A stretch of DNA of 64,000 bases from Clostridia bacterium. GTDB taxonomy: Bacteria; Bacillota; Clostridia; Oscillospirales; RGIG577. Shown in pieces: positions 1 to 64,000 of the stretch (position 1 is its first letter; each line of letters opens with the position of its first letter). The notes below the pieces were generated by a model. The model saw only the letters and a list, made by a program, of their open reading frames with translations, ran no database searches and was not told where the DNA came from. The translations under genes and the position numbers were made by a program. The DNA is taken from positions 1 to 64,000 of the forward strand of contig JAFWDJ010000012.1 in assembly GCA_017513095.1 (NCBI GenBank), in the 5' to 3' direction.

Positions 1-1296
1 GCTACCGCGTATACCGTAAGACGGGCACGGGCAAGTGGGAGACAGTATTGTCCTCCACGACGGCAACGTCGTACAAAGATGCGACCGTGACCGAAGGCAA
101 GACGTATTCGTATACTGTCCGCTCGAACGTGGGCAGCACGTGGAGCACGGGCTACGCAGACACGGCGAAGACGATAAAGGTTACGGCTGCGGCGGTTGAG
201 CCTGCGCCGGTGACGATAACGTCGATAAGTTATGCGAACGGCGCAGTTAGCCTCGCATGGCAGGGGCAGGACGGCGTTGACGGCTATCGCGTATACCGCA
301 AGACGGGCACGGGCAAGTGGGAGACAGTATTATCCTCCACAACGGCAACGTCGTACAAAGATACGACCGTGACCGAAGGCAAGACGTATTCGTATACAAT
401 CCGCTCGAACGTGGGCAGCACGTGGAGCACGGGCTACGCAGACACGGCGAAGACTATAACAACGAAGGCCGCAGTTGAGCCTGCGCCGGTGACGATAACG
501 TCGATAAGTTATGCGAACGGCGCAGTCAGCCTTGCATGGCAGGGGCAGGACGGCGTTGACGGCTATCGCGTATACCGCAAGACGGGCACGGGCAAGTGGG
601 AGACCGTATTATCCTCCACGACGGCAACGTCGTACAAAGATGCGACCGTGACCGAAGGCAAGACGTATTCGTATACAATCCGCTCGAAAGTCGGCAGCAC
701 GTGGAGCACGGGCTACGCCGACACGGCGAAGACTATAACAACGAAGGCGGCAGCAGAGCCTGCGCCGGTGACGATAACGTCGATTGCCTACGCGAACGGC
801 GCAGTCAGCCTTGCATGGCAGGGACAGGACGGCGTTGACGGTTATCGCGTATACCGCAAGACGGGCACGGGCAAGTGGACGACTGTGCTTTCATCCACAA
901 CGGCAACGTCGTACACGGATACGACGGTGACCGAGGGCACGACGTACAGCTATACTGTCCGCTCGAACGTGGGCAGCACGTGGAGCACCGGCTACGACGC
1001 TACGGCAAAGACGATAAAGGTTGCTCCCGCTGTACCCGCCGACGTGAACATAAACATGATAACGCAGAGCAGCACGGGCGGCATAAAAATAGCCTGGGAC
1101 GCTGCGGATAATGTCGACGGTTATCGTGTATACAAAAAGTCGGGCAGCGGAAGCTGGAAAACGGCTCTCTCCAACACAACCGATACGACGTTTACCGATA
1201 CCGACGTAACGCCCGGTGTGATGTATTACTATACGATACGCTCCGTAAAGGGCGGCGTATGGAGCACGGGCTACAACGACACCGCGAAGAGCTTCA
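1..1296 (+). repeat. 279-bp tandem FN3-coding repeat array
   Basis: The block coding for VDGYRVYRKTGTGKW recurs with exact 279-base spacing; for example, ggcgttga occurs at 273, 552 and 831. Neighbouring copies share identical runs far longer than 20 bases, while the last copy (about 1030-1296) is divergent. The period is 93 codons, so gain or loss of a unit stays in frame. A copy also lies across the left window edge. Confidence 0.9.
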
Positions 1297-4262
1297 GGGC
1301 GGGTACGCCAAAGCTTACGTTCAATAACGGAGAAGTGACCGGCATTTCAAATAAGAGCATAACCACTCTTGTCATACCGCAGTCGATAGACGGCATTGCC
1401 GTGACGAGCATAGCTAAAAATGCGTTCAGTTACTGCAGCAGCCTTACGTCGGTGACGATCCCGTCCGGCGTAACGAGCATAGGTTCCGGCGCGTTTAACA
1501 ACTGCAAGGCTCTTACTTCGGTAAATATAAGCGACGTTGGCGCATGGTGCGGTATAGACTTCGGCGGTTACAATGCTAATCCTCTGTATTATGCAAATCA
1601 TCTGTATCTTAACGGTAAAGAAATGACAAAGCTTGTGATACCCGAAGGTGTGACGAGTATAGGACGGTGTGCGTTCTATAGCTGCACCGGTCTTACGTCG
1701 GTGACGATACCGTCGAGCGTGACGAGCATTGGCTACTATGCGTTCTATGGCTGCAGCGGGCTTACGTCGGTGACGATCCCGTCGAGCGTGACGAGCATAG
1801 ACTACGGCGCGTTCGAGCACTGCACCGGACTTACGTCGATTAAGGTTGACGCAGACAATACGGCGTATACTTCGGTCAACGGCGTTTTATTCACAAAAGA
1901 TAAGAAAACGCTCGTGACGTATCCGGCAGGCAAAAGCGGAGCTTATACCATCCCGTCGAGCGTGACGAGCATAGGTGACAATGCGTTCGAGTACTGCAGC
2001 GGTCTTACGTCCGTAAAGATCCCGTCGAGCGTGACGAGCATAGGCGGAAGTGCATTCTGGGGCTGCGACGGTCTTACTTCGGTGACGATCCCGTCGAGCG
2101 TGACGAGCATAGGCGGAAGTGCGTTCGGCAACTGCGACGGCCTTACGACAGTTAAAATACCCGAGGGCGTGACGAGCATTGGGTGGTTTGCGTTCCAAGA
2201 CTGTGACGGCCTTACGTCGGTAACTATCCCGTCAAGCGTGACGAGCATAGACAGCTCTCCATTTTTAAACTGCGACGGGATTACGTCGATAAACGTTGCA
2301 TCGGGGAATACTGCGTATACTTCGGTCAACGGCGTTTTGTTTACGAAAGATATGAAAACTCTCGTTGAGTATCCGTGCGGCAAAGAAGGAACGTCATACG
2401 ATATCCCATCGGGCGTAACGAGCATAGGATCATCGTCATTCGAAGGCTGCAAAGGCCTTACGTCGGTGACGATACCCGAGGGCGTAACGAAAATAAGCGG
2501 CTATGCGTTTGAGTATTGCAGCGGCCTTACGTCGGTGACGATACCCGTGAGCGTGACATACATAAGCTGGGAAGCGTTCGCCGGATGTGAAAACCTGAAA
2601 GACGTATACTATACCGGCAACGATAAACAGTGGCGCAGCATAAACATAGAAGAGGATAATTACGAGCTGAGCTGGGCCACGCTCCATTGCAGCGGCCCGT
2701 ATGACCCCGGCTTCATATTCGAAGACGGTACGATACTTGGCGTAGAAGACATCGATATTACGAGCCTCATTATACCGGGCTCAATTAACGGCGAAAAAGT
2801 AACGGCTATCGGGCGTGAGGCGTTTGCGGCCTGCTACAATCTGACTTCGGTAACTATCCAGCCGGGCGTAGAGGAGATAGGCTACGGGGCGTTCGACGGA
2901 TGTTTCTATCTTTCGTCCGTAACTATCCCGTCGAGCGTAAAAATCATAGGCGACGAAGCGTTCTCGGGCTGCAGTCTTACTTCGATAAATATTCCGTCGG
3001 GCGTAACGAGCATAGGACATGATGCATTTCCGAGATACTGTCTTACTTCAATAAACGTGGATGCGGGCAATACGGAATACGCTTCCGCAGACGGCGTTTT
3101 ATTTACAAAGGACAAAAAGGTTCTCCTTATGTATCCGTGCGGCAAAGAAGGAACGTCATACGATATTCCGTCGGGCGTGACAGCCATAGGCGAGAATGCT
3201 TTCAATAACTGCCAAAGCCTTACGTCCGTAACTATCCCGTCGACCGTAATGTGTATATCGACAGGCGCATTCGAAGGCTGCGGCGTTACGTCGCTTACGA
3301 TACCGTACAGCGTGATGTGCATTTCTGATAATGCATTTGGTGAACGCTACTACGCTACGAGCATTACGGATATATACTACTCCGGCAGTGAAGAGAGATG
3401 GAACAGTATTTATCACGGACAACCCTGGAATATGCCGTTCACGCTTCACTGCACGGGCACGGGCGATCCGGTCGAAGAAAACTACTTTGATTTTGAAGCA
3501 AGCACCGGAACGATACTGGAATTCTGCGACCCGGATGCCGAAAGTGCGGTAATACCCGAAACGCTGTACGGAATAAAAATTAAGACAATAGGAAGCTATG
3601 CGTTTTACGATTGCTCCGAGCTTAAATCGATAACGATACCGCCGAGCATTAAGTATATAGAGCAGGGCGCGTTCAGCGGGTGTAATCTTCAGTCGGTCTA
3701 TATAAGCGATCTGGAAGCTTGGCTTAAGATAGACGCGCCAGGCGATCCGTTGTCTACGTTTATGTATGGCGCAGGCAAGCCGGCTGCGGACCTTTACGTA
3801 AACGGAACGCTTTTAACTGATCTGGTCATCCCGTCGAGCTTTACGAGCATAAACAATTTTGCAATGGCAGGATGCAGGAGCCTTAAGTCGGTGAGCATCC
3901 CGTCAAGCGTGACGAGTATAGGTGATGCTGCGTTCTGGGGCTGCAGCAATCTTACGTCGATAACCATCCCGTCGAGCGTGAAAAGAATAGGCGCCGGTGC
4001 GTTCGGAGGCTGCGGCTTTACATCGGTAGCTATCCCCTCGGGCGTGACAAGCATAGAGTCGTACACGTTCCTGGCATGCCAAAATCTCACATCGGTGACC
4101 ATACCGGCGAGTGTGACGATCATATGCCCGGGAGCGTTCGTTGGTAACGACAGCCTTACCGACGTATATTACGCTGGCACTCAGGCGCAGTGGGAGAGCA
4201 TAACAAAAGAATCAAATTCATCTCTCGACAGCGCCGCCATCCACTACAACAGCGCAAATTAA
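3..4262 (+). CDS. BspA-like LRR protein with N-proximal FN3 array (5' partial)
   Basis: The reading frame is open at the left window edge, so the N-terminus and any signal peptide lie outside; the frame runs from base 3 to the TAA at 4260-4262. Bases 3-1300 encode about five fibronectin-III-like modules marked by GYRVYRKTGTGKW and TYSYTVRS. Bases about 1310-4259 encode dozens of BspA/LRR_5-type repeats of about 23 residues built on LTSVTIPSSVTSIG..AF..C. Proteins of this kind are surface or secreted adhesin-like molecules. No LPXTG or SLH anchor is visible at the C-terminus, which ends SAAIHYNSAN. A hairpin terminator follows directly. The class is secure; the ligand and the true length are unknown. 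Confidence 0.9.
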   Translation, partial: YRVYRKTGTGKWETVLSSTTATSYKDATVTEGKTYSYTVRSNVGSTWSTGYADTAKTIKVTAAAVEPAPVTITSISYANGAVSLAWQGQDGVDGYRVYRKTGTGKWETVLSSTTATSYKDTTVTEGKTYSYTIRSNVGSTWSTGYADTAKTITTKAAVEPAPVTITSISYANGAVSLAWQGQDGVDGYRVYRKTGTGKWETVLSSTTATSYKDATVTEGKTYSYTIRSKVGSTWSTGYADTAKTITTKAAAEPAPVTITSIAYANGAVSLAWQGQDGVDGYRVYRKTGTGKWTTVLSSTTATSYTDTTVTEGTTYSYTVRSNVGSTWSTGYDATAKTIKVAPAVPADVNINMITQSSTGGIKIAWDAADNVDGYRVYKKSGSGSWKTALSNTTDTTFTDTDVTPGVMYYYTIRSVKGGVWSTGYNDTAKSFRAGTPKLTFNNGEVTGISNKSITTLVIPQSIDGIAVTSIAKNAFSYCSSLTSVTIPSGVTSIGSGAFNNCKALTSVNISDVGAWCGIDFGGYNANPLYYANHLYLNGKEMTKLVIPEGVTSIGRCAFYSCTGLTSVTIPSSVTSIGYYAFYGCSGLTSVTIPSSVTSIDYGAFEHCTGLTSIKVDADNTAYTSVNGVLFTKDKKTLVTYPAGKSGAYTIPSSVTSIGDNAFEYCSGLTSVKIPSSVTSIGGSAFWGCDGLTSVTIPSSVTSIGGSAFGNCDGLTTVKIPEGVTSIGWFAFQDCDGLTSVTIPSSVTSIDSSPFLNCDGITSINVASGNTAYTSVNGVLFTKDMKTLVEYPCGKEGTSYDIPSGVTSIGSSSFEGCKGLTSVTIPEGVTKISGYAFEYCSGLTSVTIPVSVTYISWEAFAGCENLKDVYYTGNDKQWRSINIEEDNYELSWATLHCSGPYDPGFIFEDGTILGVEDIDITSLIIPGSINGEKVTAIGREAFAACYNLTSVTIQPGVEEIGYGAFDGCFYLSSVTIPSSVKIIGDEAFSGCSLTSINIPSGVTSIGHDAFPRYCLTSINVDAGNTEYASADGVLFTKDKKVLLMYPCGKEGTSYDIPSGVTAIGENAFNNCQSLTSVTIPSTVMCISTGAFEGCGVTSLTIPYSVMCISDNAFGERYYATSITDIYYSGSEERWNSIYHGQPWNMPFTLHCTGTGDPVEENYFDFEASTGTILEFCDPDAESAVIPETLYGIKIKTIGSYAFYDCSELKSITIPPSIKYIEQGAFSGCNLQSVYISDLEAWLKIDAPGDPLSTFMYGAGKPAADLYVNGTLLTDLVIPSSFTSINNFAMAGCRSLKSVSIPSSVTSIGDAAFWGCSNLTSITIPSSVKRIGAGAFGGCGFTSVAIPSGVTSIESYTFLACQNLTSVTIPASVTIICPGAFVGNDSLTDVYYAGTQAQWESITKESNSSLDSAAIHYNSAN

Positions 4263-4845
4263 CAAAGGCATTCCAAACCGAAAAAGGAACGGGCTTTCCC
4301 GTTCCTTTTTCCATGCAAAAACATACGGGAGAGGCCGAATACGCGCCCTTTTGCGCCGTGAGACGCGCATCTGCCGAAAGCGTGTGCTGCTTTTCGGTCT
4401 CACGCGTTTTCAAAAGGGCGTTTTTGTCGTACTTTATATCGAGCATGCGCGAGAGCGCGCGGCCGTACGCGTCCATTCGGTCGAAGCCGGCGCGGCGCAC
4501 CGATTTTTTCGACGAAGGCACCGCGGCGATAAGGTCGAAGCGCTCGTTTTTATACTGTGCGCGCGCCGCCCGCGCCGCAAGCGCGCAAAGGCCTTTTATC
4601 TTATATAAATCTTCGTTCGATTTTACGTTTATAAGCGCGCCCTTTATCGGCGGCATATAGTAAACGGCGGAGACGCAGTCGATCCCCGCCGCAGTCCCCT
4701 CGGAGCCGCCCGAGACGAACGATACCTTACCCAGGCATCCGCCGCAGAGCGGCCCGCGTTCGTGCTCGTATAAAAGCTCGCCGCATACGATGCACTTCGG
4801 CGGGAATATAAGGCGCGATATAAGCTTAAAAATGCTTCTGTCCAT
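4156..4845 (-). pseudogene. comF: ComF-type phosphoribosyltransferase, 3'-truncated remnant
   Basis: The protein starts at ATG 4845 with an N-terminal zinc-finger-like C..C and C..C arrangement (PPKCIVCGELL, GPLCGGCLG). A ComF core follows (LIAAVPSSKKSVRRAGFDRM and the TLSADARLTAQKGAY stretch). Family members continue with a PRPP-binding motif of the type LLVDDVxTTG. Here homology stops near base 4330, and the frame runs through the neighbour's terminator into the antisense of the BspA gene until 4156. The missing motif implies loss of function. The ATG sits in the T-tract of the upstream terminator and has no convincing Shine-Dalgarno, further evidence of decay. In competent bacteria ComF helps handle imported single-stranded DNA. 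Confidence 0.8.
4281..4310 (+). terminator. Intrinsic terminator after first BspA-like gene
   Basis: A perfect inverted repeat (AAAAAGGAACGGG, short loop, CCCGTTCCTTTTT) begins 18 bases after the stop codon and ends in a T-run. It is symmetric and could also stop minus-strand transcription of the comF remnant. Confidence 0.9.
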
Positions 4846-4884
4846 AAAAAATAGAGGGCGGCGCAAGTTAAGCCCCGCGCCGCC
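4843..4884 (-). terminator. Terminator after thiamine-binding protein pair
   Basis: On the minus strand, GGCGGCGC and GCGCCGCC (4857-4864 and 4877-4884) form an 8-bp GC stem. It is followed by a T-rich run ending at 4843, ten bases after the stop codon of the gene that ends at 4894. Confidence 0.85.
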
Positions 4885-4893
4885 GTGAAACGC

Positions 4894-5196
4894 TTATTTG
4901 TGATACTTTCCTACCTTGTCGTCGATGGACCACACGCCCTCGGATACAGGCCTGTACCATATCTTTGCATAGGTGAGGCAGAAGGGCGAGCCCTCGTCAA
5001 CGCAGATGCGCTGGCACTGCGCGAAGACGTCCATAAGCGTATCGAAGTCGCCGTCGATGGTCGTCTCGTAGGGGCATACCATGTACTCAAGGCCGGTGCT
5101 CTTTATGTAATCAATTATCTTATCAACGATAGCGATGACCTTTTCCTTCTCGGATACCTGCGGGAGTATCTGTATGGATAAGCTTGCGTTTGCCAT
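4894..5196 (-). CDS. Thiamine-binding protein, MTH1187/YkoF family (second copy)
   Basis: A 100-residue protein starting at ATG 5196, which lies 8 bases after an AAAGGAG ribosome site; the GTG 9 bases upstream sits inside that site. The single ACT-like ferredoxin-fold domain carries the signature PYETTIDGDFDTLM and a C-terminal YAKIWYRP strand. It resembles its neighbour 5216-5518 along its whole length. Family members bind thiamine or its pyrimidine part and usually accompany ThiXYZ/YkoEDC transporters. Here the role is supported independently by the upstream TPP riboswitch. It is cotranscribed with the neighbour (10-base gap). No transporter gene is adjacent. Confidence 0.85.
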   Translation of the reverse strand: MANASLSIQILPQVSEKEKVIAIVDKIIDYIKSTGLEYMVCPYETTIDGDFDTLMDVFAQCQRICVDEGSPFCLTYAKIWYRPVSEGVWSIDDKVGKYHK

Positions 5197-5215
5197 TATT
5201 TTCACTCCTTTTCGA

Positions 5216-5518
5216 TTAGTGCTTATGCTTGTCGGTCTTCTCGGCTATGGACCATACGCCGCCCGTGGGCTTGTATACCATTTTGATATACGTCATGGCG
5301 CTGGGCGCGCCCGCCTCGATGCATATCTTCTGACAGTCCTTTAAAACCTTTAAAAGCGATTCGAAATCACCGTCAATGGTCGTCTCGTAGGGGCCGATAA
5401 AATACGTCATGCCGCAGCCCTGGATATACTCCAGAATTTTGCGAACGATAGGACGCACTTCGTTCATGGGCACGTTCGGCACTACCTGGAACGCGATGCT
5501 TGCAGTATAGTTTTCCAT
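5216..5518 (-). CDS. Thiamine-binding protein, MTH1187/YkoF family (first copy)
   Basis: A 100-residue soluble protein, first gene of a two-gene operon on the minus strand. ATG 5518 follows an AAGGAG site. It shares PYETTIDGDFESLL and TYIKMVYKP with its partner. The thiamine-binding domain family includes YkoF, in which two such domains are fused. Two separate half-size paralogues could form the equivalent heterodimer; this is inference. The leader contains a TPP riboswitch with a terminator or sequester hairpin, so expression should fall when thiamine pyrophosphate is plentiful. The family call is strong, while ligand preference is unproven. Confidence 0.87.
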   Translation of the reverse strand: MENYTASIAFQVVPNVPMNEVRPIVRKILEYIQGCGMTYFIGPYETTIDGDFESLLKVLKDCQKICIEAGAPSAMTYIKMVYKPTGGVWSIAEKTDKHKH

Positions 5519-5529
5519 CTTTACAACTC

Positions 5530-5571
5530 CTTAAAAATATTTTACGCCGAAGGGCTAATCCCCTGCGGCGT
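5530..5571 (-). promoter_or_regulatory. TPP riboswitch expression platform hairpin
   Basis: On the minus strand, CGCCGCAGGG and CCCTTCGGCG pair around a short loop. They are followed by TAAAATATTTTTAAGGAG, meaning a T-rich tract running straight into the Shine-Dalgarno of the gene starting at 5518. This looks like a ligand-controlled terminator, though sequestration of the ribosome site is also possible. Confidence 0.75.
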
Positions 5572-5583
5572 TATGTACGAAAA

Positions 5584-5671
5584 ACTTTCCTACGCCGGAA
5601 TTACCCGAACAGGTACGACGGGTTTAAGGTGAAAGCTCCTTTTCTCAGCCGGATAAACCCGGGCTCCCCGT
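5584..5671 (-). promoter_or_regulatory. TPP riboswitch (THI element)
   Basis: Read on the minus strand, the conserved THI-box parts occur in order: a GGGGAGCCCGGG start, CTGAGA, then an ACCTGTTCGGGTAAT segment, then CCGGCGTAGGAAAG. These match the conserved CTGAGA, ACCTGATCTGGGTAAT-like and CGTAGG blocks of the thiamine pyrophosphate aptamer. It lies between a good promoter (5686-5714) and the thiamine-binding pair, so the RNA is in the 5' leader of that operon. Confidence 0.93.
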
Positions 5672-5685
5672 TTAATTGTAAATAT

Positions 5686-5714
5686 ATTGTATCATGGTTT
5701 ATTATGGCTGTAAA
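5686..5714 (-). promoter_or_regulatory. Sigma-A-type promoter of thiamine-binding operon
   Basis: On the minus strand TTTACA (5709-5714) and TACAAT (5686-5691) are separated by 17 bases, immediately upstream of the riboswitch aptamer. Confidence 0.8.
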
Positions 5715-5803
5715 TACTTTATTGAATTTTTTATTGAGCCGACTTTTGACAAATCGCCGCGCGCGGGGCATAATTAAATAAAAAAGTGCGGGAGGCGCAT
5801 CCT

Positions 5804-6211
5804 ATGTTCATATATAAAAGAAAAGCGCAGTATCACGAAACGGATAAAATGGGCATAATCCATCATTCGAACTATATCAAATGGATGGAGGAGGCGCGCG
5901 TGGAATTCATGGACGCGCTGGGGCACGGATACAGGCGTATGGAAAAGACGGGCATAGCCTCGCCCGTCGCGTCGCTCGCCGTCGAGTATAAAAATACGGT
6001 CGAATTCGGCGACGAGGTGGAGGTGCGCCTTTCGATAGCAAAATACAGCGGCGCCGCGCTCGAGGTCGAGTATGAGTTTTACAATACGAAAAAAGGCGAA
6101 ATATGCACGACGGCCCATTCGCGCCACTGCTTTATAAAGGACGGACGGCTCGTATCCTTAAAGCGCGCGTGCCCCGCGCTTGACGCCGCGCTTCGCGCCG
6201 CAGTGGGATAA
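5804..6211 (+). CDS. Acyl-CoA thioesterase, YbgC/4HBT hotdog family
   Basis: A 135-residue protein starting at ATG 5804 behind GGGAGG; the upstream in-frame GTG overlaps that site. The hotdog-fold thioesterase signature is near the N-terminus: YHETDKMGIIHHSNYIKWME, with the catalytic Asp/His-type residues of the YbgC group. The family hydrolyses acyl-CoA thioesters such as 4-hydroxybenzoyl-CoA or short-chain acyl-CoA in the cytoplasm. It is monocistronic, between the divergent thiamine operon and a BspA gene with its own promoter. The precise substrate cannot be told from sequence. Confidence 0.88.
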   Translation: MFIYKRKAQYHETDKMGIIHHSNYIKWMEEARVEFMDALGHGYRRMEKTGIASPVASLAVEYKNTVEFGDEVEVRLSIAKYSGAALEVEYEFYNTKKGEICTTAHSRHCFIKDGRLVSLKRACPALDAALRAAVG

Positions 6212-6227
6212 ACGCGGCGGCTGAGCC

Positions 6228-6256
6228 TTGATTTTGTATTTCTTCTGAGATACAAT
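6228..6256 (+). promoter_or_regulatory. Promoter of second BspA-like gene
   Basis: TTGATT (6228-6233) and TACAAT (6251-6256) are spaced by 17 bases, 43 bases before the ATG. An AAAAGGGGAG ribosome site lies at about 6281-6290. Confidence 0.75.
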
Positions 6257-6298
6257 GAAGACGAATATATAATAACCAATAAAAGGGGAGAATGCGAA

Positions 6299-9200
6299 AT
6301 GAAGAAAAAAGCTCTTTGTTTTATTCTTTCACTTATATTGACGATTACCCTTCTGCCTGCCGCGGGACTGGCGGCTGATCGGGTGACGTGCGAGATTAAC
6401 GGAGTGAAGATATACTTCGATAAGTCCACGGGAATTATTGAAGGCTTGGCCGGAGACTATTACGGAAATATGGGCGACGTAGTCATCCCGTCCGAGATAG
6501 ACGGTACGGCGGTGAAGGGCATAGCGAGATACGCATTCTTCAACGGCTACTATCAGCAGGCGGAAATACAAAGCCTCGTTTTGCCCGAAGGCATCGAAAG
6601 CGTGGGAGACGGGGCATTCGGCGGTCAGAATAAGATGAATACTCTCGTTCTGCCCGCAAGCCTCACGAATCTGGGCAGCCGCGCGTTTGTCGGAAGCGGT
6701 CTTTCTGCGCCGGTTTTCCCTGCGGGGATAAAGGTCATACCCGAAGCGCTTTACGCGTGGTCGAGGACCCTTGCATCGGCGACGATACCCGACGGAGTCG
6801 AAACGATAGGTCCCGGCGCGTTCGCGGGCTGCAAGGCGCTTGAGTACGTGGAGATACCCGTAAGCGTGACGTCCATAGGCTCGTATGCGTTCGGTTACGC
6901 CGGAAACGAAGAGGATTATATCACATACGGCTCATATGAGTATCTGGCGGATTACTACATGGTTTACGGCATTATGGGCTGCGAAAGCTTAAGCGACGTT
7001 TACTACGCCGGAAGCAGAGAGCAGTGGGAGAGCATTTCGATAGCCATCGGCAACGAAGCTCTTCTTAATGCGGACGTGCATTTTTACTCCACGCATGACA
7101 GCGTAAACGACGCCGACACTGTAAAATTTGCCGTTACGGGCGGCAATGTCACGTTCGACCCGCAAAGCGGCCTTATAACCGACGCGGACGCGACCGTGAC
7201 CGAGGCCGATATACCCGCGTACATAAACGAAACGGCGGTCACGGGCATAGCGGGCTCGGCATTTTCGGAATGCACCCTGCTTGAACGGGTAAGCCTTCCC
7301 GAGGGCGTTCTGAGCATAGGCAGAAACGCGTTCTATAACTGCACGAAGCTTGGAAAGACAGCTCTCCCCGAAAGCCTTGAAAGCATAGGCGACTATGCCT
7401 TTTCGGGCTGCGCTTCGCTTGTGTGCATCCATCTGCCCGCAGCGGCGGTAAATCTCAGCGATTATGCGTTTTACGGGTTTAACGGCCTTAAATATATAAA
7501 CATCCCCGAGGGCGTGAGCAGAATTGGAAAGAATATGTTCAGCGGATGCGCCGCTCTTTCGGCCGTTTATATCCCAAAGAGCATGACGCAGATAGAAAAC
7601 AGCTCATTTCTTAAGGCGCAAAAGCTTAGCGACGTTTTCTACGGCGGCACACAGGCCGAGTGGACGGCCGCTTCGCTCAATGTGGGAAAAACGGTATCCA
7701 TGCACTTCGCCATCTCGGACGATTCGGCGTTTCTTTTCGATGAAAACGGCTACCTCTATTTCGACAAGGGCACGGGTACGCTTCTTGCATCGGACAATAT
7801 GATAACGCGGGCCGACGTGCCGGATGAGATTGATGGAGCAAGTGTGACAGCCGTTGCGGACAAGGCCTTTTTCGAGCGCAAAGAGCTTAAGTATGCGAGC
7901 CTGCCCGACAGCGTCGTATCCATCGGCTCGAATGCTTTTAACGGCTGCAAGCGTCTTGGTACGCTGAATTTGCCCGCGTCGCTTATTGATATGGGCGAAG
8001 GCACGTTTTCGAAATGCTCGGCGCTTAAAGAGATAACCGTGCCGGACGGCGTTAAGTATTTGGAGGAAAACGTGTTCTCGGAGTGTACCTCGCTTAAAAG
8101 CGTTTCCCTTCCCGCGGGACTTAAGGAAATAGGCAGTGAGGCGTTTTACGGCTGTACCTCGCTTGAGACGGCAGACCTTCCCGATACCGTCGAGACCATA
8201 GGCTATGAGGCATTCAGATACTGCAAAATGCTTTCGGCCGTTACGGTGCCCTCGGGCGTAAAGTCGGTAAGCGAATACGCATTTTCCGGATGCACCTCGC
8301 TTTCGAGCGCGTCGCTTGAAGACGGCGTCGTTTCTGTCGGAGAATATGCCTTCTCGAGCTGCACCTCGCTTTCCGAATTAACTCTGCCCGAAAGCCTTAA
8401 GGATATAGGCACGGCGGCATTTTCGGGCTGCACCTCGCTTACTGCCGCAGGAATGGAAGAAGGTCTTACCAGCATCGGACAAAGCGCTTTTTCGGGCTGC
8501 ACGTCGCTTGTTTCGGCAGACATACCCGATACGGTGAGGTCTATGGGCACTGGTGCATTTTCGGGCTGCTCCTCGCTTGTTTCGGCAGATCTGCCCGAAG
8601 GTATCGCCGCCGTTGAAAAGAATACGTTCAAGGACTGCGTTTCGCTTAAGACGGTATCCATCCCGGTGCGCGTAAGAACGATAGACGAATACGCCTTTTA
8701 CGGCTGCGTAAAGCTTGCCGACGTAAATTACGGCGGCAGCAGCGACGAGTGGGACAGCGTCGTTGTAAAGAGCAACAATACGCCGCTTTTGCTTGCAAAT
8801 ATGCACTTTGAAGAAGAAGAGCCCGCACAACCTATGCCCGTGAATATAACGTCGCTTGTATATGAAAACGGCGCGGTATCCATGACGTGGGAGCCGCAGG
8901 ACGGTGTCGACGGATTCCGCGTATACCGTAAGACGGGCACGGGCAAGTGGACGACGATGCTTTCGTCGACGACGGGCACTTCGTTTACCGACAACGACGT
9001 AAAATCGGGCGTAACGTACACGTACACGGTCCGTTCGTATGTCGGAAATAACTTCAGCACGGACTATACGGCTACGGCAAGGAGCATAAAGACGGTTAAT
9101 ACGACGGAGCCGCTGCCCGTAACGATAACGTCGCTTGTATATGAAAACGGCGCGGTATCCATGACGTGGGAGGCTCAGGACGGCGTCGACGGATTCCGCG

Positions 9201-10222
9201 TATACCGTAAGACGGGCACGGGCAAATGGACGACGGTGCTTTCGTCGACGACAGCCGCTTCGTTTACCGACAACGACGTAAAAGCGGGCGTGACGTATAC
9301 GTACACGGTCCGTTCGTATGTCGGAAATAACTTCAGCACGGACTATGCGGCTACGGCAATGAGCATAAAGACGGTTAATACGACGGAGCCGCTGCCCGTA
9401 ACGATAACGTCGCTTGTATACGAAAACGGCGCGGTTTCGCTCGAATGGCAGGCTCAGGACGGCGTCGACGGCTACCGCGTATACAGAAAGACGGGCTCAG
9501 GCAAATGGACGACGGTGCTTTCGTCGACGACCGACACGTCGTTTACCGATAATGACGTAAGAGAAGGCGCGACGTACGCGTATACGGTGCGCTCGTTCGT
9601 GGGCAGCAAATACAGCACCGACTACGCGGCGACGGCGAAGAGTGTAATCACGGTCGTACCCATAGAGCCGCTGCCCGTTACGATAACAAGTTTAACGCAG
9701 TCGGGCGATTCGGTCATCCTCCTGTGGGATGCGCAGGAAGGCGCGGACGGCTATCGCGTATACCGTAAGACGGGCACGGGGAAGTGGACGACGGTGCTCT
9801 ACGATACGACGGGCACGTCGTTTATAGATACGAACGTGACCGCGGGCAAAACGTACACATATACGGTGCGCTCACACGTGGGCAGCAAATACAGCGCGGG
9901 CTACAACGATACGGCAAAGGTGATAAAGGTCGTGTCGACTGCGAAGCCCGTCCCCGTGACGATATCGAAGCTGACTCAATCAGGAGGCGCGGTCGTTCTC
10001 ATGTGGGATGCGGCGGACGGCGTTGACGGCTACCGCGTATACCGTAAGACGGGCACGGGCAAATGGGTGACGGTGCTTTCGTCCACCACGGGCACAAGCT
10101 TTGTCGATACGAACGTGACGGCAGGTAAAACGTACACGTACACGGTACGCTCGTTCGTAGGCAGCGAATACAGCACCGATTACGCCGACACGGCACAGTC
10201 GATAAAGGTAACGGCGGATTGA
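6299..10222 (+). CDS. BspA-like LRR protein with C-terminal FN3 array
   Basis: A 1307-residue secreted protein. A Sec signal peptide is clear (MKKKALCFILSLILTI... ending LAAD, about 25 residues). Residues about 30-840 are BspA-type LRR_5 repeats such as IGSEAFYGCTSLE and VGEYAFSSCTSLSEL, in several blocks separated by strand-rich linkers. Residues about 845-1307 are five fibronectin-III-like modules of 93 residues each. No SLH, LPXTG or membrane anchor follows. The domain order (LRR then FN3) is opposite to that of the gene at 3-4262. Such proteins act at the cell surface in adhesion or binding. It has its own promoter and terminator and so is monocistronic. Confidence 0.92.
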   Translation: MKKKALCFILSLILTITLLPAAGLAADRVTCEINGVKIYFDKSTGIIEGLAGDYYGNMGDVVIPSEIDGTAVKGIARYAFFNGYYQQAEIQSLVLPEGIESVGDGAFGGQNKMNTLVLPASLTNLGSRAFVGSGLSAPVFPAGIKVIPEALYAWSRTLASATIPDGVETIGPGAFAGCKALEYVEIPVSVTSIGSYAFGYAGNEEDYITYGSYEYLADYYMVYGIMGCESLSDVYYAGSREQWESISIAIGNEALLNADVHFYSTHDSVNDADTVKFAVTGGNVTFDPQSGLITDADATVTEADIPAYINETAVTGIAGSAFSECTLLERVSLPEGVLSIGRNAFYNCTKLGKTALPESLESIGDYAFSGCASLVCIHLPAAAVNLSDYAFYGFNGLKYINIPEGVSRIGKNMFSGCAALSAVYIPKSMTQIENSSFLKAQKLSDVFYGGTQAEWTAASLNVGKTVSMHFAISDDSAFLFDENGYLYFDKGTGTLLASDNMITRADVPDEIDGASVTAVADKAFFERKELKYASLPDSVVSIGSNAFNGCKRLGTLNLPASLIDMGEGTFSKCSALKEITVPDGVKYLEENVFSECTSLKSVSLPAGLKEIGSEAFYGCTSLETADLPDTVETIGYEAFRYCKMLSAVTVPSGVKSVSEYAFSGCTSLSSASLEDGVVSVGEYAFSSCTSLSELTLPESLKDIGTAAFSGCTSLTAAGMEEGLTSIGQSAFSGCTSLVSADIPDTVRSMGTGAFSGCSSLVSADLPEGIAAVEKNTFKDCVSLKTVSIPVRVRTIDEYAFYGCVKLADVNYGGSSDEWDSVVVKSNNTPLLLANMHFEEEEPAQPMPVNITSLVYENGAVSMTWEPQDGVDGFRVYRKTGTGKWTTMLSSTTGTSFTDNDVKSGVTYTYTVRSYVGNNFSTDYTATARSIKTVNTTEPLPVTITSLVYENGAVSMTWEAQDGVDGFRVYRKTGTGKWTTVLSSTTAASFTDNDVKAGVTYTYTVRSYVGNNFSTDYAATAMSIKTVNTTEPLPVTITSLVYENGAVSLEWQAQDGVDGYRVYRKTGSGKWTTVLSSTTDTSFTDNDVREGATYAYTVRSFVGSKYSTDYAATAKSVITVVPIEPLPVTITSLTQSGDSVILLWDAQEGADGYRVYRKTGTGKWTTVLYDTTGTSFIDTNVTAGKTYTYTVRSHVGSKYSAGYNDTAKVIKVVSTAKPVPVTISKLTQSGGAVVLMWDAADGVDGYRVYRKTGTGKWVTVLSSTTGTSFVDTNVTAGKTYTYTVRSFVGSEYSTDYADTAQSIKVTAD
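8830..10218 (+). repeat. 279-bp tandem FN3-coding repeats, five copies
   Basis: The motif coding for GxRVYRKTGTGKW starts at 8911, 9190, 9469, 9748 and 10027, exactly 279 bases apart each time. The first two copies are nearly identical over most of their length; later ones diverge modestly. The period matches that of the array at 1-1296. Confidence 0.92.
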
Positions 10223-10241
10223 TTACAGACACAAAAACAAT

Positions 10242-10271
10242 AAAGGCGTACGAGAGTTTCGTACGCCTTTA
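10242..10271. terminator. Bidirectional terminator between BspA-like and DacF-like genes
   Basis: AAAGGCGTACG and CGTACGCCTTT flank a 7-base loop, with A-rich sequence on the left and T-rich on the right. It lies between the convergent genes ending at 10222 and 10276 and can serve both. Confidence 0.9.
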
Positions 10272-10275
10272 AATT

Positions 10276-12006
10276 TTACCCGTTATGCTTTTTGCCGGAT
10301 GTGCGGTCGCCTTTTGTCTTCTTTTTGCCGCCGGAGAGACCGAAGCGAGAGGGCTTCTTATTCGCCGTGCCGGGCTTTGCGCCCTTTTTCGCGGACGGCT
10401 GCGTCTTATTTGCCGCCTTTGGATGAAGCGAGGTCGTTTTGATGGTCTTGTTGTGCGGATACGGCGCACGCTTTACCGTGCCCGCCGCCTTTTTTGCGCG
10501 TCCTGCGTTCTGCTCCGGAGTATGCGGCATTCTCGTCGCGTTTCGCGGACGATTGGGTACCGACTGCGCAGGCTGCGCCGACTGCGGCGGAGCGGGACGG
10601 CTTTGCGGCGCGTTCTTTTGCGGCGCTCTCTTTTTCGCGGCGCTCTTTGAGCCGCCGCGCGCGGCGGGCGGCGCGTTTTTAATTTGCCTGTTCGCCTTCG
10701 CGCGCTCGTTTCGCTTAAGCGAGCGCCTGAGAAGATACACGTATCCCACCGCCAGCACAAGAAGGATTATAAGTATCACCCTGACGGCGGTAAACGAAAA
10801 GAACGTCTTAATCCAGTAGCCGATCTTGAGAAGAATATTCGCGCGGATCGTCTCCTCGGAGGTAAGCGTTCCCGTAACTATAAGCACGTCGTTGTCGTAG
10901 ACCTCGAAGGTGCCAAGAGGCTCGCCTTCGCTTATCGGGGCCATGATATGCTCCTTCGGGAAAAGCTTTATCGTTATCTCTTCCTCGTTCTTATCTTTCG
11001 GAATAACGGTGCTCACGTCGTCCTTTGACACGAGCGAGATATAATCCTTTTCAAGCGAATGATCGAGCCGCTCCTCCGTCATTATCTCGCCCTTTTTGAC
11101 GATGTTGAGTATCTTATACGAGGCGTATGCCTCTCTGAAAATGTTCTCCGCGTCCTTCATGGCGGGAAGCGCGTATTTGCTGTTCTCGCCGCTCGTGCCC
11201 GCGCCGATGAATATGAGCGTCATGGAGCCGCGCCCGCGCGAGGCGACGCCCGCCATCACGCTGCCCGACGTGCTCGACGAGCCGCCTATGAGTCCGTCCG
11301 CGTAGCGGTAATAATAGCTCGTGTTCTTATACGTCGAGATAAGGTGGTCGTTCGTGTAGAACTTCTTCTTTTTCTCGCGCCATTCGCTCGGGGGCAGGGT
11401 ATAGCTCTTCGTCGCGGCTATCTCCATAAGCAGCTTGCTCTGGGTGAAGTAGTCGGCGATTATGTACATATCCCACACGGTGGAATACTGCTCAACGTCG
11501 TTTTGGCCCGTGGCGTTCGTGAAATTAGTGTTCTGGGCGCCGATGAACTGCGCCTTTTCAGTCATGCTGCGGGCGAAATCCGCCTCTGAGCCCGAGATGT
11601 GCTCCGCTATCGCGGCGGCGGCCGCGTCGTTGTTGTCAAGTATCATGCAGTATAAAAGCTGCCGCAGGGTAAGCTGTTCTCCGATTTTGAATTTTACGTT
11701 CGCGCCGTAGAAGTTTTTTTCCGTCGCGGCCGTCTCGGATATCGTGACGACGTCGTCGAGGATGCCGTATTCCACAGCGATTATCGCCGTCATAAGCTTC
11801 GTAAGCTCGCCGGGGACGATGCGGTCGTTTATGTTTTTCTGATATATTACCGTGTCGGTCGTTGCCTCCACCAATATCGCGTTTTTCGACGCGACCGAAA
11901 AGGGCGCGCCATTGCTTACGCTGCCCTCCGCGCATACAAGGAGCGGAAAGACGAGCGCTGTAATAAGCAATATCGAAAGAAGGGCATATATTTTAAGCTT
12001 TTTCAT
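10276..12006 (-). CDS. DacF/DacA-like D,D-carboxypeptidase homologue with degenerate active site (predicted pseudoenzyme)
   Basis: A 576-residue protein from ATG 12006, chosen because GGAGA precedes it; the ATG at 12030 lacks a ribosome site. Order: signal peptide or anchor (1-26), peptidase S11 fold (about 40-305), C-terminal beta domain typical of low-mass PBPs (about 306-400), a membrane segment (about 405-426), then a 150-residue Lys/Arg/Ala/Pro-rich tail. The fold is recognisable from KNAILVEATTDTVIYQKN and NDAAAAAIAEHISGS, but the three catalytic motifs are altered. SxxK reads ELTK (67-70), SxN reads DNN (124-126), and KTG reads IGG (240-242). The nucleophilic serine and the KTG lysine are therefore missing. 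The rest is intact and has no frameshift, suggesting a retained non-enzymatic role such as peptidoglycan binding or scaffolding (inference). Confidence 0.88.
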   Translation of the reverse strand: MKKLKIYALLSILLITALVFPLLVCAEGSVSNGAPFSVASKNAILVEATTDTVIYQKNINDRIVPGELTKLMTAIIAVEYGILDDVVTISETAATEKNFYGANVKFKIGEQLTLRQLLYCMILDNNDAAAAAIAEHISGSEADFARSMTEKAQFIGAQNTNFTNATGQNDVEQYSTVWDMYIIADYFTQSKLLMEIAATKSYTLPPSEWREKKKKFYTNDHLISTYKNTSYYYRYADGLIGGSSSTSGSVMAGVASRGRGSMTLIFIGAGTSGENSKYALPAMKDAENIFREAYASYKILNIVKKGEIMTEERLDHSLEKDYISLVSKDDVSTVIPKDKNEEEITIKLFPKEHIMAPISEGEPLGTFEVYDNDVLIVTGTLTSEETIRANILLKIGYWIKTFFSFTAVRVILIILLVLAVGYVYLLRRSLKRNERAKANRQIKNAPPAARGGSKSAAKKRAPQKNAPQSRPAPPQSAQPAQSVPNRPRNATRMPHTPEQNAGRAKKAAGTVKRAPYPHNKTIKTTSLHPKAANKTQPSAKKGAKPGTANKKPSRFGLSGGKKKTKGDRTSGKKHNG

Positions 12007-12031
12007 GCGTTCTCCGATTTTTGAAATCATG

Positions 12032-12060
12032 TTGAAGATTTAACCAAAATAACGTATAAT
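12032..12060 (+). promoter_or_regulatory. Likely promoter of ComEA-like gene
   Basis: TTGAAG (12032-12037) and TATAAT (12055-12060) are spaced by 17 bases on the plus strand. The implied leader to ATG 12170 is about 100 bases long and AT-rich. Confidence 0.55.
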
Positions 12061-12088
12061 TATATCGTCATTATAAGTGTGACGTAAA
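12059..12088 (-). promoter_or_regulatory. Likely promoter of DacF-like gene
   Basis: On the minus strand TTTACG (12083-12088) and TATAAT (12059-12064) are spaced by 18 bases, about 50 bases before ATG 12006. The -10 overlaps that of the divergent promoter for the ComEA-like gene, so the two may compete. Confidence 0.6.
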
Positions 12089-12169
12089 TTGTTATTTTTA
12101 ATGATATCAGATTTACATAATAATTTAAAGCCCTTTTTGTAATTTTTCGTGATTTTAAGCGGTGATACG

Positions 12170-12538
12170 ATGAAAAAGCTCGACAATTCGCATAAGGCGC
12201 TGCTTATATGCGTGTTCGCATTTATAATATATATCGCGGCAAGCTGTACGTTTTCGTTTTTCTCGTTCGAGCGTACGGACGTCTCCGACCGCGAGCCGCT
12301 CGCCGCAGCAACGGAGGACGAGAGCCCCGCGCAATACGGCGGGGAGCCGGTAAACATAAATACGGCGGGGAAGTACGAGCTTGAACGTCTGCCCGGCGTA
12401 AGCGAGGCGACGGCCCGGAAGATAATCGAGTTCCGCGAGGAGTACGGCGCATTTGAAAGCGCTGAAGAAATAATGCTCGTCTCGGGCATCGGTGAGAAAA
12501 AGTTCGAGGCTATGCGCGAATATATCACGGTGGATTAA
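12170..12538 (+). CDS. ComEA-like membrane-anchored helix-hairpin-helix DNA-binding protein
   Basis: A 122-residue protein from ATG 12170 (weak site GGTGAT). One N-terminal membrane segment (about residues 10-33) is followed by an acidic linker. A C-terminal double helix-hairpin-helix (about 60-120) follows, with NINTAGKYELERLPGVSEATARKI and VSGIGEKKFEAM in the ComEA arrangement. Known ComEA proteins bind incoming double-stranded DNA on the outer membrane face during transformation. The SLBB domain of some relatives is absent. The only other competence gene here is the truncated comF, so a working uptake system cannot be assumed. Confidence 0.85.
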   Translation: MKKLDNSHKALLICVFAFIIYIAASCTFSFFSFERTDVSDREPLAAATEDESPAQYGGEPVNINTAGKYELERLPGVSEATARKIIEFREEYGAFESAEEIMLVSGIGEKKFEAMREYITVD

Positions 12539-12542
12539 AAAC

Positions 12543-12579
12543 CGGCGCGGGAAAAACCCGCGCCGTGTTTTGTTTTTTT
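12543..12579 (+). terminator. Terminator after ComEA-like gene
   Basis: CGGCGCGGG and CCCGCGCCG pair around AAAAA and are followed by GTTTTGTTTTTTT, starting five bases after the stop codon. It also faces the convergent BspA gene ending at 12585. Confidence 0.92.
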
Positions 12580-12584
12580 GGGGA

Positions 12585-15146
12585 TTACTTCGCCTTTATC
12601 GACTTCGCCGTGTCATTGTAGCCCGAGCTGTACGTGCTTCCGATGAACGAGCGCACCGTATACTTGTACGTCGTGCCCGCCGTTACATTCGTATCGATGA
12701 ACATCGTGTCCGTCGTCGACGCGCAGACCGTCGTCCACTTGCCTGAGCCCGTCTTGCGGTATACGCGGTAGCCGTCCACGCCGGGAGCGGCGTTCCACGA
12801 CAGCACGACCATGCCGCCGGTCGACTGTATCGAGCTTATCGTTACCGCCGGAGGCTCCGCCGCGGATGCCGCCGTCACTTTGATCGACTTTGCCGTATCG
12901 TTGTAGCCCGTGCTGTATTCGCTTCCGACGAATGAACGGACGGTATACGTGTACGTTGTGCCCTCGGTCACCGCCGTATCGGTGTAAGCCGCTGCGGTAG
13001 TAGATGCAACAAGCGTAGTCCACTTGCCGGAGCCCGTCTTCTTATGCACTCGGTAGCCGTCGACGCCGCTTTGCGGCTGCCATGCGAGTACGACCGCGCC
13101 GTTTACGCACTTGATGGACGTTATCGCAACGGGGGACGGCTCAACGGCCGATCCGGTGACTTTTATCGACTTCGCGGTGTCGTTGTAGCCCGTGCTGTAC
13201 GCGCTGCCCACGAACGAACGGACGGTATATGAATACGTAGTGCCCGCCGTCACTGCCGTGTCGGTGTAAGCCGTTGCGGTGGTGGATGCAACGAGCGTAG
13301 TCCACTTGCCGGAGCCCGTCTTTCTGTAGAGACGGTATCCGTCAACACCATCCTCTGCGTCCCATGCGAGTACGACCGCACCGTTTTTGCAAGCAATCGA
13401 ATTTATCGTAACAGGAGTAGGTTCGGCCGTTTTCGGTACGGTTATCGACTTCGCCGTGTCGTTGTAGTCGGTGCTGTATTCGCTGCCTACATACGAACGG
13501 ACGGTATAGGTATATTTAGTGCCCGGTGTTACGTCGGTGTCGATGAAGCTTGTCGCGGCAGTAGATGCGCAAACGGTCTTCCAACCGCCTGTGCCCGTCT
13601 TCTTATATACGCGATAGCCGTCTATGCCGTTTGCCGCGCTCCATTCAAGCGATACGTTGCCGTTTACGAACGTTACAGAGGTTATCGTTACCGCAACGGG
13701 CTGCGCTTCGGGCATTGTCGTATTATAACGCACGTTTGCATTAATAAGCGGATCATTGCCGCTTTGGATGTCTATTCGGTTCCATTCGGCCGCGCTGCCC
13801 GCGTAGTAAACATTTGTAAGACCCGAACACAGTATAAAGGCCGAATCGTCAATCAGCATTACTTTTTTCGGGATGTTTATCCGCTTTATGCTCTTGCAGT
13901 TATAAAACGTCCTTGCGCCTATTTTGCTTATGCCATCGGGAAGCGTTATATCGGTAAGTGCGGTGCACATTCTGAAGGCATAATCGCCTATCGAAGTCAC
14001 CGTGGAGGGAACCTTTACGCTCGTAAGAGCGCCGCAGCCGTAAAAGGCGCCGTTTCCGATACTTTCAACTCCGTTGGGCAGCGTTACGGATTTCAGTTTT
14101 TTTAGATTCGTGAATGCATTTTCCCCCACGGCTTTAACGCTTATGCCCTCTATCTTTGCGGGAATATCGGCCGCCGTTACTGATGCGTCCGCGCCCGTTA
14201 TTGTGCCGGTTGCCGTATCAAGATAGATGTTGCCGCCCGTTACCGGGTATGCAAGCTCCATGGGGATAACGGACCAATGGGCGTAAAATGTCGTATTTCC
14301 TGTTATCACAGTATCTTTGGTTATTTTTGTGCCGCCCGAGGCCGATGTATACCAGCCGTCAAAGGAATAGAATTGTCTTTCGGGAATGGGAAGCTCGCCT
14401 ACAGCCGTTTTGTACTCGACACGGCTTGACGCCGGTGATACAGAGCCGCCTGCCGCATCCCATGTTACAGTATAATATGATTTTTCCGAGAAATGGATAG
14501 TTGCGTTCTTAAGGCATTCGTTTTCCTTTGCTATTGAAATGGACTGCCACTGTGCGCGGTTTCCCCCAAAATATACATCGCCTAAGGCTTCACAGCCTTT
14601 GAATGCGGAAGCACTGATTGTTTTTACGCTTTTTGGAATGAAGACGGATGTCATGCGTGTACAGTCCAAAAACGACGATGCGCCTAGGGTGACAACATCA
14701 TCGGGGACAGCGCATTCGCCTGATTTTCCTCTGGGACATCTTAAAAGTGTTTTTTTATCATAACTTAAAAGCATACCATTCATCGATGAATATGCGTAAG
14801 AACCCTCAAAGTTTATGGATATAAGGTTGGGACAGTTGTGAAAGCGAGTCTCTATTCTTGTCACTGGTAGATTGTTTATTTTGGCAGGTATGGTCACCTC
14901 CGTAACGGTGCTGTCGGCCGAAAGTATTTTTAACTCTGGTGTCAGGGTAAATGTTGCGCCGCCTTCGTCGTCATATTCCCAGCCATACTCGTCATCAGCC
15001 CACGAGGGGATATCATAAAATGAAGTGTAATATATATTTCCGCCGACGACGGGATATGAGGGCGAGTCTTGCGCAAGGCCCGTGACAGGCAGGAACGCAA
15101 TGACCATGCAAAGCAAGCTGATAAGCGATATAAGCTGTCGTTTCAT
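12585..15146 (-). CDS. BspA-like LRR protein with InlB-type B repeat and FN3 array
   Basis: An 853-residue secreted protein. Signal peptide MKRQLISLISLLCMVIAFLP ends near residue 25; the ATG at 15146 follows a GGGGG site. In order: short LRR_5 block (about 75-215) and a Listeria-Bacteroides/InlB-type repeat (about 225-290, VTWDAAGGSVSP, FDGWYT, FYAHW). A second LRR_5 block (about 300-465) and four FN3-like modules (about 475-853) follow. The FN3 modules are the same type as in the two genes to the left but are encoded on the opposite strand. No anchoring domain is visible. It is transcribed from its own promoter just past parC. Confidence 0.92.
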   Translation of the reverse strand: MKRQLISLISLLCMVIAFLPVTGLAQDSPSYPVVGGNIYYTSFYDIPSWADDEYGWEYDDEGGATFTLTPELKILSADSTVTEVTIPAKINNLPVTRIETRFHNCPNLISINFEGSYAYSSMNGMLLSYDKKTLLRCPRGKSGECAVPDDVVTLGASSFLDCTRMTSVFIPKSVKTISASAFKGCEALGDVYFGGNRAQWQSISIAKENECLKNATIHFSEKSYYTVTWDAAGGSVSPASSRVEYKTAVGELPIPERQFYSFDGWYTSASGGTKITKDTVITGNTTFYAHWSVIPMELAYPVTGGNIYLDTATGTITGADASVTAADIPAKIEGISVKAVGENAFTNLKKLKSVTLPNGVESIGNGAFYGCGALTSVKVPSTVTSIGDYAFRMCTALTDITLPDGISKIGARTFYNCKSIKRINIPKKVMLIDDSAFILCSGLTNVYYAGSAAEWNRIDIQSGNDPLINANVRYNTTMPEAQPVAVTITSVTFVNGNVSLEWSAANGIDGYRVYKKTGTGGWKTVCASTAATSFIDTDVTPGTKYTYTVRSYVGSEYSTDYNDTAKSITVPKTAEPTPVTINSIACKNGAVVLAWDAEDGVDGYRLYRKTGSGKWTTLVASTTATAYTDTAVTAGTTYSYTVRSFVGSAYSTGYNDTAKSIKVTGSAVEPSPVAITSIKCVNGAVVLAWQPQSGVDGYRVHKKTGSGKWTTLVASTTAAAYTDTAVTEGTTYTYTVRSFVGSEYSTGYNDTAKSIKVTAASAAEPPAVTISSIQSTGGMVVLSWNAAPGVDGYRVYRKTGSGKWTTVCASTTDTMFIDTNVTAGTTYKYTVRSFIGSTYSSGYNDTAKSIKAK
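12588..13700 (-). repeat. Tandem FN3-coding repeats, four copies, inverted relative to neighbours
   Basis: Minus-strand modules coding VDGYRxY.KTGxGxW recur at intervals of 285, 282 and 279 bases (landmark cggtagccgt-like at 12766, 13051, 13333, 13612). They are related in sequence to the plus-strand arrays at 1-1296 and 8830-10218. Confidence 0.88.
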
Positions 15147-15185
15147 GTTAATACCCCCTATATAAAGAGACGATATTTGTAAATA

Positions 15186-15214
15186 ATTATATCATGTGTC
15201 AGGCTTTTCGTCAA
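15186..15214 (-). promoter_or_regulatory. Promoter of third BspA-like gene
   Basis: On the minus strand TTGACG (15209-15214) and TATAAT (15186-15191) are separated by 17 bases. It starts five bases after the parC stop codon and no terminator separates the two genes, so readthrough from parC is possible. Confidence 0.8.
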
Positions 15215-15218
15215 CAAT

Positions 15219-17414
15219 TTATAGCTCCATTTGTTTATATGGTTCGTCGGCGGGCTTCGGATTATATCCCGACGACGGGAGCTTTCTTATCCTGTATGCG
15301 TTCGGGTCCGCAAGCTTCGCGGTTGACGAAGGAACGGCGCGCGTCACCTGCTTTTTCGTCTTTAGGGTCATTACGATAACGCCCTGAGAGGCGCGCGTAG
15401 TCTTTTCGGGTATGAGCGACGAGTTTACGGTAAGCATCCGCCCGCCGTCGGAGTAAAGCGTAAAGTCGGCGTCCTCCTTTATGTGATACGCGCCCGCAAG
15501 CGTGAACTTCTCGCAATACGCGCCGGTGAGCTTCTTTCGGTTCGTCTTCGTCTGATAGGCGACGAGCGGCACCTTCGAGGCGCGCCCGCTTTTGTCGAAG
15601 AATAAAAGCTGTCCCGCGTAGTCGTCGCCCGTGATAACGGTGAATACGACGTTCTCGTTTTGCTCCATCGAGAGCTTTGCGGGCAGATAATCGCCGAGGG
15701 CGCTCGCCTTCGTATCGTCGAAATCGTAAAGGCGCGCCTTGTATACGTTGTACCTGTCCGTAAAGAAGAGCGCGTGCGCCTTATTGGTCGTCTGCACGGT
15801 GAATACAAGCTCGTCGCCGTCCTTGAACTTTTGCTCGGACGCGACGCGGAGCGACTGCGGCGTGATCTTTTTGAAATAGCCCTCGCGCGTTGCGAATACG
15901 CTGCACGGGTAGTCCTCAATCGTCTGCGATTCGCTGTATTCGCGCACGGCGCCCTCCATTATGAGCATGGTGCGGCGCGGCTTGCGGTACTTTTTCGCAA
16001 CGTCGGAAACTTCCTTTATAATAATGCGCTTTATCTTCGTTTTCGACTTGAGCGTTTCCTCCATGTCGGCGATGTCCTTTTTTAAGGACGCGATCTCGCC
16101 CGTGCGCTCAAGGATATACTGGCGGTTTAAATGGCGGAGCTTGATTTCCGCGATAAATTCCGCCTGCGGCTCGTCTATATCGAAGCCCTTCATGAGGTTG
16201 GGCACGACTTCGCTGTCCTTTTCGGTGCCGCGCACTATGGCGATGGCGCGGTCGATGTCGAGAAGAATCTTTTCAAGTCCCAATAAAAGATGGAGCTTTT
16301 CGCGCGCCTTCGTAAGATCGAAGTAGAGCCTTCGCTTTATGCACTCGATGCGAAAGGCCGTCCACTCCTCAAGTATCTCGCGCACGCCCATCAGTATCGG
16401 CGTAGAGCCCACGAGCACGTTGAAGTTGCAGCTTACGCTGTCCTGAAGCGGCGTGAGCTTGTAGAGCTTATCCATAAGAAGCTCGGGGTCCGTGCCGCGC
16501 TTTAGGTCAATGGCTATCTTTAAGCCCGCAAGCGCCGTTTCGTCGCGCACGTCCGACACCTCGCGCAGCTTTCCCGCCTTTACAAGGTCGATTATCTTTT
16601 CCATTATGGCCTCGATAGTCGTTGAATACGGTATCTCGGTCACTTCGATGCAGTTGTTCTTCTTGTCGAACGTATACTTCGCCCTAAGCTTTACGCTGCC
16701 GCGCCCGGTACTATAGAGCGCGTCTATTTCGTCGTCGTTGTAGATAAGCTGCGCGCCGGTCGAAAAATCGGGCGCGATGAGCGTCTTTTTTAAATCGCAG
16801 TCGGGATTTTTAAGGTATTCGACCGTCGTGTCGCACACCTCGCCTAAGTTAAAGCCGCATATCGTGCTTGCCATGCCCACGGCGATGCCCTGATTGTAGC
16901 TTACGAGGATATTCGGGTAGGTGGTGGGTAAAAGCACAGGCTCTTCCATCGTGTTGTCGTAGTTCGGGACCATGTCGACGGTGTCGCGGTCGATGTATTT
17001 AAAGAGCTCCGCGCATATCGGCGCGAGCTTTACCTCGGTATATCTTGACGCGGCGAACGCCATGTCGCGCGAATACTGCTTTCCGAAGCTGCCCTTTGAA
17101 TCGACGAACGGGGTAAGAAGCGCGTCGCAGTCGGCCGTGAGGCGCACGAGCGTTTCGTATATGGCCGCGTCGCCGTGGGGATTTAATTTCATCGTCTGTC
17201 CCACGACGTTTGCCGATTTCGTGCGCTGTCCCGTTAAAAGCCCCATTTTATACATCGTATATAAAAGCTTTCTGTGCGACGGCTTGAAGCCGTCTATCTG
17301 CGGTATGGCGCGCGATATTATGACGCTCATGGCGTAGGGCATATAGTTTTCCTCTAAGGTCGAGGTTATCTGCTGCTCTATGGGCGGCGAATGTTTGACG
17401 GGTGTTTTTTTCAA
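15219..17414 (-). CDS. parC: Topoisomerase IV subunit A-type protein (ParC/GyrA family)
   Basis: A 731-residue DNA cleavage and rejoining subunit of a type IIA topoisomerase. It starts at TTG 17414 after AAGGAG. The winged-helix/tower region includes the catalytic tyrosine in AASRYTEVKLA. The C-terminal beta-pinwheel is short and lacks a GyrA-box, favouring ParC over GyrA. The quinolone-region sequence reads NPHGDAAIYE, with Ala where many enzymes have Ser (HGDS). It lies 40 bases downstream of parE and is surely cotranscribed with it. Many Clostridia carry this pair in addition to gyrA-gyrB; that second pair is not in this window. Confidence 0.9.
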   Translation of the reverse strand: MKKTPVKHSPPIEQQITSTLEENYMPYAMSVIISRAIPQIDGFKPSHRKLLYTMYKMGLLTGQRTKSANVVGQTMKLNPHGDAAIYETLVRLTADCDALLTPFVDSKGSFGKQYSRDMAFAASRYTEVKLAPICAELFKYIDRDTVDMVPNYDNTMEEPVLLPTTYPNILVSYNQGIAVGMASTICGFNLGEVCDTTVEYLKNPDCDLKKTLIAPDFSTGAQLIYNDDEIDALYSTGRGSVKLRAKYTFDKKNNCIEVTEIPYSTTIEAIMEKIIDLVKAGKLREVSDVRDETALAGLKIAIDLKRGTDPELLMDKLYKLTPLQDSVSCNFNVLVGSTPILMGVREILEEWTAFRIECIKRRLYFDLTKAREKLHLLLGLEKILLDIDRAIAIVRGTEKDSEVVPNLMKGFDIDEPQAEFIAEIKLRHLNRQYILERTGEIASLKKDIADMEETLKSKTKIKRIIIKEVSDVAKKYRKPRRTMLIMEGAVREYSESQTIEDYPCSVFATREGYFKKITPQSLRVASEQKFKDGDELVFTVQTTNKAHALFFTDRYNVYKARLYDFDDTKASALGDYLPAKLSMEQNENVVFTVITGDDYAGQLLFFDKSGRASKVPLVAYQTKTNRKKLTGAYCEKFTLAGAYHIKEDADFTLYSDGGRMLTVNSSLIPEKTTRASQGVIVMTLKTKKQVTRAVPSSTAKLADPNAYRIRKLPSSGYNPKPADEPYKQMEL

Positions 17415-17453
17415 GGCTGTTTCTCCTTAGAATTAGTTTTGTGCGCGGCGCTC

Positions 17454-19436
17454 TTAAGACAGGTCGGCTAAATCGATGTACTTATAGCCGTTTTCGGCGA
17501 TGAAGTCTTTGCGCCCCGCGAGATTGTCGCCCAAAAGCACGTCGAACATCTTAAACGTAGCGTCCGTGTCCTCGGGCATTACGCGGATGAGCCGCCTCGT
17601 TTCGGGGCTCATCGTAGTTTCCCACATCATGTCTGGCGTATTTTCGCCGAGTCCCTTCGAGCGCATTATCTTATACTTTTTATTGCCGAGCTTCTTTATT
17701 ATCTCGTTTTTGTCCTTTTCGGTGTACGCAAAGTGCGACTTGTCGCCGACGCGGATTTCAAAAAGCGGCGATTCCGCGATGTATACGCGCCCTTCTTTTA
17801 TAAGCGTCGGCGTGAGGCGGTAGAGCATGCTTAAAATAAGCGTGCGTATCTGATAGCCGTCGACGTCGGCGTCGGTGCAGATTATTATCTTGCTCCACCT
17901 GAGATTGTTCAAATCAAACTCGCTTGCGGCGTTCTTGCCCTTCAGCTTTACCTCCACGCCGCAGCCGAGCACTTTTATAAGGTCGGTTATGATATCGTTT
18001 TTGAATATCTTGTCAAGGTCGGCCTTAAGGCAGTTTAATATCTTGCCGCGCACGGGGATTATCGCCTGAAAAGAGGCGTCGCGCCCGAGCTTACAGGAGG
18101 TGAGCGCGGAGTCGCCCTCCACGATGTAAAGCTCGCGCTGTGACACGTCCTTCGAGCGGCAGTCGACGAATTTCTGCACGCGGTTCTGTATGTCGAGATT
18201 GCCCGAGAGCTTCTTTTTTATATCGAGGCGCGCGCGCTCCGCCGATTCGCGCGAACGCTTGTTTACGAGTATCTGATTCGTTATCTTTTCTGCCTCGGCC
18301 TTGTTCTCGATGAAGAATATCATCAACTTTTCGCGGATGAACGCAGTCATGGCCTCGGCGATGAATTTGTTGTTTATAGACTTTTTCGTCTGATTCTCGT
18401 ACGACGGGTTCGTCGAGAACGTATTCGTAACGCAGATAAGGCTGTCCTCAACGTCGGAAAAGCCAATCTTTGGCTCCGACTTGTTGTATTTGCCGTTCTG
18501 CTTTAAATATGCGTCTATCTCCGACACGAATGCCGAACGCACGGCGCGGTCGGGCGAGCCGCCGTATTCGAGCCAGCTTGAATTGTGGTAATGCTCGATA
18601 TGGCTGCCGCTTACAAGAAACGTGAACGCGAACTGGATTTTCAGCTTATAGTCGGGCTTGTCGGCGCGGTCGCGTCCAACGCGGTCGCACTCGAAATACT
18701 GCGTCGGGCACATCGGCGCGTTCCCCTCGCACATCTCGTCGATATACTGAGTTATGCCGCGCTCGTAGCAGAAGCTTTCCTCCGTCGGCTCGTCCTTCGT
18801 TTCGTCGCGGAAGGTAAACGAAATGCCGGCGTTGCACACGGCCTGACGGCGCAGTACGTCGGTGAAATACTCCGACGGAACGTCGATATCCGTGAATACG
18901 TCGCGGTCTGGCTTCCACGTTATGAGCGTGCCCGTTTTGTTCTTCTTAAGCGGCTCTTTTTTAAGCCCGCCTACGTTCTCACCGCGCTCGAAGTGAAGCG
19001 AGAACTTCGTCATGTCGCGGTAAACGGTTACGTCCATATATTCGGAGGCGTACTGCGTGGAGCAGGCGCCGAGTCCGTTTAAGCCGAGCGAGAACTCGTA
19101 GTTTTCGCCGCTGTCGTTATTGTATTTTCCTCCGGCGTAGAGCTCGCAGAAGACAAGCTCCCAGTTGTAGCGTCCCTCGCGCTCGTTGTAATCGAGCGGG
19201 ATGCCGCGGCCGAAGTCCTCGACCGTGATGGAGCCGTCCTTATGCTTCGTTACGTTTATTTTTGAGCCGTAGCCCTCTTTTGCCTCGTCTATCGAGTTCG
19301 AAAGTATCTCAAATACGGCGTGCTGACAGCCGACGACGTCGTTGGAGCCGAATATAACGGAGGGCCGTAAGCGAACGCGGTCCGCGCCCTTTAGTGATGA
19401 TATGGAGTCGTTGTCGTACGTTTTTTTCGCGCTTAT
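17454..19436 (-). CDS. parE: Topoisomerase IV subunit B-type protein (ParE/GyrB family), probable AUA start
   Basis: The 660-residue ATPase subunit. The GHKL ATP-binding domain (about residues 1-200) shows EILSNSIDEA, DFGRGIP and LGLNGLGAC. The Toprim domain has EGDSA near residue 440 and TDADVDG near 523. The first in-frame ATG, at 19037, would delete most of the ATPase domain, so it is not the start. Upstream the frame stays open to a TGA at 19443-19445 but contains no ATG, GTG or TTG. The best start is ATA at 19434-19436, giving xSAKKTYDND, six bases after a 9-of-10 match to the full Shine-Dalgarno. An assembly error turning ATG into ATA is the main alternative. A consensus promoter precedes it. 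Confidence 0.88.
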   Translation of the reverse strand: MSAKKTYDNDSISSLKGADRVRLRPSVIFGSNDVVGCQHAVFEILSNSIDEAKEGYGSKINVTKHKDGSITVEDFGRGIPLDYNEREGRYNWELVFCELYAGGKYNNDSGENYEFSLGLNGLGACSTQYASEYMDVTVYRDMTKFSLHFERGENVGGLKKEPLKKNKTGTLITWKPDRDVFTDIDVPSEYFTDVLRRQAVCNAGISFTFRDETKDEPTEESFCYERGITQYIDEMCEGNAPMCPTQYFECDRVGRDRADKPDYKLKIQFAFTFLVSGSHIEHYHNSSWLEYGGSPDRAVRSAFVSEIDAYLKQNGKYNKSEPKIGFSDVEDSLICVTNTFSTNPSYENQTKKSINNKFIAEAMTAFIREKLMIFFIENKAEAEKITNQILVNKRSRESAERARLDIKKKLSGNLDIQNRVQKFVDCRSKDVSQRELYIVEGDSALTSCKLGRDASFQAIIPVRGKILNCLKADLDKIFKNDIITDLIKVLGCGVEVKLKGKNAASEFDLNNLRWSKIIICTDADVDGYQIRTLILSMLYRLTPTLIKEGRVYIAESPLFEIRVGDKSHFAYTEKDKNEIIKKLGNKKYKIMRSKGLGENTPDMMWETTMSPETRRLIRVMPEDTDATFKMFDVLLGDNLAGRKDFIAENGYKYIDLADLS

Positions 19437-19452
19437 TTTAGGTCACATCCTT
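19434..19452 (-). promoter_or_regulatory. Extended Shine-Dalgarno and non-canonical start of parE
   Basis: On the minus strand AAGGATGTGA (19443-19452) matches AAGGAGGTGA at nine of ten positions and is followed by CCTAAA and then ATA. An in-frame ATG within the site is immediately followed by TGA, so it cannot serve. Confidence 0.7.
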
Positions 19453-19469
19453 GTTATAGCTATTATTTT

Positions 19470-19499
19470 ATTATAAAGCTATTAAAGCTTTTGTGTCAA
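19470..19499 (-). promoter_or_regulatory. Consensus promoter of parE-parC
   Basis: On the minus strand a perfect TTGACA (19494-19499) and a perfect TATAAT (19470-19475) are spaced by 18 bases, about 35 bases before the ATA start. Confidence 0.88.
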
Positions 19500-19521
19500 C
19501 TTTCAAAGATTATGGTACAAT
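19491..19521 (+). promoter_or_regulatory. Possible promoter of HD-domain nucleotidase gene
   Basis: TACAAT (19516-19521) lies 36 bases before ATG 19558, with TTGTGT (19491-19496) 19 bases upstream. It overlaps the -35 of the divergent parE promoter. The -10 is convincing, the -35 less so. Confidence 0.45.
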
Positions 19522-19557
19522 ATAGGCATGATATATTACAGATAAAAGGAGAAAGCC

Positions 19558-20130
19558 ATGTCAAATCATTTTTTTGCCTATCTTTCGAGAATGAAGTATA
19601 TAGACCGCTGGAGCCTTATGCGAAATACGAGAAACGAGAATTTAAGCGAGCATTCGCTTGAGGCGGCCGTGATCGCGCACGCGCTCTGCGTCATAGCGAA
19701 TACGTACTTCGGTGCGGACTTAAATCCCGAGCGCGCCGCCGCGATCGCGCTTTTTCACGATGCGTCCGAGATAATTACGGGCGATATGCCAACGCCGATA
19801 AAGTATTACAATCCCGATATAAGCCGCGCCTATAAGGATATCGAGCACATCGCGAAGGATAAGCTTATTTCCATGCTTCCGCCCGAGATGGCGGGGGAAT
19901 ACAGGGGCCTTTTCTATGACGGCTCCGAGGAGGCAAAGCGCGTCAAGTGGGCCGATAAGATAAGCGCGTACATAAAGTGCGTGGAGGAGAAGAAGGCGGG
20001 AAACCGCGAGTTCGTGCGCGCCTCCGAGTCGATATACGAAACCATTCAAAAGATCGACGCCCCCGAGGTAAATTATTTCCTCAATAACTTCCTGCCGAGC
20101 TACGCGCTCACCCTTGATGAGCAGGAGTAA
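19558..20130 (+). CDS. HD-domain 5'-deoxynucleotidase, YfbR family
   Basis: A 190-residue protein from ATG 19558 behind AAAAGGAG. The HD metal-binding set is visible: SEHSLEAA near residue 32, FHDASE near 67 and VKWADKISAY near 134. Its length and the RWSLMRNTRNENLSEHS start are typical of YfbR. Such enzymes dephosphorylate deoxynucleoside 5'-monophosphates in the cytoplasm and help control dNTP pools. It stands alone: the divergent parE lies upstream and a repeat island downstream. The family call is firm, the substrate inferred. Confidence 0.87.
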   Translation: MSNHFFAYLSRMKYIDRWSLMRNTRNENLSEHSLEAAVIAHALCVIANTYFGADLNPERAAAIALFHDASEIITGDMPTPIKYYNPDISRAYKDIEHIAKDKLISMLPPEMAGEYRGLFYDGSEEAKRVKWADKISAYIKCVEEKKAGNREFVRASESIYETIQKIDAPEVNYFLNNFLPSYALTLDEQE

Positions 20131-21006
20131 CACATAAAAGCGCGGCCGCGCGTTCTGTCGTTTGCTTCTATCTAAAAAGTGACGTTTATTCTCCATGTTT
20201 TATACTTCCGCCTTACCTTACAAACATCGGCCAAGCCGTGTCGGGCGCATCGTGCGCCCGTCTGATTTTGATTGCGTTATCTTCCGATGATGAATGACGT
20301 CGAGGGCGGCAAAATCAAAGGAGACGGGGGGAAGGCGGCCTAAGCGCTGCAGAAAGACAGCACTTAGCACAAGCCCCGCAAGCCTGTGCCGCGGTCCCCT
20401 GGAAATTTTGGTACTTTTGTTTCCAAAAGTACTCCCGCGGGAGGCGACAAAAGTCTTTAGAACGGAGTTCTAAAAAGAATATTGTTTAAGCAGAACACAG
20501 TGCCGTAAATACGGCAAAAGTAAATTTAAAAACTCAGAAAAAGGCTTATTGTAAGTTCAAAGTATGCAAAAGAACGGTAAGCACTGCAATGGAGAAGCTT
20601 TAAGATTCTTCGGAGCTTACGCTCCTCAGAATGACATACGGGGGACGACAATCCCTCAGTCAGCAGAGCTGACAGCTCCCGCCGGGGTCCCCGAAAAATA
20701 CGCCCGCGGATTCCGGGGCCCCCAAAAAATGCTTGCATTTTTCGGGGTGGTTGTTGGGGTGGGTTGAACAAGGGAGCCTGTGGGGGACGCACGCGCCGAT
20801 GGCGCTGCACCTCATCCGGCCTGCGGCCACCTTCCCCCCGAGGGGAAGGCAATACGGAGGCAACAACTCCCTCAGTCTGCTGCGCAGCCAGCTCCCTCGG
20901 GGAGGGAGCTTTGGGGACGGGCGCACGATGCGCCCGGCACGGCTTGGCCACGGTGGAAGGCGGTTTACATAAATCAGCCTCCCGTGCAGATAAAGGCAAT
21001 AATCAT
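20131..21006. repeat. Non-coding repeat island with long inverted repeats, beside IS200 element
   Basis: About 875 bases without a credible gene. It is packed with palindromes, for example CTCCCTCGGGGAGGGAG near 20893 and CCTTCCCCCCGAGGGGAAGG near 20829. A larger inverted repeat pairs 20209-20262 with 20916-20963; the core GGCCAAGCCGTG..CGGGCGCATCGTGCGCCCGTC matches except for one base. Reading frames here are short, proline/arginine-rich and lack ribosome sites. The content resembles dispersed repeats of gut Clostridia. It may be one non-autonomous element bounded by the inverted repeat, or several nested repeats. Confidence 0.7.
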
Positions 21007-21105
21007 CCCCCGGCGTAGCCGGGGGTATTTCATTTTCGGGCATAGCCCTAATACTGCTGGCAGCACACAAGTGTGCATATATGGGCCTGCCAGCCACGCA
21101 AGGGA

Positions 21106-21576
21106 TTACTTGCTACCCATAAATGGGTCTCTAGGATCGTACAGACTTAATTGGTCTGCTTCTCGGTCTTCCTTTAATTGATTCTTTATGTATTCTTTTA
21201 TCGCTGCTGTATTTTTTCCTGTCGTATCTACATAGTAACCTCGACACCAGAATTCTCGGTTCCTATATGCAAATTTCATATTTCCATACTTCTGAAATAT
21301 CATTAGACTACTCTTCCCTTTTAGATACCCCATAAATCCCGATACGCTCATCTTCGGCGGTATGCTCAACAATAAATGTATATGGTCTGGGCAGATTTCT
21401 CCTTCTATTATTTCTACCCCTTTCCATTTACATAATTGCCTTAGTATTTCCCTTATTCCTTCTCTCTTTTCTTCATAGAATACTTTCCTTCGATATTTCG
21501 GGGCAAATACTATATGATATTTGCAATTCCATTTCGTATGTGCTAAACTTTTTATATCCTTATTTTCTTTTTGCAT
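21106..21576 (-). CDS. tnpA: IS200/IS605-family Y1 HUH transposase TnpA
   Basis: A 156-residue protein starting at ATG 21576 behind AGGAGG. The HUH motif is HIHLLL (near residue 65), and the catalytic tyrosine is in RGYYVDTTGKN (near 113). The N-terminal KYHIVFAPKYRRKVFY is characteristic of IS200. It cuts and rejoins single-stranded DNA for peel-and-paste transposition. Length is full for IS200, with no frameshift, so the element could be active. Its ribosome site is sequestered in a 14-bp leader hairpin. Confidence 0.93.
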   Translation of the reverse strand: MQKENKDIKSLAHTKWNCKYHIVFAPKYRRKVFYEEKREGIREILRQLCKWKGVEIIEGEICPDHIHLLLSIPPKMSVSGFMGYLKGKSSLMIFQKYGNMKFAYRNREFWCRGYYVDTTGKNTAAIKEYIKNQLKEDREADQLSLYDPRDPFMGSK

Positions 21577-21584
21577 TTTTTATC

Positions 21585-21646
21585 CTCCTGATGTGTTTCT
21601 TTTGCGTAACTGGCAGGTCACGCTTTTAGTATAAACACATCAGGAG
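21585..21646 (-). promoter_or_regulatory. RBS-sequestering leader hairpin of tnpA
   Basis: On the minus strand CTCCTGATGTGTTT and AAACACATCAGGAG (21633-21646 and 21585-21598) form a perfect 14-bp stem that buries the AGGAG of tnpA. IS200 elements are known to repress transposase synthesis this way. Confidence 0.85.
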
Positions 21647-21748
21647 TTTTTTTATTTCCTCACCGCTTAAGCTCTTTTGAACCCCGCCACTATGGCGGGG
21701 TTTTCTTATACAAAAATACCGCGCCCCGCCGCGAGGCGGGGCGCACTT

Positions 21749-21955
21749 TTATATTTCGCTTATCTCTATTTTGCCGCCCTCGAAGCTCTGCGGGCGCGGC
21801 GGTATTCTTTTTGTAGGGTCGTATTTATATTTGCGGCATGAATGCTCCGTCGATACGACGCCCGCCTTAGGGCAGAGGCATTGCCTGCCGTCGTCGAATA
21901 CTTTCGTCGAATGGAAGCAGTAAAGGCACATCGGCCTTATCTCTTTTGAAAACAT
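21749..21955 (-). CDS. Small cysteine-rich protein of unknown function (zinc-ribbon-like)
   Basis: A 68-residue protein from ATG 21955, five bases after GAGGTGA. Cysteines occur as MCLYC, then QCLCPKAG and SCRKYKYDP, a spacing that could bind one zinc ion. The C-terminal half is basic and proline-rich (TKRIPPRPQSFEGG). I do not assign a family. It lies between the IS200 element and ylbJ, on the ylbJ strand, with no clear cotranscription. Confidence 0.6.
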   Translation of the reverse strand: MFSKEIRPMCLYCFHSTKVFDDGRQCLCPKAGVVSTEHSCRKYKYDPTKRIPPRPQSFEGGKIEISEI

Positions 21956-22000
21956 CACTCTCACCTCACGGTATTATTATACTCCGTTTATTTGTCGTAT

Positions 22001-23125
22001 TCAATCCGATTTTTTGTCCGCGCGCCAAAAAAGTATAAGGCTAAGCACCATAAGCCCGAGGCTTATGAAAAAAAGCGGCGCATCCGCTTTGCAAAGCGCC
22101 GTATCGGGCGCGTATCCGCCGCCCTCGGCGGCAAAGGCGGGCGCGCTTTCAAAGAAGCGTCCGGCTAACGTATACGCTATCGCCGCCGACAGTGCGCCGT
22201 GGACCGTTTTCCCGAGAAGATACTTTCCCGCGCGGAGTCCCGCCTCGTATATGTGCGGCAGAAGCTGCATATGAACGCAGAATCCGCCGAAGCCCGCGAA
22301 CGCGGAAACGAGCGTGAGCGCCGTGCGCGGGCAAAGTCCCAGCGCGCAGATAAGCGACGTGCCCGTCGTAAGCTCGAGAAGCGAGGCGCACGCCGCCTCG
22401 GTGACGGCGGCGGGTACGCAAATCCCCTCAAAAAGCGCCGCAAGCCCCGAAATCGCGCCGCTTGCCGATAAAAGCCCGATTGCCGCGGCGAACGCGGCTA
22501 TCGTCGCGCAGACGTTTAGCATGATAAGCGCGCTTTCGCTTATCGCGTCGGATATAAGGACGAACGGCGACGCCTCTTTTGAAACGGGAAGTGAAGGGCG
22601 CACATTTGTCCTCATGGGCATGACGCGCCCCGATACGGCCGCGATGAGTGCGGCTGAGACGATATGCACGACGTACAAAAATACGCCGGCGCGCACGCTT
22701 CCGAGCATTGACGCGCCTGTCGCCGTTATAAGAAAGGCGGGCCCGCAGTTGTTTGAAAACATTAAAAGCCGTTCGCACTCGTCCTTTGACACGCCGCCGT
22801 TTTTATAAAGCGTTACGGCAGTTATGCCTCCCGCAGGATATCCCGCGATGAGCGAAAGGACGAATACGGCGCACGCCTCGCCAGAAAGCCCTAAGGCCGG
22901 CGACAGAACGGGGGAAAGCACGCGCCCCGCCGCCCTGCCGAGAGAGCTTTCGATAAAGAGCCGCGACAGTATGAAGAAGATAAAGAGCGACGGTATGACT
23001 ACGTCGCGGCATAAAATAAGCGCCTTTGATACGGACTCGCCCGCGGCCTTCGGGAAAAGAAAATAAAGCAGTATGAAACCGGCGACAATGAGACAGAACG
23101 CGCCGCCTTTAAGCGCCCCCTTCAT
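22001..23125 (-). CDS. ylbJ: Sporulation integral membrane protein YlbJ
   Basis: About 374 residues from ATG 23125, selected because AGGATGGTG precedes it; ATG 23134 has the site directly against it. About eight hydrophobic segments. Nucleoside-recognition/gate-type signatures include AGYPAGGITAVTLYKNG and FSNNCGPAFLI. In Bacillus, YlbJ is made under SigmaE in the mother cell and is needed for heat-resistant spores, probably in the outer forespore membrane. It is alone on its strand and divergent from yqfC, a second SigmaE-type sporulation gene, with which it shares a 107-base upstream region. Confidence 0.88.
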   Translation of the reverse strand: MKGALKGGAFCLIVAGFILLYFLFPKAAGESVSKALILCRDVVIPSLFIFFILSRLFIESSLGRAAGRVLSPVLSPALGLSGEACAVFVLSLIAGYPAGGITAVTLYKNGGVSKDECERLLMFSNNCGPAFLITATGASMLGSVRAGVFLYVVHIVSAALIAAVSGRVMPMRTNVRPSLPVSKEASPFVLISDAISESALIMLNVCATIAAFAAAIGLLSASGAISGLAALFEGICVPAAVTEAACASLLELTTGTSLICALGLCPRTALTLVSAFAGFGGFCVHMQLLPHIYEAGLRAGKYLLGKTVHGALSAAIAYTLAGRFFESAPAFAAEGGGYAPDTALCKADAPLFFISLGLMVLSLILFWRADKKSD

Positions 23126-23232
23126 TCGCACCATCCTTTTGTTTTTGTTTTTTAAAATATATTCCGCGCGCCGTTCATTTTAGTATGGAAATCGGCATAA
23201 ATTTAAGCATAAAAGCTTTAGGGGGATTTTAT

Positions 23233-23529
23233 GTGCCCAAAAGAAAAAACAGAAAAGAAAAGCGCGGCGCGGCGGAACGGATAAGCGCCGCACTTGAAAT
23301 GCCGCTCGATACGATAGCGGGCGTTTACAGACTTGAAAGCATAGGCGGACGCGAGCTTACGATAGAGAATACGGCGGGCATACTCGAATACAGCGGCGAG
23401 CGCGTTCGTGTGGCCGTCAAGGGCGGCGTGCTAACCGTGGGCGGCACGGAGCTTGTAATACGGGCGTTCTCGGCGGACGGCATATATATCGAGGGAAGGA
23501 TCGGCATGATAAGTTTTTCGGAGGTATGA
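23233..23529 (+). CDS. yqfC: Sporulation protein YqfC
   Basis: A 98-residue protein. GTG 23233 follows GGGGG and gives the start PKRKNRKEKRGAAERIS, the usual length for YqfC; an in-frame ATG at 23185 has no ribosome site. The YabP/YqfC fold appears as LESIGGRELTIENTAGILEY and GISFSEV-like ends. YqfC and YqfD are SigmaE-dependent and required at late sporulation. The stop codon abuts the yqfD ATG, so the two are translationally coupled. Confidence 0.87.
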   Translation: MPKRKNRKEKRGAAERISAALEMPLDTIAGVYRLESIGGRELTIENTAGILEYSGERVRVAVKGGVLTVGGTELVIRAFSADGIYIEGRIGMISFSEV

Positions 23530-24729
23530 ATGTTTATTCTTAAAATCGTGCGCTGGATTGTAGGGGTTATTACGATAAGCGTGGAGGGCGCGTTCCCCGA
23601 GCGCTTTTTGAATATCGCCTCGTGCGAAGGCCTGAAGTTATGGGACGTAAGAAGAAACGGCGCGCAGGGCTTTTTTGCATGCGCGCGCGCGGGCGACTTT
23701 AAAAGAATCAAGAACGTGGCGCGCCGCGCCTCGTGCCGCGTAAGAATCAGGAAAAAAACGGGGCTTCGCTTTATAATGTTCCGCCACAGAAAGAGGAAGG
23801 CGTTTATGGTAAGCGCGGCCGCGTTCTTCGTTCTCGTCTGCTTTATGTCCACGCTTTTATGGGGCGTGGAGCTTGAATGCGGGGATTTTACCGACAGGGC
23901 AGCGCTTCTTTCGGATTTGAGCGACGCCGGACTTCGCGCGGGCGTAAGCCGCGCGAGGCTTGATATCCCGAGAATCCGGAATATTATACTTACCGAGCAT
24001 GACGAAATAGCGTGGATAGGGATAAACATAAAGGGCACGAGGGCGTACGTGAAGGCAGAGCCGCGCACGCTGCCGCCTGAGCTTGCGGATAAAAGCGAGG
24101 CGTGCAATATCGTGTCGGACTTCGACGCGGTAATAGAGAGCATAGAGGTCTACGAGGGACAGACCGCCGTTTCGCGCGGTGAGGCGGTGACGCGCGGACA
24201 GATGCTCGTAAGCGGCGTTATTGACCTCGGCGAGGGCGGCTTTCAATTCGTTCATTCGGAGGCCGAAATCTACGGCCGCGTATGGATAGACGTGCACGAA
24301 AGCGTCCCGCTTTACGGCATGAAAAGGGTCTACACGGGCGAAAGTCTTACAAAGCGCGCCGTAAAGACGGCGGGGGTAAAAATAAATTTATTTTTAAACA
24401 GTAGTATTCCGTATGACAAGTATGATAAAATTATACAGGAAAGCGTGATAAAGATAGGCGCCTTCGAGCTTCCGGCAACGCTTCTTACGGCGCGCATTAG
24501 GGAGTACAGGGAGGAAACGTATCCGCTTTCGCAAAATGAGGCAAAAAATACGCTGAAGCTTAAATGCTTTTTAAAGCTGAGAACGCTTTATCCCGAGGCG
24601 GCGGTCATGGGCAGAAATATTGAGTTTACAAAAACCGCGGATTCGTATATAATGGACGCCGAGTATGAATGCGTTATGCCGATAGCTGTAAGCATAAAAG
24701 TCATGCGTGACGAAATATCGGAGGAATAG
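23530..24729 (+). CDS. yqfD: Sporulation protein YqfD
   Basis: A 399-residue protein, ATG 23530 after GGAGG. The N-terminal cytoplasmic part is basic. A single membrane segment lies near residues 93-113 (VSAAAFFVLVCFMSTLLWGV). A large extracytoplasmic part follows, starting with a POTRA/FtsQ-like stretch (ALLSDLSDAGLRAGV). This matches the YqfD family, membrane proteins of the sporulating mother cell. Gene order yqfC-yqfD-phoH-ybeY is the standard Firmicutes arrangement. Confidence 0.9.
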   Translation: MFILKIVRWIVGVITISVEGAFPERFLNIASCEGLKLWDVRRNGAQGFFACARAGDFKRIKNVARRASCRVRIRKKTGLRFIMFRHRKRKAFMVSAAAFFVLVCFMSTLLWGVELECGDFTDRAALLSDLSDAGLRAGVSRARLDIPRIRNIILTEHDEIAWIGINIKGTRAYVKAEPRTLPPELADKSEACNIVSDFDAVIESIEVYEGQTAVSRGEAVTRGQMLVSGVIDLGEGGFQFVHSEAEIYGRVWIDVHESVPLYGMKRVYTGESLTKRAVKTAGVKINLFLNSSIPYDKYDKIIQESVIKIGAFELPATLLTARIREYREETYPLSQNEAKNTLKLKCFLKLRTLYPEAAVMGRNIEFTKTADSYIMDAEYECVMPIAVSIKVMRDEISEE

Positions 24730-25733
<1,004 letters not shown>

Positions 25734-25737
<4 letters not shown>

Positions 25738-26225
25738 ACGAAATCGAATTTATAAACAGACAAAGAAAAGTAAAGGTAACTCGTGAGCTTCGGGACATGC
25801 TCTCGCTTTGCGCCGAGACGGCGCTTAAAAGCGAGCGGGTACCCTTTGACACGCATATCGACGTTACGTTCGTGTCGGACAGGCGCATACGCGAAATAAA
25901 CCGCGAATTTCGGGATAAGGACGCGGTGACGGACGTGCTGTCGTTTCCGATGGCGGAATTTAAAGAGGGCAAACCCGCGCCGGGCACAGAGGATGAGCTC
26001 GACGGGGACGGCACGCTTTTTTTGGGCGATATCGTGATATCGCTTGAACGCGCCGCCGCACAGGCGGAGGAATACGGCCATTCGTTTATGAGGGAGGCGT
26101 GCTTTTTATGCACGCATTCCGTTTTGCACCTCGTGGGCTACGACCACGAGGACGACGAAAAAAGCCGTAAAACGATGCGCAAAAAGGAGGAAGCGGTCCT
26201 TAAAAAAATAGGACTCGCAAGATAA
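25734..26225 (+). CDS. ybeY: Endoribonuclease YbeY (rRNA maturation factor)
   Basis: A 163-residue protein overlapping phoH by ATGA. The metal-binding HSVLHLVGYDHEDD (near residue 125-140) gives the three-histidine UPF0054 signature. It acts in 16S rRNA 3'-end maturation and ribosome quality control. It is followed by dgkA and era, as in other Firmicutes. Confidence 0.94.
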
Positions 26226-26228
26226 AAG

Positions 26229-26687
26229 ATGTCTCTTTTAAGGTCGTTTAAATATGCGTTCTTAGGCATAGGGCGCTGCATTAAGAATGAGCGGAATATG
26301 CGCATACATCTCGTTATGGCGCTTTACGCGCTCTATTTTTCCACCTACTACGACTTTACGCGCGTTCAGTACGCGGTGCTGTTCGCTGTGTTCGCGCTCA
26401 TGTTCTTTGCGGAAATGGTGAATACGGCGGTAGAGGAATTGGTTGACATAAATTCGGAGAGGTTCAATTTCAAGGCCAAGGCCGCAAAGGACATCGCGGC
26501 GGGAGCCGTATTGGTCTGCGCCATATTTTCGCTGATCGTGGGTTTGCTTTTTTTTGTGGATCCACAGATAATAAAGACCATATTCTTCGATACGCTCCTT
26601 AATCCCGTAAAGCTCGTGGGCTTTATTCTGTCGGTGGTGCTTGCCGTGCTTTTCATAAGGTTCGGCTTATATAAAAAGAAGATATGA
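26229..26687 (+). CDS. dgkA: Undecaprenol/diacylglycerol kinase, DgkA family
   Basis: A 152-residue membrane protein with about four hydrophobic segments and the DgkA signature EMVNTAVEELVD near residue 65-76. Gram-positive members phosphorylate undecaprenol and so feed the lipid carrier used by MraY and MurG encoded further along. It is slightly longer at the C-terminus than typical, with an extra hydrophobic hairpin (LVGFILSVVLAVLFIRF). The cdd gene often found between dgkA and era is absent. Confidence 0.9.
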   Translation: MSLLRSFKYAFLGIGRCIKNERNMRIHLVMALYALYFSTYYDFTRVQYAVLFAVFALMFFAEMVNTAVEELVDINSERFNFKAKAAKDIAAGAVLVCAIFSLIVGLLFFVDPQIIKTIFFDTLLNPVKLVGFILSVVLAVLFIRFGLYKKKI

Positions 26688-26714
26688 GGAAACGTCAAAA
26701 AGGGGTAATATAAA

Positions 26715-27614
26715 TTGGGAACGATAACGAAATCGGGCTTTATAGCCATAGTGGGACGCCCAAACGTGGGCAAATCGACGCTTATTAACAGGCTTGTGGG
26801 GCAGAAGGTGGCCATCGTGTCGCAGCGCCCTCAGACTACGCGAAACCGCATCATCGCCATACTCAACCGTGACGATACGCAGATGATATTTTTGGACACG
26901 CCCGGCTTTCACCGCCCGAAGAACCGCCTCGGCGAATACATGGAGGACATAGTGCACGAGTCGCTTGCCGACGTGGACTGCATACTTTTGACTGTTGAGC
27001 CGAAAACGGCGCCGACGGAGGACGAAAAAAGGCTAATAGAAAAGATGAAGGGTCGCGACATACCCGTTATTTTAGTCATAAACAAGACCGACACGGTGCC
27101 GAAGCCCGCCATACTCATGGCTATGGCGGCATACGCGCCGCTTATGGAGTTTAAGGCCATAATGCCTATAAGCGCGCGCACGGGCGAGGGTATAGCCGAG
27201 CTTGAATGCGAAATAGGCGACTATATGCAGCCGGGGCCGGAGTTCTATCCTCAGGACATGGTGACCGATCAGCCGGAGCGCGCCGTTGTTGCCGAGATAA
27301 TACGTGAAAAAATGCTCAGGCTTCTCTCGGACGAGATACCGCACGGCGTGGCCGTGGCCATAGAGAGCTTTGACGAGAGCCGTGACGACCTTATAAAGAT
27401 AGGCGCGTGCATCTACTGCGAGAAGGACTCGCACAAGGGCATAATCATAGGAAAGAACGGCAAGATGTTAAAAAAGATCGGCACGTACGCGCGTGAGGAG
27501 CTCGAACGCATGTTCGAATGCAAGGTATTTCTTGACGTGTTTGTAAAGGTGGACGCAGGCTGGCGGAACAAGGCGGGCTCGCTCAGGGAGTTCGGCTATA
27601 CGCGCGAAGAGTGA
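26715..27614 (+). CDS. era: GTPase Era
   Basis: A 299-residue protein from TTG 26715 behind AAGGGG. G motifs: GRPNVGKSTL (G1), DTPGF (G3) and NKTD (G4). A C-terminal KH domain ends with GIIIGKNGKMLKKIG and VKVDAGWRNKAGSL. It binds the 16S rRNA 3' end and checks small-subunit maturation, consistent with its place after ybeY. One base separates its stop from the recO start. Confidence 0.95.
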   Translation: MGTITKSGFIAIVGRPNVGKSTLINRLVGQKVAIVSQRPQTTRNRIIAILNRDDTQMIFLDTPGFHRPKNRLGEYMEDIVHESLADVDCILLTVEPKTAPTEDEKRLIEKMKGRDIPVILVINKTDTVPKPAILMAMAAYAPLMEFKAIMPISARTGEGIAELECEIGDYMQPGPEFYPQDMVTDQPERAVVAEIIREKMLRLLSDEIPHGVAVAIESFDESRDDLIKIGACIYCEKDSHKGIIIGKNGKMLKKIGTYAREELERMFECKVFLDVFVKVDAGWRNKAGSLREFGYTREE

Positions 27615-27615
27615 T

Positions 27616-28353
27616 ATGGATATCGAAACGACGGGCATTGTGATACGCGAGTATCCGAAAGGGGAGAGAGACAAGCTTATTATCGTGCTCACGCCCGAAA
27701 TGGGAAAAATAGCGGTGTGGGCGAGAGGCGCGCGCTCTCAGAAAAGCCCGCTTCTTTCGGTAAGCCAGCTTTTGTCGTATTCGCGCCTTAAATTAAAGAA
27801 AAACGCAGGCGCGTTCTATCTTGCCGGAGGCGAGGTAATAAATCTCTTTTTCGAGATAAGGGACTCCATAGGAAGACTGTCGCTTTCTCAGTATTTCTGC
27901 GAGCTTTCCGACCGCGCGTCCGCGGACGGGCTCGAGGGCGGCGAGATTCTGTCGCTGCTTTTAAATTCGCTTTATCTCCTTTGCAAAGGCGAAAGCGAGA
28001 CGCGCATAAAGGCCGTGTTCGAGCTTCGGCTCATGTCCGTCATAGGCTTTCGTCCCGAGCTTTCGGGGTGCGCCGTATGCGGCGGGGAGACCGACGCGAT
28101 GTATTTTGACATGAGAGAAGGCCGCGTCGTATGCGCGCAGTGCGCGCGCGGCGGCCGCGGCGCGGGCGCGTATCCCGTAAACCGCGCGGCCTACGAGGCT
28201 ATGAAATATATAATAAACGCCGACGCGAAGAAGATATTCTCGTTTAAGCTCGATGAGGAGTCCGAACGAATACTTTCAAAGGCGACGGAAGGATTTATGT
28301 TGACTCAGCTTGACATAAATCTTAAAACGCTCGATTTTTACAATAAGCTGTGA
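27616..28353 (+). CDS. recO: DNA repair protein RecO
   Basis: A 245-residue protein with an N-terminal OB fold (TGIVIREYPKGERDKLIIVLTP) and a zinc-binding CAVCGG...CAQC pair near residues 150-175. It loads RecA onto SSB-coated DNA with RecR. It is tightly coupled to era and mutS2. Confidence 0.92.
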   Translation: MDIETTGIVIREYPKGERDKLIIVLTPEMGKIAVWARGARSQKSPLLSVSQLLSYSRLKLKKNAGAFYLAGGEVINLFFEIRDSIGRLSLSQYFCELSDRASADGLEGGEILSLLLNSLYLLCKGESETRIKAVFELRLMSVIGFRPELSGCAVCGGETDAMYFDMREGRVVCAQCARGGRGAGAYPVNRAAYEAMKYIINADAKKIFSFKLDEESERILSKATEGFMLTQLDINLKTLDFYNKL

Positions 28354-28367
28354 CAATCGGAGGAAAA

Positions 28368-30767
28368 ATGAAGCATACACCCGAGGAAATATATAAAAAG
28401 TCACTTTCCACTCTGGAATTTCATAAAGTGCTCGCCATGCTTTCGGCGCATTGCCTCTCCGAGGAGGCAAAACGCATGGCCGAAGGCCTTTTTCCGTTTG
28501 ACCGCACGGACGCGGTGAGAGAGGCGCTCGGCGAAACGGACGAGGCAAAGGTAATGATACAGCGGCGCGGCACGCCGCCGCTGGCCGCGGCGCACGATAT
28601 AACGGCGTCTTTAAAGCGCGCCGAGGTGGGCAGCGCGCTTTCGATGGGCGAGCTTTTAAAGATAGCGTCGCTTCTTACGACGGCGAGGAAGCTTTCGGGA
28701 TATTACGACAGCTTCGAGGACGAAAGACTGCTGTCCGGGCATTTTTCGGCGCTTTCGCCCGCGGCATCGCTTGAAAAGCGCATAAACGAGGCAATAATCT
28801 CGCCGGAGGAGATGGCGGATACGGCAAGCCCCGCGCTTTACGACATACGCCGCCGGACGGCGCGCCTTCACGCAAAGGTGCGCGACCTTCTTTCGGAGAT
28901 AATCCACTCCCAGCGATATCAGAAAGTGCTGCAGGAGCCGATAATCACCGTGCGAAACGACAGATTCGTCGTGCCCGTCAAGGCGGAGTATAAAAACGAG
29001 CTTCACGGCCTCGTTCACGATATGTCGTCCTCGGGGGCGACGCTTTTCGTGGAGCCGTCGAGCGTCGTGGACGCGAACAACCGCATTAAGATACTCTACG
29101 CAGAGGAGAAAGAGGAGCAGGAACGCATACTTTACGAGCTTTCGGCCGAGGTCGCCGCGCGAAGCCATGAGATAGAGAACAACTATTATCATATAATAAG
29201 GCTTGACTTTATATTCGCCAAGGCCAAGCTTGCGCTTGACATGAAGGCGGTGACGCCGGACATTTCGCGCGACGCAAAAATTATTCTAAAGCGCGCGCGT
29301 CATCCGCTCATTGGCGCAAAATCCGTCGTGCCGATAGATATAGAGCTCGGCGAGCGTTTCGACACGCTCGTTATAACGGGCCCGAACACGGGCGGAAAGA
29401 CCGTGGCATTAAAGACGCTCGGCCTTTTGTGCGCGATGGCGCTTTCGGGGCTTTTAATCCCCGCCGCGGAGGGAAGCACGGTGGGCATATATGAGTATAT
29501 CTTTTCCGATATAGGCGACGAGCAGTCGATAGAGCAGTCGCTTTCCACGTTTTCGGCGCATATGACGAATATCGTTGCCATTCTCGACACGTGCGCGCCG
29601 CGAACGATGGTATTGTTCGACGAGATAGGCGCGGGCACCGACCCCGTGGAGGGCGCGGCGCTTGCCATAGAGATACTCGAGCGCACGAGAAGGCTGGGCG
29701 CGCATATCGCCGCGACGACGCATTACAGTGAACTCAAAATCTACGCGCTTTCCTCGGAGGGCGTACAGAACGCAAGCTGCGAATTTGACGTGGAGACGCT
29801 TCGTCCCACGTATAAGCTGCTCATCGGCGTGCCGGGACGAAGCAACGCCTTCGCCATATCCGAGCGGCTGGGGCTCTCGAAAAGTCTTATCGAGAACGCG
29901 AAGAAGCGGATAGGTCAGGAGAGCCTGAAATTTGAGGACGTAATCCGCGACCTTGAGATGAACCGCATCGAGGCCGAGCGCGAGCGCGAGCGCACGCAGG
30001 AGCTATTGCGGGAGACCGAGGCGCTTAAACGAAGCGCGGAGCTTTCTGAGAAAAGCCTGGAGCGCGACAGGCGAAGGATATTAAACGAAGCGCGCGACGA
30101 GGCGGCGCGGATCTTAAGCCGCGCGAGGGAGACGTCCGACAGCGTTATGGGCGAGCTTGAGGCGTTGAAGAAGAAAAACGCGCGCGAGCTTGCCGACATT
30201 AAGCTCATGGAGAACCGTGCGGCGCTTCGCGGAAAGCTTCGCGCCGCCGAAAACGAGATAGACGGCGGCGAGGAAAAGAAGGAGAAGCGCGGCGGCATAG
30301 ACGTGCCCTTAAATCCCGGCGACACGGTGCGCATTGTAAAGCTTGACCGCGAGGCCGTGGTGGCCGAGCCGCCCGAGGGCGGCAAGGTCGTGCTTCAGGC
30401 GGGCATAATGCGCGTGACCGTGGGGCTTGACGAGCTTGAGCTCGTGGACGCGAAGGGTCGGCGCGCGGCTAAGAAAAAGGCCGCGGGCGGCGTGAGAAAG
30501 AATATAAACGTCGCGACGCGCAAGGTTAATACCGAGATAGACATACGCGGCATGACGGTGGAGGAGGCAATGTACGACGTCGACAAGCTTATCGACGACG
30601 CTACGCTTCTCAACATTAAAAAAGTACAGATAATCCACGGCAAGGGCACGGGGGCACTGCGAAGCGGCGTTCACGCGCACCTTCGCACGCTCGGCGCGGT
30701 GGCGTCGTTCCGTCTCGGCAGATACGGCGAGGGCGAGGACGGCGTTACTATTGTGGAGCTTAAATAG
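28368..30767 (+). CDS. mutS2: Endonuclease MutS2 (RqcU-type)
   Basis: A 799-residue protein; ATG 28368 follows ATCGGAGG, overriding the GTG at 28350 that overlaps the recO end. The MutS core and clamp are followed by an ATPase domain with GPNTGGKTVALKTL (near residue 334) and FDEIGAGTDP. A long charged coiled coil covers about 510-640. A C-terminal Smr nuclease domain has DIRGMTVEEAM and IIHGKGTGALR. Family members act in recombination suppression or on collided ribosomes. Confidence 0.94.
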   Translation: MKHTPEEIYKKSLSTLEFHKVLAMLSAHCLSEEAKRMAEGLFPFDRTDAVREALGETDEAKVMIQRRGTPPLAAAHDITASLKRAEVGSALSMGELLKIASLLTTARKLSGYYDSFEDERLLSGHFSALSPAASLEKRINEAIISPEEMADTASPALYDIRRRTARLHAKVRDLLSEIIHSQRYQKVLQEPIITVRNDRFVVPVKAEYKNELHGLVHDMSSSGATLFVEPSSVVDANNRIKILYAEEKEEQERILYELSAEVAARSHEIENNYYHIIRLDFIFAKAKLALDMKAVTPDISRDAKIILKRARHPLIGAKSVVPIDIELGERFDTLVITGPNTGGKTVALKTLGLLCAMALSGLLIPAAEGSTVGIYEYIFSDIGDEQSIEQSLSTFSAHMTNIVAILDTCAPRTMVLFDEIGAGTDPVEGAALAIEILERTRRLGAHIAATTHYSELKIYALSSEGVQNASCEFDVETLRPTYKLLIGVPGRSNAFAISERLGLSKSLIENAKKRIGQESLKFEDVIRDLEMNRIEAERERERTQELLRETEALKRSAELSEKSLERDRRRILNEARDEAARILSRARETSDSVMGELEALKKKNARELADIKLMENRAALRGKLRAAENEIDGGEEKKEKRGGIDVPLNPGDTVRIVKLDREAVVAEPPEGGKVVLQAGIMRVTVGLDELELVDAKGRRAAKKKAAGGVRKNINVATRKVNTEIDIRGMTVEEAMYDVDKLIDDATLLNIKKVQIIHGKGTGALRSGVHAHLRTLGAVASFRLGRYGEGEDGVTIVELK

Positions 30768-30788
30768 ACGAAAAAGGGAGGAAAAACA

Positions 30789-31766
30789 ATGATACTCGTT
30801 ACGGGAGGAGCAGGCTATGTGGGAAGCCATATAGCGGCAAAGCTTTCGGATTCGGGCAGAGAAGCCGTGATAATAGACAATATGTCGTGCGGGCACAAAG
30901 AGGCAGCGCGCGGCATGAAGCTTTACGAGGGCGACCTTCGGGACGTGGCATTTCTTGACAGGGTCTTTGAAGCGGAGAAGATAGACGCGGTAATACATTT
31001 CGCGGCAAATTCGCTTGTCGGAGAAAGCGTTGAAAATCCGCTCAAATACTACGAGAACAACATGGGCGGCGCGATATCGCTTACGGGCGCGATGGTGCGC
31101 CACGGGGTAAAGAATATCGTATTCTCATCGTCCGCCGCCGTATACGGCGAGCCGGAGCGCGTGCCGATCATGGAGGACGACCGCAAGGACCCGACGAACC
31201 CCTACGGTGAAACGAAGCTTGCAATAGAGCGCCTTTTAAAGTGGTGTGACAGGGCATACGGCATAAAATACGCGGCGCTTCGGTACTTTAACGTTGCGGG
31301 CGCGCGCGACGACATAAGCATAGGCGAGGACCACTCGCCCGAAACGCACCTTATCCCGCTCGTTATACAGGCGGCAATGGGAAAGCGCGACAAGATAATG
31401 ATATTCGGCGACGACTACGATACAAAGGACGGCACATGCATCCGCGACTATATCGACGTGCGCGATCTTGCCGATGCGCACGTGCTGGCGCTCGACTATT
31501 TAAGCGCGGGCGGCGCGTCGGAGGCGTTCAACCTGGGCTACGGCACGGGCTTCAGCGTGCGCGAGATTATAGAGGTCACGAAAAAGGTTAGCGGCGTCGA
31601 TTTTAAGGTGGAAATCGGCAAGAGGCGCGCGGGCGACCCCGCGGTGCTCGTCGCATCTCCCGAAAAGGCTAAGAGAATACTCGGCTTTAAGCCCGCGTAT
31701 GACGATATCGAAAAGATCGTAGCCTCGGCCTGGCGCTGGCACAGCTCGCACCCGAACGGATTTTAG
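30789..31766 (+). CDS. galE: UDP-glucose 4-epimerase
   Basis: A 325-residue extended short-chain dehydrogenase, ATG after AGGGAGG. NAD-binding VTGGAGYVGSH is at the N-terminus and the catalytic YGETK pair is near residue 139-143. RYFNVAGA and GTCIRDYIDVRDLA are typical of GalE. It interconverts UDP-glucose and UDP-galactose for polysaccharide precursors. It is 21 bases from mutS2 and 20 from the next gene, so it may be cotranscribed with them. Confidence 0.93.
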   Translation: MILVTGGAGYVGSHIAAKLSDSGREAVIIDNMSCGHKEAARGMKLYEGDLRDVAFLDRVFEAEKIDAVIHFAANSLVGESVENPLKYYENNMGGAISLTGAMVRHGVKNIVFSSSAAVYGEPERVPIMEDDRKDPTNPYGETKLAIERLLKWCDRAYGIKYAALRYFNVAGARDDISIGEDHSPETHLIPLVIQAAMGKRDKIMIFGDDYDTKDGTCIRDYIDVRDLADAHVLALDYLSAGGASEAFNLGYGTGFSVREIIEVTKKVSGVDFKVEIGKRRAGDPAVLVASPEKAKRILGFKPAYDDIEKIVASAWRWHSSHPNGF

Positions 31767-31785
31767 AAAAGCACGGGGGTAAGCT

Positions 31786-32631
31786 ATGCAAAGACAGAAA
31801 AGAGCCGCGGCGATACACGACATATCGGGCTTCGGACGGTGCTCGCTTACCGTCGCGCTGCCGATAATCTCGGCCGCGGGCATAGAGACGAGCGTAATAC
31901 CGACGGCGGTGCTTTCAACGCATACGGGCGGGCTTTCGGGCTATACGTACCGCGACCTTACGGAGGATCTAAAGCCGTTCGCGGACCACTGGAAGTCATT
32001 GGGGCTTACGTTCGACGCCATTTATTCGGGCTTTTTAGGCTCGTTTCGCCAGCTTGACATAGTTTCGGAGATCTTCGATGAGTTAAAGGGCGACGATACG
32101 CTGATACTCGTTGATCCCGTTATGGCCGACCACGGCGAAATGTACAGAGTGTTCTCGCGCAACTTTGTTTCGGGAATGCGCGCGCTCTGTAAAAAGGCCG
32201 ATATTATAACGCCCAACATGACGGAAGCGTGCTTTATGCTCGATATGGCGTACAGAGAGCCGCCGTATGACGAAAAGTATATAGAAGAAATCCTTCGCGG
32301 CCTTCTTTCGCTCGGTGTGAAGAAAGCCGTGCTCACGGGCGTGAGCTTCGATATGGATACGCTTGGCGCGGCCTGCATCGAGGCGGAAACGGGCAGAACC
32401 GACTACGTTTATCGCGACAGGGTGGAGGGCTTTTACCACGGCACGGGCGACGTATTCGCAAGCGTACTGCTTGCGGCGCTCATGCGCGATAAAACGCTCC
32501 CCGAGGCTGCCGATATCGCCGTAGGCTTTACGGCGGACAGCATAAAGCGCACGAAGGCGGCCGGCACGGACGTGCGCTTCGGCGTCAATTTCGAGGCGGG
32601 GCTTTATGATTTAATGAAGAAGCTCGGATAA
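31786..32631 (+). CDS. Pyridoxal/pyridoxamine kinase homologue (PdxY-like)
   Basis: A 281-residue ribokinase-fold protein behind GGGGG. The start AAIHDISGFGRCSLTVALPI and the C-terminal GTGDVFASVLLAAL anion-hole motif with catalytic Asp are typical of pyridoxamine kinases. It would salvage vitamin B6 to pyridoxal phosphate. The substrate is inferred from family; related hydroxymethylpyrimidine kinases (ThiD) are the main alternative. It ends before a terminator shared with the convergent BspA gene. Confidence 0.82.
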   Translation: MQRQKRAAAIHDISGFGRCSLTVALPIISAAGIETSVIPTAVLSTHTGGLSGYTYRDLTEDLKPFADHWKSLGLTFDAIYSGFLGSFRQLDIVSEIFDELKGDDTLILVDPVMADHGEMYRVFSRNFVSGMRALCKKADIITPNMTEACFMLDMAYREPPYDEKYIEEILRGLLSLGVKKAVLTGVSFDMDTLGAACIEAETGRTDYVYRDRVEGFYHGTGDVFASVLLAALMRDKTLPEAADIAVGFTADSIKRTKAAGTDVRFGVNFEAGLYDLMKKLG

Positions 32632-32649
32632 TCTATAAAAAACATAAAA

Positions 32650-32689
32650 ACGACCGGAGGGTGTCGGTTAAAACGGCTCCTCCGGTCGT
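32650..32689. terminator. Bidirectional terminator
   Basis: ACGACCGGAGG and CCTCCGGTCGT form an 11-bp stem. The T-rich flank on the minus strand (CGTTTTTATGTTTTTT) favours termination of the BspA-SLH gene, and ATCGTTTTCAT on the plus strand serves the kinase gene. Confidence 0.88.
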
Positions 32690-32700
32690 ATCGTTTTCAT

Positions 32701-34500
32701 TTATTTTGAGAATGCGCGGTAAATATAGACCGCCGTGTCGGCGCGCGGACACGCGCCGTTCGTTTCGTATTTCGCGGCCGTGCCCTGAGTTATGGCGGCG
32801 CCGTCCGCCCACCTTTCGGCGTCGGCGTACCAGATAGTCGAGCCTGATTTTCCCGGCTCTCCGGCCGCGCGCCACAAAAGCGTTATGAGCTGGCCGCGCG
32901 TGAGCGTCGCGTCGGGCGAGAACGTCGTCTCCGACGTGCCGTTCGTTATACCGGTCTCTACGGCCCACATTACGGCCTCGCCGTACCACGACGACGTGTC
33001 GACGTCGTAAAACGGGCACTCTGCCGCATCGGGAGCGGGACGGCCGTATGCGCGCCAGATGAACGTGACGGCCTGCGCGCGCGTGAGCGCTGCCCACGGC
33101 GAAAAGGTCGTCTCGGACGTGCCGTTCGTTATATCGTTTTCATATGCCCACTTAACGCCGTCCGAAAAGTAATCGAAAACGTGAACGTCCGAAAATCCGC
33201 AGACGCTGCCGTCGTTTTCAAAGTGTACCGCCGCCGAAGAAAGCGCCCCCGTTTCCTCGCCGATGTATACGGACTGCCAGGCGTCGCGGCTTCCGGCGTA
33301 ATATATATCCTTAAGCGCGGTGCAGCCGTAAAACGCATACGGCTCGACCTGGGTCACGCTCTTTGGTATGCATACGGCGTAAAGCGCGGTGCAGCCGTTA
33401 AAGACGCTGTTCTTTATCGTGACGACGCCCCCGGGAACGCTTGCGCCCGCAAGCGAGACGCACCCCTGAAACGCGCCCGCGTCCATATCGGAAAGTGTTT
33501 CGGGCAGCTCTATTGATTTAAGCGCGGTGCAGTTTTCAAATGCGAGTACGCATATTTTTTCAAGAGCCGCGGGCAGACGTATCATTTGAAGCGACGTGCA
33601 GCCGTCGAACGCGCGGTCGCCGATTTTTTTCACGCCGTCGGGCAGGTTTACATAATCAAGCGAGGTGCAGCCGTAAAAGGCTTCGCTTTCGATGAGCGTT
33701 ATGCCGGAGGGCAGCTCCACGCTTTGAAGCGAGACGCACCCCTCGAATAAGCTGTCTGATACGCGGTCGATGCGCGCGGGAAGTCTTAAATCCGACAGCG
33801 CCGTGCAGCGCGCGAACGCGCCCTCGCCTATAAAGCTCACGCCGTCGGGAATATATACGCTCCGAAGAGACGTGCAGTCAGTGAACGCGCCGGCCTGAAT
33901 TTCGGAAACGCTTTCGGGTATCGCAATTTCGGTAAGCGCCGCGCACTGCGAGAACGCGCCTTCGCCTATCGTTATAAGTCCCCGGGGCAGGGGAGCCGAA
34001 AGAAGCGCGCCGCAGCCGGAGAATACGCCGTCGGGCAGGCATTCAAGCGTGTCGGGAAGGCTGACTTTTATAAGCGACGGGCAGTTTGAGAACGCATACT
34101 CCCTTATTTCGGAGACGCTGCCCGGAATATCGGCGGCCTCAAGGCACAGACAGTCGGAGAACGCGCATTCTCCTATCGTTTCAAGCCCTTCGGGAAGCGA
34201 GACGCGTTCAAGGCTTTCGCAGCCGCGAAAGGCGTATTCGCCTACGGAGGTCACGCCCGGCAGGATTTTTACTTCCTTTATATTATCGCGGCATGAGCTC
34301 CACGGCACGGAGTCGAAGCGATTTATGTAAACGTAGTCGTCCATGTCCCCGCTGCCGCTTATCGTAAGCGTTCCGTCTTCGTCAAGCGACCACGAAAGGC
34401 CGTCTCCGCTCGTTCCTTCGGCCGCGTTCGACGCGAGCGCGGGACACATGAGGATGACGAAGGACAAGAGCATTAGAATTGCCGCGAGCCTTTTTTTCAT
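32701..34500 (-). CDS. BspA-like LRR protein with C-terminal SLH domains
   Basis: A 599-residue exported protein. The signal peptide covers about residues 1-26 (MKKRLAAILMLLSFVILMCP). BspA LRR_5 repeats run about 60-425 (YAFRGCESLERVSLPEGL-type). Three S-layer homology domains follow at about 430-599, marked by FSPWAALTRAQAVTFIWRA and FSPDATLTRGQLITLLWRA; the third (GACPRADTAVYIYRAF) is degenerate. SLH domains bind secondary wall polysaccharide, so this protein should be cell-wall attached. It is the only one of the four BspA proteins here with a visible anchor. Monocistronic, with a good promoter and terminator. Confidence 0.92.
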   Translation of the reverse strand: MKKRLAAILMLLSFVILMCPALASNAAEGTSGDGLSWSLDEDGTLTISGSGDMDDYVYINRFDSVPWSSCRDNIKEVKILPGVTSVGEYAFRGCESLERVSLPEGLETIGECAFSDCLCLEAADIPGSVSEIREYAFSNCPSLIKVSLPDTLECLPDGVFSGCGALLSAPLPRGLITIGEGAFSQCAALTEIAIPESVSEIQAGAFTDCTSLRSVYIPDGVSFIGEGAFARCTALSDLRLPARIDRVSDSLFEGCVSLQSVELPSGITLIESEAFYGCTSLDYVNLPDGVKKIGDRAFDGCTSLQMIRLPAALEKICVLAFENCTALKSIELPETLSDMDAGAFQGCVSLAGASVPGGVVTIKNSVFNGCTALYAVCIPKSVTQVEPYAFYGCTALKDIYYAGSRDAWQSVYIGEETGALSSAAVHFENDGSVCGFSDVHVFDYFSDGVKWAYENDITNGTSETTFSPWAALTRAQAVTFIWRAYGRPAPDAAECPFYDVDTSSWYGEAVMWAVETGITNGTSETTFSPDATLTRGQLITLLWRAAGEPGKSGSTIWYADAERWADGAAITQGTAAKYETNGACPRADTAVYIYRAFSK

Positions 34501-34524
34501 AAAAACACCGCCTTTCCATGGCTT

Positions 34525-34553
34525 TATTATATGATTTCGGCGCGAATTTGTAA
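34525..34553 (-). promoter_or_regulatory. Promoter of BspA-SLH gene
   Basis: On the minus strand TTTACA (34548-34553) and TATAAT (34525-34530) are spaced by 17 bases, 25 bases before the ATG at 34500. Confidence 0.82.
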
Positions 34554-34634
34554 AGAAACGTTCCCGTTTTGCGATAAAAGCGGCGCGGGGGCGGATTTTT
34601 TAAAAAATTTTTTGCGCCTTTACAGTATTTTTAC

Positions 34635-34662
34635 TTGACAAACCCCGCGGGCGTAATATAAA
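34635..34662 (+). promoter_or_regulatory. Promoter of ylxM-ffh operon
   Basis: A perfect TTGACA (34635-34640) and TATAAA (34657-34662) are spaced by 16 bases. The presumed start of the transcript is followed by a small hairpin, TGTAAAG and CTTTACA (34676-34696), just before the GGGAGG site of ylxM. Confidence 0.8.
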
Positions 34663-34711
34663 ATAAACTGCGTGTTGTAAAGGAAACAGCTTTACACGGG
34701 AGGCGACGCAT

Positions 34712-35065
34712 ATGCACGGCAAGGACCTTAAAATAAATCTGCTGCTCGATTATTACGGTGAAACGCTGACCGAGAGACAGCGGGAAGTGATGGACCTCTA
34801 TTACAACGAGGACATGTCGCTTTTTGAGATCTCCGAGCATATGGGAGTTACGCGCCAGGGCGTACACGACATTATAAAGCGTTCCGAAAACGCGCTTTTG
34901 GAGCTTGACGAAAAGCTCGGGTTCGTTTCGCGCTTTGAAGAGATACGCCGCGCGGCGGACGATCTTGAGTCCGCGGCGGCCGAGCTTTCCTGCTCGGACG
35001 ACGCTCGTGCGCTTTCGGCGGCGGAAAAAATAAAGTCGGCGCTGTCCGTACTGAGACAGGAGTAA
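34712..35065 (+). CDS. ylxM: YlxM-type helix-turn-helix protein (UPF0122)
   Basis: A 117-residue protein with a sigma-70 region 4-like helix-turn-helix at about residues 15-60 (LTERQREVMDLYYNEDMSLF, then ISEHMGVTRQGVHDIIKRSE). The C-terminal half is a charged helix. YlxM is encoded next to ffh across Firmicutes and is thought to act with the signal recognition particle. It is the first gene of the ffh-rpsP-rimM-trmD run. Confidence 0.9.
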   Translation: MHGKDLKINLLLDYYGETLTERQREVMDLYYNEDMSLFEISEHMGVTRQGVHDIIKRSENALLELDEKLGFVSRFEEIRRAADDLESAAAELSCSDDARALSAAEKIKSALSVLRQE

Positions 35066-35081
35066 GCGGGAGGTGTGAGAT

Positions 35082-36425
35082 ATGGCATTTGAAAGCCTGT
35101 CCGACAAGCTTCAGGCGGTTTTCAAGAAGCTTCGCGGCAAGGGCAAGTTAAGCGAAGCGGATATAAAAGAAGTAATGCGCGAAATACGTCTCGCACTTTT
35201 GGAGGCCGACGTAAACTACAAGGTAGTGCGCGACTTCGTTAAAAGCGTATCCGAGCGCGCCGTGGGCGCGGAGGTAATGGAAAGCCTTACTCCGGCCCAG
35301 CAGGTAATCAAGATAGTAAACGAGGAAATGACGGCCCTCATGGGCTCGTCGCAGTCGAAGATAGAGATAGCCTCAAAGCCGCCCACGATAATAATGATGG
35401 TGGGCCTTCAGGGCGCGGGCAAAACGACACAGGCGGCGAAAATCGCGCTGAACTTCAAAAATCAGGGCAAGCGGCCGCTGCTCGCGGCGTGCGACGTGTA
35501 CCGTCCCGCGGCGATAAAGCAGCTTGAGGTCGTGGGCTCGCAGGTCGGCGTGCCGGTGTTCAAGATAGAAGGCTCGAAGGAGCCCGTAAAAATCGCGCGC
35601 GCCGCGGTGGAGCAGGCGAAGAGAAACGGCAACGACATGGTGTTCATCGACACGGCGGGTCGTCTTCATATAGACGAAACGCTCATGGATGAGCTTAAGA
35701 ACATCAAAGCCGAGGTCGAGCCGCACGAGATACTTCTTGTTGTCGACGCGATGACCGGTCAGGACGCGGTAAACGTGGCCGAGGGCTTTAATAACGCCTT
35801 GGGCATAGACGGCGTAGTAATGACGAAGCTCGACGGCGACACGCGCGGAGGCGCGGCGCTTTCGGTGCGCGCCGTAACACAGAAGCCGATAAAGTTCGTC
35901 GGCATGGGCGAGAAGCTTACCGATATCGAGCCGTTCTATCCCGACAGAATGGCGTCCCGCATTTTGGGCATGGGCGACGTTTTAAGCCTTATAGAAAAGG
36001 CGCAGAAGAACTTCGACGAAAAGAAGCTTGCCGAAATGGACAAAAAGCTTCGCGAGAACAAGTTCGACCTTGAGGATTTCTTCGAGAACATCCAGCAGAT
36101 GAAGCAGATGGGCTCGCTTTCGGATATAATCGGCATGATGCCGGGAGTGAACAAAAAGGCGCTCGCGGGCGCTAATCTTGACGATAAGCAGCTTGACAGG
36201 ATAGCCGCCATGATACAGTCGATGACTCCGTACGAGCGGCAGAATCCCGAGATAATAAACTCCTCGAGAAAGCGCCGCATAGCGCAGGGCAGCGGCACGA
36301 AGATAGAGGATATAAACAGGCTTCTGCGCCAATTCGACCAGATGAAGCGCATGGTCAAGCAGATGTCGGGCAAGCAGGGCAAGAAAAAGCTTCGCGGCAT
36401 GGGCAGAATGCCCTTCCCAATGTAG
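35082..36425 (+). CDS. ffh: Signal recognition particle protein Ffh (SRP54)
   Basis: A 447-residue GTPase after GGGAGGTGTGAG. The N domain is at about 1-95; the G domain has GLQGAGKTTQAAK near 107 (many homologues have GSGKTT), DTAGRLH, and TKLDGDTRGGAA. The methionine-rich M domain is at about 300-447. It binds 4.5S/6S RNA and signal sequences and delivers ribosomes to FtsY. The SRP RNA gene is not in the window. Confidence 0.96.
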   Translation: MAFESLSDKLQAVFKKLRGKGKLSEADIKEVMREIRLALLEADVNYKVVRDFVKSVSERAVGAEVMESLTPAQQVIKIVNEEMTALMGSSQSKIEIASKPPTIIMMVGLQGAGKTTQAAKIALNFKNQGKRPLLAACDVYRPAAIKQLEVVGSQVGVPVFKIEGSKEPVKIARAAVEQAKRNGNDMVFIDTAGRLHIDETLMDELKNIKAEVEPHEILLVVDAMTGQDAVNVAEGFNNALGIDGVVMTKLDGDTRGGAALSVRAVTQKPIKFVGMGEKLTDIEPFYPDRMASRILGMGDVLSLIEKAQKNFDEKKLAEMDKKLRENKFDLEDFFENIQQMKQMGSLSDIIGMMPGVNKKALAGANLDDKQLDRIAAMIQSMTPYERQNPEIINSSRKRRIAQGSGTKIEDINRLLRQFDQMKRMVKQMSGKQGKKKLRGMGRMPFPM

Positions 36426-36469
36426 CGATGTTTTATAGACAGCATGTATTTTAAGGAGGTGACATGTAA

Positions 36470-36709
36470 ATGGTAAAAATAAGACTTAAGAGAATGGGTG
36501 CGAAAAAAGCTCCTTATTACAGAATCGTCGTAGCAGATTCGAGATATCCGCGCGACGGAAGATTCATTGAAGAAATCGGTACGTACAATCCGCTTGTAGA
36601 GCCCGCTTCGGTAACTGTTGACGAAGAGAAGGTTCAGAAGTGGTTAAGAAACGGCGCAAAGCCGACCGATACCGTAAAGGCATTACTCAAAAAGAGCGGC
36701 GTAATATAA
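36470..36709 (+). CDS. rpsP: 30S ribosomal protein S16
   Basis: A 79-residue protein with the diagnostic start [20 protein letters not shown]. It is preceded by AAGGAGGTGAC, the strongest ribosome site of the region. Gene order ffh-rpsP-khpA-rimM-trmD is conserved. Confidence 0.97.
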
Positions 36710-36727
36710 GCTGCGGAGGGGTAAAGA

Positions 36728-36958
36728 ATGAAAGATTTACTGACCTTTATAGCAAAAATGCTTGTGGATAACCCCGACGAAGTTTCTGTTGAAGAAAGAG
36801 AGACCGACACCGAGATCATATTGGAGCTTCGCGTCGCTAAGGAAGATATGGGCAAGGTGATAGGCAAGCAGGGACGGATCGCCAAGGCGATACGCGCCGT
36901 TATCAAGGCAAGCAACCACGATCCGAATAAAAAAGCCGTTGTAGATATAATGGATTAG
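36728..36958 (+). CDS. khpA: RNA-binding KH domain protein KhpA (YlqC)
   Basis: A 76-residue single KH domain with VIGKQGRIAKAIRAVIKA. KhpA pairs with KhpB to bind RNA and affects cell elongation in some Firmicutes. Cotranscribed with rpsP (18-base gap). Confidence 0.93.
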   Translation: MKDLLTFIAKMLVDNPDEVSVEERETDTEIILELRVAKEDMGKVIGKQGRIAKAIRAVIKASNHDPNKKAVVDIMD

Positions 36959-36972
36959 GCGCACATACGCAT

Positions 36973-37099
36973 GAAACACGCGTAACGTGCGAGGCCTGAA
37001 ATTCGGGTATTTTCGGGGGGAACAGGGGCGTGTTTCAAAACGCAGGCGGCGCGGCGCGCCGCTTTTGGGCGGATTTTTGCCGCGCGTTTTGAAGCACGC
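36973..37099 (+). promoter_or_regulatory. Structured intergenic RNA-like element between khpA and rimM
   Basis: GCGTGTTTCAAAACGC (37028-37043) pairs with GCGTTTTGAAGCACGC (37084-37099), 16 pairs with one G-U. The loop holds a second palindrome, GCGGCGCGCCGC. An upstream segment GAAACACGC (36973-36981) is complementary to the first arm (37028-37036), so two exclusive foldings are possible, as in attenuators. No T-run follows. Function unknown; 25 bases separate it from the rimM ATG. Confidence 0.55.
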
Positions 37100-37123
37100 T
37101 CAAATCATATACGGAGATGCGTT

Positions 37124-37648
37124 ATGAAAAGAACGGTAATAGCCAAAATAGTAAATACGAACGGAGTGCGCGGCGCGGTCAAGTGCCTTCACTACTGCGA
37201 CAGCGTACGCGACCTTGAGAATTACGGCGAGTTTTATCTTGAGAGCGGGCGAAAGCTTACGGTCGAGCGCATGAGCTTTCAGAAAAACACGGCGATAATA
37301 AAGTTTCGCGGCGTTGACAGCGCGAACGATGGACTTTTAATAAAAAATGAGCTATTATATATCGATAAGGAAAGTATGCCGAAGCTTCCGAAGGGCGTAT
37401 ATTACATTTCCGACCTTATGGGGCTTACGGTTCTGACGTTGCCCGACGGGCGGGAGCTGGGGCGTATAACCGAGGTGCTTCAGACGGGCGCGAACGACGT
37501 TTACGTCGTTGATAAAAAGGGCGATGAGGGCTTAAAGAAGAAGCAGTACCTCATACCCGCCATACCCGACGTTATTGACAGCGTTGATATAGAGGGCGGC
37601 GTTATGCGCATAACGCCGATTGCGGGGCTTTTGGACGATGAGGATTGA
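37124..37648 (+). CDS. rimM: 16S rRNA processing protein RimM
   Basis: A 174-residue protein with an N-terminal RimM domain (AKIVNTNGVRGAVKCLHYCD) and a C-terminal PRC barrel (GVYYISDLMGLTVLTLPDG and YLIPAIPDVIDSVD). It assists 30S head assembly with S19. Its end overlaps the trmD start. Confidence 0.93.
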   Translation: MKRTVIAKIVNTNGVRGAVKCLHYCDSVRDLENYGEFYLESGRKLTVERMSFQKNTAIIKFRGVDSANDGLLIKNELLYIDKESMPKLPKGVYYISDLMGLTVLTLPDGRELGRITEVLQTGANDVYVVDKKGDEGLKKKQYLIPAIPDVIDSVDIEGGVMRITPIAGLLDDED

Positions 37649-38342
37649 TATACTTACGCTGTTTCCCGAAATGATGGAAACGGTGCTCTCCGAGAGCATT
37701 ATAGGCCGGGCGAGACGCGCGGGCACGATAAGCGTAAATTGTGTGAATATCCGCGATTTTACGCGCGACAAGCACCGCCGCGTGGACGATTATCCCTACG
37801 GCGGCGGGCGCGGGATGCTCATGCAGGCCGAGCCGATATACGAGGCTTACAAAAGCGTCTGCGCGGACGGCGAAAAGCCCTGCTTTATATATATGTCCCC
37901 GCAGGGGCAGCCGCTTTCGCAGAAGCTTGCGGGCGAGCTTTCGGGAATGGAACATATTGTCGTGCTCTGCGGTCATTATGAGGGAGTGGACGAGCGCGCG
38001 CTCATGCTTACGGAGGCGCGCGAGATCTCGATAGGCGATTACGTGCTCACCGGAGGCGAGCTGCCCGCGCTCGTGCTGTGCGATACGGTATGCCGCCTTG
38101 TGCCGGGCGTTTTAAAGGACGACGAGAGCTTTTTAAAAGAAAGCCATCAGGACGGGCTTTTGGAATATCCTCAGTATACGCGCCCCGAGGAGTATATGGG
38201 ACTTCGCGTGCCCGGCGTGCTTTTAAGCGGCCACCACGCAAACATCGAAAAGTGGAGGCAATCGGAAAGCCTCGAGCGCACGCGGACGAAGCGTCCCGAC
38301 CTTTACGAAAAATACATGGGTGACAAAGAAGATGCAGAGTAA
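37638..38342 (+). CDS. trmD: tRNA (guanine-N1)-methyltransferase TrmD
   Basis: A 234-residue SPOUT methyltransferase. ATG 37638 overlaps the rimM stop. Typical start RIDILTLFPEMM; the trefoil-knot region has GDYVLTGGELPALVLCD and RLVPGVL. It makes m1G37 in tRNAs. The rplS gene that often follows trmD is not here; murJ follows instead, overlapping by 11 bases. Confidence 0.95.
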   Translation: MRIDILTLFPEMMETVLSESIIGRARRAGTISVNCVNIRDFTRDKHRRVDDYPYGGGRGMLMQAEPIYEAYKSVCADGEKPCFIYMSPQGQPLSQKLAGELSGMEHIVVLCGHYEGVDERALMLTEAREISIGDYVLTGGELPALVLCDTVCRLVPGVLKDDESFLKESHQDGLLEYPQYTRPEEYMGLRVPGVLLSGHHANIEKWRQSESLERTRTKRPDLYEKYMGDKEDAE

Positions 38343-39918
38343 AACAGCGATAAAAACATACGGCTTTATAGTGTTCGCGATACTTGCGTCAAAGCTTTTG
38401 GGTCTCGTGCGCGATTCGCTTATGGCGTACTATTACGGCACGGGCATAGAAGCGGCGGCGTTTTCCGCGGCGAGCCGCATACCGCTGACTATATTCGATA
38501 TAACGCTCGGAACGGCGGTGGCGGCGGCGTTCATCCCCGTTATGAACCGCTTTTTGCAAAACGACGGAAAAGAGCGCGCCTTTAAATTCGTAAACAACTT
38601 TTTAAACGCGGTGCTTTGCTTGGCCGTTATAATCGCCGCGATAATCCTTATTTTCCCCGGCGCGGTGGTAAATCTTCTCGCGTCGGGATTTACGGGCGAT
38701 ACTTTTGCGCTTGCAGCAAAGCTTTTAATGGTATTCACGCCGATAATACTGCTTGCGGCGATGTGCTATACGTTCGTGGGCGTTCTGCAGTCGTTCGGAA
38801 GCTTTAAGATACCCGCGATAATGAGCCTTTTGTCTAATGCCCTGATGGTCGCGTATTTCGTAACGCTCAACGCGCGCTTCGGCATAGGCGGCCTTGCGGC
38901 GGCGCTCGTTATAGGCTGGATTTTGCAGCTCGTGATCCTTCTGCCCCCGCTTTATAAGTTCGGATACAGATTTAAGCTCGGCATAGACTTTAAGGACGAC
39001 GGACTTCGCTCGTCCGTTAAAATGGCGGGCCCCGTGCTCATCTCCTCGTGGGTCATGCCGATAAACAACCTTATAACCTTAAATATCGCGTCATATTACG
39101 CCTCGTGGGGCGTTACGGTGCTCGATTATTCGTACAAGCTTTACTTTATCGTTGCGGGCGTGTTCTCGTACGCGATGACGAACCTGTATTTTCCGAGCCT
39201 TTCGCGCATGCAGGCGGCGGGCGACCGTGAGGGCGCGCGCGATATGCTTTATACGATGATAAAGAGCGTGACTCTGATAGTTGTGCCGGTCGCGGCCTTT
39301 TTCATCGTTTTCTCGCGCGGCATCGTCCGCGTCGTATACGAAAGCGGCTCGTTCACGGCGGGCGACGCGCAGATGACTGCGTTCGCGCTTATGATGTATA
39401 CCGTGGGCATGTTCGGCTTTTCGTGGCAGGAGATATTAAATAAATACTATTACTCGTCGGGTGACTCGAAAACACCGATGAAGGTGGCCGTAGGCTCGAT
39501 AGTTATAAATCTTGCGCTGGCGCTCGTTTTATCGAGAACGCCGATGGGCATTTACGGCATCGCGCTTGCGTCGGCCGTTTCGATAACGTACGCGGGCGCG
39601 GCGCTCTACATCCTGCAAAACAGGCGCGACGGCAAAAAGGCCGACGGACGCATGGGCGTATTCCTTATAAAAAGCGTCGTGCTTTTCGTAATATCTTGCG
39701 CCGTAATGTGCGCGCTTTCGTACTTCATGTATAAGCTGCCGCTCGGACGGTTCACAACGCTTATAGCGCTCGTCGTATGCTTTGCGGTCTCGGGCGCGGT
39801 GTATCTTTGCGCGTCGAAGGCGATGCGCGTAAGCGAGGTTTCCGATATCGTTTCGTCGCTTTTCGGAAGGATTCGCGGCAAAAGCGAGGAAAACGGCGAA
39901 GAAAACAACGGAGAATAA
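38332..39918 (+). CDS. murJ: Lipid II flippase MurJ (MviN family)
   Basis: A 528-residue membrane protein with about 14 hydrophobic segments, from ATG 38332 behind AAAGAAG. Family features include SKLLGLVRDSLMAYYYG near the N-terminus and RIPLTIFD. A charged tail ends the protein. It would flip lipid II for the peptidoglycan pathway encoded at 47.8-59.7 kb, or related undecaprenyl-linked glycans given the downstream polymerase and glycosyltransferase. Confidence 0.9.
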   Translation: MQSKTAIKTYGFIVFAILASKLLGLVRDSLMAYYYGTGIEAAAFSAASRIPLTIFDITLGTAVAAAFIPVMNRFLQNDGKERAFKFVNNFLNAVLCLAVIIAAIILIFPGAVVNLLASGFTGDTFALAAKLLMVFTPIILLAAMCYTFVGVLQSFGSFKIPAIMSLLSNALMVAYFVTLNARFGIGGLAAALVIGWILQLVILLPPLYKFGYRFKLGIDFKDDGLRSSVKMAGPVLISSWVMPINNLITLNIASYYASWGVTVLDYSYKLYFIVAGVFSYAMTNLYFPSLSRMQAAGDREGARDMLYTMIKSVTLIVVPVAAFFIVFSRGIVRVVYESGSFTAGDAQMTAFALMMYTVGMFGFSWQEILNKYYYSSGDSKTPMKVAVGSIVINLALALVLSRTPMGIYGIALASAVSITYAGAALYILQNRRDGKKADGRMGVFLIKSVVLFVISCAVMCALSYFMYKLPLGRFTTLIALVVCFAVSGAVYLCASKAMRVSEVSDIVSSLFGRIRGKSEENGEENNGE

Positions 39919-39958
39919 TATTTTTAAACCATAATCTTTTAAAGAAGGGATGTGATCT

Positions 39959-41554
39959 ATGTTGATAAAGGCATTCAACCGCGGCTTCGACAGGTTTCTC
40001 GTATGGTTCAACGCGAGCGTTATAGGCATGATATTAAACGCGATTGGCCGCTTCGTAAAGCAGCTTTTTGCGGACAGCATCATAGTGCGCGCGTTTTCAA
40101 GCGAGAACTTCGAGCGCATATATGAAAAAAGCTTCATCGCGCGCTTTGTAAATTGGTTCTTCGGCCTCTTTTCGCGCGCCAACGCCCACCTTTCGGTAAT
40201 GGCGCAAAACAGCGCTATTTTGAGCTTCTTTAAGTTCATAATCTCGAAGTTCAATCTTACGGTCTTTCTCGTGCTGCTTATCGTTTTCGGCGCGGCGGCG
40301 TACTTTACGGGCATATATCTCATCGCGGCGGCATACGTCGCCGTCGTGTTCGCGTTCATTGTGCTGTGCCGTCCCGAGGTGGGCATAATAGCCGTTGCGG
40401 GCCTTGCGCCGTTCATCCCGACGATGGCGGCGGCCGGACTTTTGGGATTTACGCTCGTCGCCTTTCTTTTGCAGGCGCTTTTCGGAACGAGATATAAGAT
40501 AAAGACGAACCGCACGGGACTTTTCCTTATCTTCTATATCATACTTCTGATAGTATACGGCGTAAATTCGTTTGCCCCGTCAAGCAGCATAAACATTGCG
40601 CTTCTGTGGTCGATGTTCGTTATCTCGTATTTCCTCGTGATATCGCTTATCGACACGAAAAAGAAGTTCCACTGGGCGATGTTCATATTCTGCACGGCGG
40701 CGCTGTTTACGGGCATTTACGGCATGTTCCAGTATGTAAGCGGTCAGTTCGACATGACGTGGGTCGATAAGGAGCTCTTCGAGGAGCTGGGACTTCGTGT
40801 CTACTCGACGTTTGAGAACCCCAATGTATACGGTGAATATCTGCTTCTGGCCGTGCCGCTCACGTTTGCCATGACGTTTCATACGAAGCGCGTCATCGGA
40901 AGGCTTTACTATCTTCTCTCGACGTGCGTGCTTCTCTGTGCGCTGGCGCTTACGTATTCGCGCGGATGCTACCTTGCGCTGATTTTGGCGTTCGCGGTAT
41001 TTCTTTTCTACGTTTCGAGAAGGTTACTCGCGATATGCGCGGTGCTCATGCTTTTCGTACCGTTCGCGCTGCCCGCGTCGATAATCAACCGATTTGCGAG
41101 CATCACGAATCTTGCCGACTCGTCGACGAGCTACCGTCTCAACATCTGGGAGGGCAGCTTAAAGATGATAAGCGACTTCTGGTATATGGGCATAGGCCAC
41201 GGCACGGAGGCGTTCAACAGCGTATATCCGTATTATTCGCTGAACTCCATAGTCGCGCCGCATTCGCATAACCTGTATCTCCAGCTTACGGTGGAGATGG
41301 GCATATGGGGACTTATCGTCTTTCTTTTAGTCGTGTTCTCGTTCTTCAACGACAGCGTATCGACGATAAAGAAGCAGACTATAACGTCGAGCCGCGTTAT
41401 GATCGCGGCGGGCATCGCGGCCGTTTTGGGCTTTTTGTTCCAGGGCATGTTCGACTATGTATTTTATAATTACAGAGTATATCTTATCTTCTTTATGACG
41501 CTTGGACTGCTTACGGCGTACAACGCCATAATAAGAAGGGAGGCTTCATCATGA
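39959..41554 (+). CDS. O-antigen ligase/polymerase family membrane protein (Wzy_C type)
   Basis: A 531-residue protein, ATG behind AAGAAGGGATGTGAT. An N-terminal amphipathic region of about 90 residues precedes some 11-12 membrane segments. The Wzy_C region includes LALTYSRGCYLAL and the conserved PHSHNLYLQLTVEMGIWGL. Such proteins polymerise or ligate undecaprenyl-linked polysaccharides on the outer membrane face. It overlaps the next glycosyltransferase by four bases, so the two likely serve one exopolysaccharide or wall-glycan pathway. The product is unknown. Confidence 0.85.
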   Translation: MLIKAFNRGFDRFLVWFNASVIGMILNAIGRFVKQLFADSIIVRAFSSENFERIYEKSFIARFVNWFFGLFSRANAHLSVMAQNSAILSFFKFIISKFNLTVFLVLLIVFGAAAYFTGIYLIAAAYVAVVFAFIVLCRPEVGIIAVAGLAPFIPTMAAAGLLGFTLVAFLLQALFGTRYKIKTNRTGLFLIFYIILLIVYGVNSFAPSSSINIALLWSMFVISYFLVISLIDTKKKFHWAMFIFCTAALFTGIYGMFQYVSGQFDMTWVDKELFEELGLRVYSTFENPNVYGEYLLLAVPLTFAMTFHTKRVIGRLYYLLSTCVLLCALALTYSRGCYLALILAFAVFLFYVSRRLLAICAVLMLFVPFALPASIINRFASITNLADSSTSYRLNIWEGSLKMISDFWYMGIGHGTEAFNSVYPYYSLNSIVAPHSHNLYLQLTVEMGIWGLIVFLLVVFSFFNDSVSTIKKQTITSSRVMIAAGIAAVLGFLFQGMFDYVFYNYRVYLIFFMTLGLLTAYNAIIRREASS

Positions 41555-42678
41555 TAAAGGCGATAAACGTGATTTCGGACACCAATATCGGCGGCGCGGG
41601 AAAGATACTTCTCAGCTTTCTTGAAAAGTACGACAGGTCGCGCTTCGACGTAAAGGTCGTAATACCGAAAAACAGTCAGCTAAAGGAGCGAATAGAGGCA
41701 CTTAATGTGCCCGCGATAGAGATAGACGGCATGGCTGACGACTCGAAGGGCAAGGCGGCGGAGGATACGCTGCTTGAGATATTCAAAAGCGAGAAGCCCG
41801 ACGTTGTCCATACCCACGCGTCGCTCGGCGCGCGCCGCGCGGCCAAAAAATACGGAAAGTGCGCGATCGTTTATACGCGCCACAGCGTATTCGACCAGCC
41901 GTCGTGGAAAAAGAGCTTCCCGTTCAAGCAGATAAACGGCCATGTGAACAATACGCTCGCCGACCGCGTCATCGCCGTATCTCCCGCGGCTAAGGAGAAC
42001 ATCGTAGAGGTGGGCGTCGATCCCGCAAAAATTCAGGTGATATTCAACGGCGTGGCCGAGGCGGTTAGGCTTTCGGATGAGGAGAAGGCCGAAGTGAGAA
42101 AAAAGTGGGGTATTGCGGAGAGTGACTTCGTATGCGCGATTATAGCGCGCCTTGAGGAGGTAAAGGGACACGAGTACGTTTTAAAGGCCGCAAAAAAGCT
42201 TGAAGAAGCGGGCGAGAACGTAAAAATCATCATCGCCGGCAACGGCTCCATCGAAGGAAAGTTAAAGGCGATGGCCTCGGACATGGGGCTTTCGAACGTG
42301 ATATTCACGGGCTTTATCCGCGAGATACACGAGATAGAGAACATCATGGACGTACAGCTTAACGCCTCCTACGGCACGGAGGCCACGTCGCTTTCGCTGC
42401 TCGAGGGCATGAGCCTCGGCGTACCGGCGATAGTTTCCGACTTCGGCGGGAACCCCTACGTCATAGAAACGGGCATTAACGGCATAGTCGTTCCGAAGCG
42501 CGACGAAAACGCGCTTTACGACGCGATTATAAAGATAAAAAGCGACAAAGAGCTTTATAAACAGTGCTCCGAGGGAGCAAAAAAAGTATTCTCTGAAAAA
42601 TTTACGGTCGAGTCGATGACACGTCAGATAGAAGACGTGTATACCGAGCTTTCGGCACAAAAAGGAGGCGCAAGATAA
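41551..42678 (+). CDS. Glycosyltransferase family 4 (GT-B)
   Basis: A 375-residue cytoplasmic GT-B enzyme behind GGGAGG. Features: N-terminal DTNIGGAGKILLSFLEKY, DVVHTHASLGARRAAKK, acceptor-side RHSVFDQPSWKK. The C-terminal donor-binding SLSLLEGMSLGVPAIVSDFG with the E-x7-E-type motif follows. Retaining transferases of this group build surface polysaccharides and glycolipids. Coupled to the preceding polymerase and immediately followed by the DUF4330-like genes. Confidence 0.9.
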   Translation: MIKAINVISDTNIGGAGKILLSFLEKYDRSRFDVKVVIPKNSQLKERIEALNVPAIEIDGMADDSKGKAAEDTLLEIFKSEKPDVVHTHASLGARRAAKKYGKCAIVYTRHSVFDQPSWKKSFPFKQINGHVNNTLADRVIAVSPAAKENIVEVGVDPAKIQVIFNGVAEAVRLSDEEKAEVRKKWGIAESDFVCAIIARLEEVKGHEYVLKAAKKLEEAGENVKIIIAGNGSIEGKLKAMASDMGLSNVIFTGFIREIHEIENIMDVQLNASYGTEATSLSLLEGMSLGVPAIVSDFGGNPYVIETGINGIVVPKRDENALYDAIIKIKSDKELYKQCSEGAKKVFSEKFTVESMTRQIEDVYTELSAQKGGAR

Positions 42679-43173
42679 ATGAGAGAAAAACAGTACAGGC
42701 TGTTCGGGAAAATAGGCGTGCTTGACATTATCATAGTAGTTTTGGTGATATTGGGTTTTTACGCCGCATTTTCCTACGCGGTCAATTTGGACGTTTCGGC
42801 GGCGGGCGGACAGAGGCCCATCGAATACGGCGTATATCTTACAAAGAAGGATGCATCGTTTGAGGATAAGATAGAGATAGGCATGAATGTATACGACTCC
42901 TTAAAGGGCGCTAAGATCGGTACGATTGTCGCATACGAGAAGGAGCCGTACAGCACAATACAGCCCAATATCATAACGGGAGAAATGGTAAAGAGCGACG
43001 TGGAGGGCTATTACAACTATATCGTTGTGATAGGCGCGTCGGCCGACATCTCCGAGGCGACGACGGCCGTCGGCAATTACGAGGTCGCCGTGGGCAAGGA
43101 AATGTATCTGAGGACGAAGACGTTCGCCTCTGGCGGATACTGCGTAACGCTTAACTACGGAGGTGAGAGCTGA
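42679..43173 (+). CDS. DUF4330-like single-pass membrane protein (first copy)
   Basis: A 164-residue protein starting at the base after the glycosyltransferase stop, with AAAGGAGG upstream. The short cytoplasmic start RLFGKIGVLDIIIVVLVILG leads into one membrane helix (about 13-35), then a beta-rich extracytoplasmic domain. The KxRLFGKIxxxDI start matches my recollection of DUF4330. It resembles the next gene in architecture. Function unknown; context suggests a role with the polymerase and glycosyltransferase. Confidence 0.75.
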   Translation: MREKQYRLFGKIGVLDIIIVVLVILGFYAAFSYAVNLDVSAAGGQRPIEYGVYLTKKDASFEDKIEIGMNVYDSLKGAKIGTIVAYEKEPYSTIQPNIITGEMVKSDVEGYYNYIVVIGASADISEATTAVGNYEVAVGKEMYLRTKTFASGGYCVTLNYGGES

Positions 43174-43655
43174 TGGATAAGAAGGGAAAGCTTTTCGGCA
43201 AGGTAAGCGTCATTGATATAATTCTTATCATAATCATCATCGCGGCGGTGTGCGCCGTGGGTCTCAAGACGATGAACGCGGGCTCGAGCGCGCAGGTCAA
43301 GAGCGACATGCAGTTCTACGTTACCTTCAAGGTAGAGAACGTGCGCGCCTACACGGTCGACGCCGTGTCCGAGGGCGATATTTTCTATGAGAAGAACGCG
43401 GCGCGCCTCGGAACGGTCACGGGTACGGAGTTCGAGCCGTTTATGGAGATCGTAACGCTTTCGGACGGCACGTCTCTGCAGTCACCGTCGGTTGAAAGGT
43501 ACACGCTTTATATCACAATGCTCTGCGAGGGCAAGGAGGACGCCGAAGGATTTTATATAGGCGGCACGAAGCAGGTGGCGAGCGGCATGGATATAAAACT
43601 TAAATCCGCAAAGCTCAACTGCAACGCCGAAGTGTACTCTGTTGAGAGGAAATAA
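43173..43655 (+). CDS. DUF4330-like single-pass membrane protein (second copy)
   Basis: A 160-residue protein overlapping its paralogue by one base (TGATG). KGKLFGKVSVIDIILIIIII forms the start and membrane helix (about 12-30). The outer domain is beta-rich (FYVTFKVENVRAYTVDAV). The two copies are clearly related at the N-terminus and diverged outside. Cotranscribed with the polysaccharide genes; followed by a gap and the separate promoter of the HPr gene. Confidence 0.75.
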   Translation: MDKKGKLFGKVSVIDIILIIIIIAAVCAVGLKTMNAGSSAQVKSDMQFYVTFKVENVRAYTVDAVSEGDIFYEKNAARLGTVTGTEFEPFMEIVTLSDGTSLQSPSVERYTLYITMLCEGKEDAEGFYIGGTKQVASGMDIKLKSAKLNCNAEVYSVERK

Positions 43656-43729
43656 ACTACCAGAAATTTGTTTAGAGAAAACACCAAAAATCGTAAAATA
43701 GGCCGCGCGAAAGCTATACAGATTAACTA

Positions 43730-43758
43730 TTGACTATTGATTTGATTTAGTTTATTCT
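43730..43758 (+). promoter_or_regulatory. Promoter of HPr gene
   Basis: TTGACT (43730-43735) and TATTCT (43753-43758) are spaced by 17 bases in an AT-rich gap, 46 bases before ATG 43805. Confidence 0.7.
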
Positions 43759-43804
43759 ATTTTTAAAGTGTTGTGTCAAATATAAAAGATTGGGGCGGGA
43801 ATTT

Positions 43805-44071
43805 ATGCAGTCTGCTAAAGTAGTTGTAGAAAACGAAGTAGGGTTACACGCCAGACCGGCAACATTTTTCATACAGAAGGCTAATGAGTATAAGTCCAGC
43901 ATCTGGGTTGAGAAAGCAGGACGGAGAGTAAACGCAAAGAGCCTGCTCGGCGTTCTTTCTCTGGGCATAAGCAAGGGCATGGAGATCGACATTATTGCTG
44001 AAGGGCCCGACGAAGAGCTGGCGGCAAAGAGCTTGCAGGAGCTTGTTTCCAAGAATTTTTCCAGCATTTAA
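43805..44071 (+). CDS. ptsH: Phosphocarrier protein HPr
   Basis: An 88-residue protein from ATG 43805 (GGGGCGGGAA upstream). The active histidine is His15 in GLHARPAT and the regulatory serine is Ser46 in NAKSLLGVLSLG. Both the PTS phosphotransfer site and the HPr kinase site are therefore present, unlike Crh proteins that lack His15. It is monocistronic, with its own promoter and terminator; ptsI is not adjacent. Confidence 0.93.
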   Translation: MQSAKVVVENEVGLHARPATFFIQKANEYKSSIWVEKAGRRVNAKSLLGVLSLGISKGMEIDIIAEGPDEELAAKSLQELVSKNFSSI

Positions 44072-44138
44072 GCTTTAAATGCCGCATTCGTTTGCGTCAT
44101 AGCGTTTTGTTAAAAAAGAACATAGGTGTAATCTCGTA

Positions 44139-44175
44139 AGGACGCAAAGTAAAACTGCGTCCTTTTATTTTTTCA
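44139..44175 (+). terminator. Terminator after HPr gene
   Basis: AGGACGCA and TGCGTCCT pair around a 9-base loop and are followed by TTTATTTTTT. Confidence 0.88.
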
Positions 44176-44209
44176 AAAACCCCCGAAAAAGAGCGAGGGG
44201 AGGGATATT

Positions 44210-46048
44210 ATGCGAAAAGAGCACGAACATCTTTCAAACAAGATAAAAAACCTGTCGATGAAGCCCGGCGTTTATATTATGAAGGATAAATCGGGCAGGA
44301 TAATCTATATCGGCAAGGCGAAGGCGCTTAAGAACCGCGTAAGCCAGTATTTCCACGACGCGCCGAAGGAGAGTATAAAGACCGAGCGGATGGTGTCCAA
44401 TATACATGATTTCGACTATATCGTGACCGACACCGAGCTTGAGGCGCTCGTGCTCGAATGCAATCTCATAAAGCTTCATAAGCCTAAGTATAATATCCTT
44501 TTAAAGGACGACAAAAACTTCCCGTATCTTAAAATAACGCTTAACGACGATTATCCGAAGATCGCCCTTGCGCGAAAGAAGCTTCCCGACGGCGCGAAGT
44601 ATTACGGGCCGTATCTCTCGGCCAAAACGATAAACGACACTATATGGACATTAAAGCGCACGTTCATGATAGCCACCTGCAAGCTTTCCTTCCCGCGCGA
44701 CATAGGGAAGGTGCGCCCGTGCCTTAATTACCACATAAAGCGCTGCATAGGCCCCTGCATCGGCGATGTAACGCCCGAGCAGTATCACGAGATATTCGAC
44801 GACATAGTCGCCTTTATCGAGGGAGACTATGAGAGCGTGATAAAGGAGCTTGAGGCGAAGATGTACGAGGCGTCCGAGAATATGGAGTACGAGCGCGCGC
44901 GCGTATTCCGCGACCGCATACGCTCCATAGAGAGGCTCGGCCTGAAGCAGAAGGTCGTGCTTGACTCAAAGCGCGAGTGCGACGTTATAAGCTACTTTGT
45001 CGAGGGCGATATATTGTGCTTCTCCGTGCTTATGGTGCGCTTCGGGCGGCTCATCGACAAAAAGGTGATAAAGCAGCGCGTCGGCGCCGCGTTCGACGAG
45101 CAGGAGTCGCTTTCGCAGTTCTTAAAGCAGTTCTACGACGAAAACTCGATAATACCGAAGGATATATATTTAAGCGCCCCCGCGGGCGACGGCGCTCTTT
45201 TGGAGGAGCATTTTTCAAATATAGCGGGGCATAAGGTGCGCATATCTGCGCCGAAAAGCGGGAAACCGCTTGAGCTTGTGCGCATGTCGCTTTCCAATGC
45301 GCGCGAGGAGGTAAGAAACGATATTCTGAGCATGGAAAAGTCGCGCGCGCTTTTACTCGAGACAAAGCGTATGCTCGACCTTCCGAGTGTTCCGGCGCGC
45401 ATAGAGGCTTACGACGTTTCAAATCTCGGCTCCGACGCGATGGTGGGCGCGATGGTCGTATTCAAGGAGGGCGCGCCGTCAAAGTCGGACTATAAGCGCT
45501 TTAAGATAAGAACGCTCGACGCGCCCGACGATTACGCCGCGACGAAGGAGATAATCTACCGCCGCTTCGAGGCGCTTGAGGCGGGGGAGCGCGGCTTTTG
45601 TGAAAAGCCCGACCTTATTCTTCTTGACGGAGGCGCGGGACATTTGAACGCCGTTACGGACATGCTTTCAAATCTCGGAATAGACGTGCCCGTGTTCGGC
45701 ATGGTGAAAAACAAGAGCCACAGGATAAGGGGGCTCGTATCAAAGGACGGGGAGCTTACGTTCAAAGGCGTGGGCGACGTGTATACGCTGCTCGGCCGCA
45801 TCTCCGAGGAGGTGCACCGCTTTGCGATAAGCTACCACAGGACGAAGCGCACGAAAAACACGCTCACGAGCGCGCTCGACTCCGTAAAGGGCGTGGGCGG
45901 CGTAAAGCGCGCGGCGCTTTTAAAGCACTTCGGCAGCGTAAAAAAGATAAAAGAGGCCGATATTTCCGAAATCGCGCAGGTAAAGGGCATAAACGAGGAG
46001 CTTGCGCGGCGGATAAAGGCAGAGCTTTCGGGCGGTGATGAAAAGTGA
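44210..46048 (+). CDS. uvrC: Excinuclease ABC subunit C
   Basis: A 612-residue protein after GAGGGGAGGG. The N-terminal GIY-YIG nuclease has PGVYIMKDKSGRIIYIGKAK. A UVR helix pair lies near residues 203-238 and the RNase H-like nuclease domain contains EAYDVSNLGSD. The C-terminal helix-hairpin-helix region is KGVGGVKRAALLKHFG. It makes both incisions of nucleotide excision repair with UvrA and UvrB, encoded elsewhere. Overlaps rsmD. Confidence 0.96.
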   Translation: MRKEHEHLSNKIKNLSMKPGVYIMKDKSGRIIYIGKAKALKNRVSQYFHDAPKESIKTERMVSNIHDFDYIVTDTELEALVLECNLIKLHKPKYNILLKDDKNFPYLKITLNDDYPKIALARKKLPDGAKYYGPYLSAKTINDTIWTLKRTFMIATCKLSFPRDIGKVRPCLNYHIKRCIGPCIGDVTPEQYHEIFDDIVAFIEGDYESVIKELEAKMYEASENMEYERARVFRDRIRSIERLGLKQKVVLDSKRECDVISYFVEGDILCFSVLMVRFGRLIDKKVIKQRVGAAFDEQESLSQFLKQFYDENSIIPKDIYLSAPAGDGALLEEHFSNIAGHKVRISAPKSGKPLELVRMSLSNAREEVRNDILSMEKSRALLLETKRMLDLPSVPARIEAYDVSNLGSDAMVGAMVVFKEGAPSKSDYKRFKIRTLDAPDDYAATKEIIYRRFEALEAGERGFCEKPDLILLDGGAGHLNAVTDMLSNLGIDVPVFGMVKNKSHRIRGLVSKDGELTFKGVGDVYTLLGRISEEVHRFAISYHRTKRTKNTLTSALDSVKGVGGVKRAALLKHFGSVKKIKEADISEIAQVKGINEELARRIKAELSGGDEK

Positions 46049-46590
46049 GAGTAATATCCGGCAGCGCGAAGGGCGTGCCGCTTAAAACGATAGACGGCGA
46101 CAGAACGCGCCCCACGACCGACAAGGTCAAGGAGGCGATGTTCAACGTGATACAGTTTGACATCGAGGGCGCGCGCGTGCTCGACGCCTTCGCGGGCAGC
46201 GGTGCGCTCGGCATAGAGGCGCTTTCCCGCGGAGCCGCAGAAGCCGTATTTCTTGATACGAACCGCGCGGCGGCGGCCATGATTAAAAAAAATCTTGCGG
46301 CGGCGAAGCTTTCTGAGAACGCGAAGGTCTATGTTTCGGACTGCCGAAAATATATAAAGGAATACCGCGGAGAGCCGTTTGACATAGTGTTTTTGGACCC
46401 TCCTTACGATAAAGAAGAAGTAAAAGATGTTTTTAATGAATTATTTACTTGTAAAATGCTGTCCGATACTGCTATAATATTGTGTGAAACGAGACAGGAG
46501 CTTTTGCCCGAGAGAGTGGGCAGCTTCGTACGCCTTAAAAAATACGTCTACGGAAAGATAAACGTCACCGTATACGTGGGAGAAAAATAA
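46045..46590 (+). CDS. rsmD: 16S rRNA (guanine966-N2)-methyltransferase RsmD
   Basis: A 181-residue Rossmann methyltransferase starting at GTG 46045 within the uvrC end. Motifs: VISGSAKG, RPTTDKVKEAMFN, LDAFAGSGALGIEALSRG and catalytic DPPY. The rsmD-coaD order that follows is widespread. Confidence 0.94.
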   Translation: MRVISGSAKGVPLKTIDGDRTRPTTDKVKEAMFNVIQFDIEGARVLDAFAGSGALGIEALSRGAAEAVFLDTNRAAAAMIKKNLAAAKLSENAKVYVSDCRKYIKEYRGEPFDIVFLDPPYDKEEVKDVFNELFTCKMLSDTAIILCETRQELLPERVGSFVRLKKYVYGKINVTVYVGEK

Positions 46591-46627
46591 ACGAGCAGCC
46601 GCCGTTTGGTCTGGAGGTATCACTGTA

Positions 46628-47113
46628 ATGAACATAGCGGTTTACCCGGGAAGCTTTGACCCGATAACTAACGGTCATCTTGATATTATAAGAAGAGCAG
46701 CAAAGCTTTACGACAAGGTCGTTGTGGGCGTGCTTACGAACGCATCGAAGCAGCCCATGTTTGAAAAATCGCAGCGCGCCGATTTCATAAGGAGATCGAC
46801 CGCCGCGCTCGGCAACGTGGAGGTGGCCTTTTTCGAGGGGCTTTTAGTCGATTTTCTGAAGAAAGAGAACGCCAAGGTAATACTAAAGGGACTTCGGGCT
46901 ACGTCCGACTTTGAATACGAGTTTCAGATGGCGCTTGTAAACAAGCAGCTCTGCCCCGATGTCGAAACGGTATTCCTTTCGAGCAGCGCCAAGTATACGT
47001 TTTTAAGCTCCAGCGTTGTGCGCGAGATAGGAAGGCTGGGCGGCGACATTTCCATGTTCATCCCGGCGGAGATTCTTGACGACGTTAAAACGGCAATGAC
47101 CGCAAAAAAATAA
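46628..47113 (+). CDS. coaD: Phosphopantetheine adenylyltransferase
   Basis: A 161-residue nucleotidyltransferase after GGAGG. The start AVYPGSFDPITNGHLDII contains the (H/T)xGH-type motif, and the C-terminal LSSSVVREI matches the ISSTxVR motif. Catalyses the penultimate step of coenzyme A synthesis. Confidence 0.96.
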   Translation: MNIAVYPGSFDPITNGHLDIIRRAAKLYDKVVVGVLTNASKQPMFEKSQRADFIRRSTAALGNVEVAFFEGLLVDFLKKENAKVILKGLRATSDFEYEFQMALVNKQLCPDVETVFLSSSAKYTFLSSSVVREIGRLGGDISMFIPAEILDDVKTAMTAKK

Positions 47114-47147
47114 AAGCCAAAAGAAAATTTAAGAAGAGGTGTTATAT

Positions 47148-47648
47148 ATGGGCGTTGAAAAGCTTATAGATGAACTTGACAATCTGATACAGGAGAGCAC
47201 ACCGCTTCCGCTTTCAAGCGGCAAATGCGTGATAGACAAGGAGCGCGCAAGGGAGCTTATCCAGCAGATCAAGCTCAATTTCCCCGTGGAAATGCATCAG
47301 GCGCAGTCCGTGGTTGAGGACAGAAACAATATTTTAGAGCGTGCCAACAAGGAAGCCGAGGAGCTTATGAAGCGCGCCGAAACGCGCGCAAAGAAGCTTA
47401 TATCCCAGGAGGAGATAGTGCGCCAGGCGGCGCAGCGCGCAAACGAGATAGTTTCGCTTACGCAGAACCGCTCCAATGAGATAAAGCGCAATACGGCGGA
47501 ATACGCGAATACCGTTTTAGCATCGATGGAGGAGACGCTTGCGAAAAATCTGGCCGAGATACGCCAGAGCAGAAAGCAGCTAAAGAACGTGGCGCAGCGG
47601 GGACGTCCTCAGGAGGGCCCCGAGGCGGGCGAACAGCAGGCCGAATAA
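47148..47648 (+). CDS. Conserved coiled-coil protein linked to coaD
   Basis: A 166-residue protein from ATG 47148 behind GAAGAGGTG. The N-terminal part (VEKLIDELDNLIQESTPLPL, then SSGKCVIDKERARELIQQI) precedes a long alanine/glutamate/arginine-rich coiled coil (about 55-150). It resembles F-type ATPase subunit b or DivIVA helices, which is why homologues are often called ATPase. I know this gene mainly as a neighbour of coaD in Clostridia; its function is unknown. No membrane segment is seen. Confidence 0.75.
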   Translation: MGVEKLIDELDNLIQESTPLPLSSGKCVIDKERARELIQQIKLNFPVEMHQAQSVVEDRNNILERANKEAEELMKRAETRAKKLISQEEIVRQAAQRANEIVSLTQNRSNEIKRNTAEYANTVLASMEETLAKNLAEIRQSRKQLKNVAQRGRPQEGPEAGEQQAE

Positions 47649-47673
47649 GGCGAAAAACCAAATATTTCAATTA

Positions 47674-47728
47674 AGAAACGACGCGCATGAGGGGTTTTTT
47701 ACTCCAAAACGGCGCGTTTCTTTTTTTC
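47674..47728 (+). terminator. Terminator before the division and cell-wall cluster
   Basis: AGAAACGacGCGC and GCGCGTTTCT pair across a 25-base loop and are followed by TTTTTTT. It separates the coaD group from mraZ. Confidence 0.82.
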
Positions 47729-47754
47729 GGGGCGCTTCTTTTGCATTTTTGGTA

Positions 47755-47783
47755 TTGATTTATTTGAGTTAACATTATATAAT
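47755..47783 (+). promoter_or_regulatory. Promoter of mraZ (dcw cluster)
   Basis: TTGATT (47755-47760) and a perfect TATAAT (47778-47783) are spaced by 17 bases. The transcription start would fall at the first AAAGTG box. Confidence 0.85.
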
Positions 47784-47790
47784 GAAGTAT

Positions 47791-47830
47791 AAAGTGGCAC
47801 AAAGTGCAACAAAGTGGAGACAAAAGCGCA
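47791..47830 (+). promoter_or_regulatory. MraZ operator: AAAGTG boxes with 10-bp spacing
   Basis: AAAGTGG, AAAGTGC and AAAGTGG begin at 47791, 47801 and 47811, followed by a weaker fourth copy AAAAGCG at 47822. The AAAGTG unit repeated every 10 bases just after the -10 is the arrangement reported for MraZ autoregulation in Mollicutes, so MraZ probably controls this promoter. Confidence 0.82.
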
Positions 47831-47848
47831 AAAGAGAGGTGAGAGGAT

Positions 47849-48268
47849 ATGCTTATAGGCGAATTTGAACACAGCGTCGATCAGAAGGGGCGCGTTATAA
47901 TCCCCGCGCGCTTTCGCGAGGACCTGGGCGATAAATTTGTCATAACAAAAGGCCCCGACGAATGTCTTTTCATATATTCTCTTCACGAATGGGCGCGCCT
48001 CGAGCGCCAGATAAAGGAGCTGCCCTTAAGCAAATCGAGAAGCCTTCAGCTTTACTTCTTTTCAAGCGGAAATCTCTGCGAAACGGATAAGCAGGGCAGG
48101 GCGCTCGTGCCGCAGAATTTAAGACGCTTTGCAAAGCTCGAAAAAACGGTAATGGTCATCGGCGCGTCAAATCACGTGGAGCTTTGGGACAGTGAGCTGT
48201 GGCAGGAGAAATGCCGGTCGCTTACGCCCGACATGATAGTGGCCGCCATGGAAGAGATGGGCTTTTGA
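47849..48268 (+). CDS. mraZ: Transcriptional regulator MraZ
   Basis: A 139-residue protein after AGAGGTGAGAGG. Two SpoVT/AbrB-type DNA-binding halves: DQKGRVIIPARFRE near residue 12 and DKQGRALVPQNLR near 85. It forms ring oligomers that bind repeated boxes upstream of its own gene. First gene of the dcw cluster. Confidence 0.95.
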   Translation: MLIGEFEHSVDQKGRVIIPARFREDLGDKFVITKGPDECLFIYSLHEWARLERQIKELPLSKSRSLQLYFFSSGNLCETDKQGRALVPQNLRRFAKLEKTVMVIGASNHVELWDSELWQEKCRSLTPDMIVAAMEEMGF

Positions 48269-48281
48269 TAATCATACGCTT

Positions 48282-49217
48282 ATGGAATTTTCACACGTAT
48301 CTGTAATGCTTTCGGAATGCATGGAGGCGCTTAATATTAAGCCCGACGGCATATACGTTGACTGCACGGCGGGCGGCGGCGGACATTCCGAGGAAATAGC
48401 AAAAAGACTGAAAACGGGCAGACTCATAGCGATAGACCGTGACACGGACGCCATAGCCCACGCGGGCGAGCGGCTTAAAAAGTACGGCGACAGAGTCACG
48501 CTCGTGCACGGCAATTTTAAAGACTTAAAAGAGATACTTAAACAAAACGGCGTATGCGGGGCTGACGGGATACTTATTGATTTAGGCGTATCTTCGTATC
48601 AGCTTGACGAGCCGGAGCGCGGATTTTCGTATCAGAACGACGCGCGCCTTGATATGAGGATGGACCGAAGCGCGCCGCTCGACGCATGGACCGTTGTAAA
48701 TACATACGACGAAAAGGAGCTTGCGCGCATATTCTTCGAATACGGCGAGGAGCGGTATTCGAGGCGCATAGCCGAGCTAATAGTAAAACGGCGCGCGCAG
48801 AAGCCGATAGATACGACGCACGAATTGGTTGACATAATTAAGCAGGCGATGCCCAAAAAGGCGCTGAGCGAAAAGGGGCATCCCGCGAAGCGCGTTTTCC
48901 AGGCGATACGCATAGAGGTAAACGGCGAGCTTGAGGGCTTAAAAGAGACGCTTGACAACATATACGACTGTCTTAACATAGGCGGCACGGCCGCGATAAT
49001 CACATTCCATTCGCTTGAGGACAGGATGGTCAAGCAGTATTTCAAAACTATGTCCGAGGGGTGCACCTGCCCGAAGGATTTTCCCGTATGCGTGTGCGGC
49101 AAAAAGCCGAAGCTTGAGCTTATGCGCGGAAGGTCGGCAACGCCGTCGAAGGAGGAGCTAAACGCCAACAGCCGCTCCAAGAGCGCCCGTCTTCGCGCGG
49201 CGCGTCGCGTTCTTTAA
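48282..49217 (+). CDS. rsmH: 16S rRNA (cytosine1402-N4)-methyltransferase RsmH
   Basis: A 311-residue protein beginning EFSHVSVMLSECMEAL. Motifs: YVDCTAGGGGHSEEI (SAM site), GADGILIDLGVSSYQLD and FHSLEDRMVKQYF. Standard second gene of the dcw cluster. The ribosome site is weak, so translation may be coupled to mraZ. Confidence 0.96.
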   Translation: MEFSHVSVMLSECMEALNIKPDGIYVDCTAGGGGHSEEIAKRLKTGRLIAIDRDTDAIAHAGERLKKYGDRVTLVHGNFKDLKEILKQNGVCGADGILIDLGVSSYQLDEPERGFSYQNDARLDMRMDRSAPLDAWTVVNTYDEKELARIFFEYGEERYSRRIAELIVKRRAQKPIDTTHELVDIIKQAMPKKALSEKGHPAKRVFQAIRIEVNGELEGLKETLDNIYDCLNIGGTAAIITFHSLEDRMVKQYFKTMSEGCTCPKDFPVCVCGKKPKLELMRGRSATPSKEELNANSRSKSARLRAARRVL

Positions 49218-49235
49218 ACATATGAGGAGATAAAG

Positions 49236-49847
49236 ATGGCACTTCAATATTCAAGGCCTAAAATCGAGGATGATTTTGAATTTTACGAGCAGATAACGCC
49301 GGACCCCGTAAGAACGAGAAGAGCGAAGGCGCGCTCGCGGGGAAGAACGGCGTTAAAGGTCATTGCGTATACGCTTATAGGAGCGGTATGCGTTTTTCTC
49401 ATCCTTGCGGTGCTTGCGAATTACGCAAAGCTTACGAAGCTTTCGATGGAGGAATCGGAGCTTACGCGCGAGCTTTCCGATTTAAAGGAGCAGGAAGCAA
49501 GGCTGACGGTCGATATCGACAAAAAAACAACGCTTAAAGATATAGAATACATAGCGACGAATACGTTCGGCATGGTCAAGATTCAGGATTATCAGCGCGA
49601 ATACATAGACATGAAAAGAAGCGACAAGGCCGAGATAGTGAACTCGTCGCCCGTGTCCGACATATCCTCGCAGACGCAGACGATTTTCGGCACCATCAAG
49701 GAATACTTAAGCCGCGATGAATCGCAGGAAGAGACCGCGGCGGCCGAAATCACGGACGAAGCCGCGGCGGAGACGGCGGCGGCGGAGGCCGTGCCCGCCG
49801 AAGAATATCCGGCCGCGCAGGAAGAATATATCGCCGCCGAAGAATAA
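49236..49847 (+). CDS. ftsL: FtsL-like division protein
   Basis: A 203-residue single-pass protein behind GAGGAGAT. Basic cytoplasmic start (about 1-42), membrane helix (about 43-65), then a leucine-zipper-like coiled coil (KLTKLSMEESELTRELSDLK). A conserved-type IEYIATNTFGMVKIQDYQ end follows. The remaining 70 residues are an acidic Ala/Glu-rich tail not typical of FtsL. Position between rsmH and the PBP supports FtsL. Confidence 0.85.
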   Translation: MALQYSRPKIEDDFEFYEQITPDPVRTRRAKARSRGRTALKVIAYTLIGAVCVFLILAVLANYAKLTKLSMEESELTRELSDLKEQEARLTVDIDKKTTLKDIEYIATNTFGMVKIQDYQREYIDMKRSDKAEIVNSSPVSDISSQTQTIFGTIKEYLSRDESQEETAAAEITDEAAAETAAAEAVPAEEYPAAQEEYIAAEE

Positions 49848-49912
49848 TATACTTTATATGACGAAGTATATCCCATGAGAGAAGAAGGGCGCACAATACG
49901 GAGGTAAACCGC

Positions 49913-52132
49913 GTGAAGAAAAAGAAACGCGCGTCGATGAAAAAAAGAATAGTGTGGCTTATGGTGCTGTTTTTGGTACTCGGCTTCATTCCGATAACGG
50001 GCCAGGTCGTGAACGTGGGCATACGCCAGCACGAGCAGCTTCAGTCGGACGCGGTGGAGCAGCAGACGCGAAACACCGTCATAAGTCCGCAGCGCGGCAC
50101 AATATACGATACGAACCTAAAGCCGCTTGCGGAGAGCGCGACGGTCGAAACGTGCTATCTTTCCCCCGTTACTATACCCGAAGATCAGAAGCGCCTTGTG
50201 GCGCAGAAGCTTTCGCAGATACTCGGCGTGGACTACAATAAGACGTATGAGCAGACGCTTAAAACAAATCAGTATGAGGTAGTAAAGAAAAAGCTTGAAA
50301 AAGAAGACGCCGACGCGGTGCGCGCCTTTATAAACGAGTTTAACGTAAAGGGCGTGCATCTTGCCGAGGATACGAAAAGATATTACCCCTACGGCGACTT
50401 TCTTGCCCATGTTCTCGGTTTTACCGGTACAGACAATCAGGGCCTTTACGGGCTTGAGCTTCAGTACGACGACGTACTTACGGGCACGAGAGGCAGAGTA
50501 GTCACGGCGAAGGATGCGGCGGGCAACGCGCTGCCGTTCCAGTACGAGGATTACGAAACGGCGCAGAGCGGCACGTCGATAGTTTTAACGATCGACGAGG
50601 TGATACAGCACGTCGCGGAAAAATATCTCGAGGAGGCCGTATTGCAGAATGCCGTGGCAGACAGAGGCGTTGCGATAGTCGTTGACGTGGAAACGGGCGC
50701 CGTGCTCGCAATGGCCGTGGAGCCCGACTTTGACCCGAACAATCCGTATACGCTCGATTATTCGACGCAGCTGCGCATTGACAATATAGTCGACGACGAG
50801 GCGAGAAGCGCCGCTCGCAACGAGGCGCTTCAGTATATGTGGAGCAATAAGGCCGTAACGGATACATATTATCCCGGCTCCGTATTCAAAATATTTACGG
50901 CGGCCATGGGCCTTGAGGAGGGCGTTGTAAAGCCCGACGACCAGTTCTACTGCAGCGGCGTTATGCAGGTCGAGGAGTGGGAGATACACTGCCACGTAAG
51001 ACGCGGACACGGACAGGAATCGTTCGTAAAGGGCGTTTTGAATTCCTGCAACCCCGTATTCATGACGGTAGCGCAGAGACTCGGCTCCAATACGTTTTAT
51101 AAATACATGGACGCCTTCGGATTTTTGGAAAAGACGGGCATAGACCTTCCCGGCGAGGCCGTGGGCATATTCCATACAAAGCAGAACTTCAATATAGTTG
51201 AGCTTTCGACGGCGGGCTTCGGTCAGAACTTCTCCGTTACGCCCATGCAGATGGCGGCGGGCATCGCGGCCGTGGCAAACGGCGGCAAACTCATGCAGCC
51301 CTATATTGTAAAGCAGTACGTTGACAACGAAAAGAACGTAATAAAGAACGTGGAGCCCGTGGAAAAGAGGCAGATAATCTCGAAGACCACGAGCGACACG
51401 TTAAGCTATATCCTTGAGCTTGTCGTAACGTCGGGTACCGGCAGCAACGCCTACACGAAGGGCTACCGAGTTGCGGGCAAGACGGGTACGACCGAGAAGA
51501 TCGACAAGCAGAACAAGACGGGTCTTGAAAACTTACGCATCGCGTCATTCGGCGCTTATGCGCCTGCGAACGACCCGAAGATCGCCGTGCTTGTGCTCTT
51601 AGACGAGCCGGGCGGCCCCAAGAAGTTCGGCGGTCAGATAGCCGCGCCCGTTGTCAGCAAGATAATAGAGGAGTCGCTTCCGTATCTCGGCGTGGAGCCG
51701 CAGTATACAGAATCCGAGCTTCAGTCGCTCGATATTACGGTGCCCAATATGATAGACGGCTTCGCAAACGTTTCCGACGCTAAGGCATATCTTGCGGATA
51801 ACGGCATAAGGTGCAGGATAATAGGAAACGGCGATACTGTTACAAACCAGATGCCGCGTCCCAACACGAGAATGCCGCAGGACGGCATGATAATACTCTA
51901 CACGAACGGCGACGCCGTGATGAACGAGGTGGAGGTGCCGAACGTTTCGGGCAGCTCGCCGTATAACGCGAACGCGATGATAACGAACAGATCGCTTAAT
52001 TTCTCGGCAACGGGAGTATACAATAAATCCGGCGTGGTGGCCGTAAATCAGTCGCCCGCCGCGGGTACGGTCGTTCCGCTGGGAACGATAGTTACGGTCG
52101 AATTCAGAGAACCGACTTCAACGGTAGAATAA
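49913..52132 (+). CDS. Class B penicillin-binding protein with PASTA domains (FtsI/PbpB/SpoVD type)
   Basis: A 739-residue septal transpeptidase from GTG 49913 behind ACGGAGG. One N-terminal membrane helix (about 12-31), PBP dimer domain (about 50-215), then transpeptidase domain. Active-site motifs are SVFK (323-326), SCN (378-380) and KTG (523-525), all intact. Two C-terminal PASTA-like repeats lie at about 605-735 (VPNMIDGFANVSDAKAYLAD and VPNVSGSSPYNANAM). It would crosslink septal peptidoglycan with FtsW. SpoVD (spore cortex) and PbpB (division) share this layout and only one copy is present here, so either role fits. Confidence 0.93.
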   Translation: MKKKKRASMKKRIVWLMVLFLVLGFIPITGQVVNVGIRQHEQLQSDAVEQQTRNTVISPQRGTIYDTNLKPLAESATVETCYLSPVTIPEDQKRLVAQKLSQILGVDYNKTYEQTLKTNQYEVVKKKLEKEDADAVRAFINEFNVKGVHLAEDTKRYYPYGDFLAHVLGFTGTDNQGLYGLELQYDDVLTGTRGRVVTAKDAAGNALPFQYEDYETAQSGTSIVLTIDEVIQHVAEKYLEEAVLQNAVADRGVAIVVDVETGAVLAMAVEPDFDPNNPYTLDYSTQLRIDNIVDDEARSAARNEALQYMWSNKAVTDTYYPGSVFKIFTAAMGLEEGVVKPDDQFYCSGVMQVEEWEIHCHVRRGHGQESFVKGVLNSCNPVFMTVAQRLGSNTFYKYMDAFGFLEKTGIDLPGEAVGIFHTKQNFNIVELSTAGFGQNFSVTPMQMAAGIAAVANGGKLMQPYIVKQYVDNEKNVIKNVEPVEKRQIISKTTSDTLSYILELVVTSGTGSNAYTKGYRVAGKTGTTEKIDKQNKTGLENLRIASFGAYAPANDPKIAVLVLLDEPGGPKKFGGQIAAPVVSKIIEESLPYLGVEPQYTESELQSLDITVPNMIDGFANVSDAKAYLADNGIRCRIIGNGDTVTNQMPRPNTRMPQDGMIILYTNGDAVMNEVEVPNVSGSSPYNANAMITNRSLNFSATGVYNKSGVVAVNQSPAAGTVVPLGTIVTVEFREPTSTVE

Positions 52133-52173
52133 TGTCCGCAGAATGCGCGGAGCCGACGTCAGGGGGGTATGAG

Positions 52174-53634
52174 ATGAAGCTTGAAAAGCTGCTTTCGGGA
52201 CTTTCGTATATAAAGGCCTTCAATCTTGATGGGGAGACCGAGATAAACAAGGTCTGCTTCGACTCGCGAAAGGTCGAAGCGGGAGACTTGTTCGTCTGCA
52301 TCGAGGGCTTCAAATCGGACGGCCATAAATACATCGCCGCAGCACGGGAGGCGGGAGCCGCGTTCTTCGTGTGCGCGCACGAGATTGGCGACGATACGCT
52401 GCCCTATATAGTATGTGAAAACACGCGCCGCGCGCTGTCCGTAATTTCGGCAAATTACTACGACAATCCCACGAAAAAATTTAAAGTAATAGGCGTTACG
52501 GGCACGAACGGCAAGACGTCCACGACGTATATGCTTAAGGCCATACTTGAAAAGGCCGGCTTTAAGGTCGGGCTTATAGGCACAAATCAGAACATGATAG
52601 GAAAAAAGGTGATACCGACGGAGCATACGACTCCCGAATCGCTCGAGCTTCAGGGACTGTTTTTTGAGATGGCAAAAGAAGGCGTTGACTTCGTCGTTAT
52701 GGAGGTCTCGTCTCATTCGCTTACGCTGAACCGCGTCGATTCGGTCGATTTTGAGGTCGGCATATTTACGAATCTCACGCAGGACCACCTCGATTTCCAT
52801 AAGGACATGGACGACTATTTTATGGCGAAGGCGAAGCTTTTTTCGCAGTCGAAGATCGCCGTTATAAACCGCGACGACGCAAGATACGACGAGCTTATGG
52901 GGATTATTAAGACGCCGGTCTATTCATATTCGATAAATCATAACGACGCGTACGCGGCGGCCAAAAATCTGCGCCAGAAGAGCTCGGGCGTCGACTACGA
53001 GCTGCTTATCGGCAACACGATAGGTCGCGTTTCGCTTAAAATTCCGGGACGCTTCTCTGTTTACAACTCGCTTGCGGCGATAACGGCGGCCGTGGCGCTC
53101 GGCTTAGACGTCGCGCTTACGCGCGAGGCGATGACCGCCTTTCGCGGCGTTGTGGGACGCGCGGAGCTCGTGCCCATTGACGCCGACTTTTCGGTGATGA
53201 TAGACTACGCGCATACGCCGGACGGCCTTGAAAACATTATAAGCACGATAAACGAATATAAAACGGGGCGGCTCATCACCTTGTTCGGCTGCGGCGGCGA
53301 CCGCGATCCCGACAAGCGCCCGAAGATGGGCAGGATAGCCGCAAATCTCTCGGATTACTGCGTTATCACGTCGGACAATCCGCGCACGGAGGACCCCGCG
53401 AAGATAATAAAGGACATAGTAAAGGGCATAAAGAAGCCTTCCTGTCCCTACAAGGTCATAGAAAACCGCAGGGAAGCGATACATTACGCGCTTTCAATAG
53501 CGAAAAAAGACGACATCGTATTGCTCGCGGGCAAGGGACACGAGCCGTATCAGATCCTTAAAACGGGAACGATACATTTCGACGAACGCGAGGTAGTCGC
53601 GGAGGAATACGCAAAAATCAAGGCTATGGAGTGA
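52174..53634 (+). CDS. murE: UDP-MurNAc-tripeptide synthetase MurE (meso-DAP type)
   Basis: A 486-residue ligase; ATG 52174 follows AGGGGGGTATGAG, preferred to the ATG overlapping the PBP stop. ATP loop GVTGTNGKTSTTYM, and EHTTPESLELQ for the substrate. DNPRTEDPAKII contains the DNPR motif of enzymes that add meso-diaminopimelate rather than lysine. The wall should therefore be meso-DAP type. Confidence 0.95.
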   Translation: MKLEKLLSGLSYIKAFNLDGETEINKVCFDSRKVEAGDLFVCIEGFKSDGHKYIAAAREAGAAFFVCAHEIGDDTLPYIVCENTRRALSVISANYYDNPTKKFKVIGVTGTNGKTSTTYMLKAILEKAGFKVGLIGTNQNMIGKKVIPTEHTTPESLELQGLFFEMAKEGVDFVVMEVSSHSLTLNRVDSVDFEVGIFTNLTQDHLDFHKDMDDYFMAKAKLFSQSKIAVINRDDARYDELMGIIKTPVYSYSINHNDAYAAAKNLRQKSSGVDYELLIGNTIGRVSLKIPGRFSVYNSLAAITAAVALGLDVALTREAMTAFRGVVGRAELVPIDADFSVMIDYAHTPDGLENIISTINEYKTGRLITLFGCGGDRDPDKRPKMGRIAANLSDYCVITSDNPRTEDPAKIIKDIVKGIKKPSCPYKVIENRREAIHYALSIAKKDDIVLLAGKGHEPYQILKTGTIHFDEREVVAEEYAKIKAME

Positions 53635-53641
53635 TGCACAA

Positions 53642-55018
53642 ATGAGAACTACCGATGCGGCCGCGCTGGCAGAGGCCTGCGCGGGCAGAGTGATAGGCTT
53701 CGGGACCGCTTCGTGCAGCCGCGTCGAAACGGACTCAAGAAAAGTAAGCCCGGGCGCACTTTTCATCGCGCTTAAAGGCGAACGCGCCGACGGGCATGAT
53801 TATATAGGAAAAGCGTTCGAGGCGGGCGCGTATATCGTGCTCTCCGAGCGGGAGACCGAGGTCCCCGAAGGACGCGCGCTCATACTCGTTAATAATACGC
53901 GCCTTGCGCTCGGCGACATTGCGCGGTGGTACCGCACGACGCTTGATATGAAGGTCGTGGGCATTACGGGCAGCGTGGGCAAGACCTCGACGAAGGAATT
54001 CGTATACGCCGTGCTTTCCGAAAAGTATAAGTGCTATAAGACCAAGCTTAATTTCAATAACGATCTCGGGCTGCCGCTTACGGTGCTTTCGATTGAGCCC
54101 GACTGCGAATGCGCCGTTTTGGAGATGGGCATGAACCATTTCGGCGAGATAGATTATCTTACGAAGATAGCGCGCCCCGATATCGCCGTGATAACGAATA
54201 TAGGAGTCGCGCATATAGAGCACCTCGGTTCGCGCGAGAACATTTTAAAGGCGAAGCTTGAAATCCTTTCCGGTCTCGCCGAAGGCGGGACCGTCGTGAT
54301 AAACGGCGACGAGCCGCTTTTATGGAACGCGCGCGGCGGTGCGCTTTCTGGGTATAAAACGTACACCTACGGCGTGAAAAATAAAGACGTTGACCTATTC
54401 GCAGACGGCGTGCGCCGCCTCGAGGACGGCATGGCGTTTTCGACAGACGGGCTTTTAAAAACAGACGTGAAAATCCTTGCGCCGGGCGCTCACAACGTGC
54501 AAAACGCCCTGTGTGCCATGTGCGTGGGTCACGCGCTCGGCCTTTCCGCGGACGAGATAAAGCGCGGACTTCTTCGCTATGAGCAGATAGAGAAGCGATT
54601 AAACTTCATAAAAAGCGGCGGTGTTGTGCTCATAGACGACACCTACAACGCAAATCCCGATTCGATGCGCGCCGCGATAAAGGTGCTTGAAAGCTCGGAA
54701 GGCGGACGAAAGATCGCCGTTTTGGGCGATATGCTCGAGCTCGGAAGCTACTCTAAAGAGGCGCATGAAATACTCGGTGCCGATTTATGCGAGGCTGGAG
54801 TCGACGCGGTGTTCTTAAAGGGCGAAAATACGAAATACACGCTTTCGCGCGTATCGGGAAAAATAAAAGACGCGTTCTTCTTTGAAAGCGACGAAGCGCT
54901 CACCGAGTCGCTTAAGAAGTACGCAAAGCCGGACGACGTAATTTTAATAAAGGGCTCGCACGGCATGAAGATGGAAAACATATTAAGACTTTGGAAGGCT
55001 GGGGAACGGGATTGTTAA
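53642..55018 (+). CDS. murF: UDP-MurNAc-tripeptide-D-Ala-D-Ala ligase MurF
   Basis: A 458-residue Mur ligase with ATP loop GITGSVGKTSTKEF near residue 107, EMGMNHFGEI, and DDTYNANPDSM. Adds D-Ala-D-Ala to the UDP-linked precursor. Its end overlaps the mraY start region. Confidence 0.95.
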   Translation: MRTTDAAALAEACAGRVIGFGTASCSRVETDSRKVSPGALFIALKGERADGHDYIGKAFEAGAYIVLSERETEVPEGRALILVNNTRLALGDIARWYRTTLDMKVVGITGSVGKTSTKEFVYAVLSEKYKCYKTKLNFNNDLGLPLTVLSIEPDCECAVLEMGMNHFGEIDYLTKIARPDIAVITNIGVAHIEHLGSRENILKAKLEILSGLAEGGTVVINGDEPLLWNARGGALSGYKTYTYGVKNKDVDLFADGVRRLEDGMAFSTDGLLKTDVKILAPGAHNVQNALCAMCVGHALGLSADEIKRGLLRYEQIEKRLNFIKSGGVVLIDDTYNANPDSMRAAIKVLESSEGGRKIAVLGDMLELGSYSKEAHEILGADLCEAGVDAVFLKGENTKYTLSRVSGKIKDAFFFESDEALTESLKKYAKPDDVILIKGSHGMKMENILRLWKAGERDC

Positions 55019-55992
55019 TCACGAATACGCTGTATTATTTTCTGGCGCTGATAATCGCCTTTGCCGTAACGGTGGCGGTCGCGCCGAAGACGATACAGTT
55101 TTTAAAAAAGCTCAAATTCGGTCAAAGCATACTTGAGATAGGCCCTAACTGGCATAAATCGAAGCAGGGCACTCCCACGATGGGCGGAGTTATGTTCATA
55201 TTGGCCGTTATAGTCGTGGCGCTCATATTCTGCCGCGACTTAAAGGTCATAATCTCGATACTTATGGCGCTGTGCTTCGGCGCGGTGGGCTTTATCGACG
55301 ACTATATAAAAGTTGTGCGAAAGCATAATCAGGGACTCAACGTAAAGCAGAAGCTCGTGCTTCAGTTCATCGTTTCCGCTGTTTATCTCTGGTCGATGAC
55401 GGCTACGGGCAATATGAGCTCCGTGATCTATATCCCGTTCGTTTCGCACGGATTTGACATAGGCTTTTTCTACTATTTGTTTTCGCTTATATTCATCGTG
55501 GGCGTTGTAAACAGCGTGAACCTCACGGACGGCATAGACGGACTCGCGGCGGGCGTTTCAACTCCCGTGTTTCTGTTTTTCGCCGTGGCCGCGATTTTGT
55601 GCGGCTCCCGCGACGCCGCGATATACGCCTGCGCTCTCGCGGGCGGATGCCTGGGCTTTTTGGTATTTAACTTCTATCCGGCGAAGGTGTTCATGGGCGA
55701 TACCGGCTCGCTCTTTTTGGGCGGCGCGGTCTGCTCGCTCGCGTATGCGCTCGATATGCCGCTTATAATAATTATTGCGGGACTCATTTATCTTATCGAG
55801 GCGCTTTCCGTAATGCTTCAGGTGGCGTATTTCAAGAGGACGAAGAAGCGCCTTTTCAAAATGAGCCCGATACATCACCACTTTGAGATGAGCGGCTGGA
55901 AGGAGACGAAGATAGTTTTCGTATTCACGGGAGTTACCGTGATCCTCTGCATAGTCGCTTATTTCGGCATTTCGGCATGGTATATGATATAA
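55012..55992 (+). CDS. mraY: Phospho-MurNAc-pentapeptide transferase MraY
   Basis: About 326 residues from TTG 55012, which follows GGGGAACGGGA; an in-frame TTG at 54991 has no ribosome site and lies inside murF. About ten membrane helices with GTPTMGGVMFI, DDYIKVV and the catalytic NLTDGIDGLA, plus SPIHHHFE near the end. It makes lipid I on undecaprenyl phosphate. In the usual order murD comes next; here ftsW follows directly. Confidence 0.95.
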   Translation: MLITNTLYYFLALIIAFAVTVAVAPKTIQFLKKLKFGQSILEIGPNWHKSKQGTPTMGGVMFILAVIVVALIFCRDLKVIISILMALCFGAVGFIDDYIKVVRKHNQGLNVKQKLVLQFIVSAVYLWSMTATGNMSSVIYIPFVSHGFDIGFFYYLFSLIFIVGVVNSVNLTDGIDGLAAGVSTPVFLFFAVAAILCGSRDAAIYACALAGGCLGFLVFNFYPAKVFMGDTGSLFLGGAVCSLAYALDMPLIIIIAGLIYLIEALSVMLQVAYFKRTKKRLFKMSPIHHHFEMSGWKETKIVFVFTGVTVILCIVAYFGISAWYMI

Positions 55993-56013
55993 ATCTTTTC
56001 CTGGAGGCAGACA

Positions 56014-57213
56014 TTGGCTAAACAGAAACAGCAGCGCGCAAAAAGAGTTGATACGAACCCGAGGGGCGCGGCCGCGCAGAAGCCGCGGTCTTCTATTGAC
56101 ATACCCTTTTTGGTGCTCGTACTTATTCTGCTCGTTTTCGGGCTTATAATGCTGTTTTCGGCAAGCTATGTTACGGCGATAGACAAAACGGGCGACATGT
56201 ATTATTACTTCAGAAGACAGATAACGTGGGCGGCGATTGGACTCGGCGTTATGTTCCTTGTAATGATAATAAAAATGTCGACGATTAAAAAGCTTGTGCC
56301 GCTCATAATGGTCTTAAACCTCGGCCTGCTCGCGGCTACGCTCGTTATGGGCCGCGTAGGCGGCGGCGCGCAGCGCTGGCTTATGATAGGCGGCATACGC
56401 TTTCAGCCCTCGGAGATAACGAAGATAGCCATAGTGCTGTTTTTCGCGTATTACATTTCAAGGCATTATAAGGCGATAACAGACCCCGTCTCGCCGCGAA
56501 AGAGCCCGGCGGCGCGCTTTCTCATACCGAGAAGAGAAATACTCGTCCTGCTTTTCATGCTGGCTTTGAACGCGGGACTCGTCATTTTGGAGCCGCACTA
56601 TTCGGGCGCTATAATACTCGTGGTCGTGGGAATTATCATACTGTTCGCCGCGGGAGTACCGTTTCACTGGTTCGTAAAGCTTGCGGTCGTTTTAGCGACG
56701 GCCGCCGCCGTCTTATTGACTTTCGGACACAACTACGTACAAAGGCGATGGAACTCGTATCTCGACCCGTTCGCCGATATGCGCGGCGACTCGTGGCAGA
56801 TAGTCCAGTCGCTTTACGCGATAGGCTCGGGCGGCCTTCTCGGCGTGGGGCTCGGCAACAGCGTGCAAAAGCACCTGTATCTGCCGGAGCCGCAGAACGA
56901 CTTTATATTCGCCATAGTCTGCGAGGAGCTGGGCGTTGTGGGCGCGATACTCGTTATCGTGCTTTTCGCGCTGCTTATATGGCGCGGCTTTTCCATTGCG
57001 CTTAAATCAAACGACGTATTCCACCGCCTGACGGTAATAGGCATAATGACGCTCGTTTCGGTGCAGTTCATTCTCAATATCGCCGTTGTAACGCACCTTG
57101 TCCCCGTAACGGGCATTTCGCTGCCGTTCTTCTCGTACGGCGGCACGGCGCTTCTCATTCTGCTTGCGGAGATGGGGCTCGTATTGAATATTTCGAGATA
57201 TTCGGTAAAATGA
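56014..57213 (+). CDS. ftsW: FtsW/SpoVE-type septal peptidoglycan polymerase
   Basis: A 399-residue SEDS protein from TTG 56014 after TGGAGG. A basic 28-residue cytoplasmic start precedes ten membrane helices. Family motifs: RFQPSEITKIAIVLF, the extracellular loop RRWNSYLDPFADMRGDSWQI, and GISLPFFSYGGTALL. It polymerises lipid II at the septum with the class B PBP. Confidence 0.94.
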   Translation: MAKQKQQRAKRVDTNPRGAAAQKPRSSIDIPFLVLVLILLVFGLIMLFSASYVTAIDKTGDMYYYFRRQITWAAIGLGVMFLVMIIKMSTIKKLVPLIMVLNLGLLAATLVMGRVGGGAQRWLMIGGIRFQPSEITKIAIVLFFAYYISRHYKAITDPVSPRKSPAARFLIPRREILVLLFMLALNAGLVILEPHYSGAIILVVVGIIILFAAGVPFHWFVKLAVVLATAAAVLLTFGHNYVQRRWNSYLDPFADMRGDSWQIVQSLYAIGSGGLLGVGLGNSVQKHLYLPEPQNDFIFAIVCEELGVVGAILVIVLFALLIWRGFSIALKSNDVFHRLTVIGIMTLVSVQFILNIAVVTHLVPVTGISLPFFSYGGTALLILLAEMGLVLNISRYSVK

Positions 57214-57274
57214 GGCGGCATTGCCGCCCTTTTTCGGCATATAATCATGTATACATCTTGGGGGAGACTGTTTT

Positions 57275-58381
57275 ATGAAGGTACTTATGGCGGGAGGCGG
57301 CACGGCGGGGCATATAAATCCCGCGATAGCCATAGCAAAGCACATACGTTCAAAGCATCCCGACGCCGAAATAAGATTTGTGGGCACCCACCGCGGCATG
57401 GAGGAGGATCTCGTACCAAAAGAGGGCTTTCGTATAGATTTTATCGATATCAGGGGCTTTAAAAGAAAGCTTACGCTTTACAACGTGGGCTCCGTCAAGG
57501 CCGTTTTCACGTCTCAGCGCGAGGCCGCAGAGCTTTTAGACGATTTCGGGCCCGACGTAGTCATCGGCACAGGCGGATACGTAAGCTGGCCCGTGCTTCA
57601 TATGGCGGCGAAGCGCGGCATACCCACGGCGATACATGAGCAGAACGCCTTTCCCGGCCTTACCACGCGCCTTTTATCAAAAGAGGTCGACGTTGTGATG
57701 ATAAGCTTCGACGCGGTGCGCCCGAAGCTTAAAAAATGCAGGCGTATCGTGCTTACGGGCAACCCCATACGCGAGGAGATAATATTTACCTCGTCCGCGC
57801 GCGCGAAGGAGGAGCTCGGCATGACCGACAAGCCGATACTTTTATCGTTCGCGGGGAGTCTGGGAGCGCGCGTTATGAACGAGAATTTCATCTCATTTAT
57901 CACAAAGACGTGCGCCGACAGAAAATTCTATCACATACACGCGACGGGCACGCGCGGGTATCTCTGGGTGCCCGACAAGCTTAAAGAGGCCGGCTTTTCG
58001 GCCGAGGAATATCCTGACGTACAGGTCAGGGAATATATCTACAACATGCCGCAGCTTTTGGCGGCGGCCGACGTAGTCGTATGCCGCGCGGGAGCGATAA
58101 CGCTCTCGGAGATAGCGGCGCAGGGCAAGTGCGCCGTTTTGGTGCCCTCGCCCAACGTGACTAACGATCATCAGAATTACAACGCGCGCGCGTTTTCCGA
58201 TATAGGCGCGGCGAAGATAATAAACGAATCAGACCTTTCGGGCGACCTTTTAAAGCGCGAGATATACGCGCTTTTAGATGCCCCCGAGAAGCGGCTCGAG
58301 ATGGGGCGGCGCGCGCAGTCGCTTGCCGTGCTCGACTCTAACGAGCGCATATACGAGACGATAAAGTCGATACTCAAATAA
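57275..58381 (+). CDS. murG: UDP-GlcNAc:lipid I N-acetylglucosaminyltransferase MurG
   Basis: A 368-residue GT-B enzyme behind GGGGAG. Start MAGGGTAGHINPAIAIA and donor-site AGAITLSEIAAQGKCAVLVP are diagnostic. Converts lipid I to lipid II on the inner membrane face. Confidence 0.95.
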   Translation: MKVLMAGGGTAGHINPAIAIAKHIRSKHPDAEIRFVGTHRGMEEDLVPKEGFRIDFIDIRGFKRKLTLYNVGSVKAVFTSQREAAELLDDFGPDVVIGTGGYVSWPVLHMAAKRGIPTAIHEQNAFPGLTTRLLSKEVDVVMISFDAVRPKLKKCRRIVLTGNPIREEIIFTSSARAKEELGMTDKPILLSFAGSLGARVMNENFISFITKTCADRKFYHIHATGTRGYLWVPDKLKEAGFSAEEYPDVQVREYIYNMPQLLAAADVVVCRAGAITLSEIAAQGKCAVLVPSPNVTNDHQNYNARAFSDIGAAKIINESDLSGDLLKREIYALLDAPEKRLEMGRRAQSLAVLDSNERIYETIKSILK

Positions 58382-58423
58382 GATAAAAGCCGCCTTTTCA
58401 CAAAGGCATTCTCATACGCATAG

Positions 58424-58454
58424 AATGTATTACCTGTGAAAGGAGTAATACATT
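58424..58454 (+). promoter_or_regulatory. Hairpin enclosing the murA ribosome-binding site
   Basis: AATGTATTAC (58424-58433) and GTAATACATT (58445-58454) form a perfect 10-bp stem. The 11-base loop CTGTGAAAGGA holds most of the Shine-Dalgarno, and the murA ATG is the next base after the stem. Confidence 0.7.
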
Positions 58455-59717
58455 ATGGAGAACGCTTCGTTTATTATAGAGGGCGGCAGAAGGCTTTCCG
58501 GCGAAATTGAAATTCAGGGCGCGAAGAACAGCGTGCTGCCGATACTTGCGGCGGCGGTGCTCTGCGAGGGAAAATGCGTCATACATAAATGCCCGCGTCT
58601 TTCGGACGTGGATTCGGCAGTCGCCATACTTGAGCATCTTGGCTGTAAGGTAAATAGACTTGACACTTCCGTCGAGGTCGACGCCTCCGTAATCGAACGC
58701 TCTCATATCCCGGCGCGGCTCATGCGGCGGATGCGCTCCTCCGTGATATTTTTGGGTGCGCTTTTGGGGCGTACGGGCGAGGCTGATGCGGCGTATCCCG
58801 GCGGCTGCGAGCTCGGTCCGAGACCGATAGACCTTCACCTCGGCGCGCTTTCGCAGATGGGAGCCGTGATAACCGAGGAATACGGCCATATAATCTGCAA
58901 AAGCGGCGCGGCGAAGGAGACGTGCATAGACCTTTCTTTCCCGTCCGTCGGCGCAACGGAAAATATAATGCTCTTTGCGGCGCGCGGCAGGGCGCGCGTG
59001 ACGATAATAAACGCGGCGAGAGAGCCCGAGATCGCCGATTTGGGCGAATTCTTAAATAAAGCGGGCGCCCGTGTGCGCGGTGCGGGCACGGGAGTTATAA
59101 CGATTGAGGGAAGCCTCCGCCTTTCGGGCTGTGAGCATACGGTGATATCCGACAGGATAGCCGCGGCAACGTATATGTGCGCGGCGGCGGCCACGGGCGG
59201 TGAGATTACGATAAACGGCGCGGACCCTGCGCACCTGGGGAGCATTGCGGCGGCGATGAAGCAGTCGGGCTGCAGGATAGCCTTGGGCGAACGCGCGGTT
59301 TCGATTGAGGCTCCGAAGGAGATACGCCCCGTAAAGCTTATACGCACGATGCCGTACCCCGGCTTTCCCACGGATGCGCAGGCCATACTTATGGCGTACC
59401 TTACGCGGGCGCGCGGCGTGAGCGTATTTATCGAAAACATATTCGAAAGCCGATACCGTCATGCCGACGAGCTTGTATCAATGGGCGCAGACATTTCCGT
59501 AAACGGCAGGGTGTGCGTCGTTTCGGGAGTGGGAGAGCTTACGGGCGCGCGCGTTCGGGCGTGCGACCTTCGGGGAGGCGCGGCGCTTGCCGTGGCGGCG
59601 CTTTCGGCGCGCGGCACGAGCGAAATTTACAATATAAGCCATATCGAACGCGGCTACGAACGCTTCGATGAGGTGCTTTCGTCGCTCGGTGCGCAAATAA
59701 TGCGGAAAAAAATATAA
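58455..59717 (+). CDS. murA: UDP-GlcNAc 1-carboxyvinyltransferase MurA
   Basis: A 420-residue EPSP-synthase-fold enzyme. Features: IQGAKNSVLPILAAAVL; GGCELGPRPIDLHL, which lies in the region of the fosfomycin-reactive cysteine loop; and GFPTDAQAILMAYL. First committed step of peptidoglycan synthesis. Ribosome site lies in a hairpin loop. Confidence 0.95.
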   Translation: MENASFIIEGGRRLSGEIEIQGAKNSVLPILAAAVLCEGKCVIHKCPRLSDVDSAVAILEHLGCKVNRLDTSVEVDASVIERSHIPARLMRRMRSSVIFLGALLGRTGEADAAYPGGCELGPRPIDLHLGALSQMGAVITEEYGHIICKSGAAKETCIDLSFPSVGATENIMLFAARGRARVTIINAAREPEIADLGEFLNKAGARVRGAGTGVITIEGSLRLSGCEHTVISDRIAAATYMCAAAATGGEITINGADPAHLGSIAAAMKQSGCRIALGERAVSIEAPKEIRPVKLIRTMPYPGFPTDAQAILMAYLTRARGVSVFIENIFESRYRHADELVSMGADISVNGRVCVVSGVGELTGARVRACDLRGGAALAVAALSARGTSEIYNISHIERGYERFDEVLSSLGAQIMRKKI

Positions 59718-59834
59718 AAAAGTTATGTATAGTATATTTATGAGAGAAGAAAAGTGTGATACAATAGATTAAAATATAATAATTTCACGCATTGGAATAT
59801 AAAACGCTTAGTTATAAACTTGGCGGAGGTTAAA

Positions 59835-60695
59835 ATGGCTACTGTCAACAGCCCGAAAATGAGGCGTATAGATAAAAAGCGGAAGAAAGAAAGAGAAAAG
59901 CAGCTAAACAAACGAAATAAGCTGGCAAAAAAACGCCAGAAACAGATATATAAAAGAAAACACAGAAAACAAAGAGCAAAGCGCAGAAGATTTGTCATAA
60001 TCCTTGCGGCCGTATTCGTCGCCGTTATTATAGTGCTTTCAAATACGGTGCTTTTCCTTCTGGACGGCATCGACGTCGTCGGAAACGAGATTTATGCCGA
60101 CGAGGACATAACCGCCCTTATGGAGGTGTCGCCGGGCGACAATCTTTTCAGGATAGATACGGATACCGAGGCGCAGCGAGTCGCCGCGAATCTGCCGTAT
60201 ATTGCCGACATAAAGGTGCTGCGAAGATTTCCGAACAAGCTTCTTGTGAAGGTCGAGGAGGAGAAGATAGCTTACAAGATAAGCACGAACGGCGCGACGG
60301 GCATAGTTTTAAACCGCGACGGCAAGGTGCTTGAGCGCACCGACTATCTGCCGGCGTACGACTATACCGAGGTCGTGGGCGTTACAGTGACGGAATTTGA
60401 GGTGGGAAAGCCGCTTGATCCCGCGACCGACGACGGCAAGATAGGCATCGTGGACGACATAATGCGCTATATCGACGAGAACGGCATACTCGACATACGC
60501 TTTGTGGACATAAAGGACAAGTTCGATATAAGGCTTAATTACAATTTTCAGATAAGGATATACTTGGGCGAGCCGAGCGAGCTTGAGGACAAGATAATAA
60601 TGCTCGGCGGCGTGCTTGAACGCCTAAACGGCAGGGAGAGCGGCACGCTCGATATACGAAGCACCACGACGGCGTATTTCAATCCGGTGAACTGA
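59835..60695 (+). CDS. ftsQ: FtsQ/DivIB division protein with POTRA domain
   Basis: A 286-residue single-pass protein; ATG 59835 follows GGCGGAGG, preferred over TTG 59820. The first 52 residues are extremely Lys/Arg-rich (RRIDKKRKKEREKQ, RKHRKQRAKRRR). A membrane helix covers about 53-75. A POTRA domain (VVGNEIYADEDITALMEVSPG) follows, then the beta domain. It works with FtsL in the divisome. A 306-base gap with a promoter follows. Confidence 0.9.
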   Translation: MATVNSPKMRRIDKKRKKEREKQLNKRNKLAKKRQKQIYKRKHRKQRAKRRRFVIILAAVFVAVIIVLSNTVLFLLDGIDVVGNEIYADEDITALMEVSPGDNLFRIDTDTEAQRVAANLPYIADIKVLRRFPNKLLVKVEEEKIAYKISTNGATGIVLNRDGKVLERTDYLPAYDYTEVVGVTVTEFEVGKPLDPATDDGKIGIVDDIMRYIDENGILDIRFVDIKDKFDIRLNYNFQIRIYLGEPSELEDKIIMLGGVLERLNGRESGTLDIRSTTTAYFNPVN

Positions 60696-61001
60696 CAGTC
60701 CCCAAAAACGCCGTTTTGCGATTTTCGTATTTCAAACAACCACGCATGTTTATGCAAAAAAGCCGATTTTGCCCAAAAAACGGCCAAAAATTTGTGATTT
60801 GCTTAAATAATAGCGTAAAATATTATGGAAATACGAATATACTTATTGAAATATTATAATAATCGCGGTACAATGAAGTGTGTAACAATTTGCAGACGGG
60901 AAAATCCTATGCAAATTGCGGTATATAAGCAAATATAAATGCGTTCTTTCGTCCGTTCGGGCAGAGACGTCAGATAATATTGGAAGGGGGTCCATTTTAA
61001 T
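60696..61001 (+). other. AT-rich intergenic region upstream of tandem ftsZ genes
   Basis: No coding potential is seen. It contains an inverted pair built on CGTATTTC (near 60727) and GAAATACG (near 60829), A-rich imperfect repeats around 60755-60790, and one good promoter (60846-60874). The leader of about 120 bases ends in the GGAAGGGGG ribosome site of ftsZ. Confidence 0.6.
60846..60874 (+). promoter_or_regulatory. Promoter of tandem ftsZ genes
   Basis: TTGAAA (60846-60851) and TACAAT (60869-60874) are spaced by 17 bases. It gives the ftsZ pair an expression route independent of the upstream dcw genes. Confidence 0.78.
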
Positions 61002-62090
61002 ATGCCCTTTGAGACGCAGAATGAAATGGATAATGTTGTTGATATCAAGGTCATAGGTGTGGGCGGAGGCGGCGGAAACGCCATCGACAGAATGCTTAAG
61101 GCAAACGTTCAGGGAATCGATCTTATTGCGGTTAATACGGATAAACAGGTGCTTTTAAAAACGTCCAAGGCGCCCAAGAAGCTCATAATAGGCGAAAAGC
61201 TTACGAGAGGGCTCGGCGCCGGCGGCGTGGCCGAAAGAGGACAGAAGGCGGCCGAGGAAAGCAAGGATGAGATACGCGCACTTCTTTCGGGCGCGGACAT
61301 GGTGTTCATCACCGCCGGCATGGGCGGAGGCACCGGCACGGGCGCCGCTCCCGTTATCGCGGCGATAGCTCAGCAGATGGGCATACTTACGGTAGGCATA
61401 GTTACGAAGCCCTTCAACTTTGAAGGAAAGAAGAGAATTACCCAGGCTCAGGAGGGTATCGAGCGTCTTAAGGAGAACGTGGACGCGCTCATCGTTATCC
61501 CCAACGAGAGATTAAAGCTCGTAACGGAGCAGAAGATAACGATGGCAAACGCCTTCATGATCGCGGACGACGTGCTGCGTCAGGCGCTTCAGAGCATATC
61601 AGACCTCATTCAGACCGAGGCTGTGATAAATCTCGACTTTGCCGACGTTACCACCGTTTTAAAGGACGCGGGCTACGCTCATATGGGCATGGGACGCGCG
61701 ACCGGCAAGGACAAGGCCGAGGAAGCGGCGAAGAACGCGATAGCAAGCCCGCTTCTCGAGACGAGCATCAACGGCGCGAAGAGCGTTATCATAAACTTCA
61801 CGAGCTCGCCCGATATAGAGCTTGCGGAAATAGAGCTTGCGTCTTCGATGGTGCAGAAGTCGGCTCATCCCGACGCGAACATCATCTTCGGCGTGGCGTT
61901 CGACGAGTCGCTTGAGGACGAAATGTGCGTGACGGTCATCGCCACCGGCTTTGAAGATACCGACGGCGATTCCATAAGCCGCGACCCCGCGGCACAGAAC
62001 ATACTCGCGGGTCTCGGAAGCCAGAAAAAGCCCAAGGACAGCGGCGTTGACGACAGTTATTTCGGAGACATTGAGAAGTTATTCAAGTAA
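61002..62090 (+). CDS. ftsZ: Cell division protein FtsZ, first copy
   Basis: A 362-residue tubulin-like GTPase. GTP-binding IGVGGGGGNAIDRM and GGGTGTGAAP are intact, and the T7 catalytic loop NLDFADV is present, so it should polymerise. The segment SDLIQTEAVINLDF replaces the more usual SDLI..PG.INLDF. The tail after IATGF is only about 45 residues and ends DDSYFGDIEKLFK instead of the DIPxFLR-type peptide. The second copy starts 33 bases later. Confidence 0.95.
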   Translation: MPFETQNEMDNVVDIKVIGVGGGGGNAIDRMLKANVQGIDLIAVNTDKQVLLKTSKAPKKLIIGEKLTRGLGAGGVAERGQKAAEESKDEIRALLSGADMVFITAGMGGGTGTGAAPVIAAIAQQMGILTVGIVTKPFNFEGKKRITQAQEGIERLKENVDALIVIPNERLKLVTEQKITMANAFMIADDVLRQALQSISDLIQTEAVINLDFADVTTVLKDAGYAHMGMGRATGKDKAEEAAKNAIASPLLETSINGAKSVIINFTSSPDIELAEIELASSMVQKSAHPDANIIFGVAFDESLEDEMCVTVIATGFEDTDGDSISRDPAAQNILAGLGSQKKPKDSGVDDSYFGDIEKLFK

Positions 62091-62123
62091 TTAGACTTAG
62101 ATTAAAGAAGGAGGCTGCAAAAT

Positions 62124-63197
62124 ATGCCTTTTGAGCTGCAGAATGAGGTTGAAAACGTAGTAAAAATAAAGGTTATAGGCGTCGGAGGCGGCGGCAATAA
62201 CGCTTTGAACAGAATGATAAAGGCAAACGTCCGCGGCATCGAATACGTTGCGATAAACACGGACAAGCAGGCGCTCAAACGCTCTCAGGCTACATATAAG
62301 ATTTCGATAGGCGAAAAGCTTACCGGAGGCAAGGGCGCGGGCGGCATCCCCGAAAGAGGACAGAAGGCCGCAGAGGAGAGCCGCGAGGAAATAGAGTCCG
62401 TTTTAAACGACGTCGATATGGTGTTCATCACCGCCGGCATGGGCGGAGGCACCGGTACGGGCGCCGCTCCCGTAGTTGCGTCTTTGGCAAAGCAGAGAGG
62501 CATTCTCACCGTGGGCATCGTTACGAAGCCCTTTGAATTCGAGGGCAAGCGCAAGATGGAGCAGGCCGAAAAGGGCATCGAGCTTTTAAAGGACAGCGTG
62601 GACGCTCTCATCCTTATCCCCAACGAGAGATTAAAGCTCGTTACCGATCAGAAGATCACGCTCATCAACGCGTTCCAGATAGCCGACGACGTGCTTTTGC
62701 AGGCGCTTCAGAGCATATCGGATCTCATTCAGACCGAGGCTATGATAAATCTTGACTTCGCTGACGTGACCTCCGTAATGAAGGACGCGGGCTACGCTCA
62801 TATGGGCATGGGACGCGCGAAGGGCAAGGAGAAGGCGGAGGAAGCGGCTCAGAACGCTATCTCAAGCCCGCTTCTTGAGACGAGCATCAACGGCGCAAAG
62901 CGCGTGCTTATAAACTTCACCGGCTCGGCGGACATCGAGCTTTCGGAGATCGAGCTTGCAGCTACGATGATTCAGAAGTCGGCTCATCCCGACGCGAACA
63001 TCATCTTCGGCGTTGCGCTTGACGATTCGCTCGAGGACGAGATCTGCGTTACCGTTATCGCTACGGGCTTCGAGGATACGGAAGGTGCTTCGGGCTCCGA
63101 TTCGGGCAGCCTTTTCGGGGACGGTCCCGCTCCGGCAAAGCAGGAGAACAAGAGCATCGACGACGACTGGAACGTCTTCGGACTTTTCGACAAATAA
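62124..63197 (+). CDS. ftsZ: Cell division protein FtsZ, second copy
   Basis: A 357-residue protein behind AGAAGGAGG, by eye about 70 percent identical to its neighbour over the GTPase domain. GGGTGTGAAP and NLDFADV are intact. It begins MPFELQNEVENVVKIKVIGV, mirroring MPFETQNEMDNVVDIKVIGV, which shows a recent tandem duplication followed by divergence. The tail differs: it is Gly/Ser/Ala-rich and ends DDDWNVFGLFDK. Probably cotranscribed with the first copy and ended by the hairpin at 63211. Confidence 0.94.
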   Translation: MPFELQNEVENVVKIKVIGVGGGGNNALNRMIKANVRGIEYVAINTDKQALKRSQATYKISIGEKLTGGKGAGGIPERGQKAAEESREEIESVLNDVDMVFITAGMGGGTGTGAAPVVASLAKQRGILTVGIVTKPFEFEGKRKMEQAEKGIELLKDSVDALILIPNERLKLVTDQKITLINAFQIADDVLLQALQSISDLIQTEAMINLDFADVTSVMKDAGYAHMGMGRAKGKEKAEEAAQNAISSPLLETSINGAKRVLINFTGSADIELSEIELAATMIQKSAHPDANIIFGVALDDSLEDEICVTVIATGFEDTEGASGSDSGSLFGDGPAPAKQENKSIDDDWNVFGLFDK

Positions 63198-63210
63198 GAA
63201 AGCATTATTT

Positions 63211-63236
63211 AAAAGCGGGCAGTTCTGCCCGCTTTT
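63211..63236. terminator. Bidirectional terminator between ftsZ pair and feoB
   Basis: AAAAGCGGGCA and TGCCCGCTTTT form an 11-bp stem with a 4-base loop between the convergent genes. Confidence 0.92.
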
Positions 63237-63240
63237 ATGT

Positions 63241-64000
63241 TTATAATCCGAACAGCCGCATTATATTTGCGGCGGCGAAGCATAATACGAAGCCGCACGC
63301 GGCGGGTACGAGCATTGACAAGGCAGTCCATCCCGGGCTGCCGCTTTCTTTTTTTATCGTAAGCAGCGTAGTCGAGCAGGGCCAGTGCACAAGGGTAAAA
63401 AGAAGCGTGCATATGGCCGTCGAGACGCTCCAGCCGTTCGCAAGCAACAGCTCGCGCACGCCCGAAAGGCTTTCGATGGCGCATACCGAGCCCGAGGCCA
63501 TATAGCCCATCACGATGAGCGGGAAGACTATCTCGTTTGCGGGAAAGCCTAAAATAAACGCGATAAGTATAACGCCGTCAAGCCCGCAAAGCCGCGCGAA
63601 AGGATCAAGGAACGCGGCGCAGTGCAAAAACAGGCTTTTATCCCCGACGCAGACGTTCGCAAGCAGCCATATCACAAGCCCCGCGGGCGCGGCGACCGAC
63701 GCGGCGCGTCCCAATACGAATATTATCCTGTCCTTAAGGCTTTCCATGATGACGCGGCCGACGCGCGGCATACGATAGGGCGGAAGCTCGAGGATGAACG
63801 ACGAGGGAACGCCGCGAAGGCACGTCACGGACAGAAGCCTTGAGACTAAAAGCGTAAGAAGCACGCCCAAAAGGATCACGCCCGCGAGGATCAGCGCCGG
63901 CACGAGCGTGCCGCCCGTGACGGCGCTCCCCGCGAAGAACATCGTAATAATCGCGATAAGCGAGGGGAAGCGCCCGTTGCAGGGCACGAACGAATTTGTG
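63241..64000 (-). CDS. feoB: Ferrous iron transporter FeoB, C-terminal part (5' partial)
   Basis: The frame is open at the right window edge; codons for TNSFV continue upstream of the GTG at 63987, so that GTG is internal. The visible about 253 residues are the membrane part with gate domains. They include FVPCNGRFPSLIAI (the conserved cysteine motif of FeoB), FILELPPYRMP, GFPANEIVFPLIVMGYM and VHWPCSTTLLTIKKE. The GTPase domain lies outside the window. FeoB imports Fe2+ across the cytoplasmic membrane. FeoA is not visible on the 3' side. Confidence 0.9.
   Translation of the reverse strand, partial: TNSFVPCNGRFPSLIAIITMFFAGSAVTGGTLVPALILAGVILLGVLLTLLVSRLLSVTCLRGVPSSFILELPPYRMPRVGRVIMESLKDRIIFVLGRAASVAAPAGLVIWLLANVCVGDKSLFLHCAAFLDPFARLCGLDGVILIAFILGFPANEIVFPLIVMGYMASGSVCAIESLSGVRELLLANGWSVSTAICTLLFTLVHWPCSTTLLTIKKESGSPGWTALSMLVPAACGFVLCFAAANIMRLFGL

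Follow-up and report, generated by a model that had tools for sequence, protein, structure and literature searches.

The window, by which we mean the whole 64,000-nucleotide stretch of DNA analyzed, comes from a gut Clostridia bacterium and carries a gene for a membrane-anchored homolog of the peptidase S11 D,D-carboxypeptidases, arranged divergently with a small gene of the helix-hairpin-helix (HHH) type (Table 1). The S11 gene starts with an ATG that agrees with the start of its ortholog in a sister species (G001), and an alternative upstream ATG at 12030 would give a product of 584 amino acids. The open reading frame and the shared start bear out the intact 576-codon frame proposed in the preliminary description of this DNA. 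The same divergent S11-HHH pair is present in G001. The window also encodes three LRR_5 surface proteins of the BspA type, all of them very large (48-4262, 6299-10222 and 12585-15146); the genes at 6299-10222 and 12585-15146 flank the S11 locus, and neither of these two is found at the matching place in G001, where the order is a thioesterase gene followed by the S11, HHH and ParC genes.

Table 1. Features of the S11 locus, with residues numbered in the 576-codon frame.
Feature	Coordinates	Strand	Basis and remarks
S11 pseudoenzyme (very likely inactive), coding sequence	10276..12006	minus	576 codons; open reading frame, start as in the G001 ortholog, Pfam S11 and PBP5_C
Predicted signal peptide, ~residues 1-26	11929..12006	minus	Hydrophobic N-terminus in both orthologs; modeled helix, residues 2-23
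Peptidase S11 domain, ~residues 36-285	11152..11901	minus	Pfam PF00768, PBP5 fold, dN/dS 0.05
ELTK at the SxxK position, residues 67-70	11797..11808	minus	Alignments; nucleophile Ser replaced by Glu, Lys retained
NND at the SxN position, residues 125-127	11626..11634	minus	Ungapped alignment
IGG at the KTG position, residues 240-242	11281..11289	minus	Alignments
PBP5_C beta domain, ~residues 301-387	10846..11106	minus	Pfam PF07943; strands in the model
C-terminal transmembrane (TM) helix, residues 406-428	10723..10791	minus	Hydropathy and modeled helix; same position in 134 relatives
Basic tail, probably cytoplasmic, residues 429-576 (148 aa)	10279..10722	minus	44% identity to the ortholog
Small TM and HHH (ComEA-like) gene	12149..12538	plus	Pfam HHH_3; divergent from the S11 gene

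The Peptidase_S11 profile matches the protein at 1.2e-36 (126.8 bits, against a cut-off of 27.6) and the PBP5_C profile at 7e-10, while the top phmmer matches among PDB sequences are Bacillus subtilis DacB and Pseudomonas PBP5. An AlphaFold2 model of residues 1-429, made from an input of 80 sequences, has a mean pLDDT of 89.2 and a pTM of 0.81 and contains the TM helix. Comparison with the PDB by Foldseek gave PBP5, PBP6 and DacB as the best hits, with target TM-scores mostly of about 0.74-0.88 and an E-value to PBP5 as low as 1.3e-31. Profile match and fold thus both place the protein in the S11 homologous family, and the PBP5-like fold, C-terminal beta domain and membrane anchor described earlier are all recovered. 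The usual anchor of PBP5 is amphipathic; here it is instead a true TM helix, lying 341 residues after the SxxK position, so that the protein has the arrangement of a PBP5_C domain followed by a single C-terminal TM helix at the spacing conserved in its relatives. From the signal peptide and single TM helix, the tail is probably on the cytoplasmic side; its last 149 residues include 39 Lys or Arg and three Asp or Glu, with a pI of ~12.

All three catalytic motifs are replaced. ELTK stands in place of SxxK and IGG in place of KTG, as had been read previously. The loss of SxN was also called correctly, but the letters given for it, DNN, begin one residue early: the ungapped pairing of LLYCM-IL-D-N-N-D with LLYCM-LL-P-S-A-N sets the SxN position at NND. 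This alignment is gap-free from LLYCM through AEH, with Asn125 under the serine and Asp127 under the asparagine, and both residues of SxN are therefore exchanged. An intact set of motifs elsewhere in the protein, which would have spoken against the claim, is absent from residues 1-430; K[TS]G does not occur in this segment, and S..K occurs at 224 and 317 only, both outside the active-site helix. Of the hallmarks of an active DD-carboxypeptidase, namely SxxK with a nucleophilic serine, SxN or SxC, and KTG or KSG, the protein has none. In the S11 enzyme PBP7 of Escherichia coli, changing the SxxK serine, the SxN serine or the KTG lysine to alanine abolished binding of Bocillin-FL in each case (PMC11586513). 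Since each of these three residues is exchanged in the window protein, its sequence makes it very likely that DD-peptidase activity has been lost, and by analogy with the PBP7 mutants covalent acylation by beta-lactams would be expected to be absent.

Conservation within the genus was compared across three species: the window genome, G001, which has the only assembled ortholog, and G002. The G001 ortholog, 72% identical overall, carries the identical ELTK, NND and IGG replacements. Identity is 87.2% in the S11 domain (dN/dS ~0.05) and 80.0% in the beta domain (dN/dS 0.063), and falls to 62% in the TM segment and 44% in the tail; these dN/dS values are rough because dS is near saturation (pS ~0.67) and they come from a single ortholog pair. 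Amino-acid identity, a comparison independent of synonymous saturation, can be set against that of two intact S11 paralogs, which over their whole length are 75.5% (dN/dS 0.139) and 66.9% (dN/dS 0.189) identical between the same two species. An ortholog with the same replacements and an S11 domain 87% identical, conserved above both intact paralogs, argue against decay and support the earlier proposal of selection for a non-catalytic role. The G002 assembly has no copy of the gene. This absence is uninformative and gives no real evidence of gene loss, since the contig stops just before the locus: ParC reaches within two bases of its end, and the adjacent YkoF-like and HHH genes are lacking too.

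The two paralogs in the window genome read SVTK/SAN/KTG and SMTK/SGN/KTG, the latter with SLH repeats, and can supply the enzymatic function. Among 28 paralogous loci from 20 genomes of the order, mostly carriers of an altered TM-anchored member, SxxK and KTG are intact in 28 of 28, and one locus has SGS instead of SxN.

Matches to the window protein at E <= 1e-30 occur in 250 of the 295 genomes of the order. About 150 of the best matches were read, and in 134 a TM helix lies at the conserved distance; all motifs are kept in 95 of the 134 and some change is seen in 39, counts that are not unbiased frequencies because the proteins were taken in order of their similarity to the window protein. 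The change goes beyond conservative swaps (SxC and KSG being allowed) in 33/134, the KTG lysine is lost in 24/134 and the SxxK serine in 10/134. Misalignment is an unlikely cause of the motif loss, since the same alignment finds intact motifs in these 95 TM-anchored proteins and in almost every other paralog. The serine-less TM-anchored proteins fall in nine families (f1, f10, f11, f13, f14, f16, f17, f23 and f26), and the residue that replaces serine in the ten is Glu, Asn, Asp, Ala or Cys. The preliminary description had allowed that only this copy might be degenerate; instead, loss of catalytic residues recurs within the group in many parts of the order. As to conservation of the new motifs among homologs, which it proposed to check, ELTK, NND and IGG are kept in G001, and the other serine-less lineages have no common new motif. 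A divergent HHH neighbor accompanies 33/95 intact and 6/40 altered loci, in families that include f1, f12, f15 and f17, and supports positional orthology of the window gene with the intact genes; at 39/135 loci in total, HHH linkage was rejected as a feature common to the whole group.

In a tree from which the motif columns had been left out, the window protein lies among the TM-anchored rows and outside 13 paralog rows, its deep placement being unsure on account of a long stem. On this tree the serine state requires ten changes (including one extra copy outside the TM-anchored set) and the intact or altered state 11. Constraining the ten TM-anchored rows without the serine to a single group changed the log-likelihood by -231 units (AU p 1.1e-9), and a single origin of all serine losses was rejected. 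Altered TM-anchored proteins in other families (for example L021, L088, L090, L100, L055, L077 and L139) have likewise lost residues with frame and TM helix kept, and the replacement residues differ among such proteins, which indicates that the losses were mostly separate. In one genome (G256, locus L142), a partly altered TM-anchored copy is accompanied in tandem by a second S11 copy, whose three motifs read ND/GR/KFG.

In the sample, every TM-anchored member of one clade (f6, f10, f11, f16, f17, f19 and f20) is altered; inclusion of the window lineage in this clade was neither favored nor rejected (AU p 0.468). The clade keeps SxxK almost throughout, and from its motifs we describe it as altered rather than inactive, as catalysis may persist. 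A direct search of a genome-contig collection with the window protein gave no relatives. In a separate collection of named genomes, mostly metagenome-assembled genomes labeled Clostridia, Clostridiales or Oscillospiraceae, relatives of the clade have N or S for the KTG lysine in 80/80 proteins read, and it is only this KTG change that is independent of the search, the search patterns having been taken from the SxxK and GxN segments. A large TM-anchored clade of gut Clostridia (L191-L270) keeps SxxK, with GxN (in some, SxN) and N[A/S]G for KTG, a consistency that suggests an active site remodeled and not lost.

The closest known counterparts of the window protein are the canonical TM-anchored S11 proteins of the order, of DacA/DacF type, which share its domain order, a TM helix ~341 residues after SxxK, its tree and, in many, the divergent HHH neighbor; unlike it they keep SxxK, SxN and KTG, and identity is just ~24-36%. 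E. coli DacA (PBP5) and B. subtilis DacB have the same fold and PBP5_C domain, and differ in that all three catalytic motifs are replaced in the window protein. SCO4439 of Streptomyces coelicolor likewise joins an S11 domain to a TM region and a further domain, but is an active enzyme, inhibited by penicillin, and its further domain is a putative regulator (PMC4751497). Dead wall-hydrolase domains that act as regulators are established among the degenerate LytM proteins EnvC and DipM (PMC10336132); these have the unrelated M23 fold, not the S11/PBP5 fold, so that their likeness to the window protein would be functional only.

Taken together, the retained fold and anchor, the replacement of three motifs, their sharing with a sister species, strong purifying selection, the intact paralogs and the recurrence of loss suggest that the protein is a membrane-anchored DD-carboxypeptidase homolog that no longer acts as an enzyme and has been retained because it serves the cell envelope in a non-catalytic way, a reading to which we assign a probability of about 0.6. 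The protein would be exported, with its S11 and beta domains outside the membrane, where a stem peptide or another wall enzyme might bind to the former substrate cleft or to the surface of the domain; such binding could position or regulate the synthesis or hydrolysis of the wall, much as DipM and EnvC regulate hydrolases, and the basic tail may touch a cytoplasmic partner. Midcell localization of PBP7 is independent of its activity (PMC11586513). The weak conservation of the tail counts against this non-catalytic envelope role, and, as Glu67, Lys70, Asn125 and Asp127 are polar, a different chemistry is conceivable from the sequence. The main rival, which we consider unlikely, takes the protein for an envelope sensor, a receptor rather than a scaffold, whose dead S11 domain would bind peptidoglycan fragments or stem peptides and signal through the TM helix to the basic tail. 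The single TM helix with its 148-residue basic tail is consistent with such a receptor, as is SCO4439, in which a TM region connects S11 with a putative regulator domain (PMC4751497), and tails longer than 60 residues are found in 7/39 altered against 1/95 intact TM-anchored proteins (Fisher p 0.0007, with kinship ignored and some of the proteins interrelated); however, Pfam recognizes no domain in the tail, which shares only 44% identity with that of G001, and most altered members have tails of ~20 residues.

That ExxK, NND and IGG together make up a novel active site, with a different chemistry or substrate, appears quite improbable: the serine nucleophile and the KTG lysine are both gone, and the other serine-less lineages carry Ala, Asn, Asp or Cys with no common new motif, even though the replaced positions are identical in the G001 ortholog and the consistent SxxK, GxN and N[A/S]G of a related clade suggest motif remodeling beyond loss. 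A decaying pseudogene or assembly artefact would account for the deviation of all three motifs from the family consensus, yet is hardly credible given an intact frame with the same changes in two independent assemblies and a dN/dS of 0.05 in the S11 domain; the overall identity of 72% excludes the G001 ortholog as a contaminant from the same genome. For the non-catalytic envelope role, our best reading at the level of the group is that a wall-binding or regulatory type of protein arose repeatedly from one anchored DD-carboxypeptidase. The chances seem to us even that the anchored lineage had an ancestral non-catalytic function independent of the enzymatic one, and dropped catalysis at least nine times with fold, anchor and frame kept, the window protein being among the most altered.

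Descriptions of S11 low-molecular-mass PBPs usually center on enzyme activity, and redundancy often leaves single knockouts with weak phenotypes. The recurrent loss of catalytic residues with the rest kept provides a natural separation-of-function set, in which comparison of active and dead orthologs would reveal the non-catalytic job; repeated loss across the order suggests that the group has such a second, non-enzymatic job. No description of an S11 pseudoenzyme was found in the open-access literature searched, in which the fold and dead wall enzymes as regulators are known and the recurrent S11 case is apparently unreported. As a warning, annotation pipelines and profile matches call such dead proteins D-alanyl-D-alanine carboxypeptidases and beta-lactam targets.

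A further observation in the window concerns a ParE-like gene (17454-19443, minus strand), whose frame contains no ATG, GTG or TTG start codon upstream of a Met at 19037. Its frame opens directly after an in-frame TGA in all three species (the window, L162 in G001 and L278 in G002), in the context AAGGATGTGA(C/T)CT(A/G)AAATAAGCGC, which corresponds to an AUG-UGA start-stop and, after it, a conserved AUA codon. The arrangement suggests that translation either initiates at AUA, a non-canonical start, or is controlled by the start-stop.
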